From Lyngbya aestuarii BL J (GTDB lineage Bacteria > Cyanobacteriota > Cyanobacteriia > Cyanobacteriales > Microcoleaceae), in the NCBI RefSeq assembly GCF_000478195.2, contig NZ_AUZM01000023.1:1-64000 (forward strand): a stretch of DNA of 64,000 nt, given 5' to 3'. A program made the translations under genes and the position numbers. Shown here piece by piece: positions 1-64,000 of this stretch; position 1 is the stretch's first letter, and the number at the start of each line of letters is the position of its first letter. A model generated the notes under the pieces. That model was given only the letters and a program-made list of their open reading frames with translations, was not told the origin of the DNA and made no database searches.

Positions 1-119
1 TATGGGGAGATGGGGAGATGGGGAGGTAGGGAGATGGGGAGGTAGGGAGGTAGGGAGATGGGGAGATGGGGAGGTAGGGAGATGGGGATATGGGGAGGTA
101 GGGAGGTGGGGAGACAGGA
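1..119. repeat. G-rich minisatellite at window edge
   Basis: Imperfect tandem octamer-like units built from GGGGAGAT, GGGGAGGT and GGGAGGTA run from the window edge to about 119. The G-runs recur about every 8 nt, so the plus strand could form G-quadruplexes. Related arrays occur at 9416-9598 and near 33000. A reading frame crosses it (58-303), but its composition is that of the repeat and I do not call it a gene. The left boundary lies outside the window. Confidence 0.85.
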
Positions 120-365
120 GTTCGGGAGTTTAGAATTACCTTTTGCCTCTTGCCTCTTGCCTATTCCGGTGTTCCCTTTTGCCTACCTAAAACGCTATAC
201 TTTTAATAAGCGTGACTTATGTGAAGGTAAACTAAGTTTTATCAAAAATGCTTTACAAAACTACAATTTGTGTGCTTGTCTGGTAAAATCGGGTTCAAGG
301 TAGCTGATTGGCTATCAAACAGGCTAAACAAGCCTTGAAAACTGAAATTTAGCAATTATTTGAGC
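120..365 (+). other. psbA upstream region
   Basis: This is the leader of psbA. It begins with a short run of TTGCCTC-type direct repeats (about 139-170), a common dispersed cyanobacterial repeat. The rest is AT-rich and should hold the psbA promoter. A TAAAAT at 284-289 is a possible -10 box, but no -35 box is correctly spaced, so I do not annotate a promoter. There is no clear Shine-Dalgarno sequence before the ATG. Confidence 0.4.
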
Positions 366-1448
366 ATGACCACAACACTACAACAGCGCGAAGGCGCTAA
401 CCCGTGGGAAAGGTTCTGCAACTGGATCACTTCTACCGACAACCGCATCTATATCGGTTGGTTTGGTGTTTTGATGATCCCGACCTTGCTGACCGCAACG
501 ATTTGCTACATTATCGCATTTGTAGCTGCACCTCCGGTGGACATTGACGGTATTCGCGAACCTGTGGCGGGTTCTCTGTTATACGGTAACAATATCATCT
601 CGGGTGCTGTTGTTCCGTCTTCTAATGCGATTGGTTTGCACTTCTACCCCATTTGGGAAGCTGCATCTCTTGATGAGTGGCTCTATAACGGTGGCCCTTA
701 CCAGTTGATTATTTTCCACTTCTTTATCGGTATCTGCTGCTACATGGGTCGTCAGTGGGAGTTATCCTACCGTCTGGGGATGCGTCCTTGGATTTGTGTC
801 GCTTACTCCGCCCCTCTGTCTGCTGCAACCGCAGTATTCCTGATTTATCCCATTGGACAAGGTAGCTTCTCTGATGGTATGCCTTTGGGGATTTCTGGAA
901 CGTTCAACTTTATGATTGTTTTCCAGGCTGAACACAATATTCTCATGCACCCCTTCCATATGTTAGGTGTTGCAGGTGTGTTCGGAGGCGCTTTATTTAG
1001 CGCGATGCACGGAAGTTTGGTAACATCTTCTTTGGTTCGGGAAACCACTGAAACCGAATCTCAAAACTACGGTTATAAATTCGGTCAAGAAGAAGAAACC
1101 TACAATATTGTAGCCGCTCACGGTTACTTTGGGAGGCTTATCTTCCAATATGCTTCCTTTAACAATTCTCGCGCACTGCATTTCTTCTTAGGTGCATGGC
1201 CTGTAGTTGGGATTTGGTTTACCGCTTTAGGGGTTTCCACTATGGCGTTTAACCTCAACGGTTTCAACTTCAATCAGTCCGTCCTCGACTCTAGCGGTCG
1301 TGTGATCAATACTTGGGCTGATGTGATCAACCGTGCCAACTTGGGTATGGAAGTTATGCACGAGCGCAATGCTCATAATTTCCCATTAGACTTAGCCTCT
1401 GGTGAGTCTGAGCCTGTTGCACTCGTGGCTCCTTCCATCAATGGCTAA
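366..1448 (+). CDS. psbA: Photosystem II reaction centre protein D1, Q130 form
   Basis: D1 binds P680 chlorophylls, pheophytin, QB and most ligands of the Mn4CaO5 cluster in the thylakoid membrane. Starting at the ATG at 366 (a TTG lies two codons upstream) gives the standard 360 residues. Visible key residues are Tyr161 (YZ), Asp170, His190, His198, His215, Ser264, His272, and the C-terminal [13 protein letters not shown] with processing after Ala344, leaving a 16-residue extension. Position 130 is Gln, the form described as low-light or standard D1 (D1:1) in Synechococcus; high-light forms carry Glu. The gene is monocistronic with its own terminator. Cyanobacteria usually carry several psbA copies; only one is in view. 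Confidence 0.99.
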
Positions 1449-1482
1449 TGCCAGTGTTCCATCCGAATAGCTAGTTAATCGG

Positions 1483-1509
1483 CGCTCTCCCCAGGGAGGG
1501 CGTTTTTAT
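1483..1509 (+). terminator. psbA rho-independent terminator
   Basis: An 8-bp GC-rich stem (CGCTCTCC at 1483-1490 with GGAGGGCG at 1495-1502, one G-U pair) with a 4-nt loop is followed by TTTTTATT. It lies 35 nt after the psbA stop. Confidence 0.85.
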
Positions 1510-1641
1510 TATTGCACAACTTTACAGAACTTTGCAAATGGTGAGATGGGTTAGTTTGAGCGTAATCCATCTGTGCAATAAATTAATAGTACACCCCTTT
1601 CGACTTTGCTCTGAGACTAAATTAGAGCTTGCAGATTGAAG

Positions 1642-4600
1642 TTATACTGCAAAATCCTGACTATCGAGAGAACTTGCAGATACCCCTTCAAGAGTGGCTA
1701 AAAGTTGATCGGTTTGCGCCATTTGAATCAAGGTATTGTCACCCGACTGCACAAACTCCAAATGTTCAAAAGTCAGATTTTCAGTTAACTTAATGATGTC
1801 TTGACCGTCTACAAAATCTGACACTAACAAACTATCAGAATTGCGATTGAGAATCAATTCATCAGAAGCATCGACATCTGATGTCATAGAACTGTTAGTG
1901 GCTTCATCAAAAACTTCACCCGTTAACGGATCAGTTGCAACATCAGAAGGAACAAATTCCAGATAATCTACCCGAGCAAATTCTCCGGCTTGTTTTGTTC
2001 CTGTAATTTCAACGACTTCTCCCGGTTCAATAGATATACCTTCAGCAACCGTGCGGGTTAAAAAGTTGTTCTCACTGATGTAATTACTTCCTAACTTTTG
2101 GTCGAGCGTCCAACTCTCTAAAGATACGCCATCTAGGTTCACTTCTAGTTGGGCTTTACCATCATTTTCATCAAAATAGCCTACCACAACATCATACTTC
2201 CCTGAAGGCCCTTCAAAACGGGTAACGGCTTTACCTGTGTCATTCTGCGAACCTCCTGGCAAACGAATCAGAGAATCATTAGATGCAACTTCGCTAGACT
2301 CCAGACGATAAGTATCTAGTTCCATATCTTCTGCTTCTATCCGAATGGCATCTAGGTTGTCTGTTACTCCGTCATCGGGTTCAGAAGTTTCAGAATCATC
2401 GGTAGAATCATCTGTAGTTTCCTCAGAAGTGTCAGACTCATCATCATCAGAATCATCTGTAGTTTCATCAAAAGTGTCAGACTCATCATCATCAGAATCA
2501 TCTGTAGTTTCATCAGAAGTGTCAGACTCATCAGTAGAATCATCTGTGATTTCATCAGAATCAGTATCAGAATCTGAAGTCGTGTCAGTATTGCTAGGTG
2601 TTGAATTGAGAAATTGTTGTAAATCATCGTCAACAAAACCCGGTTCAACATTCCCCTCATAAACTCCCAATAACGGCGAATCTCCTAAAATACCACCCAA
2701 TGTAAACTCATTCCAACTGTCATCGAGAGTTACAACAAAATTGAGTTTTATAAGTTCGCCTGTGACTCGATCTGCAATCAGTTCTTCAACCGTAATAAAC
2801 TTCGTACCTAAAGCATCCTCATAATGCCCTTCTAAGAGGCGATTTTTGAGACTTCCAAGCTTGAATTTAGCAGAATCATTTCCACTTGGATACTCAATTT
2901 CACCAATACTATCTATTTTTGTCCCCAGAATTACTGATTGGCGATCGCTAGCATCCGGCTTAAATACAAAGTCAGCTTGAGGAGAGAGTTCAAGTTTGAG
3001 AGTTCCGGGTTTGAGGTCAGCTTGAGTCAGAAGTTGATCTTTTTGTGGGTCAAAATTCTCAAAATCCTCATCATTATTAACTAGCTCTGGATCAATCACC
3101 ACAAAATTCCAAGGAGCGTTACTGTCAAAAGTGCGGTTTTTGGCGAATGTTATCCCCGTATCAAAACCTTCAGCATAGGCATTGTTAATCACCATATCTT
3201 CAGCATTATTCCCAATGCTAATTCCATCCCTGGGCTTAAACTCTGTAGCAATAACGCTAAAGTCATTTAGGGTGTATTTACTGGTGTATTCCAGATGAGT
3301 TCCTGTGCGAACTTCCCAAGCCTTGAACCCGTCTAAAACACTGCGAACATCATGTTCTTGTCGAGGGTTGGCTTTGATCACTTCCAGTCCCATTCCCGAA
3401 GCAAAGACTTCTCCATTTTTGAAGCCATTAATTTCGGGTTTATCGGGGTCAAGACTAGACTGATAACGAGCAATTTCTGGGTGCGTGAGATTGTCAGCGA
3501 GGACATCCATCTGATCGACTCCCCGCAGCATATAAGTCATCCCTCCATGACGCTGACCTGCGGCGATATTATTCTCGTTTTCAACCAACCTTCCCTGAAG
3601 CCAGAACGCGGTACCATTGGCAGCAATATCATGGTTTCGGGTACCCCCTTTAGAAATACCGATCCTTCCTTCCGACTTGATCGCAATATTATTCACCCAA
3701 GATCCGGTTTCATTCCCCGTTTCGGTGACAAAAGCCGCACCGAAGACATTATAAGCAGCGTTGTCTTCAAGAACAACATGGCTATCGTGGTGAACGTAAC
3801 CCCAACCCGGAGATCCCCAAACGGCGTTACCGACTGCGATCGCAGGTGGACTGTCGGGTTGATCAACTCCAGTCTTATGAAAGTGAACCGCATAACGACC
3901 CCGAACATTTGTGCGAGCGCCATCTTTTGGCTCACCGTTTGCATCTATTATCCGACTGCCGTTATTATCGAGTGCAAAATCATCGAGTAGTTCAGATTTA
4001 TCAGTACGACCCAATTCGTGAAATTCTGCATAGCGAACATCGACGTTATCGGAGTGCATGAACATCACATGACCCCGTTGGTTTGCGGGTAGTGACTCGG
4101 CGTTTTCCGTTTCGATGACAACATTACGAGTGTAGTTAGCGACGGAGGCTTTTAAACTGTCTTGGGGTGTATCATGGTCGTATTCTAAGGGGCGATCAAG
4201 AATAATTCGATTCCCTTCTATTCCGGCAATTTTAACTTCTTCATCTTCGGTTCCTTTCCAATCCGTTCGTGTACTCGGAACATAGTTTGTACCTGTTAAA
4301 ACGAGGGTATCTCCGACTGTCCAATTCAGCGGTTGCTCTGCTAAAACCAGTTCTTGATCACCTGTCATCGCATCTTGAGCGAGTTTCAAGTGAGAGTCTT
4401 TTTCTTGGCCGTGAATTGAAATTTTACCGTGAGAAATAATCCCTCGACTCAATTGTTCGGGGTCCCATGTGGTATCAATCGCACCATTATCGGCAATGAT
4501 AATCCGAGCCGTTTTATTAGCTTGAATGGGATTTGTTTCTGTTCCAATGGTGAGTGTACCTTCTGGTGAAACGACGAAAGTATCAACCTCCATTTTTGTA

Positions 4601-4875
4601 TTTTTATCAGGAGCAAAGTCAAGCTGACCATCTACTCGTAAGGTTTGTAAACTGGCTTCACTTTCTCCGTCATAAGTGACTTGAACTCCATCTGTAATAA
4701 CGACGTTGGCTTGATTATCAGGAATTTGACCATTTTTCCAAGTGTTTGCATCGAACCATGAACCGTTATTAACGGCGACATGAGTGGCTTTAGAATCTGG
4801 AACTAAATCTAATAAAGCCATATGTTCTTTCTGCTTACTGGGATCGTTAGGATGAAATTGATGTTGTTCAGTCAT
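1642..4875 (-). CDS. Secreted G8-domain / beta-helix protein with carbohydrate-binding-like module
   Basis: A large predicted extracellular protein of 1077 aa. I start it at the ATG at 4875, preceded by AGAGG, not at the upstream start at 4965. The order of regions is: a G8 domain (about residues 38-165, with GSWFDANTW and repeated glycines); a right-handed parallel beta-helix region (about 200-600) rich in asparagine and glycine turns; a repetitive Asp/Ser/Thr/Glu linker (about 762-842, DNA 2350-2590); a jelly-roll module resembling CBM6/CBM35 (RIEAEDME to RVDYLEFVP, about 850-985); and a C-terminal tail like those of type I-secreted RTX proteins. No N-terminal signal peptide is seen, consistent with type I secretion. 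G8 proteins are linked to polysaccharide binding or processing. The substrate is unknown. Confidence 0.8.
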   Translation of the reverse strand: MTEQHQFHPNDPSKQKEHMALLDLVPDSKATHVAVNNGSWFDANTWKNGQIPDNQANVVITDGVQVTYDGESEASLQTLRVDGQLDFAPDKNTKMEVDTFVVSPEGTLTIGTETNPIQANKTARIIIADNGAIDTTWDPEQLSRGIISHGKISIHGQEKDSHLKLAQDAMTGDQELVLAEQPLNWTVGDTLVLTGTNYVPSTRTDWKGTEDEEVKIAGIEGNRIILDRPLEYDHDTPQDSLKASVANYTRNVVIETENAESLPANQRGHVMFMHSDNVDVRYAEFHELGRTDKSELLDDFALDNNGSRIIDANGEPKDGARTNVRGRYAVHFHKTGVDQPDSPPAIAVGNAVWGSPGWGYVHHDSHVVLEDNAAYNVFGAAFVTETGNETGSWVNNIAIKSEGRIGISKGGTRNHDIAANGTAFWLQGRLVENENNIAAGQRHGGMTYMLRGVDQMDVLADNLTHPEIARYQSSLDPDKPEINGFKNGEVFASGMGLEVIKANPRQEHDVRSVLDGFKAWEVRTGTHLEYTSKYTLNDFSVIATEFKPRDGISIGNNAEDMVINNAYAEGFDTGITFAKNRTFDSNAPWNFVVIDPELVNNDEDFENFDPQKDQLLTQADLKPGTLKLELSPQADFVFKPDASDRQSVILGTKIDSIGEIEYPSGNDSAKFKLGSLKNRLLEGHYEDALGTKFITVEELIADRVTGELIKLNFVVTLDDSWNEFTLGGILGDSPLLGVYEGNVEPGFVDDDLQQFLNSTPSNTDTTSDSDTDSDEITDDSTDESDTSDETTDDSDDDESDTFDETTDDSDDDESDTSEETTDDSTDDSETSEPDDGVTDNLDAIRIEAEDMELDTYRLESSEVASNDSLIRLPGGSQNDTGKAVTRFEGPSGKYDVVVGYFDENDGKAQLEVNLDGVSLESWTLDQKLGSNYISENNFLTRTVAEGISIEPGEVVEITGTKQAGEFARVDYLEFVPSDVATDPLTGEVFDEATNSSMTSDVDASDELILNRNSDSLLVSDFVDGQDIIKLTENLTFEHLEFVQSGDNTLIQMAQTDQLLATLEGVSASSLDSQDFAV

Positions 4876-6209
4876 TGTGGAACCTCTACTTGATTTCTGT
4901 GAGTAATTAATTTCTGATGTGGTCTCAAAAATTGGTAGAAACTTCCCTGATATTTGAATTGCCAAATCTTTCTAAACATTGCGAGTCTACACAAGTTGTT
5001 AAAACAGTGCAAAGTTCGGTCAGTTTTTAGAGGATTGGATAATTTTTGTTTGCTCAATTTCAAACAATTGAGTCAATTGCAGTGCATCGAATTCAAGATT
5101 TGTGACTTGAGGCTCGGGCTTCAAGTGTTTCTTTGGTTGTCAAGGCTATCTTGAGTTAAATCGATCAAGATTACACCTTGTATAGCCAGAGAATTACCGT
5201 TCCACTCACTCACTAAAACTTTGTCCATCAATCAATTTATCCTGTAGAGACAATATCTCTATATATCAAACGTTTGAAACAGGAAAGATTCGATTTGTTT
5301 TTTAAGAACACGCTCATTCTAACCTAATATTTACAGTTTTTACTACTCTTTGTTGTGCCACTTATTCGGCTGTCATATTCGGTTTTTTTGACACAAAAAT
5401 AGCTGTGACCCCTTAAAAAAAGTCACATTATTTGCTGTTAGTACCTCCATAGGAAATACTTTAAAAAATAACAAAAATCCTAACGAGTGAGTATTAAAGT
5501 TTGTTTTCACTCGTGATATGTTTAGATTAATTGTTCATGTTTTTGTAAGCCACAGTGTTTTAGTCGTTCTTCTAGCGAGAAAAACAACAGAGTCTTATTA
5601 ACAGATTGGACAAATCAAAAAATACTGTACTTTTTCAGAACATAGAGAATAAAACCCCTATAGAGTTTCAGTAGCGACATAGATGGCTTTTACAGAATTC
5701 ATTCATTAAATTCTGATTTTTTCTCTATTCAAAAAACAGTAAAGTATTCTCGGACTCCAATTAAAGCTTGACAGTCATTAAATCGATTAATGACAAATTT
5801 AACAATGTTGAAGCCAAATCGCATAAAAAATTGGTTGTTGGTTTTCATCTTTTAAATCACCTTCTGTGATTGTTAACGACAAATTTTCAGCAACCCCCAA
5901 CAAGAATTAGTCAGATACCGACTCACTCTCCTGTTGAAACGTTTCTCAGACTTCCTGAAGTCAAGCGATAAACCCGACTCTGAAAGTTCTACCTTCCAAC
6001 ACCCAACCCTAACTACAGACAATTTTATTAACTTCCGGAGAACTAAAATTATCGTGTGACAGTTTGTTATCCGTCACATTTGTCAAAAGTCCCAATTTCC
6101 CTAGATTCTGCGTCTTCTCGTCTGATGCTTCCAGCGTTGAGGGAACACTTACAAAAGCGTCATCCGAATCTAAAATATAATTAGGCTGAGTTACAATACC
6201 TCAATCTCA
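4876..6209. other. 1.3-kb intergenic region between divergent extracellular-protein genes
   Basis: AT-rich and non-coding on both strands as far as I can see. It must hold the promoters of the two divergent genes for beta-helix proteins. One perfect 8-bp inverted repeat, ACGAGTGA (5483-5490) and TCACTCGT (5507-5514) with a 16-nt loop, could be an operator or an RNA hairpin. No RNA gene was recognised. It is unusually long for this window, where most gaps are below 600 nt. Confidence 0.4.
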
Positions 6210-8006
6210 ATGAATAAACGAAGAACAATTCACTCTCGATGGAAAAAGTTCTGGATAGTTTTTCTGGGAACTGTTGCGATGATTGGATTTGCAGTTTCTA
6301 GTTATGCTTTGATTGGAATTTTTACGGTTAAAACCCCTGAATCTACTATTCATTCTCCCTCGATTCAAAATTCGGTTGAAACCGTTGTCTCCTCTAAATC
6401 TTCTGAGTCAATCTCTCAAAATCAACCTAAACAAAATAAATCTACACAAAATCAACCTAAACAAAATCAACCCACTCTATTTTCTCAGGCTAATCGTTCG
6501 TCAGGTTGTAGCGCTTCCCAGGGTGAACCTATCGATAATGTGATTGCGTCTTTTTACGGAAAAGAAGCTTATCCTTGGAGTAATCAAATTCGTTGGGATT
6601 GTGTTTATAATATTAATAACTTTTCGGGTTCAAATTTAATCGATAAATTCAATCAAGCTAGAGATACCGCCGCAGCCAATGGAGGCGGAGTTGTTTACTT
6701 CCCGGCTGGAACTTATACATTTACAGATAATATTAAACTCAAAGACGGCGTAATCTTACGGGGTGAAACTCCTTCTGTAAAAGATGCAAAATCGGCTAAT
6801 TATTCTCCAGCTTCTAAGTTAGTCTTTCCTAAATATGAACCAAAACTATCAGGAAATGGAACACCGAACGAAACGGCTTTTAAAAAAATCTCAACAGAAA
6901 ATCCTCTAGAAGACAGTAATATTGGGCTGGTTAATTTGGATATTAACCGGGCGGCTATTTCGATTTTAGCAGAGATGAATAACCAGAAAAATAAAAATAT
7001 TGTGGTGTTTGGAATTCGCAGTAATAATGTCGCCCAACCCGATCCAAACGTTCCCGATCTTTCCTTTCAAGAACCCTGGCAAAGATACAGTTATCGCTTC
7101 GCAGCCAATATTGAACTTACGGCTTCTGAGAATATTTTAGCCGCTAATAATCGCGTTAATGATCAAATTACCGATAATTTTGAACAGCCTGGATATAAAC
7201 TAAAAACCTCGGATAAAAAATCAGTTTTAACTTATTCAGATGGCAAAAAAGCAGTCTTTCACTATGGGAATCATTATGGCATTGTTGTTAACCGTTTTGG
7301 TAAAGATGGAGAAGGATTTCAATTAGCTGGAACTCCCCAAACCGAACCCGGATTATTTCGCCCTGGAGTGGTTATTCGAGATAATTGGGTTTATCATACG
7401 ATGAGAGTTGCGATTCATGCTTCAGGTCAAGGTTTAATGATTAAAGATAATCAAATTAAAGACCAAGCAAATAAAAAGTGGTGGATATATCCGACCGGAA
7501 CAAGAGAAGCAACGGGGGCTGTAACCCTTGAAAATAGGGGAATTGATTGGTCAGGATGGGATGTTTTAGTCGAAGGGAATAATTATGAAGTTTATCGTCA
7601 TATTGTCGGAGAGACAGGGTATTTAAGCGTAGATGGCGAAGGAATCTTAATTCAAGAATGTTGTGGCGGAACGATCGTCAAGGGGGCGACAATTCGCAAT
7701 AATCAAGGTAATGCTTATATTGGCTTTTATAAAGTTCAAGAGATGCAAAATGTCACCATTGAAAATAATCAGTTAAGTAACAACGCAGATATTTTAGTTC
7801 TCGCCGATACGAATAACAGTCCCTACGCGATGAAAGCCGTGAAAGTTTTGAATAATCAAGTGGGTGGTAATATTATTGCGAAAGCAAGTGCAGGGGGAAA
7901 TGAAAATCTCATTCAAGGAAATGTGGGGAATGGTGGAAAAATCGAACATACTTGTTCGGTTGAGGTGAATAATAATCGGGGTTTTGACGTGAAACCTTGT
8001 CAATAA
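6210..8006 (+). CDS. Membrane-anchored pectate-lyase-like beta-helix protein
   Basis: 598 aa. An N-terminal basic stretch and one hydrophobic helix (about 15-37) suggest an uncleaved anchor or signal. A Gln/Asn/Lys-rich linker (about 60-95) follows, then a right-handed parallel beta-helix fold from about 130. The signature GGGVVYFPAGTYTFTDNI (with GVILRGE) matches the N-terminal part of the Pectate_lyase_3 / glycosyl hydrolase 28-like family. Repeated NNQ/NNN turns mark later coils. Catalytic residues cannot be assigned, so the activity (lyase, hydrolase or structural) is open. It is divergent from the G8 protein gene; both look like surface polysaccharide proteins. No strong Shine-Dalgarno sequence precedes the ATG. 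Confidence 0.7.
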   Translation: MNKRRTIHSRWKKFWIVFLGTVAMIGFAVSSYALIGIFTVKTPESTIHSPSIQNSVETVVSSKSSESISQNQPKQNKSTQNQPKQNQPTLFSQANRSSGCSASQGEPIDNVIASFYGKEAYPWSNQIRWDCVYNINNFSGSNLIDKFNQARDTAAANGGGVVYFPAGTYTFTDNIKLKDGVILRGETPSVKDAKSANYSPASKLVFPKYEPKLSGNGTPNETAFKKISTENPLEDSNIGLVNLDINRAAISILAEMNNQKNKNIVVFGIRSNNVAQPDPNVPDLSFQEPWQRYSYRFAANIELTASENILAANNRVNDQITDNFEQPGYKLKTSDKKSVLTYSDGKKAVFHYGNHYGIVVNRFGKDGEGFQLAGTPQTEPGLFRPGVVIRDNWVYHTMRVAIHASGQGLMIKDNQIKDQANKKWWIYPTGTREATGAVTLENRGIDWSGWDVLVEGNNYEVYRHIVGETGYLSVDGEGILIQECCGGTIVKGATIRNNQGNAYIGFYKVQEMQNVTIENNQLSNNADILVLADTNNSPYAMKAVKVLNNQVGGNIIAKASAGGNENLIQGNVGNGGKIEHTCSVEVNNNRGFDVKPCQ

Positions 8007-8040
8007 AAAGCCCAGTTTCATCGAGAAACCAGGCTTTTTG
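8005..8040. terminator. Bidirectional terminator between convergent genes
   Basis: AAAAAGCC (8005-8012) pairs with GGCTTTTT (8032-8039), with an inner GTTTC/GAAAC stem and a CA/CA internal loop. It has A-runs on the left and T-runs on the right, so it can serve the beta-helix gene on + and possibly the aldolase gene on -. Confidence 0.8.
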
Positions 8041-8046
8041 CTATAG

Positions 8047-8074
8047 GTTGGGTTGGGCTATCGCTTCACCCAAC
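8047..8074. repeat. Short inverted repeat GTTGGGT/ACCCAAC
   Basis: A 7-bp perfect inverted repeat (8047-8053 and 8068-8074) between the convergent genes. The wording (GGTTGGGTTGGGC, then CTTCACCCAAC) is typical of dispersed short palindromes in cyanobacterial intergenic DNA. Confidence 0.5.
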
Positions 8075-8097
8075 AAAGGCGATTTTTACTTGAGATA

Positions 8098-9177
8098 CTA
8101 AACTGCAACCGCAGACTTAGTGGAAGCATCGAGTTCGCCTTTAGCGTACTTAGCTGCAAAGTCATCAAGAGTAATCGCTTTGATCTTGCTTGCATTTCCA
8201 GCCGCCCAGAATTGCTGATAACGATCAGCACACACTGCTTTCATCTTCGCAATGGAAGGCTTCAGGAAGTGGCGAGGGTCAAAGTTAGCGGGATCTTTAG
8301 CTGCGGCTTCACGGAAAGCAGCCGTAATTGCTAAACGGTTATCGGTATCAATATTGACCTTACGAACACCACTCTTAATTCCTTTTTGGATTTCTTCGAC
8401 GGGTACCCCGTAGGTTTCAGGGATCTTACCGCCATATTGGTTGATAATTGCAATCAGATCTTCAGGAACAGAAGAAGAACCGTGCATCACTAAGTGAGTA
8501 TTGGGTAAGCGGCGGTGAATTTCTTCAATACGGCTGATTGCCAAAACTTCGCCAGTCGGTTTGCGAGTGAATTTGTAAGCGCCGTGACTGGTTCCAATTG
8601 CAACGGCTAAAGCGTCAACTTGAGTTTTCTCAACGAACTCAACCGCTTCATCAGGATCAGTCAACAATTGATCATGGGAAAGCTTTCCTTCTGCACCATG
8701 ACCATCTTCTGCTTCACCCATTCCAGTTTCCAGAGAACCTAAGCAACCGAGTTCTCCTTCAACACTGACACCAATGGAATGAGCGACTTTAACAACTTCA
8801 CCAGTGACATCAACGTTGTACTCAAAGCTAGCGGGAGTCTTTGCATCTGCTTCGAGAGACCCATCCATCATTACGCTAGTGAAGCCATTACGCATGGCGG
8901 AGTAGCAAGTTGCCGGAGAGTTACCATGATCTTGGTGCATGGCAATGGGAATGTGGGGATAGGTTTCGATAGCCGCCAAAATTAAGTGGCGCAGGAAATT
9001 TTCACCCGCGTACTTGCGAGCGCCGCGAGAAGCTTGTAAAATCACGGGGCTATTGGTTTCATCAGCCGCCTGCATGATCGCAATGATTTGCTCCATGTTG
9101 TTGACGTTGTATGCAGGGATGCCGTAATTATTTTCTGCCGCGTGATCGAGCAGCAACCGCATGGGTACGAGCGCCAT
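8098..9177 (-). CDS. cbbA: Fructose-bisphosphate aldolase, class II (Calvin cycle type)
   Basis: 359 aa. Zinc-dependent aldolase that condenses glyceraldehyde-3-phosphate with dihydroxyacetone phosphate, and erythrose-4-phosphate with the latter, in the Calvin cycle, glycolysis and gluconeogenesis. The sequence is collinear with the family from [20 protein letters not shown] onward. It includes the zinc-site segment around AMHQDHGNS (about 79-87), the VEGELG segment, the GTSHGAYK loop and VMHGSSSVP, and it ends in the KGELDAS region. A strong AGGAGG lies 9 nt before the ATG. It is transcribed alone; its promoter lies in 9178-9300. Also called fbaA or fda in cyanobacteria. Confidence 0.97.
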
Positions 9178-9377
9178 ATATAGTCTCCTCCTAAACTGTT
9201 TTGTCGGTGAGTTTTCTCTTAGACCGTCTTTCTTGAGATAATCTTAAGACAAAATCTTAAGTTATTGTGAATTGTATCAGAATTTGGGTGCAGAGATGAC
9301 ACAGGAAGTCAGCGATCCCTGAAATTTGAGTTTTTTTCCCTCTATAAGCCTTTCTGGAGACATCTACTCTCAAATCT

Positions 9378-9690
9378 CCAGGGCTGTTTCAAAGTCGGAC
9401 GAAATTTTGATTTGTAGGGAGGTTGGGAGGTTGGGAGGTTGGGAGATAGGGAGGTTGGGAGGTTGGGAGATAGGGAGGTTGGGAGGTTGGGAGATAGGGA
9501 GGTTGGGAGATAGGGAGATAGGGAGGTTGGGAGGTTGGGAGATAGGGAGGTTGGGAGATAGGGAGGTTGGGAGATAGGGAGGTTGGGAGATGGGGAGGAT
9601 TTTTATTAATAAAAAGCTATTTTTCATGTTTAAAAAAACCCTCACCCCATTAACCCCGACAATTTTTTGTTGAGAATGAAACAGCCCTGG
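9378..9690. mobile_element. MITE-like element copy A carrying a minisatellite
   Basis: A 313-bp segment bounded by a perfect 13-bp inverted repeat, CCAGGGCTGTTTC (9378-9390) and its complement (9678-9690). Inside are a TTGATTTGT lead-in, the octamer minisatellite, the conserved tail ATTTTTATTAATAAAAAGC, and CCCCGACAATTTTTT before the right end. The same order recurs at 32953-33199. It encodes no transposase, so it would be non-autonomous. No target-site duplication is evident for this copy. Confidence 0.6.
9416..9598 (+). repeat. Octamer minisatellite GGGAGGTT / GGGAGATA
   Basis: About 22 tandem octamers, mostly GGGAGGTT interspersed with GGGAGATA, GG-runs intact throughout. The G3N5 spacing gives G-quadruplex potential on the plus strand. 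Open frames cross it on both strands because no unit contains a stop, but they are translated repeat and not genes. Confidence 0.95.
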
Positions 9691-9765
9691 GGGTCACGGG
9701 GACAAACGCGATATCAATAGTAGGAGTTATCATAAGAAGCGAACCCATGCTCAAAATTCTCAACG

Positions 9766-11328
9766 ATGATAGATTGGTTAGCGTTGTGGGGAGTGACTCA
9801 GGCGGTTGGCTTTGTATTCAAACCCATTTTAGAATACTTAGCAAAAGATACAGCCAAAGACTACGTTAAAGACTTTTTCAAAAGTTGTCTGTCAAACGTC
9901 TTACCCTTACCCAATAGTCAGCAAACAGAAAAACAGCAAGAAACACTAAAGATCGTCACCGGAAAGGCGATTACCGAATTTCTCAAACTGATTCAACAAG
10001 AACTCGAAGACGCAGATTTAGAATACATACAAATTCAACAATACAACTTATCGTTAGAAGAATTCATCAAAGATCAGCAGGTTGCAGAAGCATTAGGACA
10101 AGTCTTTATTGATCAAAATTCCCTGAATACAAAACTACTCAAAGAACGTTGGCAAAAGTTAGAAGTCGGAAAAACATTTTTACCCAATGCGTTTAACTGG
10201 GAACAAGTCGCCAAGCGATATCAGAAAAAGGTTAAAGCAATTATTCAAGAAACACCCGAACTTAGAGAAATTCTGAATTCTCAGAACTTGGAAAAATTAG
10301 CCGAGGCTGTTCCCGTTCAGCCAGAATTTGATCTAATAAAATATCAAGAAGGTATTCTAGAACAATATGGAAACCTCAAGTTAGAAAGCCTCGATACAAC
10401 GGGCTGTGCTTACAAAATCCTCAAATCTCGCGCTGAGAACGATGAAAATCCGTCCGTGCGACGTGCGACGGTGCAGGAACTCGTCCAAGTTTACACCGAT
10501 CACCCCGATACTCTGAGCATCCTCAAATTTCGGCTTGAGAATGACGAACATCTGGATGTGCGGCGGGCGGCGGTGCGGGAAATCGCTCGGGGCTACAAAG
10601 ATCACCCCGATACTCTGAGTATCCTCAAATCCCGTGCCGAGAATGATGAAAGTTCGTCTGTGCGACAAACGGCGGTGCGGGAACTCGCCCGAGGCTTCAA
10701 GGATCACCCCGAGACTCTGAGTATCCTCAAAACCTGGGCTTACAATCATGATAAAAATCCGTCCGTGCGATGTGCGGCGGTGGAGGAACTCGGCCAAGGT
10801 TACACCGATCACCCCGAGACTCTGAACATCCTCAAATCCTGCGCTGAGAATGATGAAAGTTCGTCTGTGCGATATGTGGCGGTGGAGGAACTCGGCCAAG
10901 GTTACACCGATCACCCCGAGACTCTAAACATCCTCAAATCCTGCGCTGAGAATGATGAAAGTTCGTCTGTGCGATATGTGGCGGTGGAGGAACTCGGCCA
11001 AGGTTACACCGATCACCCCGAGACTCTAAACATCCTCAAATCCTGCGCTGAGAATGATGAAAGTTCGTCTGTGCGATATGCGGCGGTGCAGGAATTAGCC
11101 CAAGGCTGGAAAGATGAACCCTCGATGTTTGAATTTCTACAAGATCGCGCTCTCCATGATCCCTTTAAACATGGACATGGATTCCAAAATAGCCCCAGAG
11201 AATTCGCGCTGAAAACTATTGTTAAAAACTATCCCAATCATCCTCAAACGTTGCCGCTGTTGCGCGATAGAGCCGAGAATGACCCCGATGAACAGTTAAG
11301 AACATGGGCAAACAAGCAGTTAGAGTAG
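9766..11328 (+). CDS. NLR-like protein lacking the NACHT domain: conserved N-terminus fused to HEAT-like repeats
   Basis: 520 aa. Residues 1-212 match, from memory of the family, the N-terminal helical region of cyanobacterial NACHT NTPases: [15 protein letters not shown], then [28 protein letters not shown], and the junction [13 protein letters not shown] that normally precedes the NACHT ATPase. Here no Walker A or B motif follows. From about 215 the chain goes straight into 34-residue HEAT-like repeats ([17 protein letters not shown], then [12 protein letters not shown]) to the end. Such repeats form the sensor half in NACHT proteins. It may be a recombination product that lost the NTPase, or a partner/adaptor. 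The flanking MITE fits rearrangement. No good Shine-Dalgarno sequence is visible. Confidence 0.7.
10798..11103 (+). repeat. Three near-identical 102-bp tandem repeats inside the HEAT region
   Basis: Copies begin at 10798, 10900 and 11002, each 102 bp (34 codons), and differ at only a few positions. Earlier repeats in the same gene (10438-10797) are diverged. This indicates recent tandem duplication or ongoing homogenisation. Confidence 0.9.
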
Positions 11329-11404
11329 TTCGAGAATAGATCGAGTCCTCAACCATAGACTTTCTAACTTCAGAGTCGGGCTGCAAAAAAATTCGCTCAA
11401 CCTC

Positions 11405-11433
11405 TTGACATCTTCAGAGATATTGTGCATAAT
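11405..11433 (+). promoter_or_regulatory. Sigma-70 type promoter of tRNA-Asp
   Basis: TTGACA (11405-11410), a 17-nt spacer and CATAAT (11428-11433). It lies 19 nt before the tRNA 5' end, the expected arrangement. Confidence 0.8.
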
Positions 11434-11452
11434 AGAACTTGGTCAAAAAATT

Positions 11453-11526
11453 GGGACTGTAGTTCAATTGGTTAGAGCACCGCCCTGTCACGGCGGAAGT
11501 TGCGGGTTCGAGCCCCGTCAGTCCCG
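11453..11526 (+). tRNA. tRNA-Asp (GTC)
   Basis: 74 nt without encoded CCA. The acceptor stem GGGACTG pairs with CAGTCCC, and the discriminator base is G. The anticodon arm CCGCC-CTGTCAC-GGCGG places GTC at 11487-11489. The T arm is GCGGG-TTCGAGC-CCCGT. The D arm is normal (GTTC...GAGC). It lies between the NLR-like gene and gltX. Confidence 0.97.
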
Positions 11527-11890
11527 TAAACAAAAGAGTCTTTTGAAAGATCAATAACGCCTTCTGTTGTGTAAGCAGAGGTTAGGTTTTGTGTGGCAGA
11601 ATTGCCCTTCAATTTTCTGCTGTCGTCGAACTACAAATTAGATCACAGAGTTACAGAGCAGATTCAGGTTAAATCTACCGTTAGACAGGTTTTGTCGAAA
11701 TTGACCTCAACTCAACAATCTTCAGCCAGAACTCGCCCCCTGAGTTGGTAAAATGAGATGGAGATCGAAGCGATCACTCCAGTCGCACCCAAGCAGGACG
11801 GTTGCTCCCCAATCGGCTTAGTCTCCGTCATTTTTGCCGTTTTATCGATTGAATTGCGCCTAAATCTAGAATTTACGTCATTAAATTAGT
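11527..11890. other. Intergenic region tRNA-Asp to gltX
   Basis: 364 nt without a convincing gene. A hairpin-capable stretch near 11793-11843 (GACGG and CCGTC around a loop with TTGCTCCCC, then ATTTTTG) might be a weak terminator or a small RNA end. I compared it by eye with the Yfr2 motif and it does not match. Confidence 0.3.
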
Positions 11891-13333
11891 ATGAGTGTCA
11901 GAGTTCGTCTTGCCCCCAGTCCAACCGGAAATCTTCATATTGGTACAGCGAGAACGGCTGTATTTAATTGGCTGTTTGCTCGCAACCAGGGCGGTAAGTT
12001 TATCTTGCGAATAGAAGACACCGATATCGAGCGATCGCGTCGGGAATACACCCAAAACATCCTCGATGGACTCCAGTGGTTAGGACTAGACTGGGATGAA
12101 GGCCCGTTTTTTCAGTCTAAACGTCTGGAACTCTACGCCGAAACGATTCAAACTTTACTCGATAAAGGATTAGCTTATCGCTGCTACTGCACATCAGAAG
12201 AACTAGAACAAATGCGAGAGGCTCAAAAAGCCAAAAACCAAGCCCCTCGTTATGATAACCGTCATCGGAACCTCACCCCCGAACAACAAGCTGCATTTGA
12301 AGCAGAAGGGCGCCAAGCGGTGATTCGTTTCAAAATAGACGATGAGCGCGAAATTGCTTGGAATGACTTAGTTCGAGGTCGAGTGGTCTGGAAAGGGAAC
12401 GATCTCGGGGGTGATATGGTCGTCGCCAGAGCATCGGGTACGAGTAAAATCGGTCAACCCCTTTATAACTTGGCGGTTGTCGCGGATGATATTGATATGG
12501 GAATTACTCATGTGATTCGCGGAGAAGACCACATTGCTAATACAGCTAAACAAATTCTGCTCTATGAAGCGTTTGAGGCTAAAATCCCGGAATTTTCCCA
12601 TACACCGCTGATTTTAAATCAAGACGGGCGTAAACTCTCAAAACGAGACGGTGTAACTTCTATTTCTGATTTTCAACAGATGGGTTTCACCGCCCCTGCG
12701 TTAGCGAACTATATGAGTTTATTGGGTTGGACTCCACCCGACTCGACTCAAGAAATTTTCTCCCTCAGTGAAGCGGCTCAACAGTTTGGTTTTGATCGGG
12801 TGAACAAAGCCGGCGCCAAATTTGACTGGGATAAGTTGGATTGGTTGAATAGCCAATATATCCATCAAATGCCTGTGGGAGAACTCACAGATTTGCTGAT
12901 TCCCCAATGGCTTGAGGCGGGATATGAGTTTGATCCTAAAACGGATCGCCCTTGGTTAGAACAACTGACGACTTTGATTGGCCCGAGTTTGACTCGTCTT
13001 AAAGATGCGATCAAAGAAGGAAAATTGTTCTTTTCTCCCACTGTAGAACCAGACGAAGACGCTCAAGCTCAAATCCAACAAGAGGGAGCTTTAACAGTTC
13101 TGCAAGCGATTTATGACAAAGTAGATTTTGATCAACCCCTGACGACTGATGGCATCAAAGAAGTGATTAAAGTAGTCACCAAAGAAACAAAGTTGAAGAA
13201 AGGGCTAATTATGCGATCGCTAAGAGCTGCTTTAACGGGAGCAGTTCATGGCCCGGATTTAATTGAGTCGTGGATACTTCTTCATCAAAAAGGAGTTGAT
13301 CGGGTTCGCTTTGAAAACATCTTGAATGGTTAA
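11891..13333 (+). CDS. gltX: Glutamyl-tRNA synthetase
   Basis: 480 aa class I synthetase. In cyanobacteria it is normally non-discriminating, charging tRNA-Glu (also the precursor of tetrapyrroles) and tRNA-Gln for later amidation. The HIGH signature is HIGT (residues 16-19) after APSPTGNL. The KMSKS signature is KLSKR (248-252) followed by DGV. The catalytic fold includes GPFFQSKR and RGEDHI, and the C-terminal anticodon-binding helical domain is present. The length is normal for the non-fused bacterial enzyme. The next gene starts 20 nt downstream and encodes a CAAD domain, a module that in some cyanobacteria is fused to tRNA synthetases. Confidence 0.97.
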
Positions 13334-13353
13334 TTTTTTCAGAGGCTAATATT

Positions 13354-14220
13354 ATGACAGATTCTTCCAAATCCAAAAAACCTGATTCAAAAACATCTGG
13401 TGTCGGATTCCAAAAATCGGATAATGAGGCAGATTCAAAAACATCTGAGTCCTCTAATTCAGAAAAGTCCGCAGAACCGACGGATGCGAATAAAAAGCCG
13501 GAACCAGAAGTTCCCACTGAGTCGATTTCAATCTCTCCCGTCACTTCCGAGGAACCTGCAAAGGCGGAAACAAAACCGGAAGTGGCACCAACACCCAAGC
13601 CGCCTGCACCCCAGTCGGAACCTGTGAGTGCAACTCAGCCTGCTGTTGAACCCAAGCCGGAACCTGTTAATGTGGTGAAGCCTCCGGCAGAAACCAAAGC
13701 TGAACCTATTAGTGCTTCGATGCATCCTCCTGAAGTTAAACCCGAACAAATGAGTGCGCCCATGAATCCTCCCGAAGTTAAACCCGAACCGATTAATGTT
13801 GTCAAGCCTCCGGCAGAAACTAAAGCCGAACCTCCAACGACAGCACCGACTGTACCTGTGATTTCAGAAGCCCCTGAAACCGTAGAAACTTCTCAACTTG
13901 ATGTCCAAGCCGTTAAAGAGAAAGTTCTCCATTTTATTTCGGATTTACCTGAAACGTTCAGTAATTTCTTTGGAGAGTATCAACGTCCTCTCTGGACAGT
14001 GGTTGGACTTGTTCTGATTATTGTTACGATCAAAGCATTAGTCGGTGTATTGGATTCGATCAATGATGTTCCTTTGGTTGAGTCTACCCTAGAAATTGTC
14101 GGGATGGGATACTCAGGATGGTTTGTTTATCGCTATCTATTGCGTTCAGAAAATCGTCAAGAATTGCTAGCTAAGTTTCAATCTTGGAAAGCAGAATTTT
14201 TGGGTCGAGAAGATTCTTAA
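13354..14220 (+). CDS. Free-standing CAAD/CURT1-type membrane protein with long Pro/Glu linker
   Basis: 288 aa. Residues 1-185 are low-complexity, Pro/Glu/Lys-rich and partly repetitive (KPPAETKAEP, PPEVKPE units). The C-terminal ~100 residues carry the CAAD domain: an amphipathic helix (VKEKVLHFISDLPETFSNFF), a first membrane helix (about 207-225, WTVVGLVLIIVTIKALVGVL), a second (about 238-255) ending in GWFVYRYLL, and a charged tail. CAAD anchors some cyanobacterial aminoacyl-tRNA synthetases to thylakoids and is homologous to CURT1, which curves thylakoid membranes. Here it is separate, 20 nt after gltX with an AGAGG ribosome site, so the two are probably co-transcribed. It may tether GluRS or act as a CurT. 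Confidence 0.85.
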   Translation: MTDSSKSKKPDSKTSGVGFQKSDNEADSKTSESSNSEKSAEPTDANKKPEPEVPTESISISPVTSEEPAKAETKPEVAPTPKPPAPQSEPVSATQPAVEPKPEPVNVVKPPAETKAEPISASMHPPEVKPEQMSAPMNPPEVKPEPINVVKPPAETKAEPPTTAPTVPVISEAPETVETSQLDVQAVKEKVLHFISDLPETFSNFFGEYQRPLWTVVGLVLIIVTIKALVGVLDSINDVPLVESTLEIVGMGYSGWFVYRYLLRSENRQELLAKFQSWKAEFLGREDS

Positions 14221-14363
14221 ACGGGTTTTCAGTCTCCAAAAAAATTGAAAATTTTTCAGTTGACGTTTCTAATTTCAATAGAGACAATGGAGACAATCAA
14301 GATGGATCTCCAGATGGCTCTGACTAAAAAGTGAGAACCCATCGACTCGAAGTAAGAATTGAT

Positions 14364-14390
14364 TCCCCTAGCTTTGGTTAGGGGAGTTTG
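14364..14390 (+). terminator. Possible terminator of the gltX-CAAD operon
   Basis: A 7-bp stem, TCCCCTA (14364-14370) with TAGGGGA (14379-14385), and an 8-nt loop followed by a weak GTTTG. The T-run is short, so termination is uncertain. Confidence 0.4.
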
Positions 14391-14482
14391 GACTCTCAGG
14401 AATCAGGGTTTAGCTGAAATAGATTTAGGTCAAATTCTACTTCGTTAAAATTCTCCTCAAACTTACCCTCAACTGCTGATCA

Positions 14483-14986
14483 ATGACAAAAGATCAAAAA
14501 TTAAATTTACTAGCGTTTGGAGCGATTTTTACGGTAACAGGGTTGTTACTTCCGGCACCCACACAGGCGCAACCCCTGCAATATAAAACGACACCGATGT
14601 TTGAAAATGTCAAGCTGACTCCTGATTTTGCACCCGATCCGTTAACGGTTAGAGGTTTAAGTGGAGGGCCTATTTCTGCTCAAAATACCGCAGGGCGAGA
14701 AGAAACTCCGACAGGGGCTTGTATGGGTTTTGTGGATGAAAAACCGGATCACAAAATTGTGTTAACGGATTTTTTTAAGTATCTCAGTTTGCGAGTTCAA
14801 AGTAGTGAAGATACGGTGTTAGTTGTTCGAGGGCCAGGAGGAAGTTGGTGTAATGATGATTATCTAGATATGAACCCCGGAATTGAGGGTCAGTGGCTTT
14901 CGGGAACTTATGAAATTTGGGTCGGTTCCTATGATCCCGATAGTTATCATCCTTATGTCCTAGAAATTACACATCAACAACAATAA
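14483..14986 (+). CDS. Small secreted protein, pre-peptidase C-terminal-like
   Basis: 167 aa. A signal peptide of about 29 residues ends in PTQA/Q. The mature part has one globular segment (about 78-163) with KIVLTDFFKYLSLRV, DTVLVVRGPGG, SWCNDDYLDMNPGI and GTYEIWVGSYDPD. This pattern resembles the bacterial pre-peptidase C-terminal / beta-sandwich domain found in many secreted cyanobacterial proteins. Two cysteines (in GACMGF and SWCNDD) could form a disulfide. Function is unknown. A strong terminator follows. No Shine-Dalgarno sequence is obvious. Confidence 0.65.
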   Translation: MTKDQKLNLLAFGAIFTVTGLLLPAPTQAQPLQYKTTPMFENVKLTPDFAPDPLTVRGLSGGPISAQNTAGREETPTGACMGFVDEKPDHKIVLTDFFKYLSLRVQSSEDTVLVVRGPGGSWCNDDYLDMNPGIEGQWLSGTYEIWVGSYDPDSYHPYVLEITHQQQ

Positions 14987-15470
14987 GGGATAAAAGGTTA
15001 TTGATTTTTTTTATTAGATAAAAACTGTACATTAACTAATTATCTGTCGTCTTAACAAATTAGTGTGATCGAAAAATCAAAACGCTGTAGTCAAACTATA
15101 ATAGTGATTATAGCGTTTTTTTAATAGGTTTTATGCGATCGCAGGCGATTATCGTGATTTAACAAATTAGATGTCATTATCGGTGAAAGTCCTATTTTTC
15201 AGGTTGTCATCTCCCGTTAACACATTAACTGTCATTGTCACTATAATAAACGTGTGTGTTTTAATTAAACATTTTTTTAAATAGGAGAAAAACGCCAGGG
15301 AGTTGAGCTTAAATTCTGCTATTCAAACCGATTATTAAGTCACTGTGTCGTTTGTTCAAGACTGAATAATTACTTTTTGGCAGTCCTTTCACAATATCTT
15401 TGACAATTTTGGGAAATGAATTTTTAATCACTATTAAAACCAAAGACTTTAATCATTCGCCCAAACTATT
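14987..15470. other. Intergenic region with short degenerate repeats
   Basis: The 484-nt gap lies between the ends of two convergent units. Besides the terminator at 15081-15124, it holds scattered related words: TTAACAAATTAG near 15052 and 15157, and TTAACACATTAACTGTCATT near 15217, with a further CATTAACTAATTATCTGTC near 15030. No gene is seen. Confidence 0.4.
15081..15124 (+). terminator. Rho-independent terminator
   Basis: A 13-bp stem with two wobble pairs (15081-15093 with 15105-15117, core AACGCT/AGCGTT) is followed by TTTTTTT. It terminates the small secreted-protein gene. Confidence 0.85.
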
Positions 15471-16202
15471 TTACAACTCCCCCAACGGTTCACTATTCAA
15501 AATATCGCGACATTTTTGCCACTGGGGTAAGTATCTATCCATGTATGCTATAAAACGTTGGTTATGATATCGTTCTAACAGATGTACTAACTCATGCACT
15601 AACACATATTCCAGGCATTCAATGGGTTTCTTTGCAAGTTCTAGGTTAAGCCAAATACGACGCTTGGTTATATTGCAGCTTCCCCACTTGGTTTTCATTT
15701 TCTTAATACCCCAATCATTAACTTCTTCGCCGATAATTTCTTGCCATTTGTTTAATAATTCTGGTACTCTAGATTTGAGTTGGTGGCGATACCATTCATT
15801 TAACACTTTGGCGCGTTTTTCGGTAGATGTGCCTGGCTTAATAAATAGCTGTAGAATGTGATTATTTGTGAGCATAATTTCATCACTACCACAACGTTCG
15901 ATAACTTCTAACTGATACGGACGACCAAATATATAATGAGTTTCACCGGAAACCATTTCTCGTTTTGACTGGCGGGGTTGGGCTTGAAATTTGGCTTGTT
16001 GTTTTTTTATCCAAGATAGTTTGGATACTACTGCCAGACGAATATTATCGGCTGTGAAATGTAGGGGGGCAGCAACACGAACGCGACCGTCAGGAGGGTA
16101 AACTCCCAGGTTTAAGTGTTTGATAGATTTCTGTACTACTAGCACCGGAATGTCACTAACTATTATATTGGTTTCGGTTGTTTGGTTATTTGTATTCGTC
16201 AT
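15471..16202 (-). CDS. YgjP-like zinc metallopeptidase (M48 superfamily) of the type I RM operon
   Basis: 243 aa. The motif VLVHELVHLLERYH gives HExxH (His203, Glu204, His207) with a further His213, and an upstream WGSCN segment typical of the YgjP/DUF45 metal-dependent hydrolase family. No membrane segment. Its start overlaps the end of hsdR by 17 nt, so it is translated from the same transcript. Genes of this family are often found directly after hsdR, but their job in restriction is not established; turnover or control of the restriction complex is a reasonable guess. Confidence 0.85.
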   Translation of the reverse strand: MTNTNNQTTETNIIVSDIPVLVVQKSIKHLNLGVYPPDGRVRVAAPLHFTADNIRLAVVSKLSWIKKQQAKFQAQPRQSKREMVSGETHYIFGRPYQLEVIERCGSDEIMLTNNHILQLFIKPGTSTEKRAKVLNEWYRHQLKSRVPELLNKWQEIIGEEVNDWGIKKMKTKWGSCNITKRRIWLNLELAKKPIECLEYVLVHELVHLLERYHNQRFIAYMDRYLPQWQKCRDILNSEPLGEL

Positions 16203-19200
16203 GGTTTTTGATTAACTCCAGAAGATCCTTGACATCAATATCGCAATTACCTATAATTTTCTTAATAGCGTTCTTAATTTCCCGTTCCTTAAAGCGGTTG
16301 CCGATCCAGCTTTCTTTTTTAGTCGAGAGTATAGTTTTATCTACTCTAATTGCTAAATCTTCATCTTTTCCTAAGTTATCGTAGAGCGATCGCTTACCGG
16401 GAGTATTTAAGTCAGGAGGATAGTTAGATTCTGAGGCGGTTTCGGGACTGACTATCTGTGTCGCTAATCGTTGAATTTTTGCTAAATACTCTTGATAGTT
16501 ACTGGCTGCTTGTCGTCGTTCTTGAATCAGAGCGTCTAATAGTTCTGACATTTCTTCGTAATATTTAGGGTTGACTGGAGTTTCGTCTATAATAATTTTC
16601 CGCATATTATTTTCTATGGTTTCAGCCATTGCCTCTTGGTCTGTTTTCATGTTATCGGGCAGTTGTTCTAATATTCCCAGTCCGTTTTTTACTATCAGTT
16701 GGATGAGACCTAAGTCTGCAAAGTTAGAGACTACTTCGCTATGTTCGGCGCGGATGTAGGTATCTAATAAATGTCGCATTGCTGGCTCGTAGGCTTTCAT
16801 GTCCACACTATCCCCACTTGCCAGTTTGATTTCATCTCGCATATATTGATAATGTTTTACTTCTGCTTTAATATCATTAGCTTCGGCAGCAGTATAGCCA
16901 ATTTTGATCGTGTCGTTGGCAATATTAGCATAAGCACGAACTAGAGCATTAACAGACTGATAGAGATGAACCCGTTTCCCTGCATTATTAGCTAGGGCAG
17001 TTTTATCCCCGGTGTCTTCTGCACAAAAATAACGCTGATATTCTCTAAAGTCGCGGGGCGGTGATACGGGTTCGCATAACGCTCTTACTATTTCTAAAGT
17101 TTCCTCTAGACGTTCCCTTCCTTTTTCCAGGCGATCGCTCAATAACCCTTGGACGTCAGCAGCATCATAACCATCTAAAGCTTCATTTGTATAGTCCGTA
17201 ACGGCCCCTTGTAATTGTTTGAACAGGTCTTTATAATCCACAATATAGCCATATTCTTTGTCTTCTCCATCTAAACGGTTAACTCGACAAACAGCTTGAA
17301 ATAAATTATGGTCCCGCATCTTTTTGTCAATATAGAGATAGGTAGCGGAGGGAGCGTCAAAACCAGTCAGTAATTTATCTACTACTATCAACAAACGCAT
17401 TTGACCGGGTTCCTTGACAAAACGTTCCCTTACCTGTTCCTCAAATTTATCCGCCCGCTTAATAGCCTCATCTTCCGACACATTAAAATAGTTAGCCAGC
17501 ATTTGACGGTAAATGCGATACTGATGTAATTTTTCTGTGTCTCCTGCTCCCGTTGCCTCCCCTTTAATACTTTGAACCGATGGCTGATAGCTAGTAATAA
17601 TGGCACATTTGCCAGCCAAGTCAGTAACAGCAAATAGTTCATAAACCTTACAAGCTTGGTATATACTAGAGCAAACTAACATGGCATTCCCACGCCCATC
17701 CATTAGACGGGGTTTAATTTCCATATCTAGGAGAATATCACTAACTATTTGCTCCAGGCGCGACTTGCTAGACAATACATTTTGCATGGTGCCCCATTTC
17801 TTTTTAATTTGAGTTTTAGCTGACTCGGACAACCCCCGCGTTTTGGCTTCAAACCATTGGTCTACTTTCTCCTGGGATGTCAAATATTGGTCAATATCCC
17901 GCGCTTCATAACGGAGGTCTAACACTACGCCGTCGGTTATGGCTTCATCAAATTTGTAGGTATGGATATATTGACCAAAGACTTCGACGCTTTTTTGTTT
18001 GTCTTGCTTTAACAACGGGGTGCCAGTAAAACCAATAAATACCGCATCGGGTAATATTTTCTTCATCGCACCGTGTAGTTTCCCCGACTGGGTGCGGTGA
18101 CATTCATCCACAAATACAAAAATGTTGCCTTTGGGGGTGAAGTGCTGGCTTTGCAAGTCTCGGATGAATTGGTCTGTGGCTTTTTTTATTTCCTTTTCTT
18201 CCCGACTACCGAATTTATGAATGAGGGAGCATATTAACCAGGGTGCGCTTTGGTTGAGGGTAGTTATTAGATCGTCTCCGTTTTGGGTTTTGTAAATATT
18301 CTCCTCTACTCCTAAAAATATGCCCTCTATCTGTTCGTCTAATTCAATGCGGTCTGTAATAATTAAAACCCGCGCCCCTGTAATATTTTCCCTAAGCCAT
18401 TTTGCCAGCCATACCATTGTCAGACTTTTACCGGAGCCTTGGGTATGCCAAATAATGCCCCCTTCTCGCCTTTGTAGAAATTCTTGAGCTTTTTTAATCC
18501 CAAAATATTGGTTATGGCGACAAATCTTTTTAGTTCCTTTGTCAAATATGGTAAAGTTATGAATAATCTCTAAAAATCTGCTTTTATTGCACAGCAGACT
18601 AAGATGCCAATCCAACTTACTAACTTCCGACTCCAAACTTCTAACTTCTGACTTCTGGCTTCTGACTTCCTCTGCTTCTTTCCATTCCAGATAATATTTT
18701 TCTGGAGTCTCAATAGTACCGTAACGGAGTCCCTCGGAATTGTTGCCCGCCATTAATAATTGTTGGGTGGTAAAAAAGGGGCGGATAAACTCTTTTGTTT
18801 GGTTGTCTAAATTTTGACGGATACCTTGACTCACGGAGACGCTAGACCGTTTCAGTTCTAAAACACCAAGAGCAATACCGTTAACATAGATCACAATATC
18901 CGGGCGTTTCTTGTTTTTGCCTTGGACAGTCACCTCTTCAGCAATGGCAAAATGATTATTTTCCGGGTGTTTCCAGTCAATGAGCCAGACGGTCTCTGTT
19001 TGTTTGTCCTTTCCCTCTTTTACTTTCACGCCGTAACGCAGCAGACTATAAACTGCTTTATTCGCATCATATAGATTTTGGATATCTCCCAGGGCAGCAG
19101 CTTGGCCAAGTTCCCGGAGAGTTTTATTAATTAGGGTTTGATTAATACCTTGTTTTGTTAGCCATTGGGTTAATAATTCCGTTTCAATATTACGGTTATT

Positions 19201-19299
19201 TTCCCGATATTGCCAGTTACCAAGGTAGGTATAGCCGAGTTGGTTTTGAAAGAGTTGGATGATTCGGTTTTGAGTGACAATTTCTTTTTCTCCAATCAT
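16186..19299 (-). CDS. hsdR: Type I restriction enzyme, R (translocase/nuclease) subunit
   Basis: 1037 aa. It cleaves unmethylated DNA after ATP-driven translocation, in complex with HsdM and HsdS. The N-terminal nuclease has PD at 133-134 and ELK at 148-150. The SF2 motor shows Walker A (TQGSGKS, 286-292), DECH (398-401), FTGTP (424-428) and a motif VI-like QAVCRVNRL. Residues 203-219 (RSQKSEVRSLESEVSKL) are encoded by a repetitive GAAGTCAGAAGTTAG-like stretch that looks like an in-frame insertion of an intergenic repeat. The gene is fourth-to-last in transcription order: hsdM, hsdS, hsdR, metallopeptidase. It appears intact. Confidence 0.96.
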   Translation of the reverse strand: MIGEKEIVTQNRIIQLFQNQLGYTYLGNWQYRENNRNIETELLTQWLTKQGINQTLINKTLRELGQAAALGDIQNLYDANKAVYSLLRYGVKVKEGKDKQTETVWLIDWKHPENNHFAIAEEVTVQGKNKKRPDIVIYVNGIALGVLELKRSSVSVSQGIRQNLDNQTKEFIRPFFTTQQLLMAGNNSEGLRYGTIETPEKYYLEWKEAEEVRSQKSEVRSLESEVSKLDWHLSLLCNKSRFLEIIHNFTIFDKGTKKICRHNQYFGIKKAQEFLQRREGGIIWHTQGSGKSLTMVWLAKWLRENITGARVLIITDRIELDEQIEGIFLGVEENIYKTQNGDDLITTLNQSAPWLICSLIHKFGSREEKEIKKATDQFIRDLQSQHFTPKGNIFVFVDECHRTQSGKLHGAMKKILPDAVFIGFTGTPLLKQDKQKSVEVFGQYIHTYKFDEAITDGVVLDLRYEARDIDQYLTSQEKVDQWFEAKTRGLSESAKTQIKKKWGTMQNVLSSKSRLEQIVSDILLDMEIKPRLMDGRGNAMLVCSSIYQACKVYELFAVTDLAGKCAIITSYQPSVQSIKGEATGAGDTEKLHQYRIYRQMLANYFNVSEDEAIKRADKFEEQVRERFVKEPGQMRLLIVVDKLLTGFDAPSATYLYIDKKMRDHNLFQAVCRVNRLDGEDKEYGYIVDYKDLFKQLQGAVTDYTNEALDGYDAADVQGLLSDRLEKGRERLEETLEIVRALCEPVSPPRDFREYQRYFCAEDTGDKTALANNAGKRVHLYQSVNALVRAYANIANDTIKIGYTAAEANDIKAEVKHYQYMRDEIKLASGDSVDMKAYEPAMRHLLDTYIRAEHSEVVSNFADLGLIQLIVKNGLGILEQLPDNMKTDQEAMAETIENNMRKIIIDETPVNPKYYEEMSELLDALIQERRQAASNYQEYLAKIQRLATQIVSPETASESNYPPDLNTPGKRSLYDNLGKDEDLAIRVDKTILSTKKESWIGNRFKEREIKNAIKKIIGNCDIDVKDLLELIKNHDEYK
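18643..18693 (-). repeat. In-frame repeat insertion within hsdR
   Basis: On the coding strand this stretch is made of GAAGTCAGAAG / GAAGTTAGAAG-type words, the same kind seen as simple intergenic repeats in cyanobacteria. It adds about 17 Ser/Glu/Lys/Arg residues between the nuclease and motor domains without a frameshift. Confidence 0.65.
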
Positions 19300-19304
19300 T
19301 TTTT

Positions 19305-19408
19305 TCAGTTATCAGTTATCAGTTATCAGTTTTTTCAGTTAGCCTCCTACGGAGGAGCTACGCTATCAGTTATTAATTATCCATTATTAATTATCCATTA
19401 TTAATTAG
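19305..19408. repeat. Heptamer repeats between hsdS and hsdR
   Basis: Two arrays: CAGTTAT units (about 19313-19345), then, after a 22-bp GC-richer piece with the palindromic CTCCTACGGAGGAG, units of TTAATTATCCATTA (about 19370-19408). The second array runs into the 3' end of hsdS and supplies its stop codon at 19391-19393 and last few residues. Confidence 0.85.
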
Positions 19409-20638
19409 TCTTGTTTTTCCTGTTAGTAATTCTTGCATCATTCCCTGTTTAATGGCTTTTGTTTTGGCTAGGCGTTTTTCTAAGGCTGTTATTTCTTCGT
19501 CTTGGTTGGAGAGGATGGTGGCGATCGCTTTTTGTTCGGGAAAAGGAGGAATTGAAAGCTCAAGCGCAGTAACATTTGATTTTGATATTTCTAAAAATGT
19601 CGAACCAAATGCTCTCTCAATCATCTGCTGCTTCATGGTTAGCAATTTATAATAAATAAACTCGTTATCTATTGTGTCAGAACAGACAATAGACTTAAAC
19701 CCTTGATTTGTGGAAATTTCACAACCTGCAATTTTGACTTCTCCTATAGTGGCTCGACTACACAATAGTAATGTGCCAGCAGGAAGTAGCTGCGCTCCAC
19801 TATTCTTTAGTCCTAAATATGAAATCTTGCGCTCTGTTTCAAATAGGTACTTATTGTGGCATCTTGTAATATCAGTAGGAATACACCATTTAATACTCCC
19901 ATTCCAATAGGATAAGTTTGTGGTTGTTGGTGTTCCTCCGCTAATAATTTCTGCTATATCTCCTAAATTAATTTGTTTCCACTCCTCACCAAACCCAGGC
20001 AGGCGTTTCTTACCCGTCAATAATTGCTGCATTGTTGCCGTTTTAATATCTCGCTTTTTGCCTATGAGTTTATCCAGTGCTGTTATTAGGTTGTCTATGT
20101 TGGAGAGGGTAGTGGCGATCGCTTTTTGTTCGGGAAGGGGTGGGAAAGGTATTTTAAAATCTTTAAAATAAGGAAATCCAATAGTTTTTATTGTGTTACC
20201 AATAGCAATGCGTTCAAATTCAGATTTTTTTATTTGTAACCAGTAGTAAAGGAAATGATTGTCTAGTTCAAGACTACATTGCCAGGCTATAAAGTGCTGA
20301 CTAACAGCCATCTCACTACTCAGAATAGAGCTTTTACCGACTCCAGCATCACGAGATAAAATAACTGTTCCGGCTGGATGAATTACAGCAGATGAGTTTG
20401 CAATTCCTAAAGGAGTAGTTTTGTCAGTAGTATCATCAATATAGAGAGCATCAAGTAGGTCTGAATCCTTTAATGATATCCATTTAATATTCCCATTCCA
20501 ATATTCTGGGTATTTTTTATCTGGTGTGTGACCGCTTCCACGTTTGGCAACTGAATCTAACAAAACAACCTCCCAATCTTCAGGAATAACCCCAACCTCA
20601 GTATTTTTATACCCCTTCGGCACCCTCTCATCACTCAT
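19391..20638 (-). CDS. hsdS: Type I restriction-modification specificity subunit
   Basis: 415 aa from the ATG at 20638 (an in-frame TTG and GTG lie 12 and 9 nt upstream). HsdS recognises the bipartite DNA target for both methylation and restriction. Two target-recognition domains are visible, each starting with a GSGxTP / SGGTPTT segment and YWNGxIKW (about residues 30-165 and 230-365). Each is followed by the conserved helical spacer PxPEQKAIATxLSNxD, then TMQQLLTGKKRLPGF or MMQELLTGKTRL. The target sequence cannot be read from the protein. It lies between hsdM and hsdR; its C-terminal LINNG is encoded by heptamer repeat DNA. Confidence 0.95.
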   Translation of the reverse strand: MSDERVPKGYKNTEVGVIPEDWEVVLLDSVAKRGSGHTPDKKYPEYWNGNIKWISLKDSDLLDALYIDDTTDKTTPLGIANSSAVIHPAGTVILSRDAGVGKSSILSSEMAVSQHFIAWQCSLELDNHFLYYWLQIKKSEFERIAIGNTIKTIGFPYFKDFKIPFPPLPEQKAIATTLSNIDNLITALDKLIGKKRDIKTATMQQLLTGKKRLPGFGEEWKQINLGDIAEIISGGTPTTTNLSYWNGSIKWCIPTDITRCHNKYLFETERKISYLGLKNSGAQLLPAGTLLLCSRATIGEVKIAGCEISTNQGFKSIVCSDTIDNEFIYYKLLTMKQQMIERAFGSTFLEISKSNVTALELSIPPFPEQKAIATILSNQDEEITALEKRLAKTKAIKQGMMQELLTGKTRLINNG

Positions 20639-20712
20639 AAAATTCACCAATTATTACTAGCTTTTATCATTGCATCAGAAATAATCAAACTCATTTTTTT
20701 TAACTTCCTTAA

Positions 20713-20758
20713 ATTATTAATTATTAATTATTAATTATTAATTATCAATTATCAATTG
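20713..20758. repeat. ATTAATT heptamer array at the hsdM 3' end
   Basis: About six tandem ATTAATT / ATTATCA heptamers. The hsdM stop (20738-20740) and its last six or seven codons lie inside the array. Confidence 0.9.
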
Positions 20759-23161
20759 TAAATCCTCCTCAACCTTATTCGCCCAATTTTCCACTTCCAT
20801 CTCCAACTCTGGCAAAGTTTCAGCATAACGTTCGTCTAAAACCTTCACCCTACCAGCCAACTGTTGCCTCACCCGTTCAATTTCTGTCTTAATATTACCC
20901 TCCAAAGTAGCCTGCCATTTATCATCAACCACCAGAATTTTTATCTCCTTCTCTGTCAACTCAGGATATTTAGCAAATACCATTTTATCTAATACCACTT
21001 GAGCATCTGCCACCTTTTTCTTCATCTTAGTCTGCATATCAAACAATTTCAGACATTGCTGCAACACCACTAACTCATCCTCTGCATCCTTGTCTCCTTT
21101 TATTTCCTTAATACGAGCAGTAACGCTAGTTTTTGTCAGATTACCTTTATCGTTAAAAGCATCAGTTAACATTCCCTCATCCCCACTATTTTCCTCAATA
21201 AATTCCTCCAACTCCTGAGTAATAGTATCTAAGTCTGTTTGCAACTTATTAATATGTGTTTGTTTGTCAGGAAAATACCGAGCAATAATCAACCCAGGGG
21301 GTATTAATTCCGTCTTAAATTTCTGCTTACCTATTATCAAATCTGGAGTTTCCTTCAACTTTTCCCCTTTTTTCACCACCAACTCCCGCCAAACTTTCCC
21401 CGCTTCCCAACCATCCTGCACCAATAGATAAACATCATCCTGCATTACCTCCGCCCAATAATCCATTAATATTTGATAAATGTCATATTTATCTATCAAT
21501 TCGGCTTTAATAAACCGCTTGAGTAAATCCTCGGATATCTCAGTAATTAAATCTTTCGGCTTTTCACCCCTAGCAATACCCTTTAACCGTTGCTCGTGAC
21601 TTTTACGCCATTTACGATAAATTGCTAAAGTCCGCTCTGCAAAATCATTAAATTCGGAATTATTTTTAATTGATAACTGATAATTAACATTGGCTAATTT
21701 TGAGTAACCTTTTCTAACTGGAGCAAATAAGTCTGTTTTGAGAGAAAGGAAGACTTGCCAATAGTTATCTAAAGCTGCAATATCCGCGTTAGGGATGCCT
21801 CCATTCAGGTGCGCGTTTAAGTCGTGAATATCTTCCGGCAAACTAGAATCTATATAGCGGGGAATATTCAGGTTATAATCATTCTGAGCAATTTCCCCCA
21901 AACTAACCATGCGACTGTAGCGGGGTAATTCAATTTGATTGTTAAATACATCCACAATTTTATGAATATCTTGACTGCGGAGGCGGTTTTTATTACCATC
22001 CTTGATAAACGCCTTACTCCCATCCACCATAAATAAGCCTTGACGTTTAGCAGCAGTAGCTTTGTCAATGACAATAATGCAGGCAGGGATACCAGTACCA
22101 TAAAATAAATTAGCAGGTAAGCCAATAATACCCTTAATGTAACCCCGGCGCACCAACTCCTGACGGATAATTGCCTCAGCATTACCGCGAAACAGTACCC
22201 CGTGGGGCAAAATAATCGCAGCTTTACCCTTACTTTTGAGAGATTTGAGAATGTGCAACAAAAAAGCATAGTCCCCATTTTTGGCAGGGGGTGCCCCGTA
22301 CTCAAAACGGTTAAATTCGTCCATACTTGGATTAATGCCATTACTCCAAGACTTATAAGAAAAGGGAGGGTTAGCAACGGCAAAGTCAAAAGTTTTCAGA
22401 CCGCCATCATCATTTTTCCAATAAGGAGAAGAGAGAGTATTATCTTGCCAAATTTCTGCCGTCGGATAATTGTGCATAAACATATTCATCCGGGCGAGGG
22501 CAACCGTAGAGTTATCCATTTCTTGCCCGTAAATTGTCAAACCATGAGGAGATTCATCTACAACTTTCAACAACAGGGAGCCAGAGCCACAAGTGGGGTC
22601 GTACACCGTTGCATCTTGAGAAGTATTTGGAGGAATACCCAACACCTTCGCCACCACCCGCGACACCTCCGCCGGAGTGTAAAATTGCCCCTTACTTTTA
22701 CCAGACTCCGTAGCAAAATGACGCATCAAATATTCATAAGCATCCCCTAATAGATCGTCCCCTTCCGCCCGGTTAGCACTCAAATCTATATCATTAAAAA
22801 TAGCCACCAAACGAGAGAGACGGTCAACCATTTCCTTACCCTTGCCGAGCTTATCCTCATTATTAAAATCGGCAACATCTATTACTCCCTTAAGGTCATT
22901 TTCTTCTGCCAGGTTGCTAATAACTTTATTAATTTTATCCCCTATTTCTTTATCCCCCTTCAGAGCCACCAAATCGTCAAAAGTAGCCCCCTCCGGCACA
23001 ACAATTATACTATCCTCATCCCCTGCATATTTATCAGACACATATTTCATAAACAACAGAGTCAGAACATAATCCTTATATTGGGATGCGTCCATGCCAC
23101 CCCGTAATTCATCACATCCCGCCCATAATGAGCTATATATTTCTGTTTTTTTTACTGCCAT
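20738..23161 (-). CDS. hsdM: Type I restriction-modification DNA methyltransferase subunit
   Basis: 807 aa N6-adenine methyltransferase. The N-terminal helical domain (YKDYVLTLLFMKYVSDKY) is followed by the SAM-binding motif I (DPTCGSGSLLL, about 190-200) and the catalytic NPPF (about 265-268, NPPFSYKSW). QFYTPAEVSRVVA is the usual motif X segment. The chain is longer than the ~500-residue enterobacterial HsdM: a C-terminal extension of about 300 residues is partly coiled-coil and Lys/Glu-rich, as in many cyanobacterial N-6 methylases. It is the first gene of the operon; no strong ribosome site is seen before the ATG. Confidence 0.96.
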   Translation of the reverse strand: MAVKKTEIYSSLWAGCDELRGGMDASQYKDYVLTLLFMKYVSDKYAGDEDSIIVVPEGATFDDLVALKGDKEIGDKINKVISNLAEENDLKGVIDVADFNNEDKLGKGKEMVDRLSRLVAIFNDIDLSANRAEGDDLLGDAYEYLMRHFATESGKSKGQFYTPAEVSRVVAKVLGIPPNTSQDATVYDPTCGSGSLLLKVVDESPHGLTIYGQEMDNSTVALARMNMFMHNYPTAEIWQDNTLSSPYWKNDDGGLKTFDFAVANPPFSYKSWSNGINPSMDEFNRFEYGAPPAKNGDYAFLLHILKSLKSKGKAAIILPHGVLFRGNAEAIIRQELVRRGYIKGIIGLPANLFYGTGIPACIIVIDKATAAKRQGLFMVDGSKAFIKDGNKNRLRSQDIHKIVDVFNNQIELPRYSRMVSLGEIAQNDYNLNIPRYIDSSLPEDIHDLNAHLNGGIPNADIAALDNYWQVFLSLKTDLFAPVRKGYSKLANVNYQLSIKNNSEFNDFAERTLAIYRKWRKSHEQRLKGIARGEKPKDLITEISEDLLKRFIKAELIDKYDIYQILMDYWAEVMQDDVYLLVQDGWEAGKVWRELVVKKGEKLKETPDLIIGKQKFKTELIPPGLIIARYFPDKQTHINKLQTDLDTITQELEEFIEENSGDEGMLTDAFNDKGNLTKTSVTARIKEIKGDKDAEDELVVLQQCLKLFDMQTKMKKKVADAQVVLDKMVFAKYPELTEKEIKILVVDDKWQATLEGNIKTEIERVRQQLAGRVKVLDERYAETLPELEMEVENWANKVEEDLQLIIDN

Positions 23162-23274
23162 CGGAGATTATCGTTAACTTACAATTATGTTGTGTCATTC
23201 CCGGATGATTGTCTTTTACTATAACTCATAAAGGTTATTTTATAGCTTAGAAAAGTAATCAAAATTAAATTAAA

Positions 23275-23418
23275 TTAACTTTTGAGTTCGTGAACTCGTT
23301 GCCACTGTTGCGGCCCTGAAAGTTCGTGCTGTTGGGTACGCAAATAACCAGCATCATCTCGAATCGCGTTGGTGACTCGATCATACTTGAGATTACTCTG
23401 AAGTAACCAGTATACCAT
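23275..23418 (-). CDS. Possible small protein, 47 aa
   Basis: An ORF starting with MVYWLLQSNLKYD and ending RVHELKS, with AGAGG 9 nt before the ATG. The composition (GYLRTQQHELSGPQQWQ) looks coding and not like translated non-coding DNA. It lies 113 nt before the hsdM start on the same strand, so it could be a short first gene of the RM operon or a remnant of an older gene. No family is recognised. Confidence 0.45.
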   Translation of the reverse strand: MVYWLLQSNLKYDRVTNAIRDDAGYLRTQQHELSGPQQWQRVHELKS

Positions 23419-23483
23419 TATCCAATCCTCTGATCAGCTTCCAGTGCATTTAGAAATATGGGATTTAATGGTTTATTGACAAC

Positions 23484-23509
23484 AAAAACCCCGACTTCTG
23501 GGGCCGGGG
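23484..23509 (-). terminator. Terminator of the mgtE operon
   Basis: Read on the minus strand: CCCCGGC, a 7-nt loop, GTCGGGG (one G-T pair), then TTTTT. It lies about 210 nt after the end of the 225-aa gene that follows mgtE. Confidence 0.7.
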
Positions 23510-23716
23510 AGAGAAAACGAGCTTCACATCTACCAAGACTATAATATCGAGAACCTACCCCTGTTGAAAATGTTGATTATACTGATCTTTTGGGAGCCGT
23601 TCATTTTGACACTCCGTGAAAATACGGAGAACGACCGACAACTTTATCTTCAAACCTAAGCTGTGTCGGAGTTATAGATATCTTAACTCTATATAATTTT
23701 TTGAATCTCCAGATAG

Positions 23717-24394
23717 TCAAGAATCGCGATCGCGCAAGTTTGGCTCTGGATGTGGGCGTACCCGTTCTACCTGTTGGGGAATTTCGGCCTTTTCCTGGGA
23801 CAACTCATTTAACGCCGACTCGACGCGATCGCGAAGTTCCGTCAACTGCTGCTGTTGTAATCGACCCCATTGAGGCAATTGATTGATAAACTGTTGTAAA
23901 TCAACAATCACGCTCGTGAGATGCTCAATTTGTTCTAATTCAGGTCGGCGTTGAAAGTTAACCACAACCATCTCAATCTCTTGTTGTACCTTTTGAACCG
24001 TTTGTTCTAGAAGCACTTGTCGTTCGAGCAAACTGGGAAATAGGGAATGATTAGTCTCAGTTTCAACACCCGGTTGAGTCATTTCGGGTGAATGATTGGG
24101 ATGCCATTGCTCTAAAACCCAGGATGGGGAAGAAGACTGAAGCGTTTTTAACTGTTCAATCAATTCCGTTAATATTACCCGATCATGATCAAACAATTTT
24201 TTCAAGTGAGCGGTACTTTTGTGCTGCTGTTGGGCGAAATGATATCGATTAATTTGATTAAATATCAAAGAAAAAGTCAAAGGAATAATTGCAGCTAGAA
24301 GGGAAACGCCCCCCATCATCGCCGCTACAATCGCGATCATAGCAAGGGCAAGAAAAGCTGACTCAACAATTTCTAGCCCATTATAAATTTTCAT
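23717..24394 (-). CDS. Membrane-anchored coiled-coil protein downstream of mgtE
   Basis: 225 aa, family not recognised. Two adjacent hydrophobic helices (about 10-28 and 30-46) form a hairpin anchor. The rest is hydrophilic and Gln/Glu/Leu-rich with predicted coiled coils (about 60-85, 120-150 and 165-205) and a charged, Pro/Arg-rich tail. It starts 8 nt after the mgtE stop with AAGG before the ATG, so the two are co-transcribed. A role in organising or regulating the transporter is possible but only inferred from position. Confidence 0.6.
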   Translation of the reverse strand: MKIYNGLEIVESAFLALAMIAIVAAMMGGVSLLAAIIPLTFSLIFNQINRYHFAQQQHKSTAHLKKLFDHDRVILTELIEQLKTLQSSSPSWVLEQWHPNHSPEMTQPGVETETNHSLFPSLLERQVLLEQTVQKVQQEIEMVVVNFQRRPELEQIEHLTSVIVDLQQFINQLPQWGRLQQQQLTELRDRVESALNELSQEKAEIPQQVERVRPHPEPNLRDRDS

Positions 24395-24402
24395 AACCTT
24401 AG

Positions 24403-25800
24403 TTAGAGTTGCAAAATCAATCGAGCTAAATTGAAGTAAATCAAAACACCGAGAACATCAACGACCGTTGTAATAAACGGAGCCGACATTAACGCCGGAT
24501 CTAACCCCAAAGTGCGAAATAAAAACGGCAAAGCTGAACCCGCTACCGATGCCAAAATCGAAATCGCCACTAAGCTAATTCCCACAGACAAAGCAATAGA
24601 TACATTCCCCTCAACAATAAATACAGTTGCCCAAACGGTTGCTAAAACCCCTAAAATTGTCCCAAGTAAAGCACCTGCTAAACCTTCGCGCCAAATCACT
24701 TGTAATGGCCCCATCGCCCGAATTTCATCGGTATTCATCCCGCGAATCACCACAGTAGAAGACTGAGCGCCGACATTTCCTCCTGTTCCGGTTAATAACG
24801 GAATAAAGAACGACAACGCCACCACTTGTTGCAGGAGATCTTGCTGCATTTTGAGAATGGCGCCCGTGACACTATTAGTTAGCAGCAAAATCAATAACCA
24901 AATCACCCGTCGGCGAGCCACCGTTAACAAACTGGCTTGGAAATAATTATCTCCCTCAGACTGCACCCCACTGAGTGCATAAATATCTTCAGTGGTTTCT
25001 TCTTGCAAAATATCTAGCACATCATCCACGGTGATAATTCCCACCAGTCGCTGTTCACTATCAACCACCGGAATTGCTAGAAAATCATACCGTTGGATAA
25101 TGCGAACGACTTCCTCTTGATCGGTATCAGTTTGCACACAAACCAAATCCCGGTTGAGAATTTCACCAATGGTTTGATCCAGTTGAGCCGTCACTAAGTC
25201 TCGCAAGGAGAGAATTCCGGTTAATTGTCGATCCGAGTCCGTCACATAAAGCGAATAAATTGTTTCAGTAACATTGGCTAAACTGCGAATTCGCTCCAAA
25301 CTTTGACCAACCGTGTAATGCTCCTTCAAAGAGATATACTCTGGGGTCATAATTCGCCCGGCGGTACCGGCTTCATACCCCAGTAACAACGCTGTGGTTT
25401 GACGTTCAGTGGGGCTGAGTTGAGACACCAACCGACGAACAACCGCCGCAGGTAGCTCCTCAAATAGTCTAGCGCGATCATCGGGCGACATTTTATCAAC
25501 AATGTCAATCACTTCCTGGCGTTTGAATTTTTCACACAAAGACTGCTGAACACTAGAGTCAAGTTGTTCGTAGACTTCAATCGCCTCGTCTTTGGATAAT
25601 AGACGAAAAGCAATCACCTGCATCGTTTCGGGTAAACCTTCAATGGCTTCAGCAATATCAGCAGGTTGTACGGGAACTAAAATCGTTTTAGCCGCTTGCA
25701 AATCTCCTCGTTCTAATAAAACTTGCAGTTGCGAGCGGACTAACTCCCGTAATTCTTTACGCGACATCGTTGTCAGAGTTGATTTATTCTCCTCAGTCAA
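24403..25800 (-). CDS. mgtE: Magnesium transporter MgtE
   Basis: 465 aa Mg2+ channel of the inner membrane. Order of domains: cytosolic N domain of helical repeats (about 15-130, ADIAEAIEGLP and DDRARLFEELP), a CBS pair that senses Mg2+ (about 140-262, with GIITVDDVLDIL), a plug helix, and five membrane helices (about 290-465). The pore region has GTGGNVGAQSSTVVIRG, the family signature. The start is TTG at 25800, supported by an AGGAGGG 7 nt upstream; an ATG occurs only at residue 12. It is the first gene of a two-gene unit. Confidence 0.95.
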   Translation of the reverse strand: MTEENKSTLTTMSRKELRELVRSQLQVLLERGDLQAAKTILVPVQPADIAEAIEGLPETMQVIAFRLLSKDEAIEVYEQLDSSVQQSLCEKFKRQEVIDIVDKMSPDDRARLFEELPAAVVRRLVSQLSPTERQTTALLLGYEAGTAGRIMTPEYISLKEHYTVGQSLERIRSLANVTETIYSLYVTDSDRQLTGILSLRDLVTAQLDQTIGEILNRDLVCVQTDTDQEEVVRIIQRYDFLAIPVVDSEQRLVGIITVDDVLDILQEETTEDIYALSGVQSEGDNYFQASLLTVARRRVIWLLILLLTNSVTGAILKMQQDLLQQVVALSFFIPLLTGTGGNVGAQSSTVVIRGMNTDEIRAMGPLQVIWREGLAGALLGTILGVLATVWATVFIVEGNVSIALSVGISLVAISILASVAGSALPFLFRTLGLDPALMSAPFITTVVDVLGVLIYFNLARLILQL

Positions 25801-26406
25801 TGACAGCCCTCCTAATCACGAGTTCTGCATCCAGTCTAGAAGCAAAGTGACATCTCTAATGTACACCTTCACAATTGACAGGTCGGTTCAGAACTTCAAA
25901 TTGCCAGTTCAATCGCCTGATGCTGGATACAGCGGATCAAAAATCTAGAGATGGTCAGAACCTTTAATGGCATTGTGCAATTAAACTGCGACTCATCGCC
26001 TGTGGTGCAATATTTAGCTACAGGATCTTCTGTAGTATCGCACAAACTTTCGATTGCCCAGAAGATTCTGTAGCTTGTTTGAGGAGAAATTGTATTTTCC
26101 TGGGGTCGAATTGGGGGTTCTCTTTTCCCTAAAGATACGTCACAATTTCAACAAAAGGGTAAGGATCTGGCAATCAAGGGGTACAACCCTTCGTTGCTGG
26201 AGGTTGCCGTTTGGGAATGCACATTAGTATTATTTGCCCAGAACGTTTAACATTATTTCTATAAATTTTGCCGAAATCATTCAGCCCAGTCACTCAATCG
26301 AGTGTATGTCTGTCATGTCATCGGTTTGGCTCGGCTTGCATCGGTTGAGCTATTATCCCAACTCCTGATATCAACACAGAAGATCTAAAGTAGCGGAAAG
26401 TTCCTT
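25801..26406. other. Intergenic region between divergent mgtE and the PAS-GGDEF-EAL gene
   Basis: 606 nt holding the promoters of both divergent genes. I looked for an Mg2+ riboswitch before mgtE and did not recognise one. No RNA gene or repeat stands out. Confidence 0.4.
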
Positions 26407-28281
26407 ATGGGTGTAAATAACTTTAATCAGTTTGCTGCTCGAATTGAAAAAGAGGAAATATGTTGCTGCTATCCCACAGAACCCAGACAACACAACTATT
26501 CGTTTTTTTATCCAGAAGACAATCTGGAAATAGAACCCTCAAACTGTAACGAACTTTCATCTCTAGCCTCCAGAGACCTGTGTCAGCATCACATCTTTGC
26601 CAAAGCCTTACAAATCACGACAGATGCAGTGATGATCACCACGAGTCATCTTCATGGTCGCGAACCCGAAATTGTTTATATCAACGCAGCTTTTACAAAG
26701 CTTACCGGTTACTCATCGGCAGAAATTGTCGGTCAAACTCCTCAAATTCTCCAAGGCCCTAACACAGATCATCGTGTCCTCAAACGCCTCAAGCAAGCTT
26801 TAGCCCGAGGACAAGTATTTGAGGGAGAAGCGATCAATTATCGTCAAGATGGTAGCGAATTTCAGAACCACTGTTACGTTGAACCGATTTTTAACAACCA
26901 GGGACAAATTATTTATTATTTATCGATTCACCGAGAAATTATCCCTCAAAACCCGATTCCAACTCAATTTTCAACGAAAAACAATCTCGATCCACTAACG
27001 GGTTTAGCCAATCGCAGTCTATTCCTGCAAAGGCTACAACAATCAATTGATCGCTCCGGGCAGCATCCCGATTATTTATTTGCTGTTTTGTTGTTGGATT
27101 TAGACCGATTTAAACTGATTAATGATAGTTTAGGTCATCAAGCGGGTGATCAACTTCTCACGACGATTGGTCAACGTCTAGAAAGCTGTATTCGTCCCAC
27201 AGATATGGTGGCGCGACTCGGAGGCGATCAGTTTGTCATTTTGCTCGATCAAGTTCGAGATTTGCTGAAAGTTTCTCAGGTGGCCGAACGTATTCAACAA
27301 TATCTCAACAAACCGCTAAATCTGAAAAATCAAGAGGTATTTATCAGCGCTAGTCTGGGAGTGGTCCTCAGTAGTCCGAGCTATGATCACCCGGAAGATA
27401 TGATCCGAGATGCCGATACGGCTCTACATCAGGCAAAAGCGGGCGGTAAGGCTTGTTATATGGTTTTTGATCAAACGATGCACCGTCATGCTCTTGAACG
27501 GCTTCAGCTTGAAAATGACTTACGACGAGCGATTGATGATCACCAACTGCAAGTTTATTATCAACCGATTATCGCTACGGATACAGGGCGAATTACGGGG
27601 TTTGAAGCCTTGTTGCGTTGGCAACATCCTGAACGGGGGATGATTCCGCCTAATTATTTTATTCCGATTGCTGAAGAAACAGGACTGATTCAAGTTATTG
27701 GTCAATGGGTGCTTAGAGAAGCTTGTCAGAGGGCGAAACTTTGGCAGTTGACGTTTCCTCAATCTCCGTCTTTATTTATGAGTGTGAATCTTTCTATTCA
27801 CCAACTGACCTATCCCAATTTAGTAGAAATAATTGCTGATATTTTAACAGAAACTGGCTGTGATCCGCGTTATTTGAAGTTGGAAATTACTGAAAGTGCG
27901 ATCGCTCAAAAAGCTGAGACTGTGATTCCCATTTTAGAACAACTCACTGCATTAGGGATTCAGTTATGTATTGATGATTTTGGCACGGGTTATTCTTCCT
28001 TAAGTCGGTTATATTATTTTCCGATTACAACTTTAAAAGTAGATCGGTCTTTTGTCGCGGCGATTACTCAGTCGAATGGAACCGCAAAAATTGCCTCTGC
28101 GATTATTAACTTAGCTCATAGTTTAGGACTGGAAGTGATTGCAGAAGGCGTAGAAACAGAACAACAGTTGGCAATATTGCGGAGTTGGGGCTGTCAACTG
28201 GCTCAAGGTTATCATTGGGCTAAACCTGAGAATAGTCAAGATACTGAAGCATTATTAGCTTCCTCTCCTTGTTGGCAATAG
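26407..28281 (+). CDS. PAS-GGDEF-EAL cyclic-di-GMP protein, variant GGDQF
   Basis: 624 aa, no membrane segment. A PAS domain (about 65-180, VYINAAFTKLTGYS, QTPQILQGPNTD as in LOV/PAS folds but without the flavin Cys motif NCRFLQ) is followed by a GGDEF domain (about 195-355) and an EAL domain (about 370-615). The GGDEF signature reads GGDQF (about 272-276), changing the fourth, metal-associated position, so cyclase activity is doubtful. The EAL domain keeps EALLRW, SVNLS, LEITES, DDFGTGYSSL, KVDRSF and EGVET, so c-di-GMP phosphodiesterase activity is likely, perhaps with GTP-binding GGDEF as regulator. Confidence 0.93.
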   Translation: MGVNNFNQFAARIEKEEICCCYPTEPRQHNYSFFYPEDNLEIEPSNCNELSSLASRDLCQHHIFAKALQITTDAVMITTSHLHGREPEIVYINAAFTKLTGYSSAEIVGQTPQILQGPNTDHRVLKRLKQALARGQVFEGEAINYRQDGSEFQNHCYVEPIFNNQGQIIYYLSIHREIIPQNPIPTQFSTKNNLDPLTGLANRSLFLQRLQQSIDRSGQHPDYLFAVLLLDLDRFKLINDSLGHQAGDQLLTTIGQRLESCIRPTDMVARLGGDQFVILLDQVRDLLKVSQVAERIQQYLNKPLNLKNQEVFISASLGVVLSSPSYDHPEDMIRDADTALHQAKAGGKACYMVFDQTMHRHALERLQLENDLRRAIDDHQLQVYYQPIIATDTGRITGFEALLRWQHPERGMIPPNYFIPIAEETGLIQVIGQWVLREACQRAKLWQLTFPQSPSLFMSVNLSIHQLTYPNLVEIIADILTETGCDPRYLKLEITESAIAQKAETVIPILEQLTALGIQLCIDDFGTGYSSLSRLYYFPITTLKVDRSFVAAITQSNGTAKIASAIINLAHSLGLEVIAEGVETEQQLAILRSWGCQLAQGYHWAKPENSQDTEALLASSPCWQ

Positions 28282-28286
28282 AGTCG

Positions 28287-28306
28287 GATGGGCAATGCCC
28301 ACCCTA
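28287..28306. repeat. Short palindrome between convergent genes
   Basis: GATGGGCAATGCCCACCC: a near-perfect GGGCA/TGCCC palindrome common in cyanobacterial intergenic DNA. It sits in the 42-nt gap between the GGDEF-EAL gene and icd. Confidence 0.45.
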
Positions 28307-28323
28307 CCCTTGATTCTTAAGCT

Positions 28324-29748
28324 TTAATCCTGGAAATGTTTGATAATGGCTTCAGCAAATTCAGAACACTTCAACTCTGGGGCGGGAGGTTCCATTAACC
28401 GAGCTAAATCATAGGTGACTTCCTGATTAGAAATAGCAGCACCTAATCCTTTTTTAATCAAGTCTGCTGCTTCTTGCCATCCCATATATTCTAACATCAT
28501 CACGCCGGAAAGAATTAACGATCCAGGGTTAACTCGATCTAAACCTGCGTGTTTGGGAGCGGTGCCGTGAGTCGCTTCAAAAATCGCACATTGATCGCCA
28601 ATATTTGCACCTGGCCCCATTCCTAAACCGCCGACCATCGCCGCCGCCGCATCGGATAAATAATCGCCGTTCAAGTTCATCGTCGCCAGGATAGAATATT
28701 CCGCAGGTCGAGTTTGAATTTGTTGGAAAATACTATCTGCAATTCGGTCATTGACCATGACTTTTTCTTTCCATTTACCATTGCCATGAGTTTCCCAAAT
28801 TGCCTCTAAAACTTGCGCCACTTCCTGCACAATTTCCTGGCGTTTTTCGGGCGTTAACCCATCATATCCGGGTTCAACTTTTCGAGCATTATCTTCGTTA
28901 GAAATATTAGGATTATCTTCTTTATTACCCAAAATCCAAGATTCTCGCTCGGTAATACAGTCGTTACGAAACTCACTCGTTGCCAGTTCATAACCCCAAT
29001 CTCTAAATGCACCTTCGGTATATTTCATAATATTCCCTTTATGCACTAAAGTCACCATTTGTTTAGCCTTGGGCAACCTTAAAGCGTGTTGCATCGCCCG
29101 ACGCACTAACCGTTGAGAACCTGTTTTACTAATCGGTTTGATGCCAATCCCGGAGTCAAGGCGAATTTGTTTTTTACCATGTTCGGGTGTCGCTGGAATT
29201 AAGTCACTATTGAGGATATGAATCAGTTTTTGAGCAATTTCACTCCCTTCTTTCCATTCAATTCCTAAGTAAATATCTTCTGTATTTTCCCGGTAGATAA
29301 TCACATCTAATTTTTCCGGGGTTTTGTGAGGGGAGGGCGTACCCATATAATATTTACACGGACGAACACAGGCGTAAAGATCGTTAATTTGACGGAGTGC
29401 TACGTTTAACGAACGAATTCCGCCACCAATAGGGGTTGTTAGAGGGCCTTTAATGGCAACTCCGTATTCTTGGATGGCGGTGAGGGTATCTTGGGGGAGA
29501 TACTGATAGGTGCCATACTGTTCACACGCTTCATCTCCGGCGTAAACCTTGAACCAGCTAATTTGCCGTTGACTTCCGTAAGCGGCTTCGACTGCGGCAT
29601 CTAGCACCCGTTGACTGGCCGGCCAGAGGTCAATTCCCGTACCGTCTCCGCGAATAAAGGGGATAATCGGATTATCGGGGACTACGGGTTCACCATTGTT
29701 GAAGGTAACTTTTTCGCCTGTGCTTGGAGGGGTAATTTTTTCGTACAT
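28324..29748 (-). CDS. icd: Isocitrate dehydrogenase, NADP-dependent
   Basis: 474 aa. Oxidative decarboxylation of isocitrate to 2-oxoglutarate, the carbon skeleton for ammonium assimilation in cyanobacteria. Visible features are the IRGDGTGID loop, [19 protein letters not shown] (substrate-binding Ser and Arg), [32 protein letters not shown] and [10 protein letters not shown]. The ~45-residue insertion around [20 protein letters not shown] (about 275-320) is typical of cyanobacterial enzymes. A GGAT lies before the ATG. In cyanobacteria icd is usually NtcA-controlled, but I found no convincing GTA-N8-TAC site upstream. Confidence 0.97.
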
Positions 29749-30158
29749 TGAGTTATCCTATCACATCAAATTTAGCGGGCAAAACGGATTCTGTAATTTT
29801 GATCCGGCTTTACCTTTTTCACGATTTTTGACGACGACTGCAACGAATCGGCAAGAAATCTACAATTTCTTTAGAATTGTTGAGCGCATCCCGTTAAAAT
29901 CAAGACATATAATCGGATGGGTTTACCGAATCTTGTTATACAAAATTCACTAATTTTAAGATTATTTTCAATAAACTCTAGATGGGTTAATCAATCTTTC
30001 TAAAAAATTAATCGACATTTGCGAAATGGTATACGGATGAATTGAAGAAGAAGGAGAGTCAAACAGACAATGCTTACTGTAGAGATTAGTAAAATTTTTT
30101 TCAAACTGTACTGAACTCTTAGTGAGGTGTTTGTAAAGGAAAGGGAGACTTCTTATAG
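29749..30158. other. Intergenic region between divergent icd and SH3-like secreted protein gene
   Basis: 410 nt of AT-rich DNA with the two divergent promoters. No repeat, RNA or clear regulatory site was recognised. Confidence 0.4.
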
Positions 30159-30911
30159 ATGTCTTTACCAGGGAAGCAAATGATGAAAAATTTTAAATTA
30201 AAAGCACTCAGTTTATTATCTGTAGCTGCCGGCTTTTTATTGATGTCTAGTCCGGCTTTAGCTTCGACTTACAAAAGCACCAGTGGAACAACGACTCTAG
30301 TGGTTAAACCGGATGCTAGCCGCCCATTTTCGGGTAATTATTCGACAACGGTTAAGAGTCGTAGAATTGTCGGAGATATCCGCATTATCACAGGGGAAGG
30401 TGTTCCCGGTTCTTACATTTATCAAGGGACTTTTTCTGATCGCGGTTTAGATGGCAAAGGAGAATGTATTGGTGATATTACCATCCTTCGTCGTCAGATT
30501 GGCCGTTCTGCGAAAATGGGTGCAAAAGTCACCTGGAAAGTTAAGGGTGGGCAGAATTGTACTTCGGTGGGTAAAACCTATACATTAAACTTAGTTGAAG
30601 CTTTACCTTCTGCCGATGCAAAAGGAGATTTTAACTGGAAGAATTCCGGGACTTGGCTTTCTGAACCCTTGCGGTATTCTACATGGCCGAAATGGAAAGT
30701 AACCTCTAGTGATGGTGAACTCAATTGTCGAGATAAACCCAATGGTAAAATTCAACAGGTTTATCGGGTGAATGTTGATCAAATTGAAGTCAATAAAGAC
30801 CGGGCTAATGCTTTTGAGTTGAGTCGTGGAAAGAGTCCTTGGTTATTAACAAATAAAGGTTGTTATGTTCGGGCAAATCAGCAGTTTATTCAACCCATTT
30901 CCATGCCTTAA
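30159..30911 (+). CDS. Secreted protein with C-terminal SH3-like domain
   Basis: 250 aa. A signal peptide of about 35 residues ends at PALA/S. The middle (about 40-150) is a beta-rich segment with two cysteines (GECIGD, GQNCTS). The C-terminal part (about 175-245) resembles a bacterial SH3-like fold: KVTSSDGELNCRDKPNG then a WLLTNKGCYVRANQQFI end, as in periplasmic SH3b proteins. The start at 30159 has GGGAGA 10 nt upstream; a later ATG pair at 30180-30185, preceded by GGGAAG, is an alternative with the same signal peptide core. Function is unknown. It is monocistronic. Confidence 0.7.
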   Translation: MSLPGKQMMKNFKLKALSLLSVAAGFLLMSSPALASTYKSTSGTTTLVVKPDASRPFSGNYSTTVKSRRIVGDIRIITGEGVPGSYIYQGTFSDRGLDGKGECIGDITILRRQIGRSAKMGAKVTWKVKGGQNCTSVGKTYTLNLVEALPSADAKGDFNWKNSGTWLSEPLRYSTWPKWKVTSSDGELNCRDKPNGKIQQVYRVNVDQIEVNKDRANAFELSRGKSPWLLTNKGCYVRANQQFIQPISMP

Positions 30912-30938
30912 CCCGATTAGATTTAATTAAAAAAAGAT

Positions 30939-30974
30939 CCCCCTCGTCTAGAATATGAGGGGGTTCATCTTTTA
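30939..30974. terminator. Bidirectional terminator
   Basis: A perfect 7-bp stem, CCCCCTC (30939-30945) with GAGGGGG (30957-30963), preceded by a run of A and followed by TTCATCTTTT. It serves the convergent secreted-protein and GH13 genes. Confidence 0.8.
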
Positions 30975-31020
30975 CAAGGCTAATAAAATAACTTTACTTT
31001 TAATCCTGAAAACTGGGAGA

Positions 31021-32865
31021 TTAATCATTAACATCTTCAGGATTTTGAGATAAAATTAACGCACTGTAGGGGCCGATCGCAATATTTCCATTATACTCTA
31101 ATCCATCTTTTTCACCTTCTTCAGCAATCATATCACACCCTCCAGAATTGCCAAAGTCGGAACTATAATGTTGGGAGTCACTATTAAAGCGTACCCGCCA
31201 AGTTCCCTTCTTAGGAAAGCCTAAATTATAACTATCATAGCTACGATCAGCAAGATTCAGAATAATCACAACATCACCTTTTGCACCGCCCGTTTCCCAA
31301 CGATGAAAAGCGATAAGTTTATCATTATTATTGAGGTGATAAACATTCACATTTTGACCAAGTAATCCTCGAGTATTACCCTCTAAATTTCGGCGTAAAC
31401 GAATTAAATCTCGATACAGTGCAAATATTCCCTCAAAAGTTTCTCGCTGAGTTAGATCTAAGGGATCGGTATCTTCAAAGTCGTTATATTCAAGTAATTC
31501 TTGACCTTGAAAAATCATCGGAATACCGGGAGAGGTGAGAATTAAAACCGTGCCTAATGTTGAGCGTTTGCGAGCAAACCAACTCTGAGCATTCCCAGGC
31601 CAAATTTCTTTGGGAAGTCGGGGTTCGTCGTGGGCTTCTAGGAAAATAACCCGCTCAAATACATCAAAATTATACTGATGAACAATTGCATCTCGAAGGG
31701 TATTCAAATCCCGTGAAGCATCATCAGGAGCCTTAATTACCCCTCGAACGGGATGAATAAAATTTGGGTCCCATTGAGCATCAAATCCCGCTCCACCTGC
31801 ACCCGTTTCTTTGGTGATCCAGGGGTTATTTCTGAGGTCTTCTGCAATATTAATCTTATTCGGAAAACGACTCTTAATTTCCTCATTAATCCACTGCATC
31901 AAACTCCAACCTTCGGGAATTTCTGTTCCATCTTCTTCCATCGAGCGGATATTTAAAGTTGAATCCCACCGCAGTCCATCAATGTGATATTCTGTTAGCC
32001 ACATTAACGCATTATCGCGCAAAAATTGACGCACTTCTGGACGACCATAATCAGGACGAGTATTTCCCCATGCAGTTTTAGCTCGTCGATCATTATAGAA
32101 GTAAATCCCTCCTTTATCATTTTCACTCCAACCATCAAATTGCCACAAATCTAAATCACTAGGACCAAAGTGATTATAAACTACATCTAAAATCACTATC
32201 ATGCCATTTTGATGAGCAGCATTCACAAATTCTTTAAAAGCTTGGGAACCCCCATAAGCCGTTTCAACGGCAAAAATATCAGAGGGATTATAACCCCAAG
32301 AAAAATCGGCTGCAAATTCAGCACTGGGCATAATTTCAATCGCATTAATACCCAACTCTTTGAGATAGGGTAATGCTCGAATTGCACTTTTAAAAGTTCC
32401 GGGTTTTCCACCGGGTTTATCGGCGAAAGTACCGATGTGCATTTCATAAATAACTAATTCATTCCAATTGGGAGGAGAAAAGTCTTGATCTTCCCATGAA
32501 AAATCAGGAGAAACAACCACTGAATTTCCATTGGAATTCGTAACTTCTCTAGAATAGGGATCTTTGCGTTTGTAGGTTTCGTCTGTGTCTTTATTAACGA
32601 TAATGTAGCGATACTCATCACCCACTTTGGCTTCGGGTAAATCCCCATACCAATATCCATTTTCTTCACTGTCTAAGGGATTGGCCGTCTCTGACCAATT
32701 GTTAAAACTACCCATAACATAAACCTTTGAGGCGTTGGGCGCCCAGACCCGAAATGCGACCCCTTGGGAATGAACAATAGCACCCATTCCTGAATAAATC
32801 TGAGCCTTTCTAGGAGAATCCAGCAACATAGCTTTCAAGCCTTTAAAAAAACGGTTAATATTCAT
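31021..32865 (-). CDS. GH13 alpha-glucan enzyme with CBM48 (branching-enzyme-like)
   Basis: 614 aa, cytosolic. An N-terminal CBM48/early-set domain (about 23-115, FRVWAPNASKVYVMGSFNNW) precedes a GH13 barrel (about 130-500). Conserved sites are DVVYNH (227-232), the nucleophile Asp301 in GLRWD, the acid/base Glu342 in INIAED, and HD (412-413) in EAHDE. A beta-sandwich domain C follows. The order and the motifs are those of glycogen-branching enzymes and malto-oligosyltrehalose hydrolases. The subfamily is not certain from reading, so I give no gene symbol. It probably acts on glycogen or maltodextrin. CAGAG lies before the ATG. Confidence 0.88.
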   Translation of the reverse strand: MNINRFFKGLKAMLLDSPRKAQIYSGMGAIVHSQGVAFRVWAPNASKVYVMGSFNNWSETANPLDSEENGYWYGDLPEAKVGDEYRYIIVNKDTDETYKRKDPYSREVTNSNGNSVVVSPDFSWEDQDFSPPNWNELVIYEMHIGTFADKPGGKPGTFKSAIRALPYLKELGINAIEIMPSAEFAADFSWGYNPSDIFAVETAYGGSQAFKEFVNAAHQNGMIVILDVVYNHFGPSDLDLWQFDGWSENDKGGIYFYNDRRAKTAWGNTRPDYGRPEVRQFLRDNALMWLTEYHIDGLRWDSTLNIRSMEEDGTEIPEGWSLMQWINEEIKSRFPNKINIAEDLRNNPWITKETGAGGAGFDAQWDPNFIHPVRGVIKAPDDASRDLNTLRDAIVHQYNFDVFERVIFLEAHDEPRLPKEIWPGNAQSWFARKRSTLGTVLILTSPGIPMIFQGQELLEYNDFEDTDPLDLTQRETFEGIFALYRDLIRLRRNLEGNTRGLLGQNVNVYHLNNNDKLIAFHRWETGGAKGDVVIILNLADRSYDSYNLGFPKKGTWRVRFNSDSQHYSSDFGNSGGCDMIAEEGEKDGLEYNGNIAIGPYSALILSQNPEDVND

Positions 32866-33368
32866 CTCTGTCAGCTAGAAGAAGTTTAAAGTTCTAGCTG
32901 TAATATAAGAAATATGCTCCGAACTGCCAAGTTAAGTTCCCCAGTGCCAAGGAGGGCCGCTTCGTTCTAGCCCTAAAACTTGATTTGTGGGGGGGTGGGG
33001 AGGTAGGGAGGTAGGGAGGTAGGGAGGATTTTTATTAATAAAAAGCTATTTTTCCTCGGAAAAAACTCCTCTCCCCATCACCCTTTCACCCTTTCACCCC
33101 CAACGGGATAGCCACTCCCCTCAACGCGCTTGTTCCCGCGCACGGGGGTGGACTCACCATCAACCCCGGCAATTTTTAACTGAGAATGAAACAGCCCCGC
33201 CAGTGCCAAGGGTGTTTGGGTAATGAAATGATCTGGGATCGGATCATTGAAGACCATAATTTTTAAAAATCAAGTCAGTTCGTTGATTTCCTTATAAAAG
33301 TTAATATTAGAAGATACAAATATGATTTGTTAACTCACCTTAAGATAGATTTTGCTCCAAAAAACGGA
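32866..33368. other. Intergenic region containing MITE-like copy B
   Basis: 503 nt between the GH13 gene start and the M23 peptidase gene end, both on the minus strand. About half is the element at 32953-33199. The rest should hold the GH13 promoter, and nothing else is recognised. Confidence 0.5.
32941..33211. mobile_element. MITE-like element copy B with 12-bp direct-repeat flanks
   Basis: A 247-bp element (32953-33199) flanked by the direct repeat CCAGTGCCAAGG (32941-32952 and 33200-33211), consistent with a target-site duplication. Its ends are imperfect inverted repeats: left GGGCCGCTTCGTTCT against right (complement) GGGCTGTTTCATTCT, differing at three transitions. The interior has TTGATTTGT, a short GGGAGGTA minisatellite (about 33000-33030), the tail ATTTTTATTAATAAAAAGC, and CCCCGGCAATTTTT. 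The order matches copy A at 9378-9690. No ORF. Confidence 0.7.
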
Positions 33369-34427
33369 TTATTGTAATTGAACGTCTCGGTTCACATCAA
33401 TGAGGATTTTTCCATCCCGAATTAAACGGTATTCTCCACGCCAAGTTCCAGGAATCAAAGGCTGTTGAGGATTGTTTCTCTTGCCAATATAACCTAGCCA
33501 AGTCCGACTGGGTGAGTCAAGCCGTTCTTGGTGTTCAACCACAGTTCGACCTCGCGGATCATAAAGCTGATATTCGACGCGATCGCCGGAGAGTGTACCA
33601 TAAGCTTGTATCCAAAATAAAATAGCCGGATCGTCAGTATAAAAGAGAGTTTCAGTAAATTCTCCATCCCAGAGTTTATCTAAGTTCGGTGGTTCTGTCG
33701 CAAACCCAGCCCGAATTAACCCAGTTGGGGTGTAGGGAAGGGGTCGATCCCAAAGGGAATTTTGTCTGACATTACAACCGGATGACGCATTTGGCCCCAC
33801 AAATGGATCAACCACTTGACCTTGATAACGTACACTCAGATGAACGTGGGGAAATGAAGCCAAACCGGAAGCCCCGACCAGTCCCAAAACATTGCCCGTG
33901 TCTACGATATCTCCGGGCTGCACTTCAATACTCCCCTGGCGGAGATGACAATATTGAGTTTCCCAGCCAACACCATTGGAAATGATACTGTGATCAATCA
34001 CAACGCCGTTCCCACATTCACTTCCTTCTACAGCATATCGGTCAAATTCATCTTGAACCCGACGATCTTCGACTCCATCTCGCACACGCAAAACCTTTCC
34101 AGGGGCAGAGGCTAAAACGGGTACACCGTAGGCCATTATTCCTGCATCTGATATGGCAAAATCAGTTCCTTTATGACCATCATAGGTTTGCCGTCCGCAC
34201 CCAAAATCAACAGCCGCGGTCGAGGGATCGCGATCGGGATAAAGTAAGATAAAACAATCTTCACCAATGTTACAGAGAATTGGGGGAGAAAAGCGAGGAC
34301 TCGGTATGGTTTGGGCGATCCAGGTTTCGACTGTTAAACCGAGTTTGGGGTTGAGAACGTTAATGATAACTGTTAAGCTTAGAATTAGACTAAATAAAGC
34401 GAGATATTTTTTAAACCGTAAAATCAT
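33369..34427 (-). CDS. Secreted M23 (LytM-type) peptidase
   Basis: 352 aa. An N-terminal signal or anchor helix (about 8-30) precedes an M23 domain (about 80-215). Zinc ligands read His85 and Asp89 (HKGTD) and His196 in PHVHL, with His161 in YCHLR and His194 as further active-site histidines. This is the endopeptidase set that cuts peptidoglycan cross-bridges. A C-terminal domain of about 130 residues, beta-rich, has no family I recognise. With all ligands present it should be active, unlike the degenerate EnvC/NlpD-type activators. It is transcribed towards the GH13-side gap. Confidence 0.88.
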   Translation of the reverse strand: MILRFKKYLALFSLILSLTVIINVLNPKLGLTVETWIAQTIPSPRFSPPILCNIGEDCFILLYPDRDPSTAAVDFGCGRQTYDGHKGTDFAISDAGIMAYGVPVLASAPGKVLRVRDGVEDRRVQDEFDRYAVEGSECGNGVVIDHSIISNGVGWETQYCHLRQGSIEVQPGDIVDTGNVLGLVGASGLASFPHVHLSVRYQGQVVDPFVGPNASSGCNVRQNSLWDRPLPYTPTGLIRAGFATEPPNLDKLWDGEFTETLFYTDDPAILFWIQAYGTLSGDRVEYQLYDPRGRTVVEHQERLDSPSRTWLGYIGKRNNPQQPLIPGTWRGEYRLIRDGKILIDVNRDVQLQ

Positions 34428-34502
34428 AGGAATTTTGTTAAATGTTTTTAGAGGTTGAAGTTTGCACCCTCTATTTTATTTTGAAATTAACCGTTTTTGA
34501 CC

Positions 34503-34542
34503 TCACCCCCAACCCCTCTCCTACGAGGAAAGGGGTGTCTAG
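34503..34542. repeat. Dispersed palindromic repeat (ACCCCTCTCCTACGAGGAAAGGGG type)
   Basis: A near-palindrome in which CCCCTCTCC pairs with GGAAAGGGG around TACGA. Related copies lie at 40503-40535 and, inverted, at 40612-40657. It sits in the gap between the M23 peptidase and the glycine-zipper protein genes. Confidence 0.6.
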
Positions 34543-34569
34543 TCAATTTACCCTACCCCCTAGCTTAAA

Positions 34570-35220
34570 TTAACGAAAAACGAGATCTGATTGTAATCTT
34601 AAATCTAGGTCTTCTTCGGGACGAATCACTAGAACTTCGACTTTCTCCCGTCCTAAGAATACACCCGCGATCGCACCGAGTCCGGCACCCCCTAAGACTT
34701 CTTCGGTGGCGATCGCTTTATCTCCGACAATTCCTGCAATGGCTGTTGCTGCGGCTGCCCCAATTGCAGCCCCTTTGAGAATATCACCCGCAGAAGCCCC
34801 TTTACGAATGGTTTCGGTACGAGTCACGACTTGAGAATTGGCGTTGAGGCGATAGCGCCGACCATTTCCCAGGATGACTTCATCGGCGATAAACTGAGAA
34901 CCCCCAGAGGCAGGGCGCAATTCTCCGTTAATTTCTGACCCCTGGGGAAGCCAAACTTGTCCGTAGGTTGTCCGAACCTCTTTTGAGACTTTGAGGGTTA
35001 CAGGGACGGTTTCCTCGGGGGTAAGGACGATTTTCTCGGCGGTTTCGTATTCAATGGGAATCAGGGTTCCGGCGGTAATTCCATCGCGTCGGAGAGAACC
35101 GGGGAAACGTTGGGCGACGGCGGGGTTGGGGTTAAAAATTACGGGGGTCGCCACACTAACGGTTAACCCCAATGCAATTAATAGAGATGTTCCGGAACGG
35201 TTTAATTTGGAGGTGAACAT
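34570..35220 (-). CDS. Secreted protein with glycine-zipper segment
   Basis: 216 aa from the ATG at 35220, which has AAGGA 10 nt upstream; an earlier ATG at 35238 adds six residues but lacks a ribosome site. A signal peptide of about 34 residues ends in PAVA/Q. The mature part has a beta-rich domain (about 50-130, with VSKEVRTTYGQVWLPQGSEINGEL) and then a Gly/Ala-rich stretch (about 145-195, GAAIGAAAATAIAGIVGDK and GAGLGAIAGVFLG) like glycine zippers of outer-membrane-associated proteins. It belongs to a conserved cyanobacterial hypothetical type. Function is unknown. Confidence 0.65.
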   Translation of the reverse strand: MFTSKLNRSGTSLLIALGLTVSVATPVIFNPNPAVAQRFPGSLRRDGITAGTLIPIEYETAEKIVLTPEETVPVTLKVSKEVRTTYGQVWLPQGSEINGELRPASGGSQFIADEVILGNGRRYRLNANSQVVTRTETIRKGASAGDILKGAAIGAAAATAIAGIVGDKAIATEEVLGGAGLGAIAGVFLGREKVEVLVIRPEEDLDLRLQSDLVFR

Positions 35221-35539
35221 GATCGGAGCGTCCTTCATGCGAGTCGATTTGTTTAATTCTCAAGACGTAGAGTTGTTCAAATTGGTTCACTTTTCCAGGT
35301 GTTAGCATAACATTCTTGATTGTTAACACCTGATTTTTCTGTGGGGAAATCCTGTAGGGTCAGTTTTGAGGGAACACCGGATCGGGGAACAGGGAAAATT
35401 GATCATTCATAATTCATAATTGAATTCATCATTTATTAATCCATAAACTTTTAAACTGGTAAAACGTAGGGGCGCTCTTGCTTGCACCCCCAAACTAACA
35501 AACCGAATTAACCCCAACTTTAGCCTCAAAATCTAACAA
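35221..35539. other. Intergenic region with short repeats
   Basis: 319 nt. It contains ATTCATAATTCATAATTG direct repeats near 35407 and a worn TAGGGGCG/CACCCCCA inverted repeat near 35468-35492, both common cyanobacterial intergenic repeats. The promoter of the glycine-zipper gene should be at its left end. Confidence 0.4.
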
Positions 35540-35785
35540 CTACTTCTTACATTTTGGGGAATGTTTATGTTTGTGAGGAACGGGGTCATATCCGCCCGGA
35601 TGAAAGGGATGACAGCGGAGAATTCTTTTAATTGCCAACCATCCCCCTTGAATCACGCCAAAACGTTCAACCGCTTGTATTGCGTAGGTTGAACAGGTGG
35701 GTTGATATCGACAACTGGGGGGTAATAAGGGAGAAATAAACATTTTATATCCCTTAATTAATATTACCACAATTTTCTTGATCAT
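35540..35785 (-). CDS. yidD: Membrane protein insertion efficiency factor YidD
   Basis: 81 aa from the ATG at 35785, which overlaps the TGA of the upstream amidohydrolase gene in an ATGA arrangement; a start at 35800 is possible but less likely. The family core is present: [20 protein letters not shown] with TCSTYA, then [20 protein letters not shown] and GGYDPVP. It is thought to assist YidC-dependent insertion of membrane proteins, at the membrane face through its amphipathic N-terminal helix. The C-terminus is Lys/His-rich. The context (coupled to an M20 hydrolase instead of rnpA/rpmH) is that of cyanobacteria. Confidence 0.95.
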
Positions 35786-37002
35786 TGCTGTTTTGAACAA
35801 TATTTTTCAACGCAACGCACGAACATTTCTACGCCCATTCCCAACGCTGTTTCATCGAAATCAAACCGGGGATGATGATGGGGATAGGCTAAATCTTTTT
35901 CCGCATTTGCCGAACCCAAAAAGAAATAACAACCGGGAACTTCTTGTAGGAAATAGGACATATCTTCGCCGCCCATTGTTTGACATTCGGGGACAATTCC
36001 GACGGGGGTTTCTACTACCGTTTCCGCGACACTTCTGACTAACTCTGCTATGCGACTATCGTTAATAACTGGGGGATAAAACGAATAATAATTCAAATCG
36101 TAACTCGCCCCCTGACCCTGACAAATTCCAGCGATAATATCTTCGGTACGTTTACCAAAAAATCCCGCATATTTGGGGTTAAAATATCGCACAGTTCCGG
36201 TCATTTTGGCTGAGTCTGCAATCACATTATTGGCGTGTCCGGCGTGAAGGGAACCGACTGTTACCACCGCAGATTCTAACGGGTCAACATTACGAGCAAC
36301 AATGGTTTGTAGAGCATTAACAATTTGGGCTGCAACCACAATAGAATCAACTGTTTGATTGGGCATCGCCCCATGTCCGCCCTTGCCTTGAATCGTGCAT
36401 TCAAACAACTCGACCGCCGCCATTAATGCTCCACTTCTCACCCCAACTGTTCCTAATTTTAAATTATTCCATAAATGTAGTCCGATCATCGCATCAACAT
36501 CAGGATTTTTTAACACTCCTGCTTCAATCATCGGTTTAGCACCGCCTGGGCCTTCTTCTGCGGGTTGAAAGATGATTTTAACTATTCCTTGAAAATCTTG
36601 ACGATGATTGGCTAAATAATAAGCGGTACCCAATGCAATAGTCGTATGTCCGTCATGTCCGCAAGCGTGCATTATCCCGTCATGTTGGGACTTATAAGAG
36701 ACTTGATTTTCTTCTTGTATGGGTAAAGCATCCATGTCCGCCCGAATTCCTAAAACTGGCCCGGGCTGATGACCTTCTATGGTGGCGACTATTCCGGTTT
36801 TGGCAATTTCGGTTTGATGTTCAATTCCCCAAGCTTTTAATTTCTCTGTAATAAATTCTGCGGTTAACTGTTCTTTAAACCCCAATTCAGGACGTTGATG
36901 AAGTCGGCGACGCCATTCGACTAATTGGGGTTGTAAATTGCGAATTTCTAGTCGCAGTTGAGAGAGGTTATCGGTGTTGAGGGCAGGAACAGTTGAAACC
37001 AT
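35782..37002 (-). CDS. M20 family amidohydrolase (IAA-amino acid/hippurate hydrolase-like)
   Basis: 406 aa zinc metallohydrolase of the M20D group that cleaves N-acyl amino acids or N-acetylated diamines. Seen: [25 protein letters not shown], the metal-site CGHDGH (with [10 protein letters not shown]), [18 protein letters not shown], the lid domain with GKGGHGAMP, and the late [11 protein letters not shown]. All metal ligands look intact. The physiological substrate is unknown. It is translationally coupled to yidD by a 4-nt overlap. Confidence 0.93.
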
Positions 37003-37174
37003 AGAGTTTTAGGGATTAGGAATTTTGCAGCTAATTACATGATCTCTTATTATAACTGTTCTCACACCCCAAATAAAAGCCGGGGGGTTGTATTGTTGTC
37101 AAATTGTTGAATCTTTCCCCCAACTCCCTCTGCGGAAATGAAAGGGGGAATTCATACAATCACTAATGAGTAAA

Positions 37175-37453
37175 TTAGTTGGCAGCAATTTGAACATCTA
37201 CGGTTTGTTTACCGGGATTTTCTGCGGCTAATTCGGCTTCGGCTTCGGCGATGGTATCTTCCCAAAGTTCTCCCACTTCGGCGAGCGCTTTTTGTCCGTT
37301 ATGATAAAGTTTAACGCCGCTTTTTATACTGGCTTTGGCGACAGTTTTGGCAACGGGAACGAGTAGGGGAACTAAGACTAATGCACCGACTCCGACCGCT
37401 GCGGTTGTCACTGATGTTTGTTTGAAGGTTCTCAATAGATGAAGGTGTGCCAT
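37175..37453 (-). CDS. DUF5132-like small membrane protein (copy 1)
   Basis: 92 aa from the ATG at 37453, preceded by GAGGA; an upstream start at 37477 is less likely. One Gly/Val-rich hydrophobic helix (AAVGVGALVLVPLLVPVAK), then an amphipathic AKTVAKASIKSGVKLY and a Glu/Ala-rich helix (EVGELWEDTIAEAEAELAAE). This matches the cyanobacterial DUF5132 pattern. It follows the two-HMA2 gene by 48 nt in the same operon. Two relatives lie at 40853 and 41173. I infer a partner role for the nearby P-type ATPase. Confidence 0.75.
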   Translation of the reverse strand: MAHLHLLRTFKQTSVTTAAVGVGALVLVPLLVPVAKTVAKASIKSGVKLYHNGQKALAEVGELWEDTIAEAEAELAAENPGKQTVDVQIAAN

Positions 37454-37501
37454 GATAAATTTCCTCGCTTTATTCAAAGGGTGAAAAGGTTTTGCGTTGA
37501 A

Positions 37502-38548
37502 CTAGCCGACCGTCTGAGGTGCGGGACGACCTGCCATAAAGTTTAAAAACATTGACAGCATGGAAGACTTAAATTCTGAAAATTTTCCTTTTTTCTCCGG
37601 AATGTTTGGGGTTGAATTGACGGCGGTTTCTGAAACGGTTTCTACTTTTGGTTTAACCGAATTTTCAACAATATTTTCGACTATTGTTTCGGGTTTTGCT
37701 TCTTCAATGGATGGGGCGACTTGTATTTCGGAAGTTGTTACCGGAGTGGTTAATATTTCAGAAAGATTGGGTTGGCTTTCTGCAACTTTCTCAAACAAAC
37801 GGTTTAACTCACTCTCCAGTTTGACAACACTATTAAATTGATGAATGATTGTCACCGAAGCGGTTGTGGGATTAATATTAATGGTTTTAATCCCAGAAAT
37901 TTGTTCGGCGAATCTTTCTAGGCGTTTGGCGTAACGGGAATCTTCTCTGACTTGCGGAACTCTCAGCCGAATTCGTCCGGGTGTTGAATGAATGACGCTG
38001 ATTTCTAAGTTTTTGTCTTGAAGATTGCTAGAATTTTTGGGATTCAAATTGGCGGTTAATAATGCAGCGTTCTTCAGTTGGGGTTTGACGCCGTTGATGA
38101 CTTTTGCTGTGGCTTGACTGGTTGCGTAGGAAACCGGAAGCGATACCCAACCGCTAAGTCCTAAATGTCGGTTTAATAGCATCGCTGCAATCATCCGAAT
38201 TAAGGTTTCAATCACTTCTGTTGAGGGTTCGGATGTTGAGGTCAATTTAACCGCTTCATCGGGAGAAAGGTGCTGACTTTCTGATTGATTTTTGAATTGA
38301 TTTTCTAATGCACAGTGAGAAACGGTTAACTGTGCTAAAAGTTGAGATAGCGAGAGTTTTCGCGTGTCAAATTTTAACACCAAACTCTCGGTGTTGGGAT
38401 GTAAAATAACGCTGTAGACTCCTTCTATTTGTCGCAGGTTTTGGGCGACTGTTTCTTTGTGACTCCTGACTTTTATTCGCACACGTCCCGGCGTTGCATG
38501 AACCACTTCAATTGCTGTATTAATCGGTTGCGGGGTCGTGTTGGTCAT
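37502..38548 (-). CDS. Protein with two cysteine-free HMA2-type domains
   Basis: 348 aa. Two ferredoxin-like HMA2 domains: about 14-80 (HATPGRVRIKV) and about 185-260 (HSTPGRIRLRV). The CxxC metal motif of classical HMA domains is absent; its place is taken by the H-x-x-PGR-x-R pattern. Between them is a moderately hydrophobic segment (about 118-145). The C-terminus is a low-complexity Val/Glu/Pro linker ending in a hydrophobic GKFSEFKSSMLSMFLNFMAG. A near-perfect AAAGGAGGTG lies before the ATG. It forms an operon with the DUF5132 gene downstream. The same HMA2 type is found at 43745 and in the ATPase at 41509. Confidence 0.8.
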   Translation of the reverse strand: MTNTTPQPINTAIEVVHATPGRVRIKVRSHKETVAQNLRQIEGVYSVILHPNTESLVLKFDTRKLSLSQLLAQLTVSHCALENQFKNQSESQHLSPDEAVKLTSTSEPSTEVIETLIRMIAAMLLNRHLGLSGWVSLPVSYATSQATAKVINGVKPQLKNAALLTANLNPKNSSNLQDKNLEISVIHSTPGRIRLRVPQVREDSRYAKRLERFAEQISGIKTININPTTASVTIIHQFNSVVKLESELNRLFEKVAESQPNLSEILTTPVTTSEIQVAPSIEEAKPETIVENIVENSVKPKVETVSETAVNSTPNIPEKKGKFSEFKSSMLSMFLNFMAGRPAPQTVG

Positions 38549-39094
38549 ATTCCACCTCCTTTGGGGGAATCTAGAGTAGATGCTGAACTTAATCCCTTGG
38601 TGCCAGAGTCGGTTAAACGAAGGTTAAGTTACTTTCTAATTCTAGATTAATCCTTTTTGCTTCTAATGACAAGTAGAACTCTTTTTTTTTTACAAATTTT
38701 ATTGTTCAAAAGTTCGTATAAAACTTGCGCTGAGTCGATTTCAGGTCTTTTGTCTCGGTTCATTTGGGAAATTTTTAAATGATTCTAAAAAGTTAATTGA
38801 CAACAATATTCAATTGTTTAAATCCCGCTTTTTTTACTAAGATTTAGGCAATAATTTGGTTACGGCTTAAGGATAATTTTGTTAGGGTTTCCAGACAATC
38901 AAAATTTATTGACAATAACCTTCAACTGTTGTCGGGGTTGTTGGGATGCACGCCCCCTCTCCGCGCAACATAACCCAAAGTCTATATTTCCGTCACAAAA
39001 TCTATACCTTCTTCTATAAAAGTGTTTTAGATATTGTCACAAAATTAAAACCGGTCTAAGATAGAGACATCGCAACGCAAGGAGTTGAACGAAT
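38549..39094. promoter_or_regulatory. Divergent control region with repeated dyads
   Basis: It lies between the HMA2 operon (minus) and the RHH-like gene (plus). Two related 26-bp words start at 38796 (ATTGACAACAATATTCAATT) and 38908 (ATTGACAATAACCTTCAACT), 112 bp apart, 19 of 26 positions equal, each with an internal dyad (AACAAT/ATTGTT and GACAA/TTGTC). GTCACAAAAT occurs twice (38992-39001, 39036-39045), 44 bp apart. The second copy overlaps the -35 box of the plus-strand promoter. These are candidate operators for a metal-dependent regulator; the regulator is not known. Confidence 0.45.
39034..39062 (+). promoter_or_regulatory. Candidate promoter of the His-rich RHH-like gene
   Basis: TTGTCA (39034-39039), a 17-nt spacer and TAAGAT (39057-39062). 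It lies 33 nt before the ATG. The GTCACAAAAT repeat overlaps the -35 box. Confidence 0.5.
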
Positions 39095-39469
39095 ATGCAC
39101 AGAAGAGGAGGATGTCGTCACGGTGCCGGACGTCCGGGGGCTTGGAGACACGGGCAAACCCAAACCATTCGCGTACCGATGGCGCTGAAAGAACAGTTGC
39201 TCGAAATTACCCGACAGTTGGATAATGGGGAGACGGTGGGCTTCGCAGAGAACGACCTACAAGCGTTGATGAATCGTTGGCAACAAGAATGTAATGCAGC
39301 TTCGCCCGATGCGGTAGAATGGCAAAAAGTCCGTCAACTTTTGGCCGAACTTCAGCAGGTTTTATTGACATCAAGCCTTGAGTCGGGATGCGGAAACCGC
39401 AAGGGTCACAGAGGTCAAGGTCACTGTGGCGGACACCATCACGAAGTCGTTGAAACGCCGATTATTTAG
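39095..39469 (+). CDS. Small ribbon-helix-helix-like protein with His/Cys-rich termini
   Basis: 124 aa, with AAGGAG 9 nt before the ATG. The N-terminus MHRRGGCRHGAGRPGAWRHG leads into TIRVPMALKEQLLEITRQLD. This is the AGRP...IRVP...LD arrangement seen in cyanobacterial CopG/ribbon-helix-helix-type proteins. A helical middle follows. The C-terminus CGNRKGHRGQGHCGGHHHEV is rich in Cys and His and could bind a metal ion. A metal-sensing regulator of the flanking HMA2/ATPase genes is inferred from position and composition. No biochemical family is certain. Confidence 0.6.
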   Translation: MHRRGGCRHGAGRPGAWRHGQTQTIRVPMALKEQLLEITRQLDNGETVGFAENDLQALMNRWQQECNAASPDAVEWQKVRQLLAELQQVLLTSSLESGCGNRKGHRGQGHCGGHHHEVVETPII

Positions 39470-39595
39470 TCGCAATTTGTTGATCCCCCCTGCTGTTTTG
39501 AAAGGGGGGTTGGGAGAGGGAAGGGGTTAGTTTTTAGTTGCTCTTAAAATTAAAATTCTGTTTGCCGTCCTCATTTTTGGAGTTGCTATCCGATT

Positions 39596-40321
39596 ATGAA
39601 TGAATCCGAAAACGAATATCAATTAAAGATACTGGATATGGCGACTCATCTTTGTCTGGATAAAATCGCCACTCCCACGGATGAAAATCTAATATTTATG
39701 GAATCTAATGTTGATAAAATTATTTGGGATGTAGCGACCGAAATCTATCAACAGAGTGGTTTTAAAGCTGATTTGGCTAGGGTCAGAAATATCGTTATTT
39801 CTCGTATTGAAAATATCAGGTATCAAGTTCAGCTTAAAGCCGAACCAAAAGCCGCAGAACAGGCTAAATGTGAAGCCGAGTTACGAGAACAAGCCGAACC
39901 AAAAGCGGCAGAAGAAGCCCAACGTTTAGACGAGTTGCAAGAACAAGCCGAACAAAAAGCAGCAGAAGAAGCCAAACGTGAACCCGAGTTGCAGAAACAA
40001 GCTGAACAAAAAGCGGCAGAAGAAGCTAAACGTGAAGCCGAGTTGAAAGCCGAAATTTTTCTCCAACTACGAAGGGTATTGGCCGAAGAATTAAGAGTCG
40101 ATGAAGAAAAGGTAAATTTTGACAGCAATATTACAGACTATTTGCGTGTACATTGGGCGGATAGGCTACTCATTTCTGTGGCTATAGAGCAGGAATTTGA
40201 AATTGAGATACCAGACGATGAAGCAAAAAAAATTGGTCTTTATGGCTTCAATTCTTGCACAGTTAGAGAATTATTCGATTATATTTATCAGAAGATTAAC
40301 AACACTACAAAAACAAAATAG
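39596..40321 (+). CDS. Coiled-coil protein with C-terminal acyl-carrier-like domain lacking the attachment serine
   Basis: 241 aa, function unknown. Residues 1-78 are helical. Residues 80-155 contain about three tandem 18-residue units (EAELQEQAEQKAAEEAKR type), a long charged helix or coiled coil. The last ~80 residues have the ACP layout: LRRVLAEELRVDEEKVNFDSNI, LISVAIEQEFEIEIPDDEA, TVRELFDYI. Where a carrier has D-S-L, this has A-D-R-L-L, so there is no serine for phosphopantetheine. It may be a structural ACP-like module. A similar type accompanies some cyanobacterial signalling genes. No Shine-Dalgarno sequence is obvious. Confidence 0.55.
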   Translation: MNESENEYQLKILDMATHLCLDKIATPTDENLIFMESNVDKIIWDVATEIYQQSGFKADLARVRNIVISRIENIRYQVQLKAEPKAAEQAKCEAELREQAEPKAAEEAQRLDELQEQAEQKAAEEAKREPELQKQAEQKAAEEAKREAELKAEIFLQLRRVLAEELRVDEEKVNFDSNITDYLRVHWADRLLISVAIEQEFEIEIPDDEAKKIGLYGFNSCTVRELFDYIYQKINNTTKTK

Positions 40322-40852
40322 AATCTGTTCTGCGTTCTGGTCATCCTCCAACTACAGCAATGGTGTCCCACAAACGAGCAACTTGTCAACCCGTGCGATG
40401 GCTAGTTCGCAGTGGGTGGGCGTCGAGAGGGGTTGGGGGAGAGGTCATACCCCCCTTTTTAAGGCAGGGCTGTTTCATTTTCTGTCAGAAATTGTAGAAC
40501 CTAACCCCCCAACCCCCTTCCCTACGAGGGAATGGGGAGTTATTAAGAGTTGTAGATACTTAATAATCTTAAAAATCCTCCCCTCGCAATTTATCAACAT
40601 TCCCGAATGGGACACCTTTTCCCTCTCCTCGTAGGAGAGGGTTAGGGAGAGGTCGAGACGGAATGGGGGGAAGGGGGGATAAAATCTTAAGAGAATGCTG
40701 AGATTTGCAACACCCTTGAGTTTTGCTCGCCGCTTGTGCTTAAATGAGAATCTGGGGAACATCTGATCTGGCGATCGCAATTCGGTAAAAATAAAATTGT
40801 ACAAGCGAGAAGTTCTCCAGATTTGACGCAGGTACTTGGCGGAGGATAATAA
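40322..40852. other. Repeat-rich intergenic region with worn element copy C
   Basis: 531 nt without a convincing gene. At 40464-40480 lies AGGGCTGTTTCATTTTCTG, the end of the MITE family in inverted orientation. It is followed near 40560-40580 by TTAATAATCTTAAAAATCC and CTCCC, echoing the conserved tail, so this is a degenerate copy without a minisatellite. Palindromic repeats of the CCTACGAGG type are at 40503-40535 and 40612-40657. The right end should hold the promoter of the next gene. Confidence 0.5.
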
Positions 40853-41176
40853 ATGTTAACTCAAAATCAGGCTAGATTGGCAATTGTTGAGCGCATCAGA
40901 ACCGCTTACCAAAATAATCCCACCCGAACAATTGCGATAGGAGTCGGAGTTGTGGTCTTAACTCCTGCGGTAATTCCGTTACTCAAACCCGTTGCGAAAG
41001 CAGCGATAAAAGGCGGGGTTTCGATGTACGAAAAAACCAAGGCGGCGATGGCAGAAACGGGCGAAGTGTTCGGAGATATCGTTGCCGAAGCCCAAGCAGA
41101 AGTCGCCGCAGAAGCCCAACAAAAAGCTGAACAAACAGCGGCTTTATTATCCAACCACAGCAACCCGAAGAACTAA
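40853..41176 (+). CDS. DUF5132-like small membrane protein (copy 2)
   Basis: 107 aa with GGAGG 8 nt before the ATG. The pattern is as in copy 1: a hydrophobic helix (IAIGVGVVVLTPAVIPLLK), KPVAKAAIKGGVSMYEKTK, and a Glu/Ala-rich tail (AEAQAEVAAEAQQKAEQ). It stands alone on the plus strand. Its stop overlaps the stop of the convergent copy 3 by 4 nt, so the two transcripts can form antisense overlaps. Probably a membrane partner of the ATPase system (inferred). Confidence 0.75.
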   Translation: MLTQNQARLAIVERIRTAYQNNPTRTIAIGVGVVVLTPAVIPLLKPVAKAAIKGGVSMYEKTKAAMAETGEVFGDIVAEAQAEVAAEAQQKAEQTAALLSNHSNPKN

Positions 41177-41457
41177 ATAATTTTCTCGGCAGATGTCGTC
41201 GAATTGTTGTTAGGATTAAACCCATTTTGTTCGATGTCTATTCGGGTTTGTTTGGTTTCGTGATAAACGGATAACCCTTGTTTAATGGCAGCTTTTAGCA
41301 AGGGTCGTCCCAATTTCGTTGCCGCCGGAACCACAATGGTTCCCAAAACAATCACCCCAATTCCGGCTAAGGCGAGTTGATGGTTGGGGTTTTCGTCTTC
41401 GAGAATTTCTCGCAAATGAAGTGACAAAACAGACCGATCCCAATGAATTAGAGACAT
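41173..41457 (-). CDS. DUF5132-like small membrane protein (copy 3)
   Basis: 94 aa with AGGAGA before the ATG. A hydrophobic helix (LALAGIGVIVLGTIVVPAAT) and RPLLKAAIKQGLSVYHETK give the same core as the other two copies, but the acidic Glu/Ala tail is replaced by an Asn/Ser-rich end. It is the last gene of the operon after the P-type ATPase, 51 nt downstream. Confidence 0.7.
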   Translation of the reverse strand: MSLIHWDRSVLSLHLREILEDENPNHQLALAGIGVIVLGTIVVPAATKLGRPLLKAAIKQGLSVYHETKQTRIDIEQNGFNPNNNSTTSAEKII

Positions 41458-41508
41458 AATTGCTCTCCTAATATTTTATCAACAATTCAACCCAAAAATT
41501 TGATGATT

Positions 41509-43764
41509 TTAACGAGAAGTTGAACCTCCACCTTCAAACTGATGTTGAACTAACGGACGCAAACTATTTAAACCCGCAGCAATTGCCGAACCGTTGTGAA
41601 TAACTGTCGCAATTAATGGGTTTAAACCGATAGCCGAAGCCAACCCCAAAGCAATTAAATTCGGGGCGACAACAAGCAGGGTATTTTGGTCGATTAAATT
41701 GCGAGTTTCCTTGGAAATAGCGATCGCCTGTAGTAAACTACTAATATCATTATTCATCAACACAATATCGGCCGTTTCCCTTGCCACATCGGAACCATCT
41801 TCAAAAGATACCGAAACATCCGCATAAGCCAACGCTACCGAATCGTTTAACCCATCACCAACAAACGCCACAGTTCGCCCGGAACGGTGCAAATCTCGAA
41901 CAATTTTCGCCTTTTGTTCGGGGAAAGCTTCCGCGTGAACTCGCTTGGGTGGAATGTTCAATTCTTCTGCAACTAAATCCGCCCGTTGACGGCTATCTCC
42001 GGTTAACAAATGAATCTCCATTCCGTAGCGGTTTTGTAATTCTTCAATTAACTCTAAACTTTCAGGACGCAAGGGGTCAGCATATTGTATCGCCCCCTGC
42101 AATTGACCGTTACAGGCGACATATATTAACGACATCCAAGCGGAATTTTCGGGCGAATTTTCGGTATCAGGTTGATCTAATCCTTCCAAACTAATCCCCT
42201 CTTGGGTGATAAATCTCCCGCTTCCCACCAAGACTTTTTGACCTTCGATTTCCGCCCGAATTCCCAAACCAACTTCATAATTCCAATCCACCCGGGGCGG
42301 TATTTCTATGTTTTGTTCTTGAGCGTAACGTACAATTGATTCTGCAACCGGATGAGTAATTCTTTGTTCGCTTGCTGCCGCATATTTGATCACGTCTTTG
42401 GCTGACATTCGCCCGGAAATTGTTTTCACCCCAACGACGGAAATATTACCTTGAGTTAGGGTTCCGGTTTTATCAAAAACAATGGTATCGAGTTCGGCTA
42501 ATTGTTCTAAGGTGCGTCCGCTTCTAACTAAAATACCGTGTCGGGTGGTGTGGTTTAAAGCGCCTAAAAAAGCGGTGGGAATAGACACTCGAATTCCGGT
42601 GACAAAATCGAGAGTTAATATTGATGCGGCTCGGGCGGGGTCGCGGGTGGCGGCGAAGACAATTCCTGCTAAAATAAGCGAAGGTACGATCAGGCGATCG
42701 GCAAGTTGAGCGGCATAGTTTGCCATGCGGGTATCGTGAACGGGCGCTTTTTCCAACAGTTCTAAACTCGCCGCAGCCCGGGTTTTTTGACCGATGCGTT
42801 CGGCTTTGATGTGCAGGCTTCCCGAACGAAGCAGGGTAGAGGCGTAGACAAAGGTGCCGTTTTCTGCAACAATGGGCATGGATTCGCCTGTGAGTTGCTG
42901 CTGATCGACGACGGCTTTTCCTTCTATAACAACCCCATCAACGGGTATTTGTTCGCCGGGATAGACGAAAACGATTTCTCCGGGTTCTACTTGGTCGCTC
43001 GGAATTGATTGTTTTTCGTCGTTGCGTTCGACCCAAGCGAAGCGTCCAATCGTATCAAGTAGGTCTGCGGTTTGGTGTTCGGTGGAACGGGCGGTTTGTT
43101 CGCGGATGACGTCTCCGAGTTCGTGCAGGGTGAGGACGAGGGCGGGTGTAACGAGTTTTCCTTGCGCTCCTCCCAAGCTTAGGGCGAGTAAGTCTAAGCA
43201 GTCAATGTTGAGTTTTTGCTTGACAAATAGGCTGTAAAATGCACGTTGGGCGACGGGAAAGGTAACGAGCGCCAGAGAACCCCAGGCAAAAGGACGCAAC
43301 CACGCCAAGCGAGTTGAACTACTCAGTAAGGCGAGAAGGGTGGCGCCGGTTGGGGCGATGAGGCTTGACCATTCTCCCTCGTCGTCGGCCTCGTTGGGTT
43401 CGGAAGGTTTCGCTAAAGAAGAATCGGAAATATCTTCGACGGTAATTGTGGTTCCGGCTTGTTGGATGAGGTTTGATAATCGAGAATAAATCTCAATATC
43501 GGTTGAGATGTGAGGTTGATAATGAATCGCAACAGAAGCGGCTGCACGGTTAATTCTAACTTGAATAACGTCCGGTTCCGACTGCAATACTTTCTCTAAT
43601 ATTTCTGCATAATAGTTATCGGAATTGAGCCGATAAACCCGAAATCTCACCCGTCCCGGCACCGCATGAACCAAATAGGGCGCTGATTCTACGATGCGTT
43701 CCGATTTGATGATCGCGCCGTTGGTGTCAGAAAGGGAAATTAATTTATGATTCGTTGCTGTCAT
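41509..43764 (-). CDS. P1B-like P-type ATPase with HMA2 domain and replaced CPx motif
   Basis: 751 aa. An N-terminal HMA2 domain (about 31-100, HAVPGRVRFRV, no CxxC) precedes the ATPase core. TGES is at 292-295, the phosphorylated Asp431 in DKTGTLT, the P1B hallmark HP in RITHPVAES, LTGDS and GDGLNDS. The membrane motif that is CPC, SPC or similar in metal pumps reads FVTG here (387-390, within LDFVTGIRVSIPTA), so the transported substrate cannot be predicted from known classes. The start overlaps the upstream HMA2 gene by 20 nt. Operon: HMA2-TM protein, ATPase, DUF5132. Confidence 0.9.
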   Translation of the reverse strand: MTATNHKLISLSDTNGAIIKSERIVESAPYLVHAVPGRVRFRVYRLNSDNYYAEILEKVLQSEPDVIQVRINRAAASVAIHYQPHISTDIEIYSRLSNLIQQAGTTITVEDISDSSLAKPSEPNEADDEGEWSSLIAPTGATLLALLSSSTRLAWLRPFAWGSLALVTFPVAQRAFYSLFVKQKLNIDCLDLLALSLGGAQGKLVTPALVLTLHELGDVIREQTARSTEHQTADLLDTIGRFAWVERNDEKQSIPSDQVEPGEIVFVYPGEQIPVDGVVIEGKAVVDQQQLTGESMPIVAENGTFVYASTLLRSGSLHIKAERIGQKTRAAASLELLEKAPVHDTRMANYAAQLADRLIVPSLILAGIVFAATRDPARAASILTLDFVTGIRVSIPTAFLGALNHTTRHGILVRSGRTLEQLAELDTIVFDKTGTLTQGNISVVGVKTISGRMSAKDVIKYAAASEQRITHPVAESIVRYAQEQNIEIPPRVDWNYEVGLGIRAEIEGQKVLVGSGRFITQEGISLEGLDQPDTENSPENSAWMSLIYVACNGQLQGAIQYADPLRPESLELIEELQNRYGMEIHLLTGDSRQRADLVAEELNIPPKRVHAEAFPEQKAKIVRDLHRSGRTVAFVGDGLNDSVALAYADVSVSFEDGSDVARETADIVLMNNDISSLLQAIAISKETRNLIDQNTLLVVAPNLIALGLASAIGLNPLIATVIHNGSAIAAGLNSLRPLVQHQFEGGGSTSR

Positions 43765-44350
43765 CGCTAGTTACCCCTGATGGTGTAGTAAGGTGCGAGT
43801 TGGCGGGTGTTTCTAGGGAGAGAGCGCTGTCGATAAAGTTCATTAACCGCATTCCCAGTTCCCAATCACTCATGCCTTGAGTCGTATAATTAATTGTAAT
43901 TGAAGCCGCCGCCCGATTAATCCGAATATTGGTAATTTGTTCTTCTTCAGAGAGGATTTGTTCGAGGCGTTGGCTAAAATCTGCATCGGTGGCTAAACGA
44001 GAAATTCTGAGGCGAATTCTTCCGGGGATTGAGTGAACAATGGTATACTCTGAATCGGAATTATTTTCTGTATAATTTGCTGCTGAATGGGTTGTATTTT
44101 CCGCTTCAGGTGTTACCAAATGAGACTGTTTTTTCAGGTGCGTCAGAATTTGACGAAACACACTGGCAATGATTAAATTGGCTAACAGGGCTTGGGAGCC
44201 TCGCAGTTGAAAGCGGGAAGTGACAACTATCCCGACAACAACAGGTAAAATCGCCTCAATTTCCCCGTGTTCAAGTAGAAAATCTGCGATGCGAGTTTCT
44301 GTATTTTGAATGGGAATGGAACTGACTGAATTTGAGGATGTTGTGGTCAT
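43745..44350 (-). CDS. Membrane protein with HMA2-type domain
   Basis: 201 aa. A hydrophobic stretch (about 33-50, EAILPVVVGIVVTSRF, and a second around 57-70) is followed by a linker and one HMA2 domain (about 101-170, HSIPGRIRLRI then NIRINRAAASITINY). There is no CxxC. The RINRAAASV/I core is nearly identical to that of the ATPase HMA2 domain downstream. The gene starts the operon and overlaps the ATPase start by 20 nt. Confidence 0.75.
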   Translation of the reverse strand: MTTTSSNSVSSIPIQNTETRIADFLLEHGEIEAILPVVVGIVVTSRFQLRGSQALLANLIIASVFRQILTHLKKQSHLVTPEAENTTHSAANYTENNSDSEYTIVHSIPGRIRLRISRLATDADFSQRLEQILSEEEQITNIRINRAAASITINYTTQGMSDWELGMRLMNFIDSALSLETPANSHLTTPSGVTSDDSNES

Positions 44351-45118
44351 ATTACGTTAACCCTTCTCGCTCACTGATTATACCATCAAAAAGGAAGTTG
44401 TTTCTCTTTTTTTAAGTTTTGTTGTCAAAAGATGATTTTGAGATCCGAGAAGGATTAACGCGCATTTTACAGCAGGTTCACAGAATCGGGATACAGACAA
44501 AACCTCTACTCTACTGGGTTGTTAAAATCCGATGGGAATTGTTATTCCCGACTCAAAGAGCGCTCGCGATGAATCTATGGAAATTCTAAAAATTTGGCGA
44601 TCGCGAATCTTAACTTGCATAGGTTCAAACTGTCCCGGACTAGATGAAAATGGAACGTTGAGGACAATCAACTTTGAATGTCAATCCTAAGAACTCAAGT
44701 TTTAAATTTATAAGCCGTTAGTCCTCCCTGGCGATCAGTTTAGTGTTCAGGTAATGCTCAATGATGCGACTGTAACAGAATATTTCATCGTTTAACAGCG
44801 ATTATAGAATAGTTTAGGGGTTGATTAGCGACATCAGTTAATCAACTTTTTTGGATTTAATATTGGTTTTATTTCATCAAATTTCTACCCGATTTTAGAT
44901 TAAAAAATCAACTTAATTTTATTTAAAATCAATAACATAGAAAATGTTATATATGATATTATATCTACAAGTTATAAATCCTTTCTAAAGATTCACAATC
45001 TTTGAGAAGCTGTAGTTTAGGTATCTGGCCGACTTCAAGCTGAAAACTCATTCAACCTTTCTACAGCCCCGTAATATGCAGCAGCTTTCTACATTCAAAC
45101 TCAATCCACCCACTAACA
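44351..45118. other. Long leader between the HMA2-ATPase operon and the CHAT receptor gene
   Basis: 768 nt holding both divergent promoters. It contains a strong terminator-like hairpin on the plus strand (44820-44852) although no plus-strand gene precedes it, and an AT-rich block near 44940-44975. No ORF of note. Confidence 0.45.
44820..44852 (+). terminator. Orphan terminator-like hairpin
   Basis: A perfect 8-bp stem, GTTGATTA (44820-44827) with TAATCAAC (44839-44846), with an 11-nt loop followed by TTTTTT. It may end a small RNA from the leader region, or act as an attenuator of the CHAT receptor gene 270 nt downstream. Confidence 0.6.
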
Positions 45119-47833
45119 ATGAAAAAACAAGTTGTTATCAGAATATCAGGGGGCGATTTTGATACAGGTTTTCCTGTTGTTCTAGAGTTTTGGGAAGACG
45201 GTACAATCATTGCCATAGATCGCGATTGTCCTAAACTTCCCGCCCAACCAGAAATTGAAGAAAATTATAAAGAATGGCAAGAAAATTATAGGGTTTTGGG
45301 AGATAGAACGATTCAATTTCCAGACGCACAAATTACCAACCAATCGACTTGTCAAGATTGTTTTAATGTAACTAAAAAGCTTGAAAAGACTCTAGAAAGT
45401 TGGTTTAAAAATCCTATTTTTGGGGATATTCGAGGGCGAATTGTGGGACGTTTAAGGGATGTAACGCCCAACGAATCTGTAAGAGTTGTTTTGGATACGC
45501 CTAATCATTATCTACGGAGATTATCTTGGGATAGCTGGGATTTATTTGAAAGAGATTATTTTTTACCCAATGCGGAGTTAGTCCTTTTATCTCGATACAA
45601 TCGACCTCCAGAAATGCTCAGAATACCCGTTAAAATTCTGGCTATTTTTGGCAGCGATGAAGGAGGTCTGGAACTGACGCAGGATAAAGAACTAATTAAA
45701 AAATTAGCCGAACATGGAGGAGAAATTACCTGCATTCCCAAAGAAGGAAATTCTCTCACTCTCCCAGAACTATTTAAGACCCTTTCTCGGGGAAATTGGG
45801 ATATAATTTTCTATGCCGGACACAGTTCAGGTCAAACCCTTCAAGTTACTAATACTGTAGATTTCAACGTCTCGCTATTAAAAGAAGCCCTGAGAATAGC
45901 GGCTCCCCATATTAAGCTTGCGATCTTTAATTCTTGTGATGGATTAGATATTGCGGACTATTTAGCAGAGTTTAATATTCCCCATTTAATCGTCATGCGA
46001 GAACCGGTTCCCGATGAAGTAGCCCGAATTTTTTTGAAGTATTTTTTAGCAGAATTTATTCAAGGAAAACCCCTTCATGTTGCGGTTCATCAAGCCAGAC
46101 AACAATTACATCAATTAGAAGTTCCAACCGCAGACAATGAACCTTATTATCCGGGAGCATCCTGGCTACCGATACTCTTACAAAATCCGACGGCTCCCCA
46201 ACTGTATTGGCCTCAACCAGAACCAGAACCCTTACCCGAAAAACCCTTAATCCAACCCAAAGTAACGATGATATTTGGGTTAGTATTAATGGGTATTTTT
46301 ATAGGTGTTTTCTGGGGAAATTCAAGCCGCTTTTTTAAGAAACCTAATGTGTTCGGAGATGCTATCAGTGGGGGCGAGGAAATTGTCATAAAAATGTTTC
46401 AGCAACGGCGTAAACAAAGGGGTGTAGAACCTGTTGCCGATTGCCAAAAACCCTTGAAGTATTTTCTACCGATTTGGAAGGGTTATATTAAACAACAGTG
46501 GAATGATTGTTTTGTCAGCAAAAAAAGTTATCACGAAGCCATTCAACACCTTCAAAAAAGCTGGGAAGAAGAAAAACACGATCCCGAAACTTTAATCTAT
46601 CTCAATAACGCCACGTTGGAAGCGACAGGAGCCGATTACTATACCATTGCTATTGTTGTTCCGACGATAAAAAATCAAGCCGGAGAAGTCATTGATGTTG
46701 AACTTGCAGAAGACATTCTGCGGGGAATTGCTCAAGCCCAAACTGAAGTTAACTTGAGTTTATTCAACGGGGATGAATCTGCTGAGTATACCTTACCGGG
46801 TTCAGATTTTCTTCAGCGTATAGACTTAAATGGAAAAGGTTTAAAAGTGATTATTGCTGATGATTTTAACTTCAAACCTCAAGCCATCAAAAATGCACAG
46901 ATCCTCGTTAACAACTCAGAATTTTTAGGCGTAATTGGTCATTATTCCAGTGAGATGACCCTCGCTACTTTAGATATTTACAACAAAAACAAAGTAGTTT
47001 TAGTGACTCCCGGAACAAGCACCTCTGAACTCAGTGAAAACCCCGAACAGTTTTTCTTCCGAATTCCCGCAGTGAATTATTTGCAGGCTTATGAAATGGT
47101 TGACATCTTGACCGAGGAAATCAAGCAAAAAAAAGTCACGATTTTTTATAATCCTGCCAGTCCCTTTTCCAGCGATTACAAACAACACTTTGAAGAAAAA
47201 TTGTTAGAAAAAGGAGGAGAAGTTATTGCCTCTTTTAACCTTTCTAGCCCTAACTTTAATGCTAAAGAGGCGATGGAAAGAATTAGAAACTTTGAAGAAG
47301 AATCCGCGATTATTTTAATACCCGACGGTCAGGTGACAAATTCTGTTAATCAAGCCCTAGAAGTGATTAAAGAAAATCAAGGTGAATATTTGATGTTCGG
47401 TAACTCCTCGGTTGACACGCCCAGAACTTTGGCGCTCGGTCAAGAATATCTAGAAAAATTACATTTAGTCATTTACTGGCACCATTTAAACAGTTCTCAG
47501 CCCGATTTTTCGCAAATAACTTCGCAGCTTTGGGGTGAATTCGTCAGTCTTCGTACCGCTTTAGCCTACGATGCGGCTCATGTTTTGATTGAAGGAATGA
47601 GACAAAATCCCACCCGCAAAGGAATTCAAAAAATACTTTCTAGTGAAAGCTTCAGGGTTGACGGCGTGACGGGGAAAATTGAGTTTAAACCGGGAACAGG
47701 CGATCGCAAAGAGCAACCCATTGATATTGTTAAAGTTGCTGCTTGTGCGAATCAAGAGTATGGGGTTATTTTTCTCCCGAAAAACTTTTCAAGACCGGAA
47801 GAAGCGGGCTTAAATTGTTCAAATCGTGAATGA
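45119..47833 (+). CDS. One-chain receptor protease: CHAT (caspase-like) - membrane helix - periplasmic binding domain
   Basis: 904 aa. Residues ~165-370 form a CHAT domain with the catalytic pair His235 (FYAGHSSG) and Cys273 (NSCDG). Before it is a domain of about 150 residues with no assignment. A single hydrophobic helix lies at about 382-400, flanked by a Pro/Glu linker and by RFFKK. From about 505 to 890 comes a type I periplasmic binding domain of the branched-chain amino acid receptor kind (VIGHYSSEMTLATLDIYNKNKVVLVTPGTSTSEL, KVTIFYNPASPFS, ALAYDAAHVLIEG). The protease half should be cytosolic and the ligand-binding half extracytoplasmic. A ligand-triggered protease is inferred. No ribosome site is obvious. 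Confidence 0.85.
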   Translation: MKKQVVIRISGGDFDTGFPVVLEFWEDGTIIAIDRDCPKLPAQPEIEENYKEWQENYRVLGDRTIQFPDAQITNQSTCQDCFNVTKKLEKTLESWFKNPIFGDIRGRIVGRLRDVTPNESVRVVLDTPNHYLRRLSWDSWDLFERDYFLPNAELVLLSRYNRPPEMLRIPVKILAIFGSDEGGLELTQDKELIKKLAEHGGEITCIPKEGNSLTLPELFKTLSRGNWDIIFYAGHSSGQTLQVTNTVDFNVSLLKEALRIAAPHIKLAIFNSCDGLDIADYLAEFNIPHLIVMREPVPDEVARIFLKYFLAEFIQGKPLHVAVHQARQQLHQLEVPTADNEPYYPGASWLPILLQNPTAPQLYWPQPEPEPLPEKPLIQPKVTMIFGLVLMGIFIGVFWGNSSRFFKKPNVFGDAISGGEEIVIKMFQQRRKQRGVEPVADCQKPLKYFLPIWKGYIKQQWNDCFVSKKSYHEAIQHLQKSWEEEKHDPETLIYLNNATLEATGADYYTIAIVVPTIKNQAGEVIDVELAEDILRGIAQAQTEVNLSLFNGDESAEYTLPGSDFLQRIDLNGKGLKVIIADDFNFKPQAIKNAQILVNNSEFLGVIGHYSSEMTLATLDIYNKNKVVLVTPGTSTSELSENPEQFFFRIPAVNYLQAYEMVDILTEEIKQKKVTIFYNPASPFSSDYKQHFEEKLLEKGGEVIASFNLSSPNFNAKEAMERIRNFEEESAIILIPDGQVTNSVNQALEVIKENQGEYLMFGNSSVDTPRTLALGQEYLEKLHLVIYWHHLNSSQPDFSQITSQLWGEFVSLRTALAYDAAHVLIEGMRQNPTRKGIQKILSSESFRVDGVTGKIEFKPGTGDRKEQPIDIVKVAACANQEYGVIFLPKNFSRPEEAGLNCSNRE

Positions 47834-47866
47834 TCTCATGTCCGATTAATTAATTATAATTTTGTA

Positions 47867-47924
47867 GGGGCGGGTTCTGAATTAATTGATCATTTCCCAC
47901 TCTCAACCCATATAAACCCGCCCC
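47867..47924. repeat. 10-bp inverted repeat between convergent genes
   Basis: GGGGCGGGTT (47867-47876) and AACCCGCCCC (47915-47924) with a 38-nt loop, between the CHAT gene and feoB. It resembles the TAGGGGCG... dispersed repeats of cyanobacteria and may help termination. Confidence 0.6.
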
Positions 47925-47993
47925 GCTATTATTGCCTGTTCCCTAATAACTGTTGACTGGTCACTGTTTAAACCCAGCCCAAATTGACGACAA

Positions 47994-49832
47994 TTATTGA
48001 AAGCCCAAAAGCAACGCGCTTTGATAGAAAATAAAGCTACAAACCCAAGCCAAAACCAAAGAAAATACCAGTGAAAACGCCGTAAATTTCCAAGATTTGG
48101 CTTCGTTGAGAATGGTCGCAATTGTTGTCAGACAGGGCGTGTACAGCAAACAGAAAATACAAAAACTGTAGCCCTGTGCAAAGGTAATCGTTTCGGCAAT
48201 ATGGGCGCCAACGCTGGCTGATTGTAAGCCGTAAATCACCGCCAACGAACCCAAAACCACCTCTTTAGCAATGAAACCAAAAATTAACGCCAAAGTCAAA
48301 TAAGGATCAATTCCAATCGGTCGCATAACTGGACTGAGAAACTGACCAATTTGACCGCCAATGGTATCTAAACCCGTAGCGCCGGGAGGTAAACTGGTAA
48401 TTACCCAAACCGCAATACAACCCACAGTAATAAAGCCGGAAGCGCGAACTAAAAATTCTCGAACTTCTCCCCAACCTCTGAGGGCAACCTGTTTCAATGT
48501 CGGCAAACGATAGGGGGGTAATTCTAATACAAACGGGTCTTCATTTTTAAAGGCACCTTGAAACAGAAAGGCGGTTAAAAAGGCAGCTAAGAAGCTAAGA
48601 AGGTACAAAGAAAATAGAACAAGCGCCCCGTTTCCGTTCGGAAAAACTGCCGCAATAATAAAGACAAAAACCTGCAATCTTGCCGAACACAACCCAAAGG
48701 GAATAATCAACATCGTTAACAGTCGCAACGCCCGGGAACGCATCACCCGGGTTCCCATCAACGCCGGAACATTGCAACCAAATCCCATCATGTGTAAAAC
48801 AAAACTGCGTCCGTCCAAACCCAGACGCGCCATCAGTGCATCCATCAAATAAGCCGCCCGAGACAGGTAGCCGCTATCTTCTAAAATTGCCATCACGATA
48901 AAGAAGATAACAATTAACGGTACAAAGGAAGCAACCGTTGCGACACCCGCCCAAATGCCATTAATAAAAAAGTCTTGAACGACTCCCGGAAACACGCTTA
49001 AAACTGGAGAAATTACCGTTTCTTCTAACCATCCGGTGAGGCTATCCATGATGTCTTGAGACGGCAACCCCACATTCCAAACAATCCAAAAAACGGCAAA
49101 CATCCCCAGGAAAAATAGGGGTAAACCGAAGACGGGATGGAGTAAAACGCTATCGAGTTTTGCGGTTAAGGTTTGTGCCAACTGCGAGGGCATTTCTACC
49201 GCATCTTTGAGGATAATTTCGATTTCATCAACCGAGATTTTTCCCCGTTGGGCTAAGACTTGACGAATATCATTAACGATAACTGGAAGTTCGGTTTTTT
49301 CTAACTGATGGCAAATGGTTTCGTAGGCTTTCATGTAGCCTTTACCGTATTTTGCACTGATTAGAAAAACGGGCATTTCTAAATGTCGGGATAATTCTTT
49401 TGAGTTAATTTCAACGCCATAATGTTTGGCTTCGTCCGACATATTTAACATCACCACCGCAGGCAAACCCAAGGCTTTCACCTGCAACGCCAAGCGAATT
49501 TGGCGGTCAATTTGCGCGGCATTTAAAACAACAATCACCAAATCAATGGCATATTTTTCTAAGAAAGTTCGCACCACTTTCTCATCTTCTGAATAACCGT
49601 TGAGGTCGTAAATTCCCGGCAAATCTACAAATTCAACGGTTTCGCCATTTATTTTAACGTTCGCTTGCAGCAAATCAACCGTTACACCCGGCCAATTTCC
49701 CACGTAAGCAGCAACCCCGGTAATCCGGCTAAAAAAGGTGGATTTTCCCGTGTTGGGCATTCCAATTAATGCCACCCGTTTAACGGCTTTTTCGTCTCTC
49801 GGTTGAGTGACGGTTGGAGAATGACAAGTCAT
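47994..49832 (-). CDS. feoB: Ferrous iron transporter B
   Basis: 612 aa from the ATG at 49832 with AGGGG about 9 nt upstream; a GTG at 49862 would add ten residues. FeoB imports Fe2+ through the inner membrane. The G domain shows GMPNTGKST (G1), DLPGIYDL (G3) and LNMSDE (G4, variant of NKxD). It is followed by the GDI-like helical region and the membrane core with the two Gate segments, including HMMGFGCNVPA and PFGLCSARL. Shorter than the ~770-residue enterobacterial protein, normal for cyanobacteria. It lies 87 nt downstream of feoA in the same operon. Confidence 0.96.
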   Translation of the reverse strand: MTCHSPTVTQPRDEKAVKRVALIGMPNTGKSTFFSRITGVAAYVGNWPGVTVDLLQANVKINGETVEFVDLPGIYDLNGYSEDEKVVRTFLEKYAIDLVIVVLNAAQIDRQIRLALQVKALGLPAVVMLNMSDEAKHYGVEINSKELSRHLEMPVFLISAKYGKGYMKAYETICHQLEKTELPVIVNDIRQVLAQRGKISVDEIEIILKDAVEMPSQLAQTLTAKLDSVLLHPVFGLPLFFLGMFAVFWIVWNVGLPSQDIMDSLTGWLEETVISPVLSVFPGVVQDFFINGIWAGVATVASFVPLIVIFFIVMAILEDSGYLSRAAYLMDALMARLGLDGRSFVLHMMGFGCNVPALMGTRVMRSRALRLLTMLIIPFGLCSARLQVFVFIIAAVFPNGNGALVLFSLYLLSFLAAFLTAFLFQGAFKNEDPFVLELPPYRLPTLKQVALRGWGEVREFLVRASGFITVGCIAVWVITSLPPGATGLDTIGGQIGQFLSPVMRPIGIDPYLTLALIFGFIAKEVVLGSLAVIYGLQSASVGAHIAETITFAQGYSFCIFCLLYTPCLTTIATILNEAKSWKFTAFSLVFSLVLAWVCSFIFYQSALLLGFQ

Positions 49833-49919
49833 CGTATTTTCCCCTAAAATATGGTCAATCACAAAGCTTCAGACTCGCCGAAGACTTTATGAACTTTTAA
49901 TTAATACTGTAACGAAGTT

Positions 49920-50156
49920 TTAACAGACTTTCACGCGAATCTGTTGGGCTTCGTGTCGGCGAATGGCGACTTCTGTTGTTGTACCGATGCGGACGTGTAA
50001 GGGTCCCCCAAACCACGCGACTCTTAACACTTGTATCGCTCTATCGGGAAGAATTCCCATTGCTTCTAATCTATGTACCAAACCGTCGTTAGAATGATGG
50101 GGTTGAATACTCTCGACAAACCCAACCTGTCCGGCTTTCAGTTCGGATAAACCCAT
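49920..50156 (-). CDS. feoA: FeoA, SH3-like partner of FeoB
   Basis: 78 aa with AGAGGAGA before the ATG. The core of FeoA is clear: LKAGQVGFVESI, HRLEAMGILPDRAIQVL, GGPLHVRIGTTTEVAIRRHEAQQI. It is a small cytosolic protein needed for FeoB function. First gene of the feoA-feoB operon. Fur control is expected for such operons; I found only a weak match to a Fur box. Confidence 0.95.
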   Translation of the reverse strand: MGLSELKAGQVGFVESIQPHHSNDGLVHRLEAMGILPDRAIQVLRVAWFGGPLHVRIGTTTEVAIRRHEAQQIRVKVC

Positions 50157-50619
50157 AATTTCTCCTCTTAATCTGTAAACCTGACATTATTATTGCATTA
50201 AACTCTCAATTAAAATCATTCAGCATAAACACTCAACACATTCTTAACAATTATCTATTTTAAATAATATAGATAGACATTAATCAATACTTAGCTATAA
50301 ACTTGCTTTCTGGGTGTTGGGGAGACAGTAACCACCTAACCAGTAACCACCAGACCCGCCCTTTGCCAGTGCAATGCGTCAACCCACATTTCTCACAAAT
50401 TGACAGCATTTAGAAGTCAACCCCCAGTTACTCCTAAAGGGGGAGAGCAGATAAACCCGACCCAAGTAGACTTAGATTTAGAGAAGTTTACTTGTGCTGA
50501 TCGGCTTAATTGCCTTGTTGAAGGCAAACTTCTATGAAACACCGAAGCTCACTGCAAATATTGTTTGCTGTTGCTGTTAGGTACTTCACTCTTCTAACTT
50601 CAGGGTATAATCAAAAAGT
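50157..50619. other. Intergenic region between divergent feoA and the glycosyltransferase gene
   Basis: 463 nt. The left part is AT-rich (50180-50290) and should contain the feo promoter. The rest has no clear feature. Confidence 0.4.
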
Positions 50620-51909
50620 ATGACACATTTTGGTATTCTTGCTCCATCAGCGATTGGTCATTTGAACCCAATGAGTGTTCTGGGTCGGGAATTAGAACGA
50701 CGTGGGCATAAAGTTACATTGTTTGTAATTCCTGATTTGGAGTCGAAATAAAAAAAATCAGGTTTAAATCTCTATACAATTGGAGAAACAGAATTCCCCC
50801 TCGGCTCTTTAGAGAAATACTACCAAACACTCGGACAAAAGAGCGGTTTAGCTGGAATAAAATTTACGATTGATTGGTTTAAGCTAGAAACTCAAATGCT
50901 GTTTAAAAATGTTCCAAATGCTTTTCAATCAGCAGGTGTGGAAGCAGTTCTTGTAGATCAAGTTACTTTTCCTGGAACAACGATAGCCGAGTTTTTGAAC
51001 CTTCCTTTTATAACGATCTGTAATGCCCTGTTAATTAATACAGAGCCGGGAGTTCCCCCTTACTTTACCTCTTGGAATTATAGCGCCAGTTCGCTGGCTC
51101 GACTGCGAAACCAAGTCTGTAATTTCTTTATTAATAAACAAATAGGTCGGCCGATTTGGGACGTTATAAAAAAACAACGCCGCGAGTGGAATTTACCCAT
51201 TTATAACACCTTAGATGCTTATTTTTCTCAACTCGCTCAAATTTGTCAGCTTCCTCCTGAATATGATTTTCCTCGGGTTAATTTAGCCGATTGTTTTCAC
51301 TACACGGGACCTTTTAGAGATCCGTCAGGTTTAGAACCAATATCGTTTAGTGAAATTAAATTTCCTTTTGACAAACTAACGGGACAACCGTTAATTTATG
51401 CCTCGTTGGGAACCTTGCAAAATCGCAACTTAGAAGTTTTCGATAAAATTGCTTGTGCCTGTCAAGGATTAGATGCACAATTAGTAATTTCTTTAGGGAA
51501 TCCCAATCATTCAGGAGCAGATGTACAATTTACAGGTTCACCTATAGTTGTGCCTTATGCGCCCCAGCAGCAGTTAATCAAAAAAGCTAACTTAATTATC
51601 ACCCATGCCGGGATGAACACGACTTTAGAAACTTTAGCCAGTGGCAAAAGGATGATAGCAATTCCGATTACCAATGAACAGCCTGGAATTGCGGCGCGTA
51701 TGGCAAGAACGGGGGCTGGAAAAATGTTAAATTTGAAACAACTAACGACGGCTAAACTGCGAAAATCAATCAATCGTGTTCTGACCGAAAAATCTTATCA
51801 GCAAAATGCTTTAAAAATGCAGGAAGCCATTCAACGGGCTGGAGGAGTGATCCGTGCGGCTGATATTGTAGAACAGGCAATAACAACCGGAAAACCCGTC
51901 TTCAGATAA
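50620..51909 (+). pseudogene. GT1-family glycosyltransferase interrupted by one in-frame TAA
   Basis: The reading frame begins MTHFGILAPSAIGHLNPMSV at 50620 and continues unbroken to 51909 except for TAA at 50749-50751 (codon 44). Downstream, an ATG at 50896 is in the same frame and opens a 337-aa ORF. The C-terminal domain has the nucleotide-sugar motif THAGMNTTLETLASGKRM then PITNEQPG, as in UGT/macrolide/zeaxanthin glycosyltransferases. The intact gene would be about 429 aa. The N-terminal half with the acceptor site would be lost in the ORF from 50896, so it is probably inactive unless the stop is read through. No other defect is seen. Confidence 0.8.
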
Positions 51910-52070
51910 TTAAGCTCAATCGAAACTCTTAAAGATGCACTCAACTATAGCGCTTGAAACTAGAGGCTTTAAAGCTTAATTATCAATGACAAATTCTCAA
52001 TGATTTATAACAGCTTACCCCAGAAAACAGAACTATTTTGGGAATTTGATCGCTTCCGCTTCCCCAACAA

Positions 52071-53083
52071 CTAACCCCCGTTATTCATTCGGTTTCTAGA
52101 TCCGTTTGTTGTCCTTCCGGGTTGAACAGAAAGAGTCCTTAGTTTGGATTGGCGATCGCCTCGATGGAGAAGCAGATAGATAGCCGGAGCAAAATAGAGT
52201 GCCAGAAGAGTTGAACCGCCAATACCACCCGCGATCGCGATCGCCAGGGGCCGCCAGAAAACCCCACCGCTAACCAGCAAAGGAACAAATCCGGCCATTG
52301 TAGTGACGGTGGTCGTTAAAACGTGTCGCGTCGCTTTGATCACCACCCTGACTACCGCCCGTGCATCGCCCCGACTCGCCTGGGGATCTTCATTAAAAGC
52401 CGACAGAACAATAACGGTATCATTGAGGGCAATTCCCACCAAACCCATCGTGCCGATAATTGCCATGAAGCCCATCACCGAACCCAACGCCCAGAGCGAA
52501 AACTGCGCCATCCCAACCGAACCGATCGCAACAGCCGCCACAATTCCCGCCTGTCGAAACGAACCGAGAGACAGCGCCAGCACCGCGATCATCACCAATA
52601 CCAACAAGGGAACATAAACGAGCAAATTGCCCACAGCTTCATTGCGTTTGGCATATTCGCCGCCAAACTCGTATCGGTAGCCCGGAGGCAGTTCAAAGTT
52701 GCTCTTTTCTAACGCTTGTTGAAAGTTACTCAGCACAGTCGAAGGCAAAACCCCAGGCGTGATAAATGCTTGCACCGTATTCACCCGAGTCTCGTTGCGG
52801 CGGGCAATCATTGCCAACTCGGGTACGAGGTTAAACTCGCCCAGGGCAGAAGTCGGGCGGAAATTCCGGTCATTCCCCCCAAACGGCACTCAAATCCAAC
52901 GAGGCAATCTGGCTCAAATCGGCCCGATCAGTATCAGTCAACCGCACGCGCACGGGTAGATTTTCGGTAGACTCCAAAATAGAACCGCCAACCGCACCCT
53001 CCAAGTAAGCTTCAAGCTGCTGCGCGATCGCCGTATTATTCAAACCCGCCTGTTGTGCCTGTTCGTCATCTATACTTAAACCG
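52071..53083 (-). pseudogene. RND efflux pump, C-terminal remnant with frameshift
   Basis: It covers only the last ~340 residues of an AcrB-type pump: porter-domain end (LGLSIDDEQAQQAGLNNTAI, then RVRLTD), then, after a frameshift, the periplasmic segment and the last membrane helices (LLVLVMIAVLALSLGSFRQA, LVGIALNDTVIVLSAF). The shift lies at a run of six C (52875-52880); removing one base restores the frame. The first ~700 residues are absent. The remnant starts 2 nt from the stop of the truncated adaptor gene at 53086, so one deletion seems to have removed the end of the adaptor and the start of the pump. The ORF at 52071-52889 is the 272-aa part. Confidence 0.85.
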
Positions 53084-53085
53084 AG

Positions 53086-54249
53086 CTAGGGCAACGCTTC
53101 CGTCAAATCATCAATCTGTCGCGTTGCCACAATCCCCGCAAATGGGGCGCGAATATTTGTATTTTTTAATTGCGTTTCGTAGTAACGAACTTGCGCCTGG
53201 GCTTCTCGAACATCGGCTTGTGCTGCTGCAATTTTTTCCGGCCGAGTTCCATTGATTAATTTATTCAAATTACTGCGAATTTCGGCAACTTCGGCTTGCG
53301 CCGCCACGATGTCTTCCGAGCGGGGACCGTTTTGCAACTGTCGCAAGGCTTGACGCTTCTGTTCTACTGTGGCTTCGAGTTGATCGACTTGACTTCGCTG
53401 ACTTTGTTTAAGCTGTTGAATGCGTGTTTGGGCTTGATCAACTAAGGCCTCAAGTCGGCGTTCCTCTTGCAAATATTCCTCGAAACTATCTTCAGAAATC
53501 GCTCCCTGCTCTCTCAAAGAGAGATAACGGCTTACCCGTGTACTGGCAAGTTGGAGAGCGGCTTGATTGGCTCTGACGTTGGCCTCCGCCTGAGCAATTT
53601 CATCCCGCACGCTTCCCGATCGCGCATTTAATAACTGTGCTGTCGCCCCATCGAGTTCGGCTCGCGCGATGGCAATATCTTCGGGTCGGCTTCCGGCTTC
53701 GAGTTCGGCTAAGTTGGCCTGGGCGCGATTTAACTGAGCTTGAACTGCGGCAATTTCTTCCGGGCGGCTTCCGGCTTCGAGTTCGGCTAAATTAGCTTGA
53801 GAGCGATCGAGGGCGGCTTCGGCTTGTGAGAGTTGGGCTTCTATTTCTTCGCTTTCTAAACGAGCGATCATCTCACCTGCTTGGACGCGATCGCCTTCAG
53901 AGACTAACACTTGAATCAGTTTACCACCGCGTTTAAAACCCAAATTACTGGCTCTCAGTGCCGCAATTTCCCCGGTATAGCTGCGCGACACTTCATAACT
54001 CTCGACGGGTTGAACTGTCAGGGTTTCGACGGGTAAAATCTTCGACTCGCTGGATTCTTCTACAGGGGAGGATACTTGATTATTATTTGACACCCAAATG
54101 ACGGCCGATATACCCGCAAGTAATAATGCTCCCGTTGCTGTCAATAGAATTGGCAGACGAAAGCGCTGATTTGGGTTTTTTTTCCGCAGTTTTGATGAAT
54201 TCTCAGAATCGGCAACAGAAGTCTCGGGCGGCGGTAAGTTTAAGGTCAT
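53086..54249 (-). CDS. HlyD/RND membrane-fusion adaptor, truncated at the C-terminus
   Basis: 387 aa. An N-terminal membrane anchor (about 30-50), a first lipoyl half (GGKLIQVLVSEGDRVQAGEMIA), a long coiled-coil hairpin with repeated NLAELEAGSRPEE units, and the start of the second lipoyl half (IRAPFAGIVATRQIDDLTEALP), where it stops. The beta-barrel and membrane-proximal domains (about 100 residues) that should follow are missing, so it is probably non-functional. Upstream of the RND remnant in one orientation; together they were a tripartite exporter. Confidence 0.8.
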   Translation of the reverse strand: MTLNLPPPETSVADSENSSKLRKKNPNQRFRLPILLTATGALLLAGISAVIWVSNNNQVSSPVEESSESKILPVETLTVQPVESYEVSRSYTGEIAALRASNLGFKRGGKLIQVLVSEGDRVQAGEMIARLESEEIEAQLSQAEAALDRSQANLAELEAGSRPEEIAAVQAQLNRAQANLAELEAGSRPEDIAIARAELDGATAQLLNARSGSVRDEIAQAEANVRANQAALQLASTRVSRYLSLREQGAISEDSFEEYLQEERRLEALVDQAQTRIQQLKQSQRSQVDQLEATVEQKRQALRQLQNGPRSEDIVAAQAEVAEIRSNLNKLINGTRPEKIAAAQADVREAQAQVRYYETQLKNTNIRAPFAGIVATRQIDDLTEALP

Positions 54250-54438
54250 CAGATTTAACGTGATTTATGAGTTAAAATGTAGATTTTCTAATTGACTTTT
54301 AGGTGCCAAAACCATTCGCGGTTCTCATTTATAGCAGTACGTTCTTTGTGTTTATTTCCGAGAAATACCTTTTTAAATCAAGTGCAAATAGGGAGTTTTA
54401 TAAAAGTAATTATCCGAATTATTTTTATCACGTTTGTT
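54250..54438. other. AT-rich spacer upstream of the adaptor gene
   Basis: AT-rich DNA that should contain the adaptor promoter. A plus-strand frame at 54303-54497 has no family resemblance and is rejected. Confidence 0.35.
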
Positions 54439-54627
54439 TCAATTACATCGATTTAAAAATATCAAAGTTTGCAAGAAAGGGACTCCCGAACCCTTGAGAG
54501 GATTGCATTGCTTTTTCCTATTTGCTGTCTCATCAATAATCACCGCAATCCTCTGTTCTTTTAATGCTTTCCGGGTTCGGGTTAATCTTCTTTCTGTTAA
54601 TTCCATCATCAACCCATCATTTTTCAA
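54439..54627 (-). pseudogene. Transposase fragment (IS701-like)
   Basis: 62 codons on the minus strand: LTERRLTRTRKALKEQRIAV followed by IIDETANRKK. From memory this is the segment around the first catalytic Asp of IS701-like transposases (IVIDDTGxRKKG). The rest is lost and the tail (LKGSGVPFLQTL) is unrelated. It overlaps the last 11 nt of the thioester-reductase gene. Confidence 0.5.
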
Positions 54628-55975
54628 TGTGAGACTTTGGCTGATTCAAGAAACCTGTATCCATTAAATAGGCAAAATAATTATTGAGTAAATTGCCATT
54701 CATTGGCGGACAATCAATTGAACTATCTGCCAAAGCTTCCTTGGTGAATTCACAGCTAACTTTGGGTTTCCTTTGTTCCTCATACAATTCCAAAATCGTC
54801 AGTTTTTCCGGCAAATACTCTTTTGTAAAAAAGGGCAAGAGCGGATAAAGAGAATGTTCCTTAGACTTCGCATTATTTTGAACGCCCGCGAGCCAATCTT
54901 TGCAGGTTTTTTTCTCGATCCCATAACCCATGTTGGAGAGGAACTCATGCAAATGACTTAGGTGGATGGGGTAAGGATTATTCAGGTGGAAAATAGACCC
55001 CAAAGACATCTCTTTTCTCGATAAAGATACAATGGCTTGGCTGATATAATCTACAGGAGACGTATTTAATACATAGTCCAAATCTGGCATAGTTTTCATG
55101 GTAATACAGCCTTTGATCATGCGGCAAATAATATCATCTGTATTCCAAACTCCGGTGAGACTGTGACCCGAAATAAATGGGAGTCTGTAAACCGCAACTG
55201 GAAGTCCGCGCTCACGAGCCGACAAAACAAGCTTTTCTGCAACCCATTTACTCTGAGAGTAACCCAGATACATCTGACCAACGTTCATTAAATCGTCCGA
55301 TTCTGTTATTACCATTTCACGGTATAAATCCGACTCAAAAACAGCGATACTAGACATATAATGAACGGACTTTACTTTAGTTGTACTCGCCAGCTTGAGG
55401 ACTTCGTAAGTTCCGTCTACATTAATAGGTTTCAGCTTTTCATAGGGATACACATAGTTTAATGATGCGCCACTATGATAGATTGCGTCAATTTCATTGG
55501 CAAGTCTTTCAAACTGCTTTTCCGAAAGTCCTAATAGGGGGTGAGATAGATCTCCCAGAACCGGAATAATTCGGCGATTAAATTCGGGTTGCCAAAGTCC
55601 GTATAATTCCAATTTCTTTTGTATTTTCTGTTGTCCTAAATCTTGACTAGAGGCTCGAACCAAGCAATAAATCTGTGAGTGGGTTTTTTGCAGAAGTTCG
55701 TCAAGTAAAAAACTCCCTAAAAACCCTGTTCCACCTGTTAAGAATATATTGGATAAATTGCCTGAACTTTTGCCCAGTATATTTTCAACAGAAATGGTAG
55801 GATATTGATTGACTTCAGATTTTAAATCAATTTTTTGCCGTGTTGAGATAGGAACATCTGAAGAATCTTCCCGGGCTAGATATTCGGTCAGTTTTTCGAT
55901 GGTAGGACATTCCCAAATTAAAGAAGGATTAATTTTGCGCCCTATAAATGTCTCTAATTCCCCGAGTAAGTTCAT
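54617..55975 (-). CDS. Thioester reductase (SDR) part of the interrupted FAAL-ACP-TR gene
   Basis: 452 aa. Residues 1-35 are the second half of an ACP (NLLGELETFIGRKINPSLIW). From about 70 comes an extended short-chain dehydrogenase: the NAD(P)-binding IFLTGGTGFLGSFLLDELL, HSGASLNYVYPYE, the active-site Ser-Tyr-Lys (YMSSIAVF and YSQSKWVAEKL), and the family's AVYRLPFISGHS. This is the carboxylic-acid-reductase/NRPS-terminal type, reducing a carrier-bound thioester. Whether it is translated after the stop at 55979 is unknown; the ATG at 55973 is available. Confidence 0.85.
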   Translation of the reverse strand: MNLLGELETFIGRKINPSLIWECPTIEKLTEYLAREDSSDVPISTRQKIDLKSEVNQYPTISVENILGKSSGNLSNIFLTGGTGFLGSFLLDELLQKTHSQIYCLVRASSQDLGQQKIQKKLELYGLWQPEFNRRIIPVLGDLSHPLLGLSEKQFERLANEIDAIYHSGASLNYVYPYEKLKPINVDGTYEVLKLASTTKVKSVHYMSSIAVFESDLYREMVITESDDLMNVGQMYLGYSQSKWVAEKLVLSARERGLPVAVYRLPFISGHSLTGVWNTDDIICRMIKGCITMKTMPDLDYVLNTSPVDYISQAIVSLSRKEMSLGSIFHLNNPYPIHLSHLHEFLSNMGYGIEKKTCKDWLAGVQNNAKSKEHSLYPLLPFFTKEYLPEKLTILELYEEQRKPKVSCEFTKEALADSSIDCPPMNGNLLNNYFAYLMDTGFLNQPKSHIEK

Positions 55976-55978
55976 TGA

Positions 55979-57520
55979 TTATAAAGAATCTAAGCCATAA
56001 TCGCCAAAAGGCTTTCTCAGATCAATTTGTTGAGGATCTAGCTTTAAACGTTGCCCCAATTGAGAAGTTAACCAACTTTGAATCGTTTCTAGCTGAGTTG
56101 AAGGTTGCCTTTGTTTTTGTGTAGGCTCAACAACAGATTTATGATTACAGACTATTTGGTTTAGGCGTTCGATTTCTTGATTGATCATCCAAAGTTTATG
56201 GCTATCTTTATAATTAATAGTCCATTCAGCCATTACATTCAAAGACTTTTCTATAAACTTCTTTCGACAACCGTGACGTTTGATTTTTCCGCTAGGAGTT
56301 CTCGGAATACTGCTTGGTTTGAGCAGCATGATAGCATAAGGTTGTAAATCATGTTCTTGGGTTATGGCTTGGCGTATCGCGGCGATCGCTTCGTTAGTAT
56401 TAAGCTTTCGCCAACCCGAACGTTCTATTTCTTGAACGATCACCAGTTTTTCTTTTCCTGCGAGTTCCACAGAAAAAGCCGCTCCGGGTGCTTTTTTAAG
56501 GGAAGGATGACTTTTACTTACTGTTGACTCAATATCTTGAGGATAATGATTGCGTCCGTGAATGATAATTAGATCTTTTAGTCGTCCGGTAACAAACAAC
56601 TCCCCATTTTGTAGAAATCCTAAGTCTCCCGTTCGTAAAAAAGGCTTTTCACCTTCGTCTGGGATATAATTAACAAAAGTTTCTTGACTTTGCTGAGGTC
56701 GATTCCAATACCCCAAAGTAACACTCGCACCGGATACTAAAATTTCCCCGACTTGTCCTTCCGAACACTTGGTTAATGATGTGGGATCAACAATAGAAAT
56801 TGTGTGGTTTAACTTGGGTTTGCCAATACTTGTTAGTTTTCGATGGGGTTTCTCAGCATTATTAGTCAAAACAACCCGGTTTTGTTCTAAAGCCTCTGCA
56901 TCTACTTGGCAAATTGCAGGAGGTCGAGTTTTTAATCCTCCAGAAACGATTAATGTAGTTTCTGCCATTCCATAACAGGGGTAAAAGGCAATTGATTCAA
57001 ACCCACAGGTTTTAAACTTATTGGTAAAATTCTCGATTGTTTCCGCTCGCACGGGTTCAGCCCCAACGAAAGCTAATTTCCAGCTACTTAAATCAAGCTC
57101 CTCAAGTTCAGAGGGTTTAATTTTGCTGGCACACCAATCGTAGGCGAAATTAGGACCGCCACTGGTGGTGGCTTTGTAGCGAGAAATCGCTTGTAACCAT
57201 CGGATAGGTTTTTTCTGAAAATCAAAAGGTGACATCAGAATCATCGGTCTACCCAGATAAATGGGTTGTAAGATACCACCAATTAAACCCATATCGTGAT
57301 AGTGTGGCAGCCAAGACACTCCGATGTCTTCTGGTGTATTTTGGAAAAGTTCTTTAATTAGAGTACAGTTATGAATAATGTTTCCATGACTGACCATTAC
57401 TCCTTTTGGCTGTCCGGTAGAACCCGAAGTGTATTGGAGAAAAGCTAAGGTGTCTTCGCTCAATTTTGTTGTTTGCCAATCAGAAGCTAAAGAAGGATTA
57501 ATGTTGTCACTTGAAATCAA
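55979..57520 (-). CDS. Fatty acyl-AMP ligase (FAAL) part with start of ACP
   Basis: The frame is open from 57718 to 55979; the first ATG gives 513 aa. It shows the adenylation motifs LAFLQYTSGSTGQPKGVMVSHG, VSWLPHYHDMGLIGG, FYPCYGMAETTL, FLRTGDLGFL, GRLKDLIIIHGRNHYPQDIE and PRTPSGKIKRHGC. The motif GRNHYPQDIE and the insertion of FAALs, rather than acyl-CoA ligases, point to acyl-AMP for a carrier. The C-terminal ~85 residues begin an ACP ending GLDSL at the stop. Confidence 0.85.
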   Translation of the reverse strand: MISSDNINPSLASDWQTTKLSEDTLAFLQYTSGSTGQPKGVMVSHGNIIHNCTLIKELFQNTPEDIGVSWLPHYHDMGLIGGILQPIYLGRPMILMSPFDFQKKPIRWLQAISRYKATTSGGPNFAYDWCASKIKPSELEELDLSSWKLAFVGAEPVRAETIENFTNKFKTCGFESIAFYPCYGMAETTLIVSGGLKTRPPAICQVDAEALEQNRVVLTNNAEKPHRKLTSIGKPKLNHTISIVDPTSLTKCSEGQVGEILVSGASVTLGYWNRPQQSQETFVNYIPDEGEKPFLRTGDLGFLQNGELFVTGRLKDLIIIHGRNHYPQDIESTVSKSHPSLKKAPGAAFSVELAGKEKLVIVQEIERSGWRKLNTNEAIAAIRQAITQEHDLQPYAIMLLKPSSIPRTPSGKIKRHGCRKKFIEKSLNVMAEWTINYKDSHKLWMINQEIERLNQIVCNHKSVVEPTQKQRQPSTQLETIQSWLTSQLGQRLKLDPQQIDLRKPFGDYGLDSL

Positions 57521-57718
57521 TCTGTACTTAACTAACTGATTGGTGTTATTTAGATGACGTTCCAGGTCGGCTAAGAGTGTTGTTGTGGTTAAAATTGTTT
57601 TGGTTTGAGCATCTGTGGCGATTCCTTGTAAGCGAGAAATTTTTCGTTTTCCTTGAGGAAGATTTACGGGAACAGCAACAACTTCAGCGTATAAACAGCC
57701 AAAAAAGGCGGAAATGAA

Positions 57719-57922
57719 TTATAAACCTGATGTATAAACAAGTAAAACTCTATCGCCCGGATTTGTATGGGATTGAAGATGAGCAGCGATTGCTTGTGCT
57801 TTTAAAGCTAATTCTTGATAAGTCAAACAATCGGATTCGGTTTCTCCGTTTTCCAGAAAAGTAAATGCAGTCTGATTCGGTTGGGATAAAGAACGGTCAT
57901 GTAATAAATTTGCTAAGGTCAT
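57719..57922 (-). CDS. FAAL N-terminal fragment
   Basis: 67 aa: MTLANLLHDRSLSQPNQTAF, LTYQELALKAQAIAAHL, GDRVLLVYTSGL, then the TAA. The continuation in the same frame (FISAFFGCLYAEVVAVPVN) is the expected next FAAL segment, so the stop is a nonsense change. Confidence 0.75.
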   Translation of the reverse strand: MTLANLLHDRSLSQPNQTAFTFLENGETESDCLTYQELALKAQAIAAHLQSHTNPGDRVLLVYTSGL

Positions 57923-58741
57923 AAGCCTATAATTCTCCAGTCATAATGATGAGCTTGTTTGAGCTTTGCCAACCGTGTTCTATCCAAACTTTACCACTCG
58001 TTTCTAATTGATATATGTTCCTAGAGAGGGATTTGGGCTAATCTTTGGAGGGATATGACTCCGCCAGAATTTATCACAAATTGATTGAAGAAGCTGATTT
58101 TAAAGCTGAAATTAAATCTAATTTATCAATCCAATAATTATTGTTTTTTTCCTACTAATAATCCGATTAATTGTGTTCAAAATAGAGCATTTATCTAAAA
58201 TATAAAGACGGTTATTTAAAAATCCAGCTCCAAATAGACTGAAATCTGAGCTTCGGTCATTTTTCAGACGATTTAGTTAACTTTTAGAGCGGAAAGTTTA
58301 ACCCGTATTAGGAATGGCTGGAATTTTAGAGTAATACCGTTTCTTCGTAAATAGTGCAACTACAGCGCGAAGCGCTAGGCAACAACTCCCGATGGCAGGC
58401 TCTCATAGATGAAAAAGCCCGGTATAGTCAAGCTTTTGGCTATTCTTCGTTCCGTGCATTTGTAAATATATGACTCCGGAAGCGCTATAACTCCCTACCC
58501 CACTTTCTAAGGGGGGTGTCGCAGACGGGGGGATTAATTAGATGCAACTTACAAACAATTGGTATAAGCGCTTCGGCTGGTTATCTTGATAGGGACAAGA
58601 ACTGGCTATCGCTATCAGAATTCTTCTAACGCTCACGGTGATTCTCGCTCCCAATTTCAGCAAACTCATCTAATTGTTGTTCCTTAATTCGATTTTCTAT
58701 CTGATTGCCAACTTTTCTGTTCCCTGTTTCCTATTAATTAT
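57923..58741. other. Long intergenic region with a transposase scrap and short repeats
   Basis: 819 nt. It has a palindromic AGCGCGAAGCGCT (58355-58367), a CCCTACCCCACTTTCTAAGGGGGG hairpin-like repeat (about 58494-58517) and a transposase C-terminal scrap (58538-58669). The FAAL promoter should lie near 57925-58000. Otherwise nothing is recognised. Confidence 0.4.
58538..58669 (-). pseudogene. Transposase C-terminal remnant
   Basis: A 43-aa frame, MSLLKLGARITVSVRRILIA then IASSCPYQDN, resembles the C-terminal end of IS1380/IS4-type transposases (KIGA-x-I-x-x-S-x-RR ... SS-x-PYQ). Only this scrap is left; a TAG precedes its ATG. The family call is tentative. Confidence 0.4.
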
Positions 58742-60457
58742 TCATTGATAACTGTAAAGACTGTTGACTGGCGCGCGAGGAGATTCATCTTTGACGGGAT
58801 GCCACAACTGTTCGAGGCGATGGGCGGGTATGGTTAAATGAAGAATATCACCGGGATTGAGAACAAAACTGAGCAATTCCCAACTGTGAATGGTTTGATT
58901 GTTTGTTTCAATGTAAAGCGGCACAAAATCAACGCTTTTGGCGATATCCTGCACCCGTTTTCCGCAAAAAGGATGATTGGGGGTTATTAACACCGATAAC
59001 GCCACCCAAAGACTATCGGCTGTAATTCCATTTCCGAGAATTCGCCCGCCAATGGCTGCGGCAGCAAACGCAGGGGCGGCAATTTCTATGGGATTTAGAA
59101 CCGTTTCAAAGTTAAAAACTTGTTGTTCCATTAAGGCAAATTGCGGCTCTTGACTCCGAACCACGACGCGAATTTTTGGGGCTAATCCTTTCGCACTCAA
59201 TGCTATTTCTAAGTTCGCCATATCGTCACTTGTGACAGCTAAAACGGCTTCTGCTTGTTTGATATTGGCACTTTCTAAGATTGTTGACAGGCTAGCATCT
59301 CCTTTGATAATTGGAATTTTTAAAGCATCGATAATCCCTAAAAATCGACAGTTTGCATCCCGTTCAATCACCACAATTTCATAACCACTGGCTCGTAATT
59401 GTTGGGCGATTTGCAAACCCAATCCCCCTAAACCGCAAATAATATAATGATTGTGTTCAGGAATCCGAGTGGCGTTAACATATTCGGTTAAGCGAGTTCC
59501 CAAGACAAAATCGTTGAGTAGTGCATAGCAAATCCCCACAACACCCGCTCCGACTAACATCATAATAGCGGTGAAGATTTTAATACTTTCAGGGGCATTT
59601 TCAGCAACTTTTTCATTGCCTCCCGCTCCCGTAATCATCCCGACTGAGAAGTAAAGGGAATCTATAATCGAGTTGTTGAGGTTGATGCTAACATAAGTCA
59701 GAGTCGCAATAAAAATAGTAATCAGTAGAGTTAGAATGACTAAAATAGCCGATTGACTATGTTGCTGAAATTTATTTAAACTATTTCTAAATTTATTGAG
59801 AGTTTTTAGTAAGGAAAATTTAGACTTGCGGACATCGGGTTTGCTGGCTATAATTAAGCGATCGCCGGTTTGCAGTTGTTTTCCTTCGATCACTGCCGAG
59901 ACTAAATCCAGTTGAGTATTAACGGGGAGATAATAGATCAGCATTCGACAACGATCAGCCCAAAGTTCGGTGAGGGTTTGACCTTTCCAGGGATGTTGAT
60001 CGTTAATCCATTCTTCTTGAATCGGCCAATAGGTATTATGGAGTTTAAGCTGACCAATCGCCCGATTTCCCAACGCTGCAAAGGTAAACACAGGCGCAGA
60101 TAGAGCAGAAACGCTCATGCTGGTATGATTGGGTAGGGTTTGATCGAGGCGATCGCCTAAGTTGGTGTTAAACAGGCGGTTAATGATGCGAATTTTGGGA
60201 TTGAGGATTTGCGCCTGCATCAAAATGGCGAGGTTTGTCGAGTCATCATTCCCCGCTAAGACTAAGGTATGGGCGCTTTGAATACCTGCGGCGAGTAAGG
60301 TAGAAGCCGATCGCAAATGACCCACGACAATATCAGAACCTTCGCCTTTGATCGGGGTTTCGTGAACTCCGACGACAAAAGCCCCTTGTTGTCTGAGCAG
60401 ACGGAATATTTTGTATCCAGTGTCATCTAAGCAACAGACAATTATGCGAGGTTTCAT
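58742..60457 (-). CDS. Two-RCK potassium-channel-like protein with atypical filter
   Basis: 571 aa. Order: an N-terminal RCK/TrkA_N NAD-binding domain (about 3-130) with a TrkA_C-like part (to ~205), membrane helix (about 236-258), pore loop (about 263-280), second membrane helix (about 294-318), and a second RCK domain (GLGGLG at 342-347) with a TrkA_C-like end (to 571). Potassium channels have TVGYGD in the filter; this has VGMITGAGG. Ion selectivity is therefore uncertain, though the fold is that of ligand-gated two-helix channels. It probably helps ion balance. Its neighbour is the degraded FAAL region. Confidence 0.85.
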   Translation of the reverse strand: MKPRIIVCCLDDTGYKIFRLLRQQGAFVVGVHETPIKGEGSDIVVGHLRSASTLLAAGIQSAHTLVLAGNDDSTNLAILMQAQILNPKIRIINRLFNTNLGDRLDQTLPNHTSMSVSALSAPVFTFAALGNRAIGQLKLHNTYWPIQEEWINDQHPWKGQTLTELWADRCRMLIYYLPVNTQLDLVSAVIEGKQLQTGDRLIIASKPDVRKSKFSLLKTLNKFRNSLNKFQQHSQSAILVILTLLITIFIATLTYVSINLNNSIIDSLYFSVGMITGAGGNEKVAENAPESIKIFTAIMMLVGAGVVGICYALLNDFVLGTRLTEYVNATRIPEHNHYIICGLGGLGLQIAQQLRASGYEIVVIERDANCRFLGIIDALKIPIIKGDASLSTILESANIKQAEAVLAVTSDDMANLEIALSAKGLAPKIRVVVRSQEPQFALMEQQVFNFETVLNPIEIAAPAFAAAAIGGRILGNGITADSLWVALSVLITPNHPFCGKRVQDIAKSVDFVPLYIETNNQTIHSWELLSFVLNPGDILHLTIPAHRLEQLWHPVKDESPRAPVNSLYSYQ

Positions 60458-61107
60458 TTTTCGTTCACTCGCCTCAAACCTTGGGCTGACAGTTTACAGA
60501 GATTCTACAGTCTCTCATTTTTTAGGATATAGAGAAAAAAAACTGTATCGAAGCGCACCAGAATAGGATTTAGGTGAGATTCAGATCAAGACCTTGAAAG
60601 TTATATTTTGTTAATATTTTGCGAAAAGTTTTTGGATCAACTTCAGAATATTAAATTATTATTTAACAAAACCTTTACATAACACCCTCCGGATCTTTAC
60701 ATAAAGGAGTTGAGTTATCCGGGTCAAATTTGATATATTTCTAAATAAGAACTCAAATGACTGCGGTCGTCAAAGTCTTGGGAGTTGTATTCCTCCAGAA
60801 TATTTCATCATCAAACAGCATTGATAATAACAGAACCTCAATCGTCTTTCATAGGTCGGAGTTGATCTGATCAACTACAAACAGGTGTATGGGTGAACAA
60901 ACAATCAATCAGGGTGTAAAACTGACTAACGTTTCTCAAGGAAAAAAGATAACAGTTTGATCAGTCTACAGTCAACCAAAATAGGAGTCCGGAAACTGTT
61001 AACTCCATAGTGATTTCAGCTTTTTAGCTTGAGATACATTTTAATAATAGCAGTCCTGATCGATCTCTACAGTTGAGATTTTGTGTCTACCAAACCCTTT
61101 AAAACCA
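60458..61107. other. Intergenic region between divergent channel and EAL-HlyD genes
   Basis: 650 nt with the two divergent promoters. The direct repeat CTTTACATAA occurs at about 60671 and 60695. No RNA gene or terminator is recognised. Confidence 0.4.
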
Positions 61108-63927
61108 ATGAACCAGACCTCTAATCTACCTTTATCTCCGAGTCAATCTCAAGATCAAAAAATCAACAGTAGCAGACGAAGAAAAAGTCAGAGTCTTGAA
61201 CAACCTCTAGAAGTCGGACAATTTGAATTTTGGTATCAACCCACGTATCAAGTGAGTGGTTATCAAGTTTTACATAACGAAGTTCTATTACGATGGCGAG
61301 ATTGCCCTGGAAAAGTCTATTTACCGGATGAATTCATGCCTGTTTTAGCAGAAATGGGTTTACTCTCGCAACTCGATCGCTATGTAATCGATCAAGGAAT
61401 CGACGAATTAGTTTCCCAACCGCAACTGCATCTTTCTATTAACTTATCCCGTTTAGTTTTTGAAGACTCTACTCTAATTAAAGATCTTGATTCTTGGCTG
61501 AGTGAAACTCAAGTTAATCCCAAACGCTTATGCTTTGAACTCACCGAATCAACAATTGCTCAACACTTTATTACTGCCCTCAGCTTTATTCAAAATCTTA
61601 CCGCTTTGGGGTGTTTAGTCACGATCGATAACTTCACCGGACGGGAACTCACTCTGTCTCAGTGTAAACAACTCCCAGTCGATCTCGTTAAACTCGATAA
61701 TCAATTTTTAGGCAGTATCAAAGCCAACCCCGAAAGTGTCGCCCTCATCAAACGCCTGCGAGAAATTAGCTACACAATGGGTCAAGTCGTTGTCAAATAC
61801 GTTGAAGACGAACAAACCCTAGAATTGGTTGAACGAATGAACCTTGATGCCATTCAAGGAAATCTGTTACAACTGCCCCATGATACTCCACAATTTAAAG
61901 CCTGGGTTAATCCCTATATTGATGAGGGTGAAACTGATGCAATTAAAGGTTCAAAACCGAGTGAAGCTGTTAGTCATCTCGGCAAACAATCTTCAATTGA
62001 ACCAAGTCAAACCGACTTTTGGACGACTGCACCCGTTTCAGAAGAACAACCTCCCGCAGCAACTCGGCCAGAAGTTCCGCCCATTGCCGCCATTACACCC
62101 ACTGCTTCATCAGCATTATCGACATCCAACTCCTCGTCATCAGCCCTCAACACAGTCGATGATTCTAAATCCGAGTTAACTCCTGCCCATCCCCATATTC
62201 CCCCGCAAAAATACGCAACTCCTGAACAAAAATCTAACTCGATTAATCGGTTACTGTGGGGGACTGCTTTTGTCGGAGTGAGTATTGCTGCTTTGGGAAT
62301 TGCAGTGACTTCAGTTTGGCATCGGATGTCTCATATCGTCGTTAAACACGGGGTTGTTAACGGTCGGTTAGTTAGACTGCGATCGCCATTTTACGGTCAT
62401 GTCCGAGAATTTTACGCTCGTCCGGGTGTTCAAGTCAAAGCCGATCAAATTTTGGCTCATATTGAGCATATTCCCGATGAAGAAAACTTTTATCAAAAAC
62501 CCGAACTTGCAGAATATCAATCCATCCCTGTACTTGATTTTGACAGTGAACCTCCCACCTATGAAACCCTATTAGACGATACCAAAAAATACGAAAAACT
62601 CGAAGATCAAGCCTACGATATTCAACAAAAAATAGTTCGACTGCAAGGTGAACTGCAAAATAACCAGAACCAACTCAGCGCCAGCGAACAAACCGTTGCT
62701 TCTCTGAGCGCTCGTTTAGCAGAAATCAAACAAAAACACCAACAATTACGCACCGTAGAAATCAGTATTAGTGCAACAGAAGTTCCTCAAAGTCAAGCTG
62801 ACTTGGATAAAGCCCTCGCGAGCGCCAAACTTGCTCGCATCGAATACGAACGCTTCCGCGACTTGCAACTCGAAGGGGCTGTTTCTTCTCAACGAGTTGA
62901 TCAGTTACAAGTTGCCTGGGAAACTGCTCAAGCCGAAGTTCAACAAGCCAGAGAACAGTTAAAAGCCGCGCAAGTGACTTACAACGCTTCTCAAATGGGT
63001 TTAGCCAGCGATAATAAATATTCTAATGCTCTGGCTGAAGAAGCCGATCAACTCGAACAAGAACTCGAACAAGAGTCGATGAAAACGCGAAGTTTACAGG
63101 CTGAAGTGGCGAACCTAGAGCAACAATTAAGTTTAGCTGAAAACCTGTACAATCAACGTCAGGCACAGATGCAGGAAGAACAAGTTAATATTCAACGCAT
63201 TCGTCAAGAACGACAACAACGCTACGAAGAACAACTGGCTTTTCACCAACAGCAAGTTCAACAACAAGAACAGCAAATTCAAGCTGAACAAGTCGCCCAA
63301 CAACAAGTCCAACAACAGACAATTACCCCTTTAAAAACTCAACTAAAAGCTCCCTTTACCAGCGTTGTCTACCGCACTGAACGGGAAAAAGGAGAACTCG
63401 TTAATAAATCTGAAGCGGTTCTGAGTTTACTTGATTGTAATAGTTTGTGGGTAGAAGCGGTAATTCGGGCTGAAGATGCGAGTCGTTTAGATACCCAAAA
63501 ATCTGTTCAGGTACGACTGGCTAACAATTCTGAGATTTTAAAAGGTGAAATTGATCTCATTCAACCTGTTAGCGTCATTAGCGCTCAACCGCAAACCGGA
63601 AGTTTTGCTGATATCGATAAACAAGGACGACGGATGCAAGTTCAAGCCCTCTCTCCCACGATTCCGGCTGAACTGATGGATGAGTCCTTTTTAAAGCGGG
63701 TTACGGTTAAGATTCCGCCGCATCAGAATGGAAATCAACCTCAACAATTGTGCGGACTCGGACAAGTTGCACAAATTACTTTTGCTCGTCAATTTAACCC
63801 TCAACTCACAACGGTATTTGCAGGGGTTCGTCAGTTTCCGGCAATGATTATGAATCAATTTTCCCGGTTTAATTCTACCCCAAAACTTCCCGAGGAAATT
63901 GTTGTTAATCCTCCAGAAAAAAACTAA
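61108..63927 (+). CDS. Degenerate EAL domain fused to a HlyD-type membrane-fusion protein
   Basis: 939 aa from the ATG at 61108; an upstream in-frame TTG at 61081 is less likely. Residues ~35-270 form an EAL-like domain: NEVLLRW, SINLS and LTEST are kept, but DDFGTG has become DNFTGR and EGVE reads KYVE, so c-di-GMP hydrolysis is unlikely and binding is possible. A Pro/Ser-rich linker (about 290-370) leads to a membrane helix (about 381-405). Then come a lipoyl half (GHVREFYARPGVQVKADQIL), a very long Gln-rich coiled coil (about 495-745), the second lipoyl half (APFTSVVYRTEREKGELV) and a beta-barrel end. It looks like a c-di-GMP-sensing export adaptor. Confidence 0.85.
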   Translation: MNQTSNLPLSPSQSQDQKINSSRRRKSQSLEQPLEVGQFEFWYQPTYQVSGYQVLHNEVLLRWRDCPGKVYLPDEFMPVLAEMGLLSQLDRYVIDQGIDELVSQPQLHLSINLSRLVFEDSTLIKDLDSWLSETQVNPKRLCFELTESTIAQHFITALSFIQNLTALGCLVTIDNFTGRELTLSQCKQLPVDLVKLDNQFLGSIKANPESVALIKRLREISYTMGQVVVKYVEDEQTLELVERMNLDAIQGNLLQLPHDTPQFKAWVNPYIDEGETDAIKGSKPSEAVSHLGKQSSIEPSQTDFWTTAPVSEEQPPAATRPEVPPIAAITPTASSALSTSNSSSSALNTVDDSKSELTPAHPHIPPQKYATPEQKSNSINRLLWGTAFVGVSIAALGIAVTSVWHRMSHIVVKHGVVNGRLVRLRSPFYGHVREFYARPGVQVKADQILAHIEHIPDEENFYQKPELAEYQSIPVLDFDSEPPTYETLLDDTKKYEKLEDQAYDIQQKIVRLQGELQNNQNQLSASEQTVASLSARLAEIKQKHQQLRTVEISISATEVPQSQADLDKALASAKLARIEYERFRDLQLEGAVSSQRVDQLQVAWETAQAEVQQAREQLKAAQVTYNASQMGLASDNKYSNALAEEADQLEQELEQESMKTRSLQAEVANLEQQLSLAENLYNQRQAQMQEEQVNIQRIRQERQQRYEEQLAFHQQQVQQQEQQIQAEQVAQQQVQQQTITPLKTQLKAPFTSVVYRTEREKGELVNKSEAVLSLLDCNSLWVEAVIRAEDASRLDTQKSVQVRLANNSEILKGEIDLIQPVSVISAQPQTGSFADIDKQGRRMQVQALSPTIPAELMDESFLKRVTVKIPPHQNGNQPQQLCGLGQVAQITFARQFNPQLTTVFAGVRQFPAMIMNQFSRFNSTPKLPEEIVVNPPEKN

Positions 63928-63945
63928 CTTAAAGTCTTCTACAAA

Positions 63946-63967
63946 AGGGCGTGATTATTTTCGCCCT
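63946..63967 (+). terminator. Possible terminator hairpin after the EAL-HlyD gene
   Basis: AGGGCG (63946-63951) pairs with CGCCCT (63962-63967) around a 10-nt loop. No T-run follows, so termination is uncertain. Confidence 0.4.
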
Positions 63968-64000
63968 AAATTAACAAAAAACCATCTAATTCAGTTCATT

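Follow-up and report, generated by a model that had tools for sequence, protein, structure and literature searches.

Gene Organization of the Locus

The window, i.e., the whole 64,000-nucleotide stretch of Lyngbya aestuarii BL J DNA analyzed here, contains a cluster of genes for HMA_2 proteins, one-helix membrane proteins and a P-type ATPase. The open reading frames were confirmed where the initial annotation had placed them. The ATPase gene (41509–43764, minus strand) encodes a P1B6-like protein of 751 aa, with an N-terminal HMA_2 domain (residues ~30–103), the sequence LDFVTGIRVS in TM4, HN in TM6, and the motif DKTGT. Its start is overlapped by 20 bases by the gene for an HMA_2 protein of 201 aa (43745–44350, minus strand), in which hydrophobic N-terminal helices are followed by an HMA-like fold. 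Fifty-two bases downstream of the ATPase gene lies a gene for a one-helix protein (41173–41457, minus strand) from a sister family of DUF5132, with the N-terminal motif SLIHWD-x-S-V-L. These three minus-strand genes look like one tight operon. A DUF5132 gene on the plus strand (40853–41176), encoding a one-helix protein with the Glu/Ala tail GDIVAEAQAEVAAE, is convergent with the last of them, and the two overlap by 4 bases.

A second minus-strand pair consists of the gene for a tandem HMA_2 protein of 348 aa (37502–38548; two Pfam domains) and, downstream of it, a gene for a DUF5132 one-helix protein (37175–37477). The gene set had been described as recurring within 7 kb. The recurrence is incomplete: the second pair has no ATPase of its own. 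The tandem protein is nearest (27–30%) to tandem HMA_2 proteins associated with a second ATPase group. On these two grounds, we rejected the idea that a complete set was duplicated locally.

Upstream of the HMA_2–ATPase operon, on the same strand, is the gene for the ferrous-iron transporter FeoB (47994–49862), and upstream of feoB is a gene for a FeoA-like protein of 78 aa (49920–50156, minus strand), recognized by a profile match. A plus-strand gene (45119–47833) lies between the FeoB gene and the operon. The membership of one more gene (39095–39469, plus strand) is uncertain. Its product has a basic N-terminus (QTIRVP) and a Cys/His-rich tail, and in Picosynechococcus and Microcystis, homologues are encoded beside this system.

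HMA_2 Domains

The Pfam HMA_2 model matches the tandem protein at 70.6 bits (two domains) and the 201-aa protein at 40.6 bits, while the N-terminus of the ATPase scores 26.5 bits, under the cut-off of 30. In AlphaFold2 models, the order of strands and helices in this N-terminus is the same as in the 201-aa protein. Its residues H33, R38 and R40 are conserved in 24/24 aligned cyanobacterial ATPases. Two motifs had initially been ascribed to all HMA_2 domains here. H-x-x-PGR-x-R is indeed present in all four, but the RINRAAAS core is seen only in the 201-aa protein and the ATPase; the two domains of the tandem protein read LHPNTESL and INPTTASV at that position.

CxxC is absent from every HMA_2 domain of the window, in agreement with the initial annotation, and the metal site of HMA metallochaperones (PF00403) is thus not seen in them. 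In the model of the 201-aa protein, the HMA_2 part has pLDDT values mostly above 90, and HxxPGRxR lies in a beta hairpin with no Cys pair there. Its structural matches include the HMA domains of MerP, Atx1 and CopA, all weak (best E 4e-3); the TM-score against MerP is 0.71 by target length, in a match that is weak overall. Among six genomes tried that carry distant CPC-type ATPase matches, HMA_2 was not found. A thiol metal relay similar to HMA/CopZ was rejected because of the lack of CxxC in these domains and of CPC in the ATPase. The best reading is that the HMA_2 domains are docking or regulatory domains and not thiol metal carriers. The proposal that they exchange a ligand found no support, and docking onto the tails of the one-helix proteins accounts for them at least as well.

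The P-Type ATPase

The ATPase has the P1B layout. Eight helices on its AlphaFold2 model can be read as membrane helices, and structurally it matches CopA and ZntA best. TM4 reads LDFVTGIRVS in place of CPC. In nearly all relatives, TM4 is ILTLDFVTGIRVS-PTAF and TM6 is [IV]HNG[ST]A. Asp386, Thr389, Gly390, Arg392, Ser394, Asn702 and Asn724 are invariant among the 24 aligned cyanobacterial sequences, and His723 is conserved in 21 of them. The HN of TM6 is the mark of P1B6 ATPases, and CtpC, which combines HN with CPC, has been called P1B6-like (PMC9374683). By this sequence mark, the ATPase of the window is classified as P1B6-like.

Only two Cys are present in the 751 residues (C189 and C551), neither of them in TM4 to TM6. 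Since TM4 has no Cys, the ion site is predicted to be free of Cys as well. This fits the initial suggestion that the system handles something other than a thiol-bound metal. The P1B6-type TM4 pattern of Bacillota loci, D-[FY]-[SA]-C-[GA], is not seen in the cyanobacterial proteins: Thr389 replaces the Cys in 24/24, while Asp, Gly, the basic residue and Ser are kept. Due to this replacement, the substrate could differ from that of the Bacillota type.

The Bacillota ATPases with D[FY][SA]CGLKLS in TM4 and HN in TM6 are accompanied by small HMA_2 proteins and mostly by a short one-helix protein. Proteobacterial relatives, one on a Vibrio plasmid (L203) and one from an alphaproteobacterium (L194), carry DYSCALK. 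They too have an N-terminal HMA_2 domain, and a one-helix gene lies immediately upstream. In the maximum-likelihood tree, the cyanobacterial ATPases form their own clade, apart from the Bacillota P1B6 ATPases, with weak support at the deep nodes. Grouping this clade with the Asp-type P1B6 ATPases only is not rejected by the AU test (p = 0.17), and a grouping with the P1B6 and the CPC/HN types together matches the best unrooted tree. The second cyanobacterial ATPase group has NN in TM6.

DUF5132 Proteins and Their Sister Family

Three DUF5132 proteins had been counted in the window. Two of them are confirmed by Pfam, at 48.6 bits (37175–37477) and 56.6 bits (40853–41176) against a cut-off of 25. 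The third (41173–41457) reaches only 14.2 bits, and alignment places it in a distinct family (MSLIHWD...), which carries the SLIHWD-x-S-V-L motif. This sister family aligns to DUF5132 by profile comparison with 97% probability. The DUF5132 proteins consist of a glycine-containing helix and a Glu/Ala tail.

By inspection of sequences and gene order, these proteins share with PacL (DUF1490) a single membrane helix, a Glu/Ala-rich, putatively cytoplasmic tail and a gene adjoining that of a P1B6-like ATPase. The two DUF5132 proteins match only DUF5132 and not the DUF1490 model, even at E up to 10. The C-terminal Asp/His metal-binding motif of PacL was not seen, by inspection, in any of the three one-helix proteins of the window. 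To the eye, the DUF5132 tail is similar to that of a DUF1490 (PacL) protein of Rhodococcus, GDVVAEARGRIGEE, with which it shares GD[IV]VAEA. The partner ATPase of the Rhodococcus protein has an N-terminal HMA_2 match of 25 bits, below the cut-off. Profile comparison from this single DUF1490 sequence with DUF5132 is weak (12% probability). One Bacillota one-helix protein has sub-threshold matches to DUF5132 (21 bits) and to DUF6110 (17 bits). DUF6110 is reported to adjoin P1B6 ATPases and to be related to DUF1490, and PacL1 binds the N-terminus of CtpC via its Glu/Ala repeats (PMC9374683). Based on the PacL1–CtpC binding, the Rhodococcus pair, the Bacillota protein and the relation of DUF6110 to DUF1490, we infer a scaffold role for the one-helix proteins, in which their tails would dock on HMA_2 domains. 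The parallel with PacL drawn in the initial annotation is therefore stronger than was claimed there. No paper on DUF5132 was found in our literature search.

The same resemblance brings up a platform of the PacL/CtpC kind for the efflux of excess zinc or another metal, with the Feo neighborhood being incidental. The architecture is that of the DUF1490–ATPase pairs, whose ATPase has the weak N-terminal HMA_2 match and HN in TM6, and zinc is what CtpC exports (PMC9374683). CtpC-type ATPases, however, keep CPC in TM4, whereas the site of the ATPase in the window lacks Cys, and the CPC-type loci of Bacillota have no Feo linkage. We consider such efflux of zinc or another excess metal quite unlikely.

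Distribution and Linkage of the Components

In a sample of 146 cyanobacterial genomes, DUF5132 and HMA_2 are present in exactly the same 25 genomes (hypergeometric p about 1e-28, with shared ancestry ignored). The ATPase (E <= 1e-150) is present in 20 of these 25. Three genomes from the window's own family have none of the components of the system.

Locus maps show the usual gene order HMA_2–ATPase–one-helix within about 1 kb, often with gaps of less than 100 bases. Of 42 loci whose ATPase gene has 5 kb or more of sequence on either flank, an HMA_2 protein is encoded within 1 kb of the ATPase in 34, and a one-helix gene lies within 2.5 kb in 37. HMA_2-bearing proteins of ~190 aa, which were drawn in by the iterated DUF5132 profile, are excluded from these counts. 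Genes of the relatives are mechanical ORF calls, and the loci of close relatives are not independent. A chance gene cluster was rejected on the basis of the 25/25 overlap and the conserved order. These data support the view that the genes form one conserved cyanobacterial membrane transporter system of multiple parts, as was initially proposed.

The HMA_2 and DUF5132 pair also accompanies a P2A-like ATPase of ~1000 aa, which adjoins a second SAM synthetase. This association would be expected if the pair were a general scaffold for P-type ATPases with no fixed substrate, forming a regulatory membrane patch and not an iron system. Such a scaffold would be partly compatible with the function proposed below. 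Feo genes are, however, linked only to ATPases that combine the Asp-type TM4 with HN, and a purely general role is very unlikely.

Iron-Related Neighbors and the Likely Substrate

The substrate had initially been left unassigned, but the neighborhood of the locus provides a clue. In 12 of the 20 ATPase-bearing genomes, FeoB and the ATPase are encoded 1–7 kb apart (binomial p about 2e-21, under an assumed per-genome chance of 0.7% and with shared ancestry ignored). A Feo gene is found within 8 kb in 22 of the 42 full-flank loci, and the gene order varies among lineages. Several contigs are short, and the Feo counts are thus lower bounds. In about ten of 26 cyanobacterial groups, some with short contigs, the available flank has no Feo gene.

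At one locus (L042), a single strand carries FeoA–FeoB–FeoC–ferritin–DUF2202–HMA_2–ATPase–one-helix. The FeoC here is PF09012, the ferritin is PF00210 (6.5e-38), and the DUF2202 protein is ferritin-like. FeoC adjoins ten loci, DUF2202 five, and flavodoxin three. FeoA–FeoB is also present in three of nine Bacillota loci with D[FY][SA]CGLK in TM4. Feo genes were not found near HMA_2 ATPases of the CPC type (0/5) or the P2A type (0/8), nor beside the ATPases of the second cyanobacterial group, whose TM6 has NN (0/4). Because FeoA, FeoB, FeoC and ferritin-like genes recur beside the locus and the control ATPase classes lack Feo, Fe(II) is the most likely substrate of the ATPase, in line also with its motifs.

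Upstream of the HMA_2 genes in the window, no Fur-like box stands out (p about 0.6); Fur-like boxes are seen upstream in some relatives. A FecE-like ABC ATPase recurs among the neighbors of the loci.

Alternatively, the pumped ion might be Mn(II), Co(II) or a different hard divalent ion, for which the local FeoB would then serve. A Cys-free site of Asp, Thr, His and Asn would suit harder ions, and in a Deinococcus relative the neighborhood includes a metal ABC importer and a metal-dependent regulator. FeoC, ferritin and flavodoxin as neighbors nevertheless point to iron, and a Mn-specific transporter is not among the recurrent neighbors. Transport of such an ion in place of Fe(II) appears unlikely.

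Proposed Function

The locus is probably a cyanobacterial variant of the P1B6/PacL metal-pump module, in which the metal is most likely Fe(II), the DUF5132 proteins are scaffolds, and the HMA_2 domains serve in docking or regulation. The ATPase would remove a divalent metal from the cytoplasm, most likely Fe(II) brought in by the neighboring FeoAB. The metal would pass either over the cytoplasmic membrane or into a compartment for storage. A Cys-free ion site could be built from D386 and T389 of TM4, N702 of TM5, and H723 and N724 of TM6. The DUF5132 proteins and their sister protein (41173–41457) may oligomerize through their glycine-rich helices. Their tails, Glu/Ala-rich in DUF5132, would dock on a binding face of the HMA_2 domains and thereby hold and stabilize the ATPase. 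The separate HMA_2 proteins could provide further sites for docking or regulation within the same patch.

It can also be speculated that this is a cyanobacterial system similar to ferrosomes, in which the Cys-free P1B6-like ATPase, together with HMA_2 and DUF5132 proteins, fills a membrane-bound iron store fed by FeoAB. This has a modest chance of being the case.

The variant of the P1B6/PacL module proposed above would tie DUF5132 and HMA_2, two families with no assigned role, to a single P-type ATPase module that occurs in several phyla, and it names a likely substrate, Fe(II), and a candidate ion site. It suggests that cyanobacteria, among them the culturable Picosynechococcus and the bloom-forming Microcystis, have an iron-handling pump not described so far. 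Iron widely limits cyanobacterial growth, and a pump that stores or expels the Fe(II) taken up through Feo would matter for this. The HMA_2 domain is predicted to be the docking site of PacL-type scaffolds.

Comparison with Known Systems

The system of the window would operate much as PacL–CtpC does and as the P1B6 part of the ferrosome system does. The P1B ATPases CopA and ZntA, which carry HMA (PF00403) domains, have the same overall fold as the ATPase of the window, and the HMA_2 domain is HMA-like, as judged from weak matches. Unlike them, the system of the window has neither CxxC nor CPC, and its partners differ.

The ferrosome (fez) system with FezB is represented by Desulfovibrio, Rhodopseudomonas and C. 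difficile. FezB is reportedly a P1B6 ATPase. The likeness, at the level of motifs and gene context, lies in the P1B6 class, recognized by HN and an Asp-containing TM4, and in the iron neighborhood. Loci of Bacillota and proteobacteria in which D[FY]SC[GA] is present, taken as the P1B6/Fez type, likewise have HMA_2 proteins and mostly one-helix proteins. In the system of the window, by contrast, the TM4 Cys is Thr, the ATPases form a separate deep clade, and the hosts are oxygenic phototrophs. In C. difficile, ferrosomes depend on FezA and the transporter FezB, both of which Fur represses (PMC12574912), and six genes make up the fez set in R. palustris (PMC12016538). Judged by title and abstract, no paper found in the literature search deals with ferrosomes made by cyanobacteria.

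The third comparison is with the PacL1–CtpC zinc efflux platform of Mycobacterium, a DUF1490 protein with a P1B6-like ATPase (PMC9374683, PMC13043812). The system of the window differs in lacking CPC and the C-terminal metal-binding motif on its one-helix proteins, in leaving the DUF1490 model unmatched, and in adding free HMA_2 proteins and Feo neighbors. In both systems, a one-helix protein with a Glu/Ala tail adjoins an ATPase with HN in TM6.

P-Type ATPase Lineages with HMA_2 Domains

Among the loci compared on contigs of relatives, a SAM synthetase gene lies directly downstream of every P2A-like ATPase of ~1000 aa with an N-terminal HMA_2 domain. Such loci are seen in cyanobacteria (L056, L062, L064, L066, L068, L070, L078, and L079) and Alphaproteobacteria (L193 and L195). 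The gap between the two genes is −3 to 195 bases, except at L193, where the frame is ambiguous. DUF5132 often adjoins the pair. In all six genomes checked among those with P2A-like ATPases, the linked SAM synthetase is a second MetK, whose identity to the other MetK copy is about 50% or less. The genome of Lyngbya aestuarii BL J contains a single MetK, which belongs to the other type and not to the type linked to P2A-like ATPases.

Giant P-type ATPases of ~1530–1570 aa are present in Bacillota (L168, L176, and L178). They either contain an N-terminal HMA_2 domain or are encoded next to an HMA_2 gene.

The second cyanobacterial group of HMA_2 ATPases (L056–L059 and L050) contains NN in TM6, not HN. 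No Feo genes are seen in four of these loci, L056–L059, and a DnaA-like gene is found nearby in most loci of the group.

Neighboring Genes in the Window

Between feoAB and the ATPase operon, a plus-strand gene (45119–47833) encodes a 904-aa protein, in which Pfam domain matches indicate the fusion of a CHAT domain and a periplasmic-binding (receptor ligand-binding) domain. The window also contains two smaller plus-strand genes. The protein encoded at 39596–40321 contains an acyl-carrier-protein-like domain preceded by Glu/Ala/Lys-rich repeats, and its homologue was not found in the other loci compared. The small protein encoded at 39095–39469 is basic at its N-terminus and has a tail rich in Cys and His. 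In Microcystis and Picosynechococcus, its homologues are encoded beside this same ATPase system.
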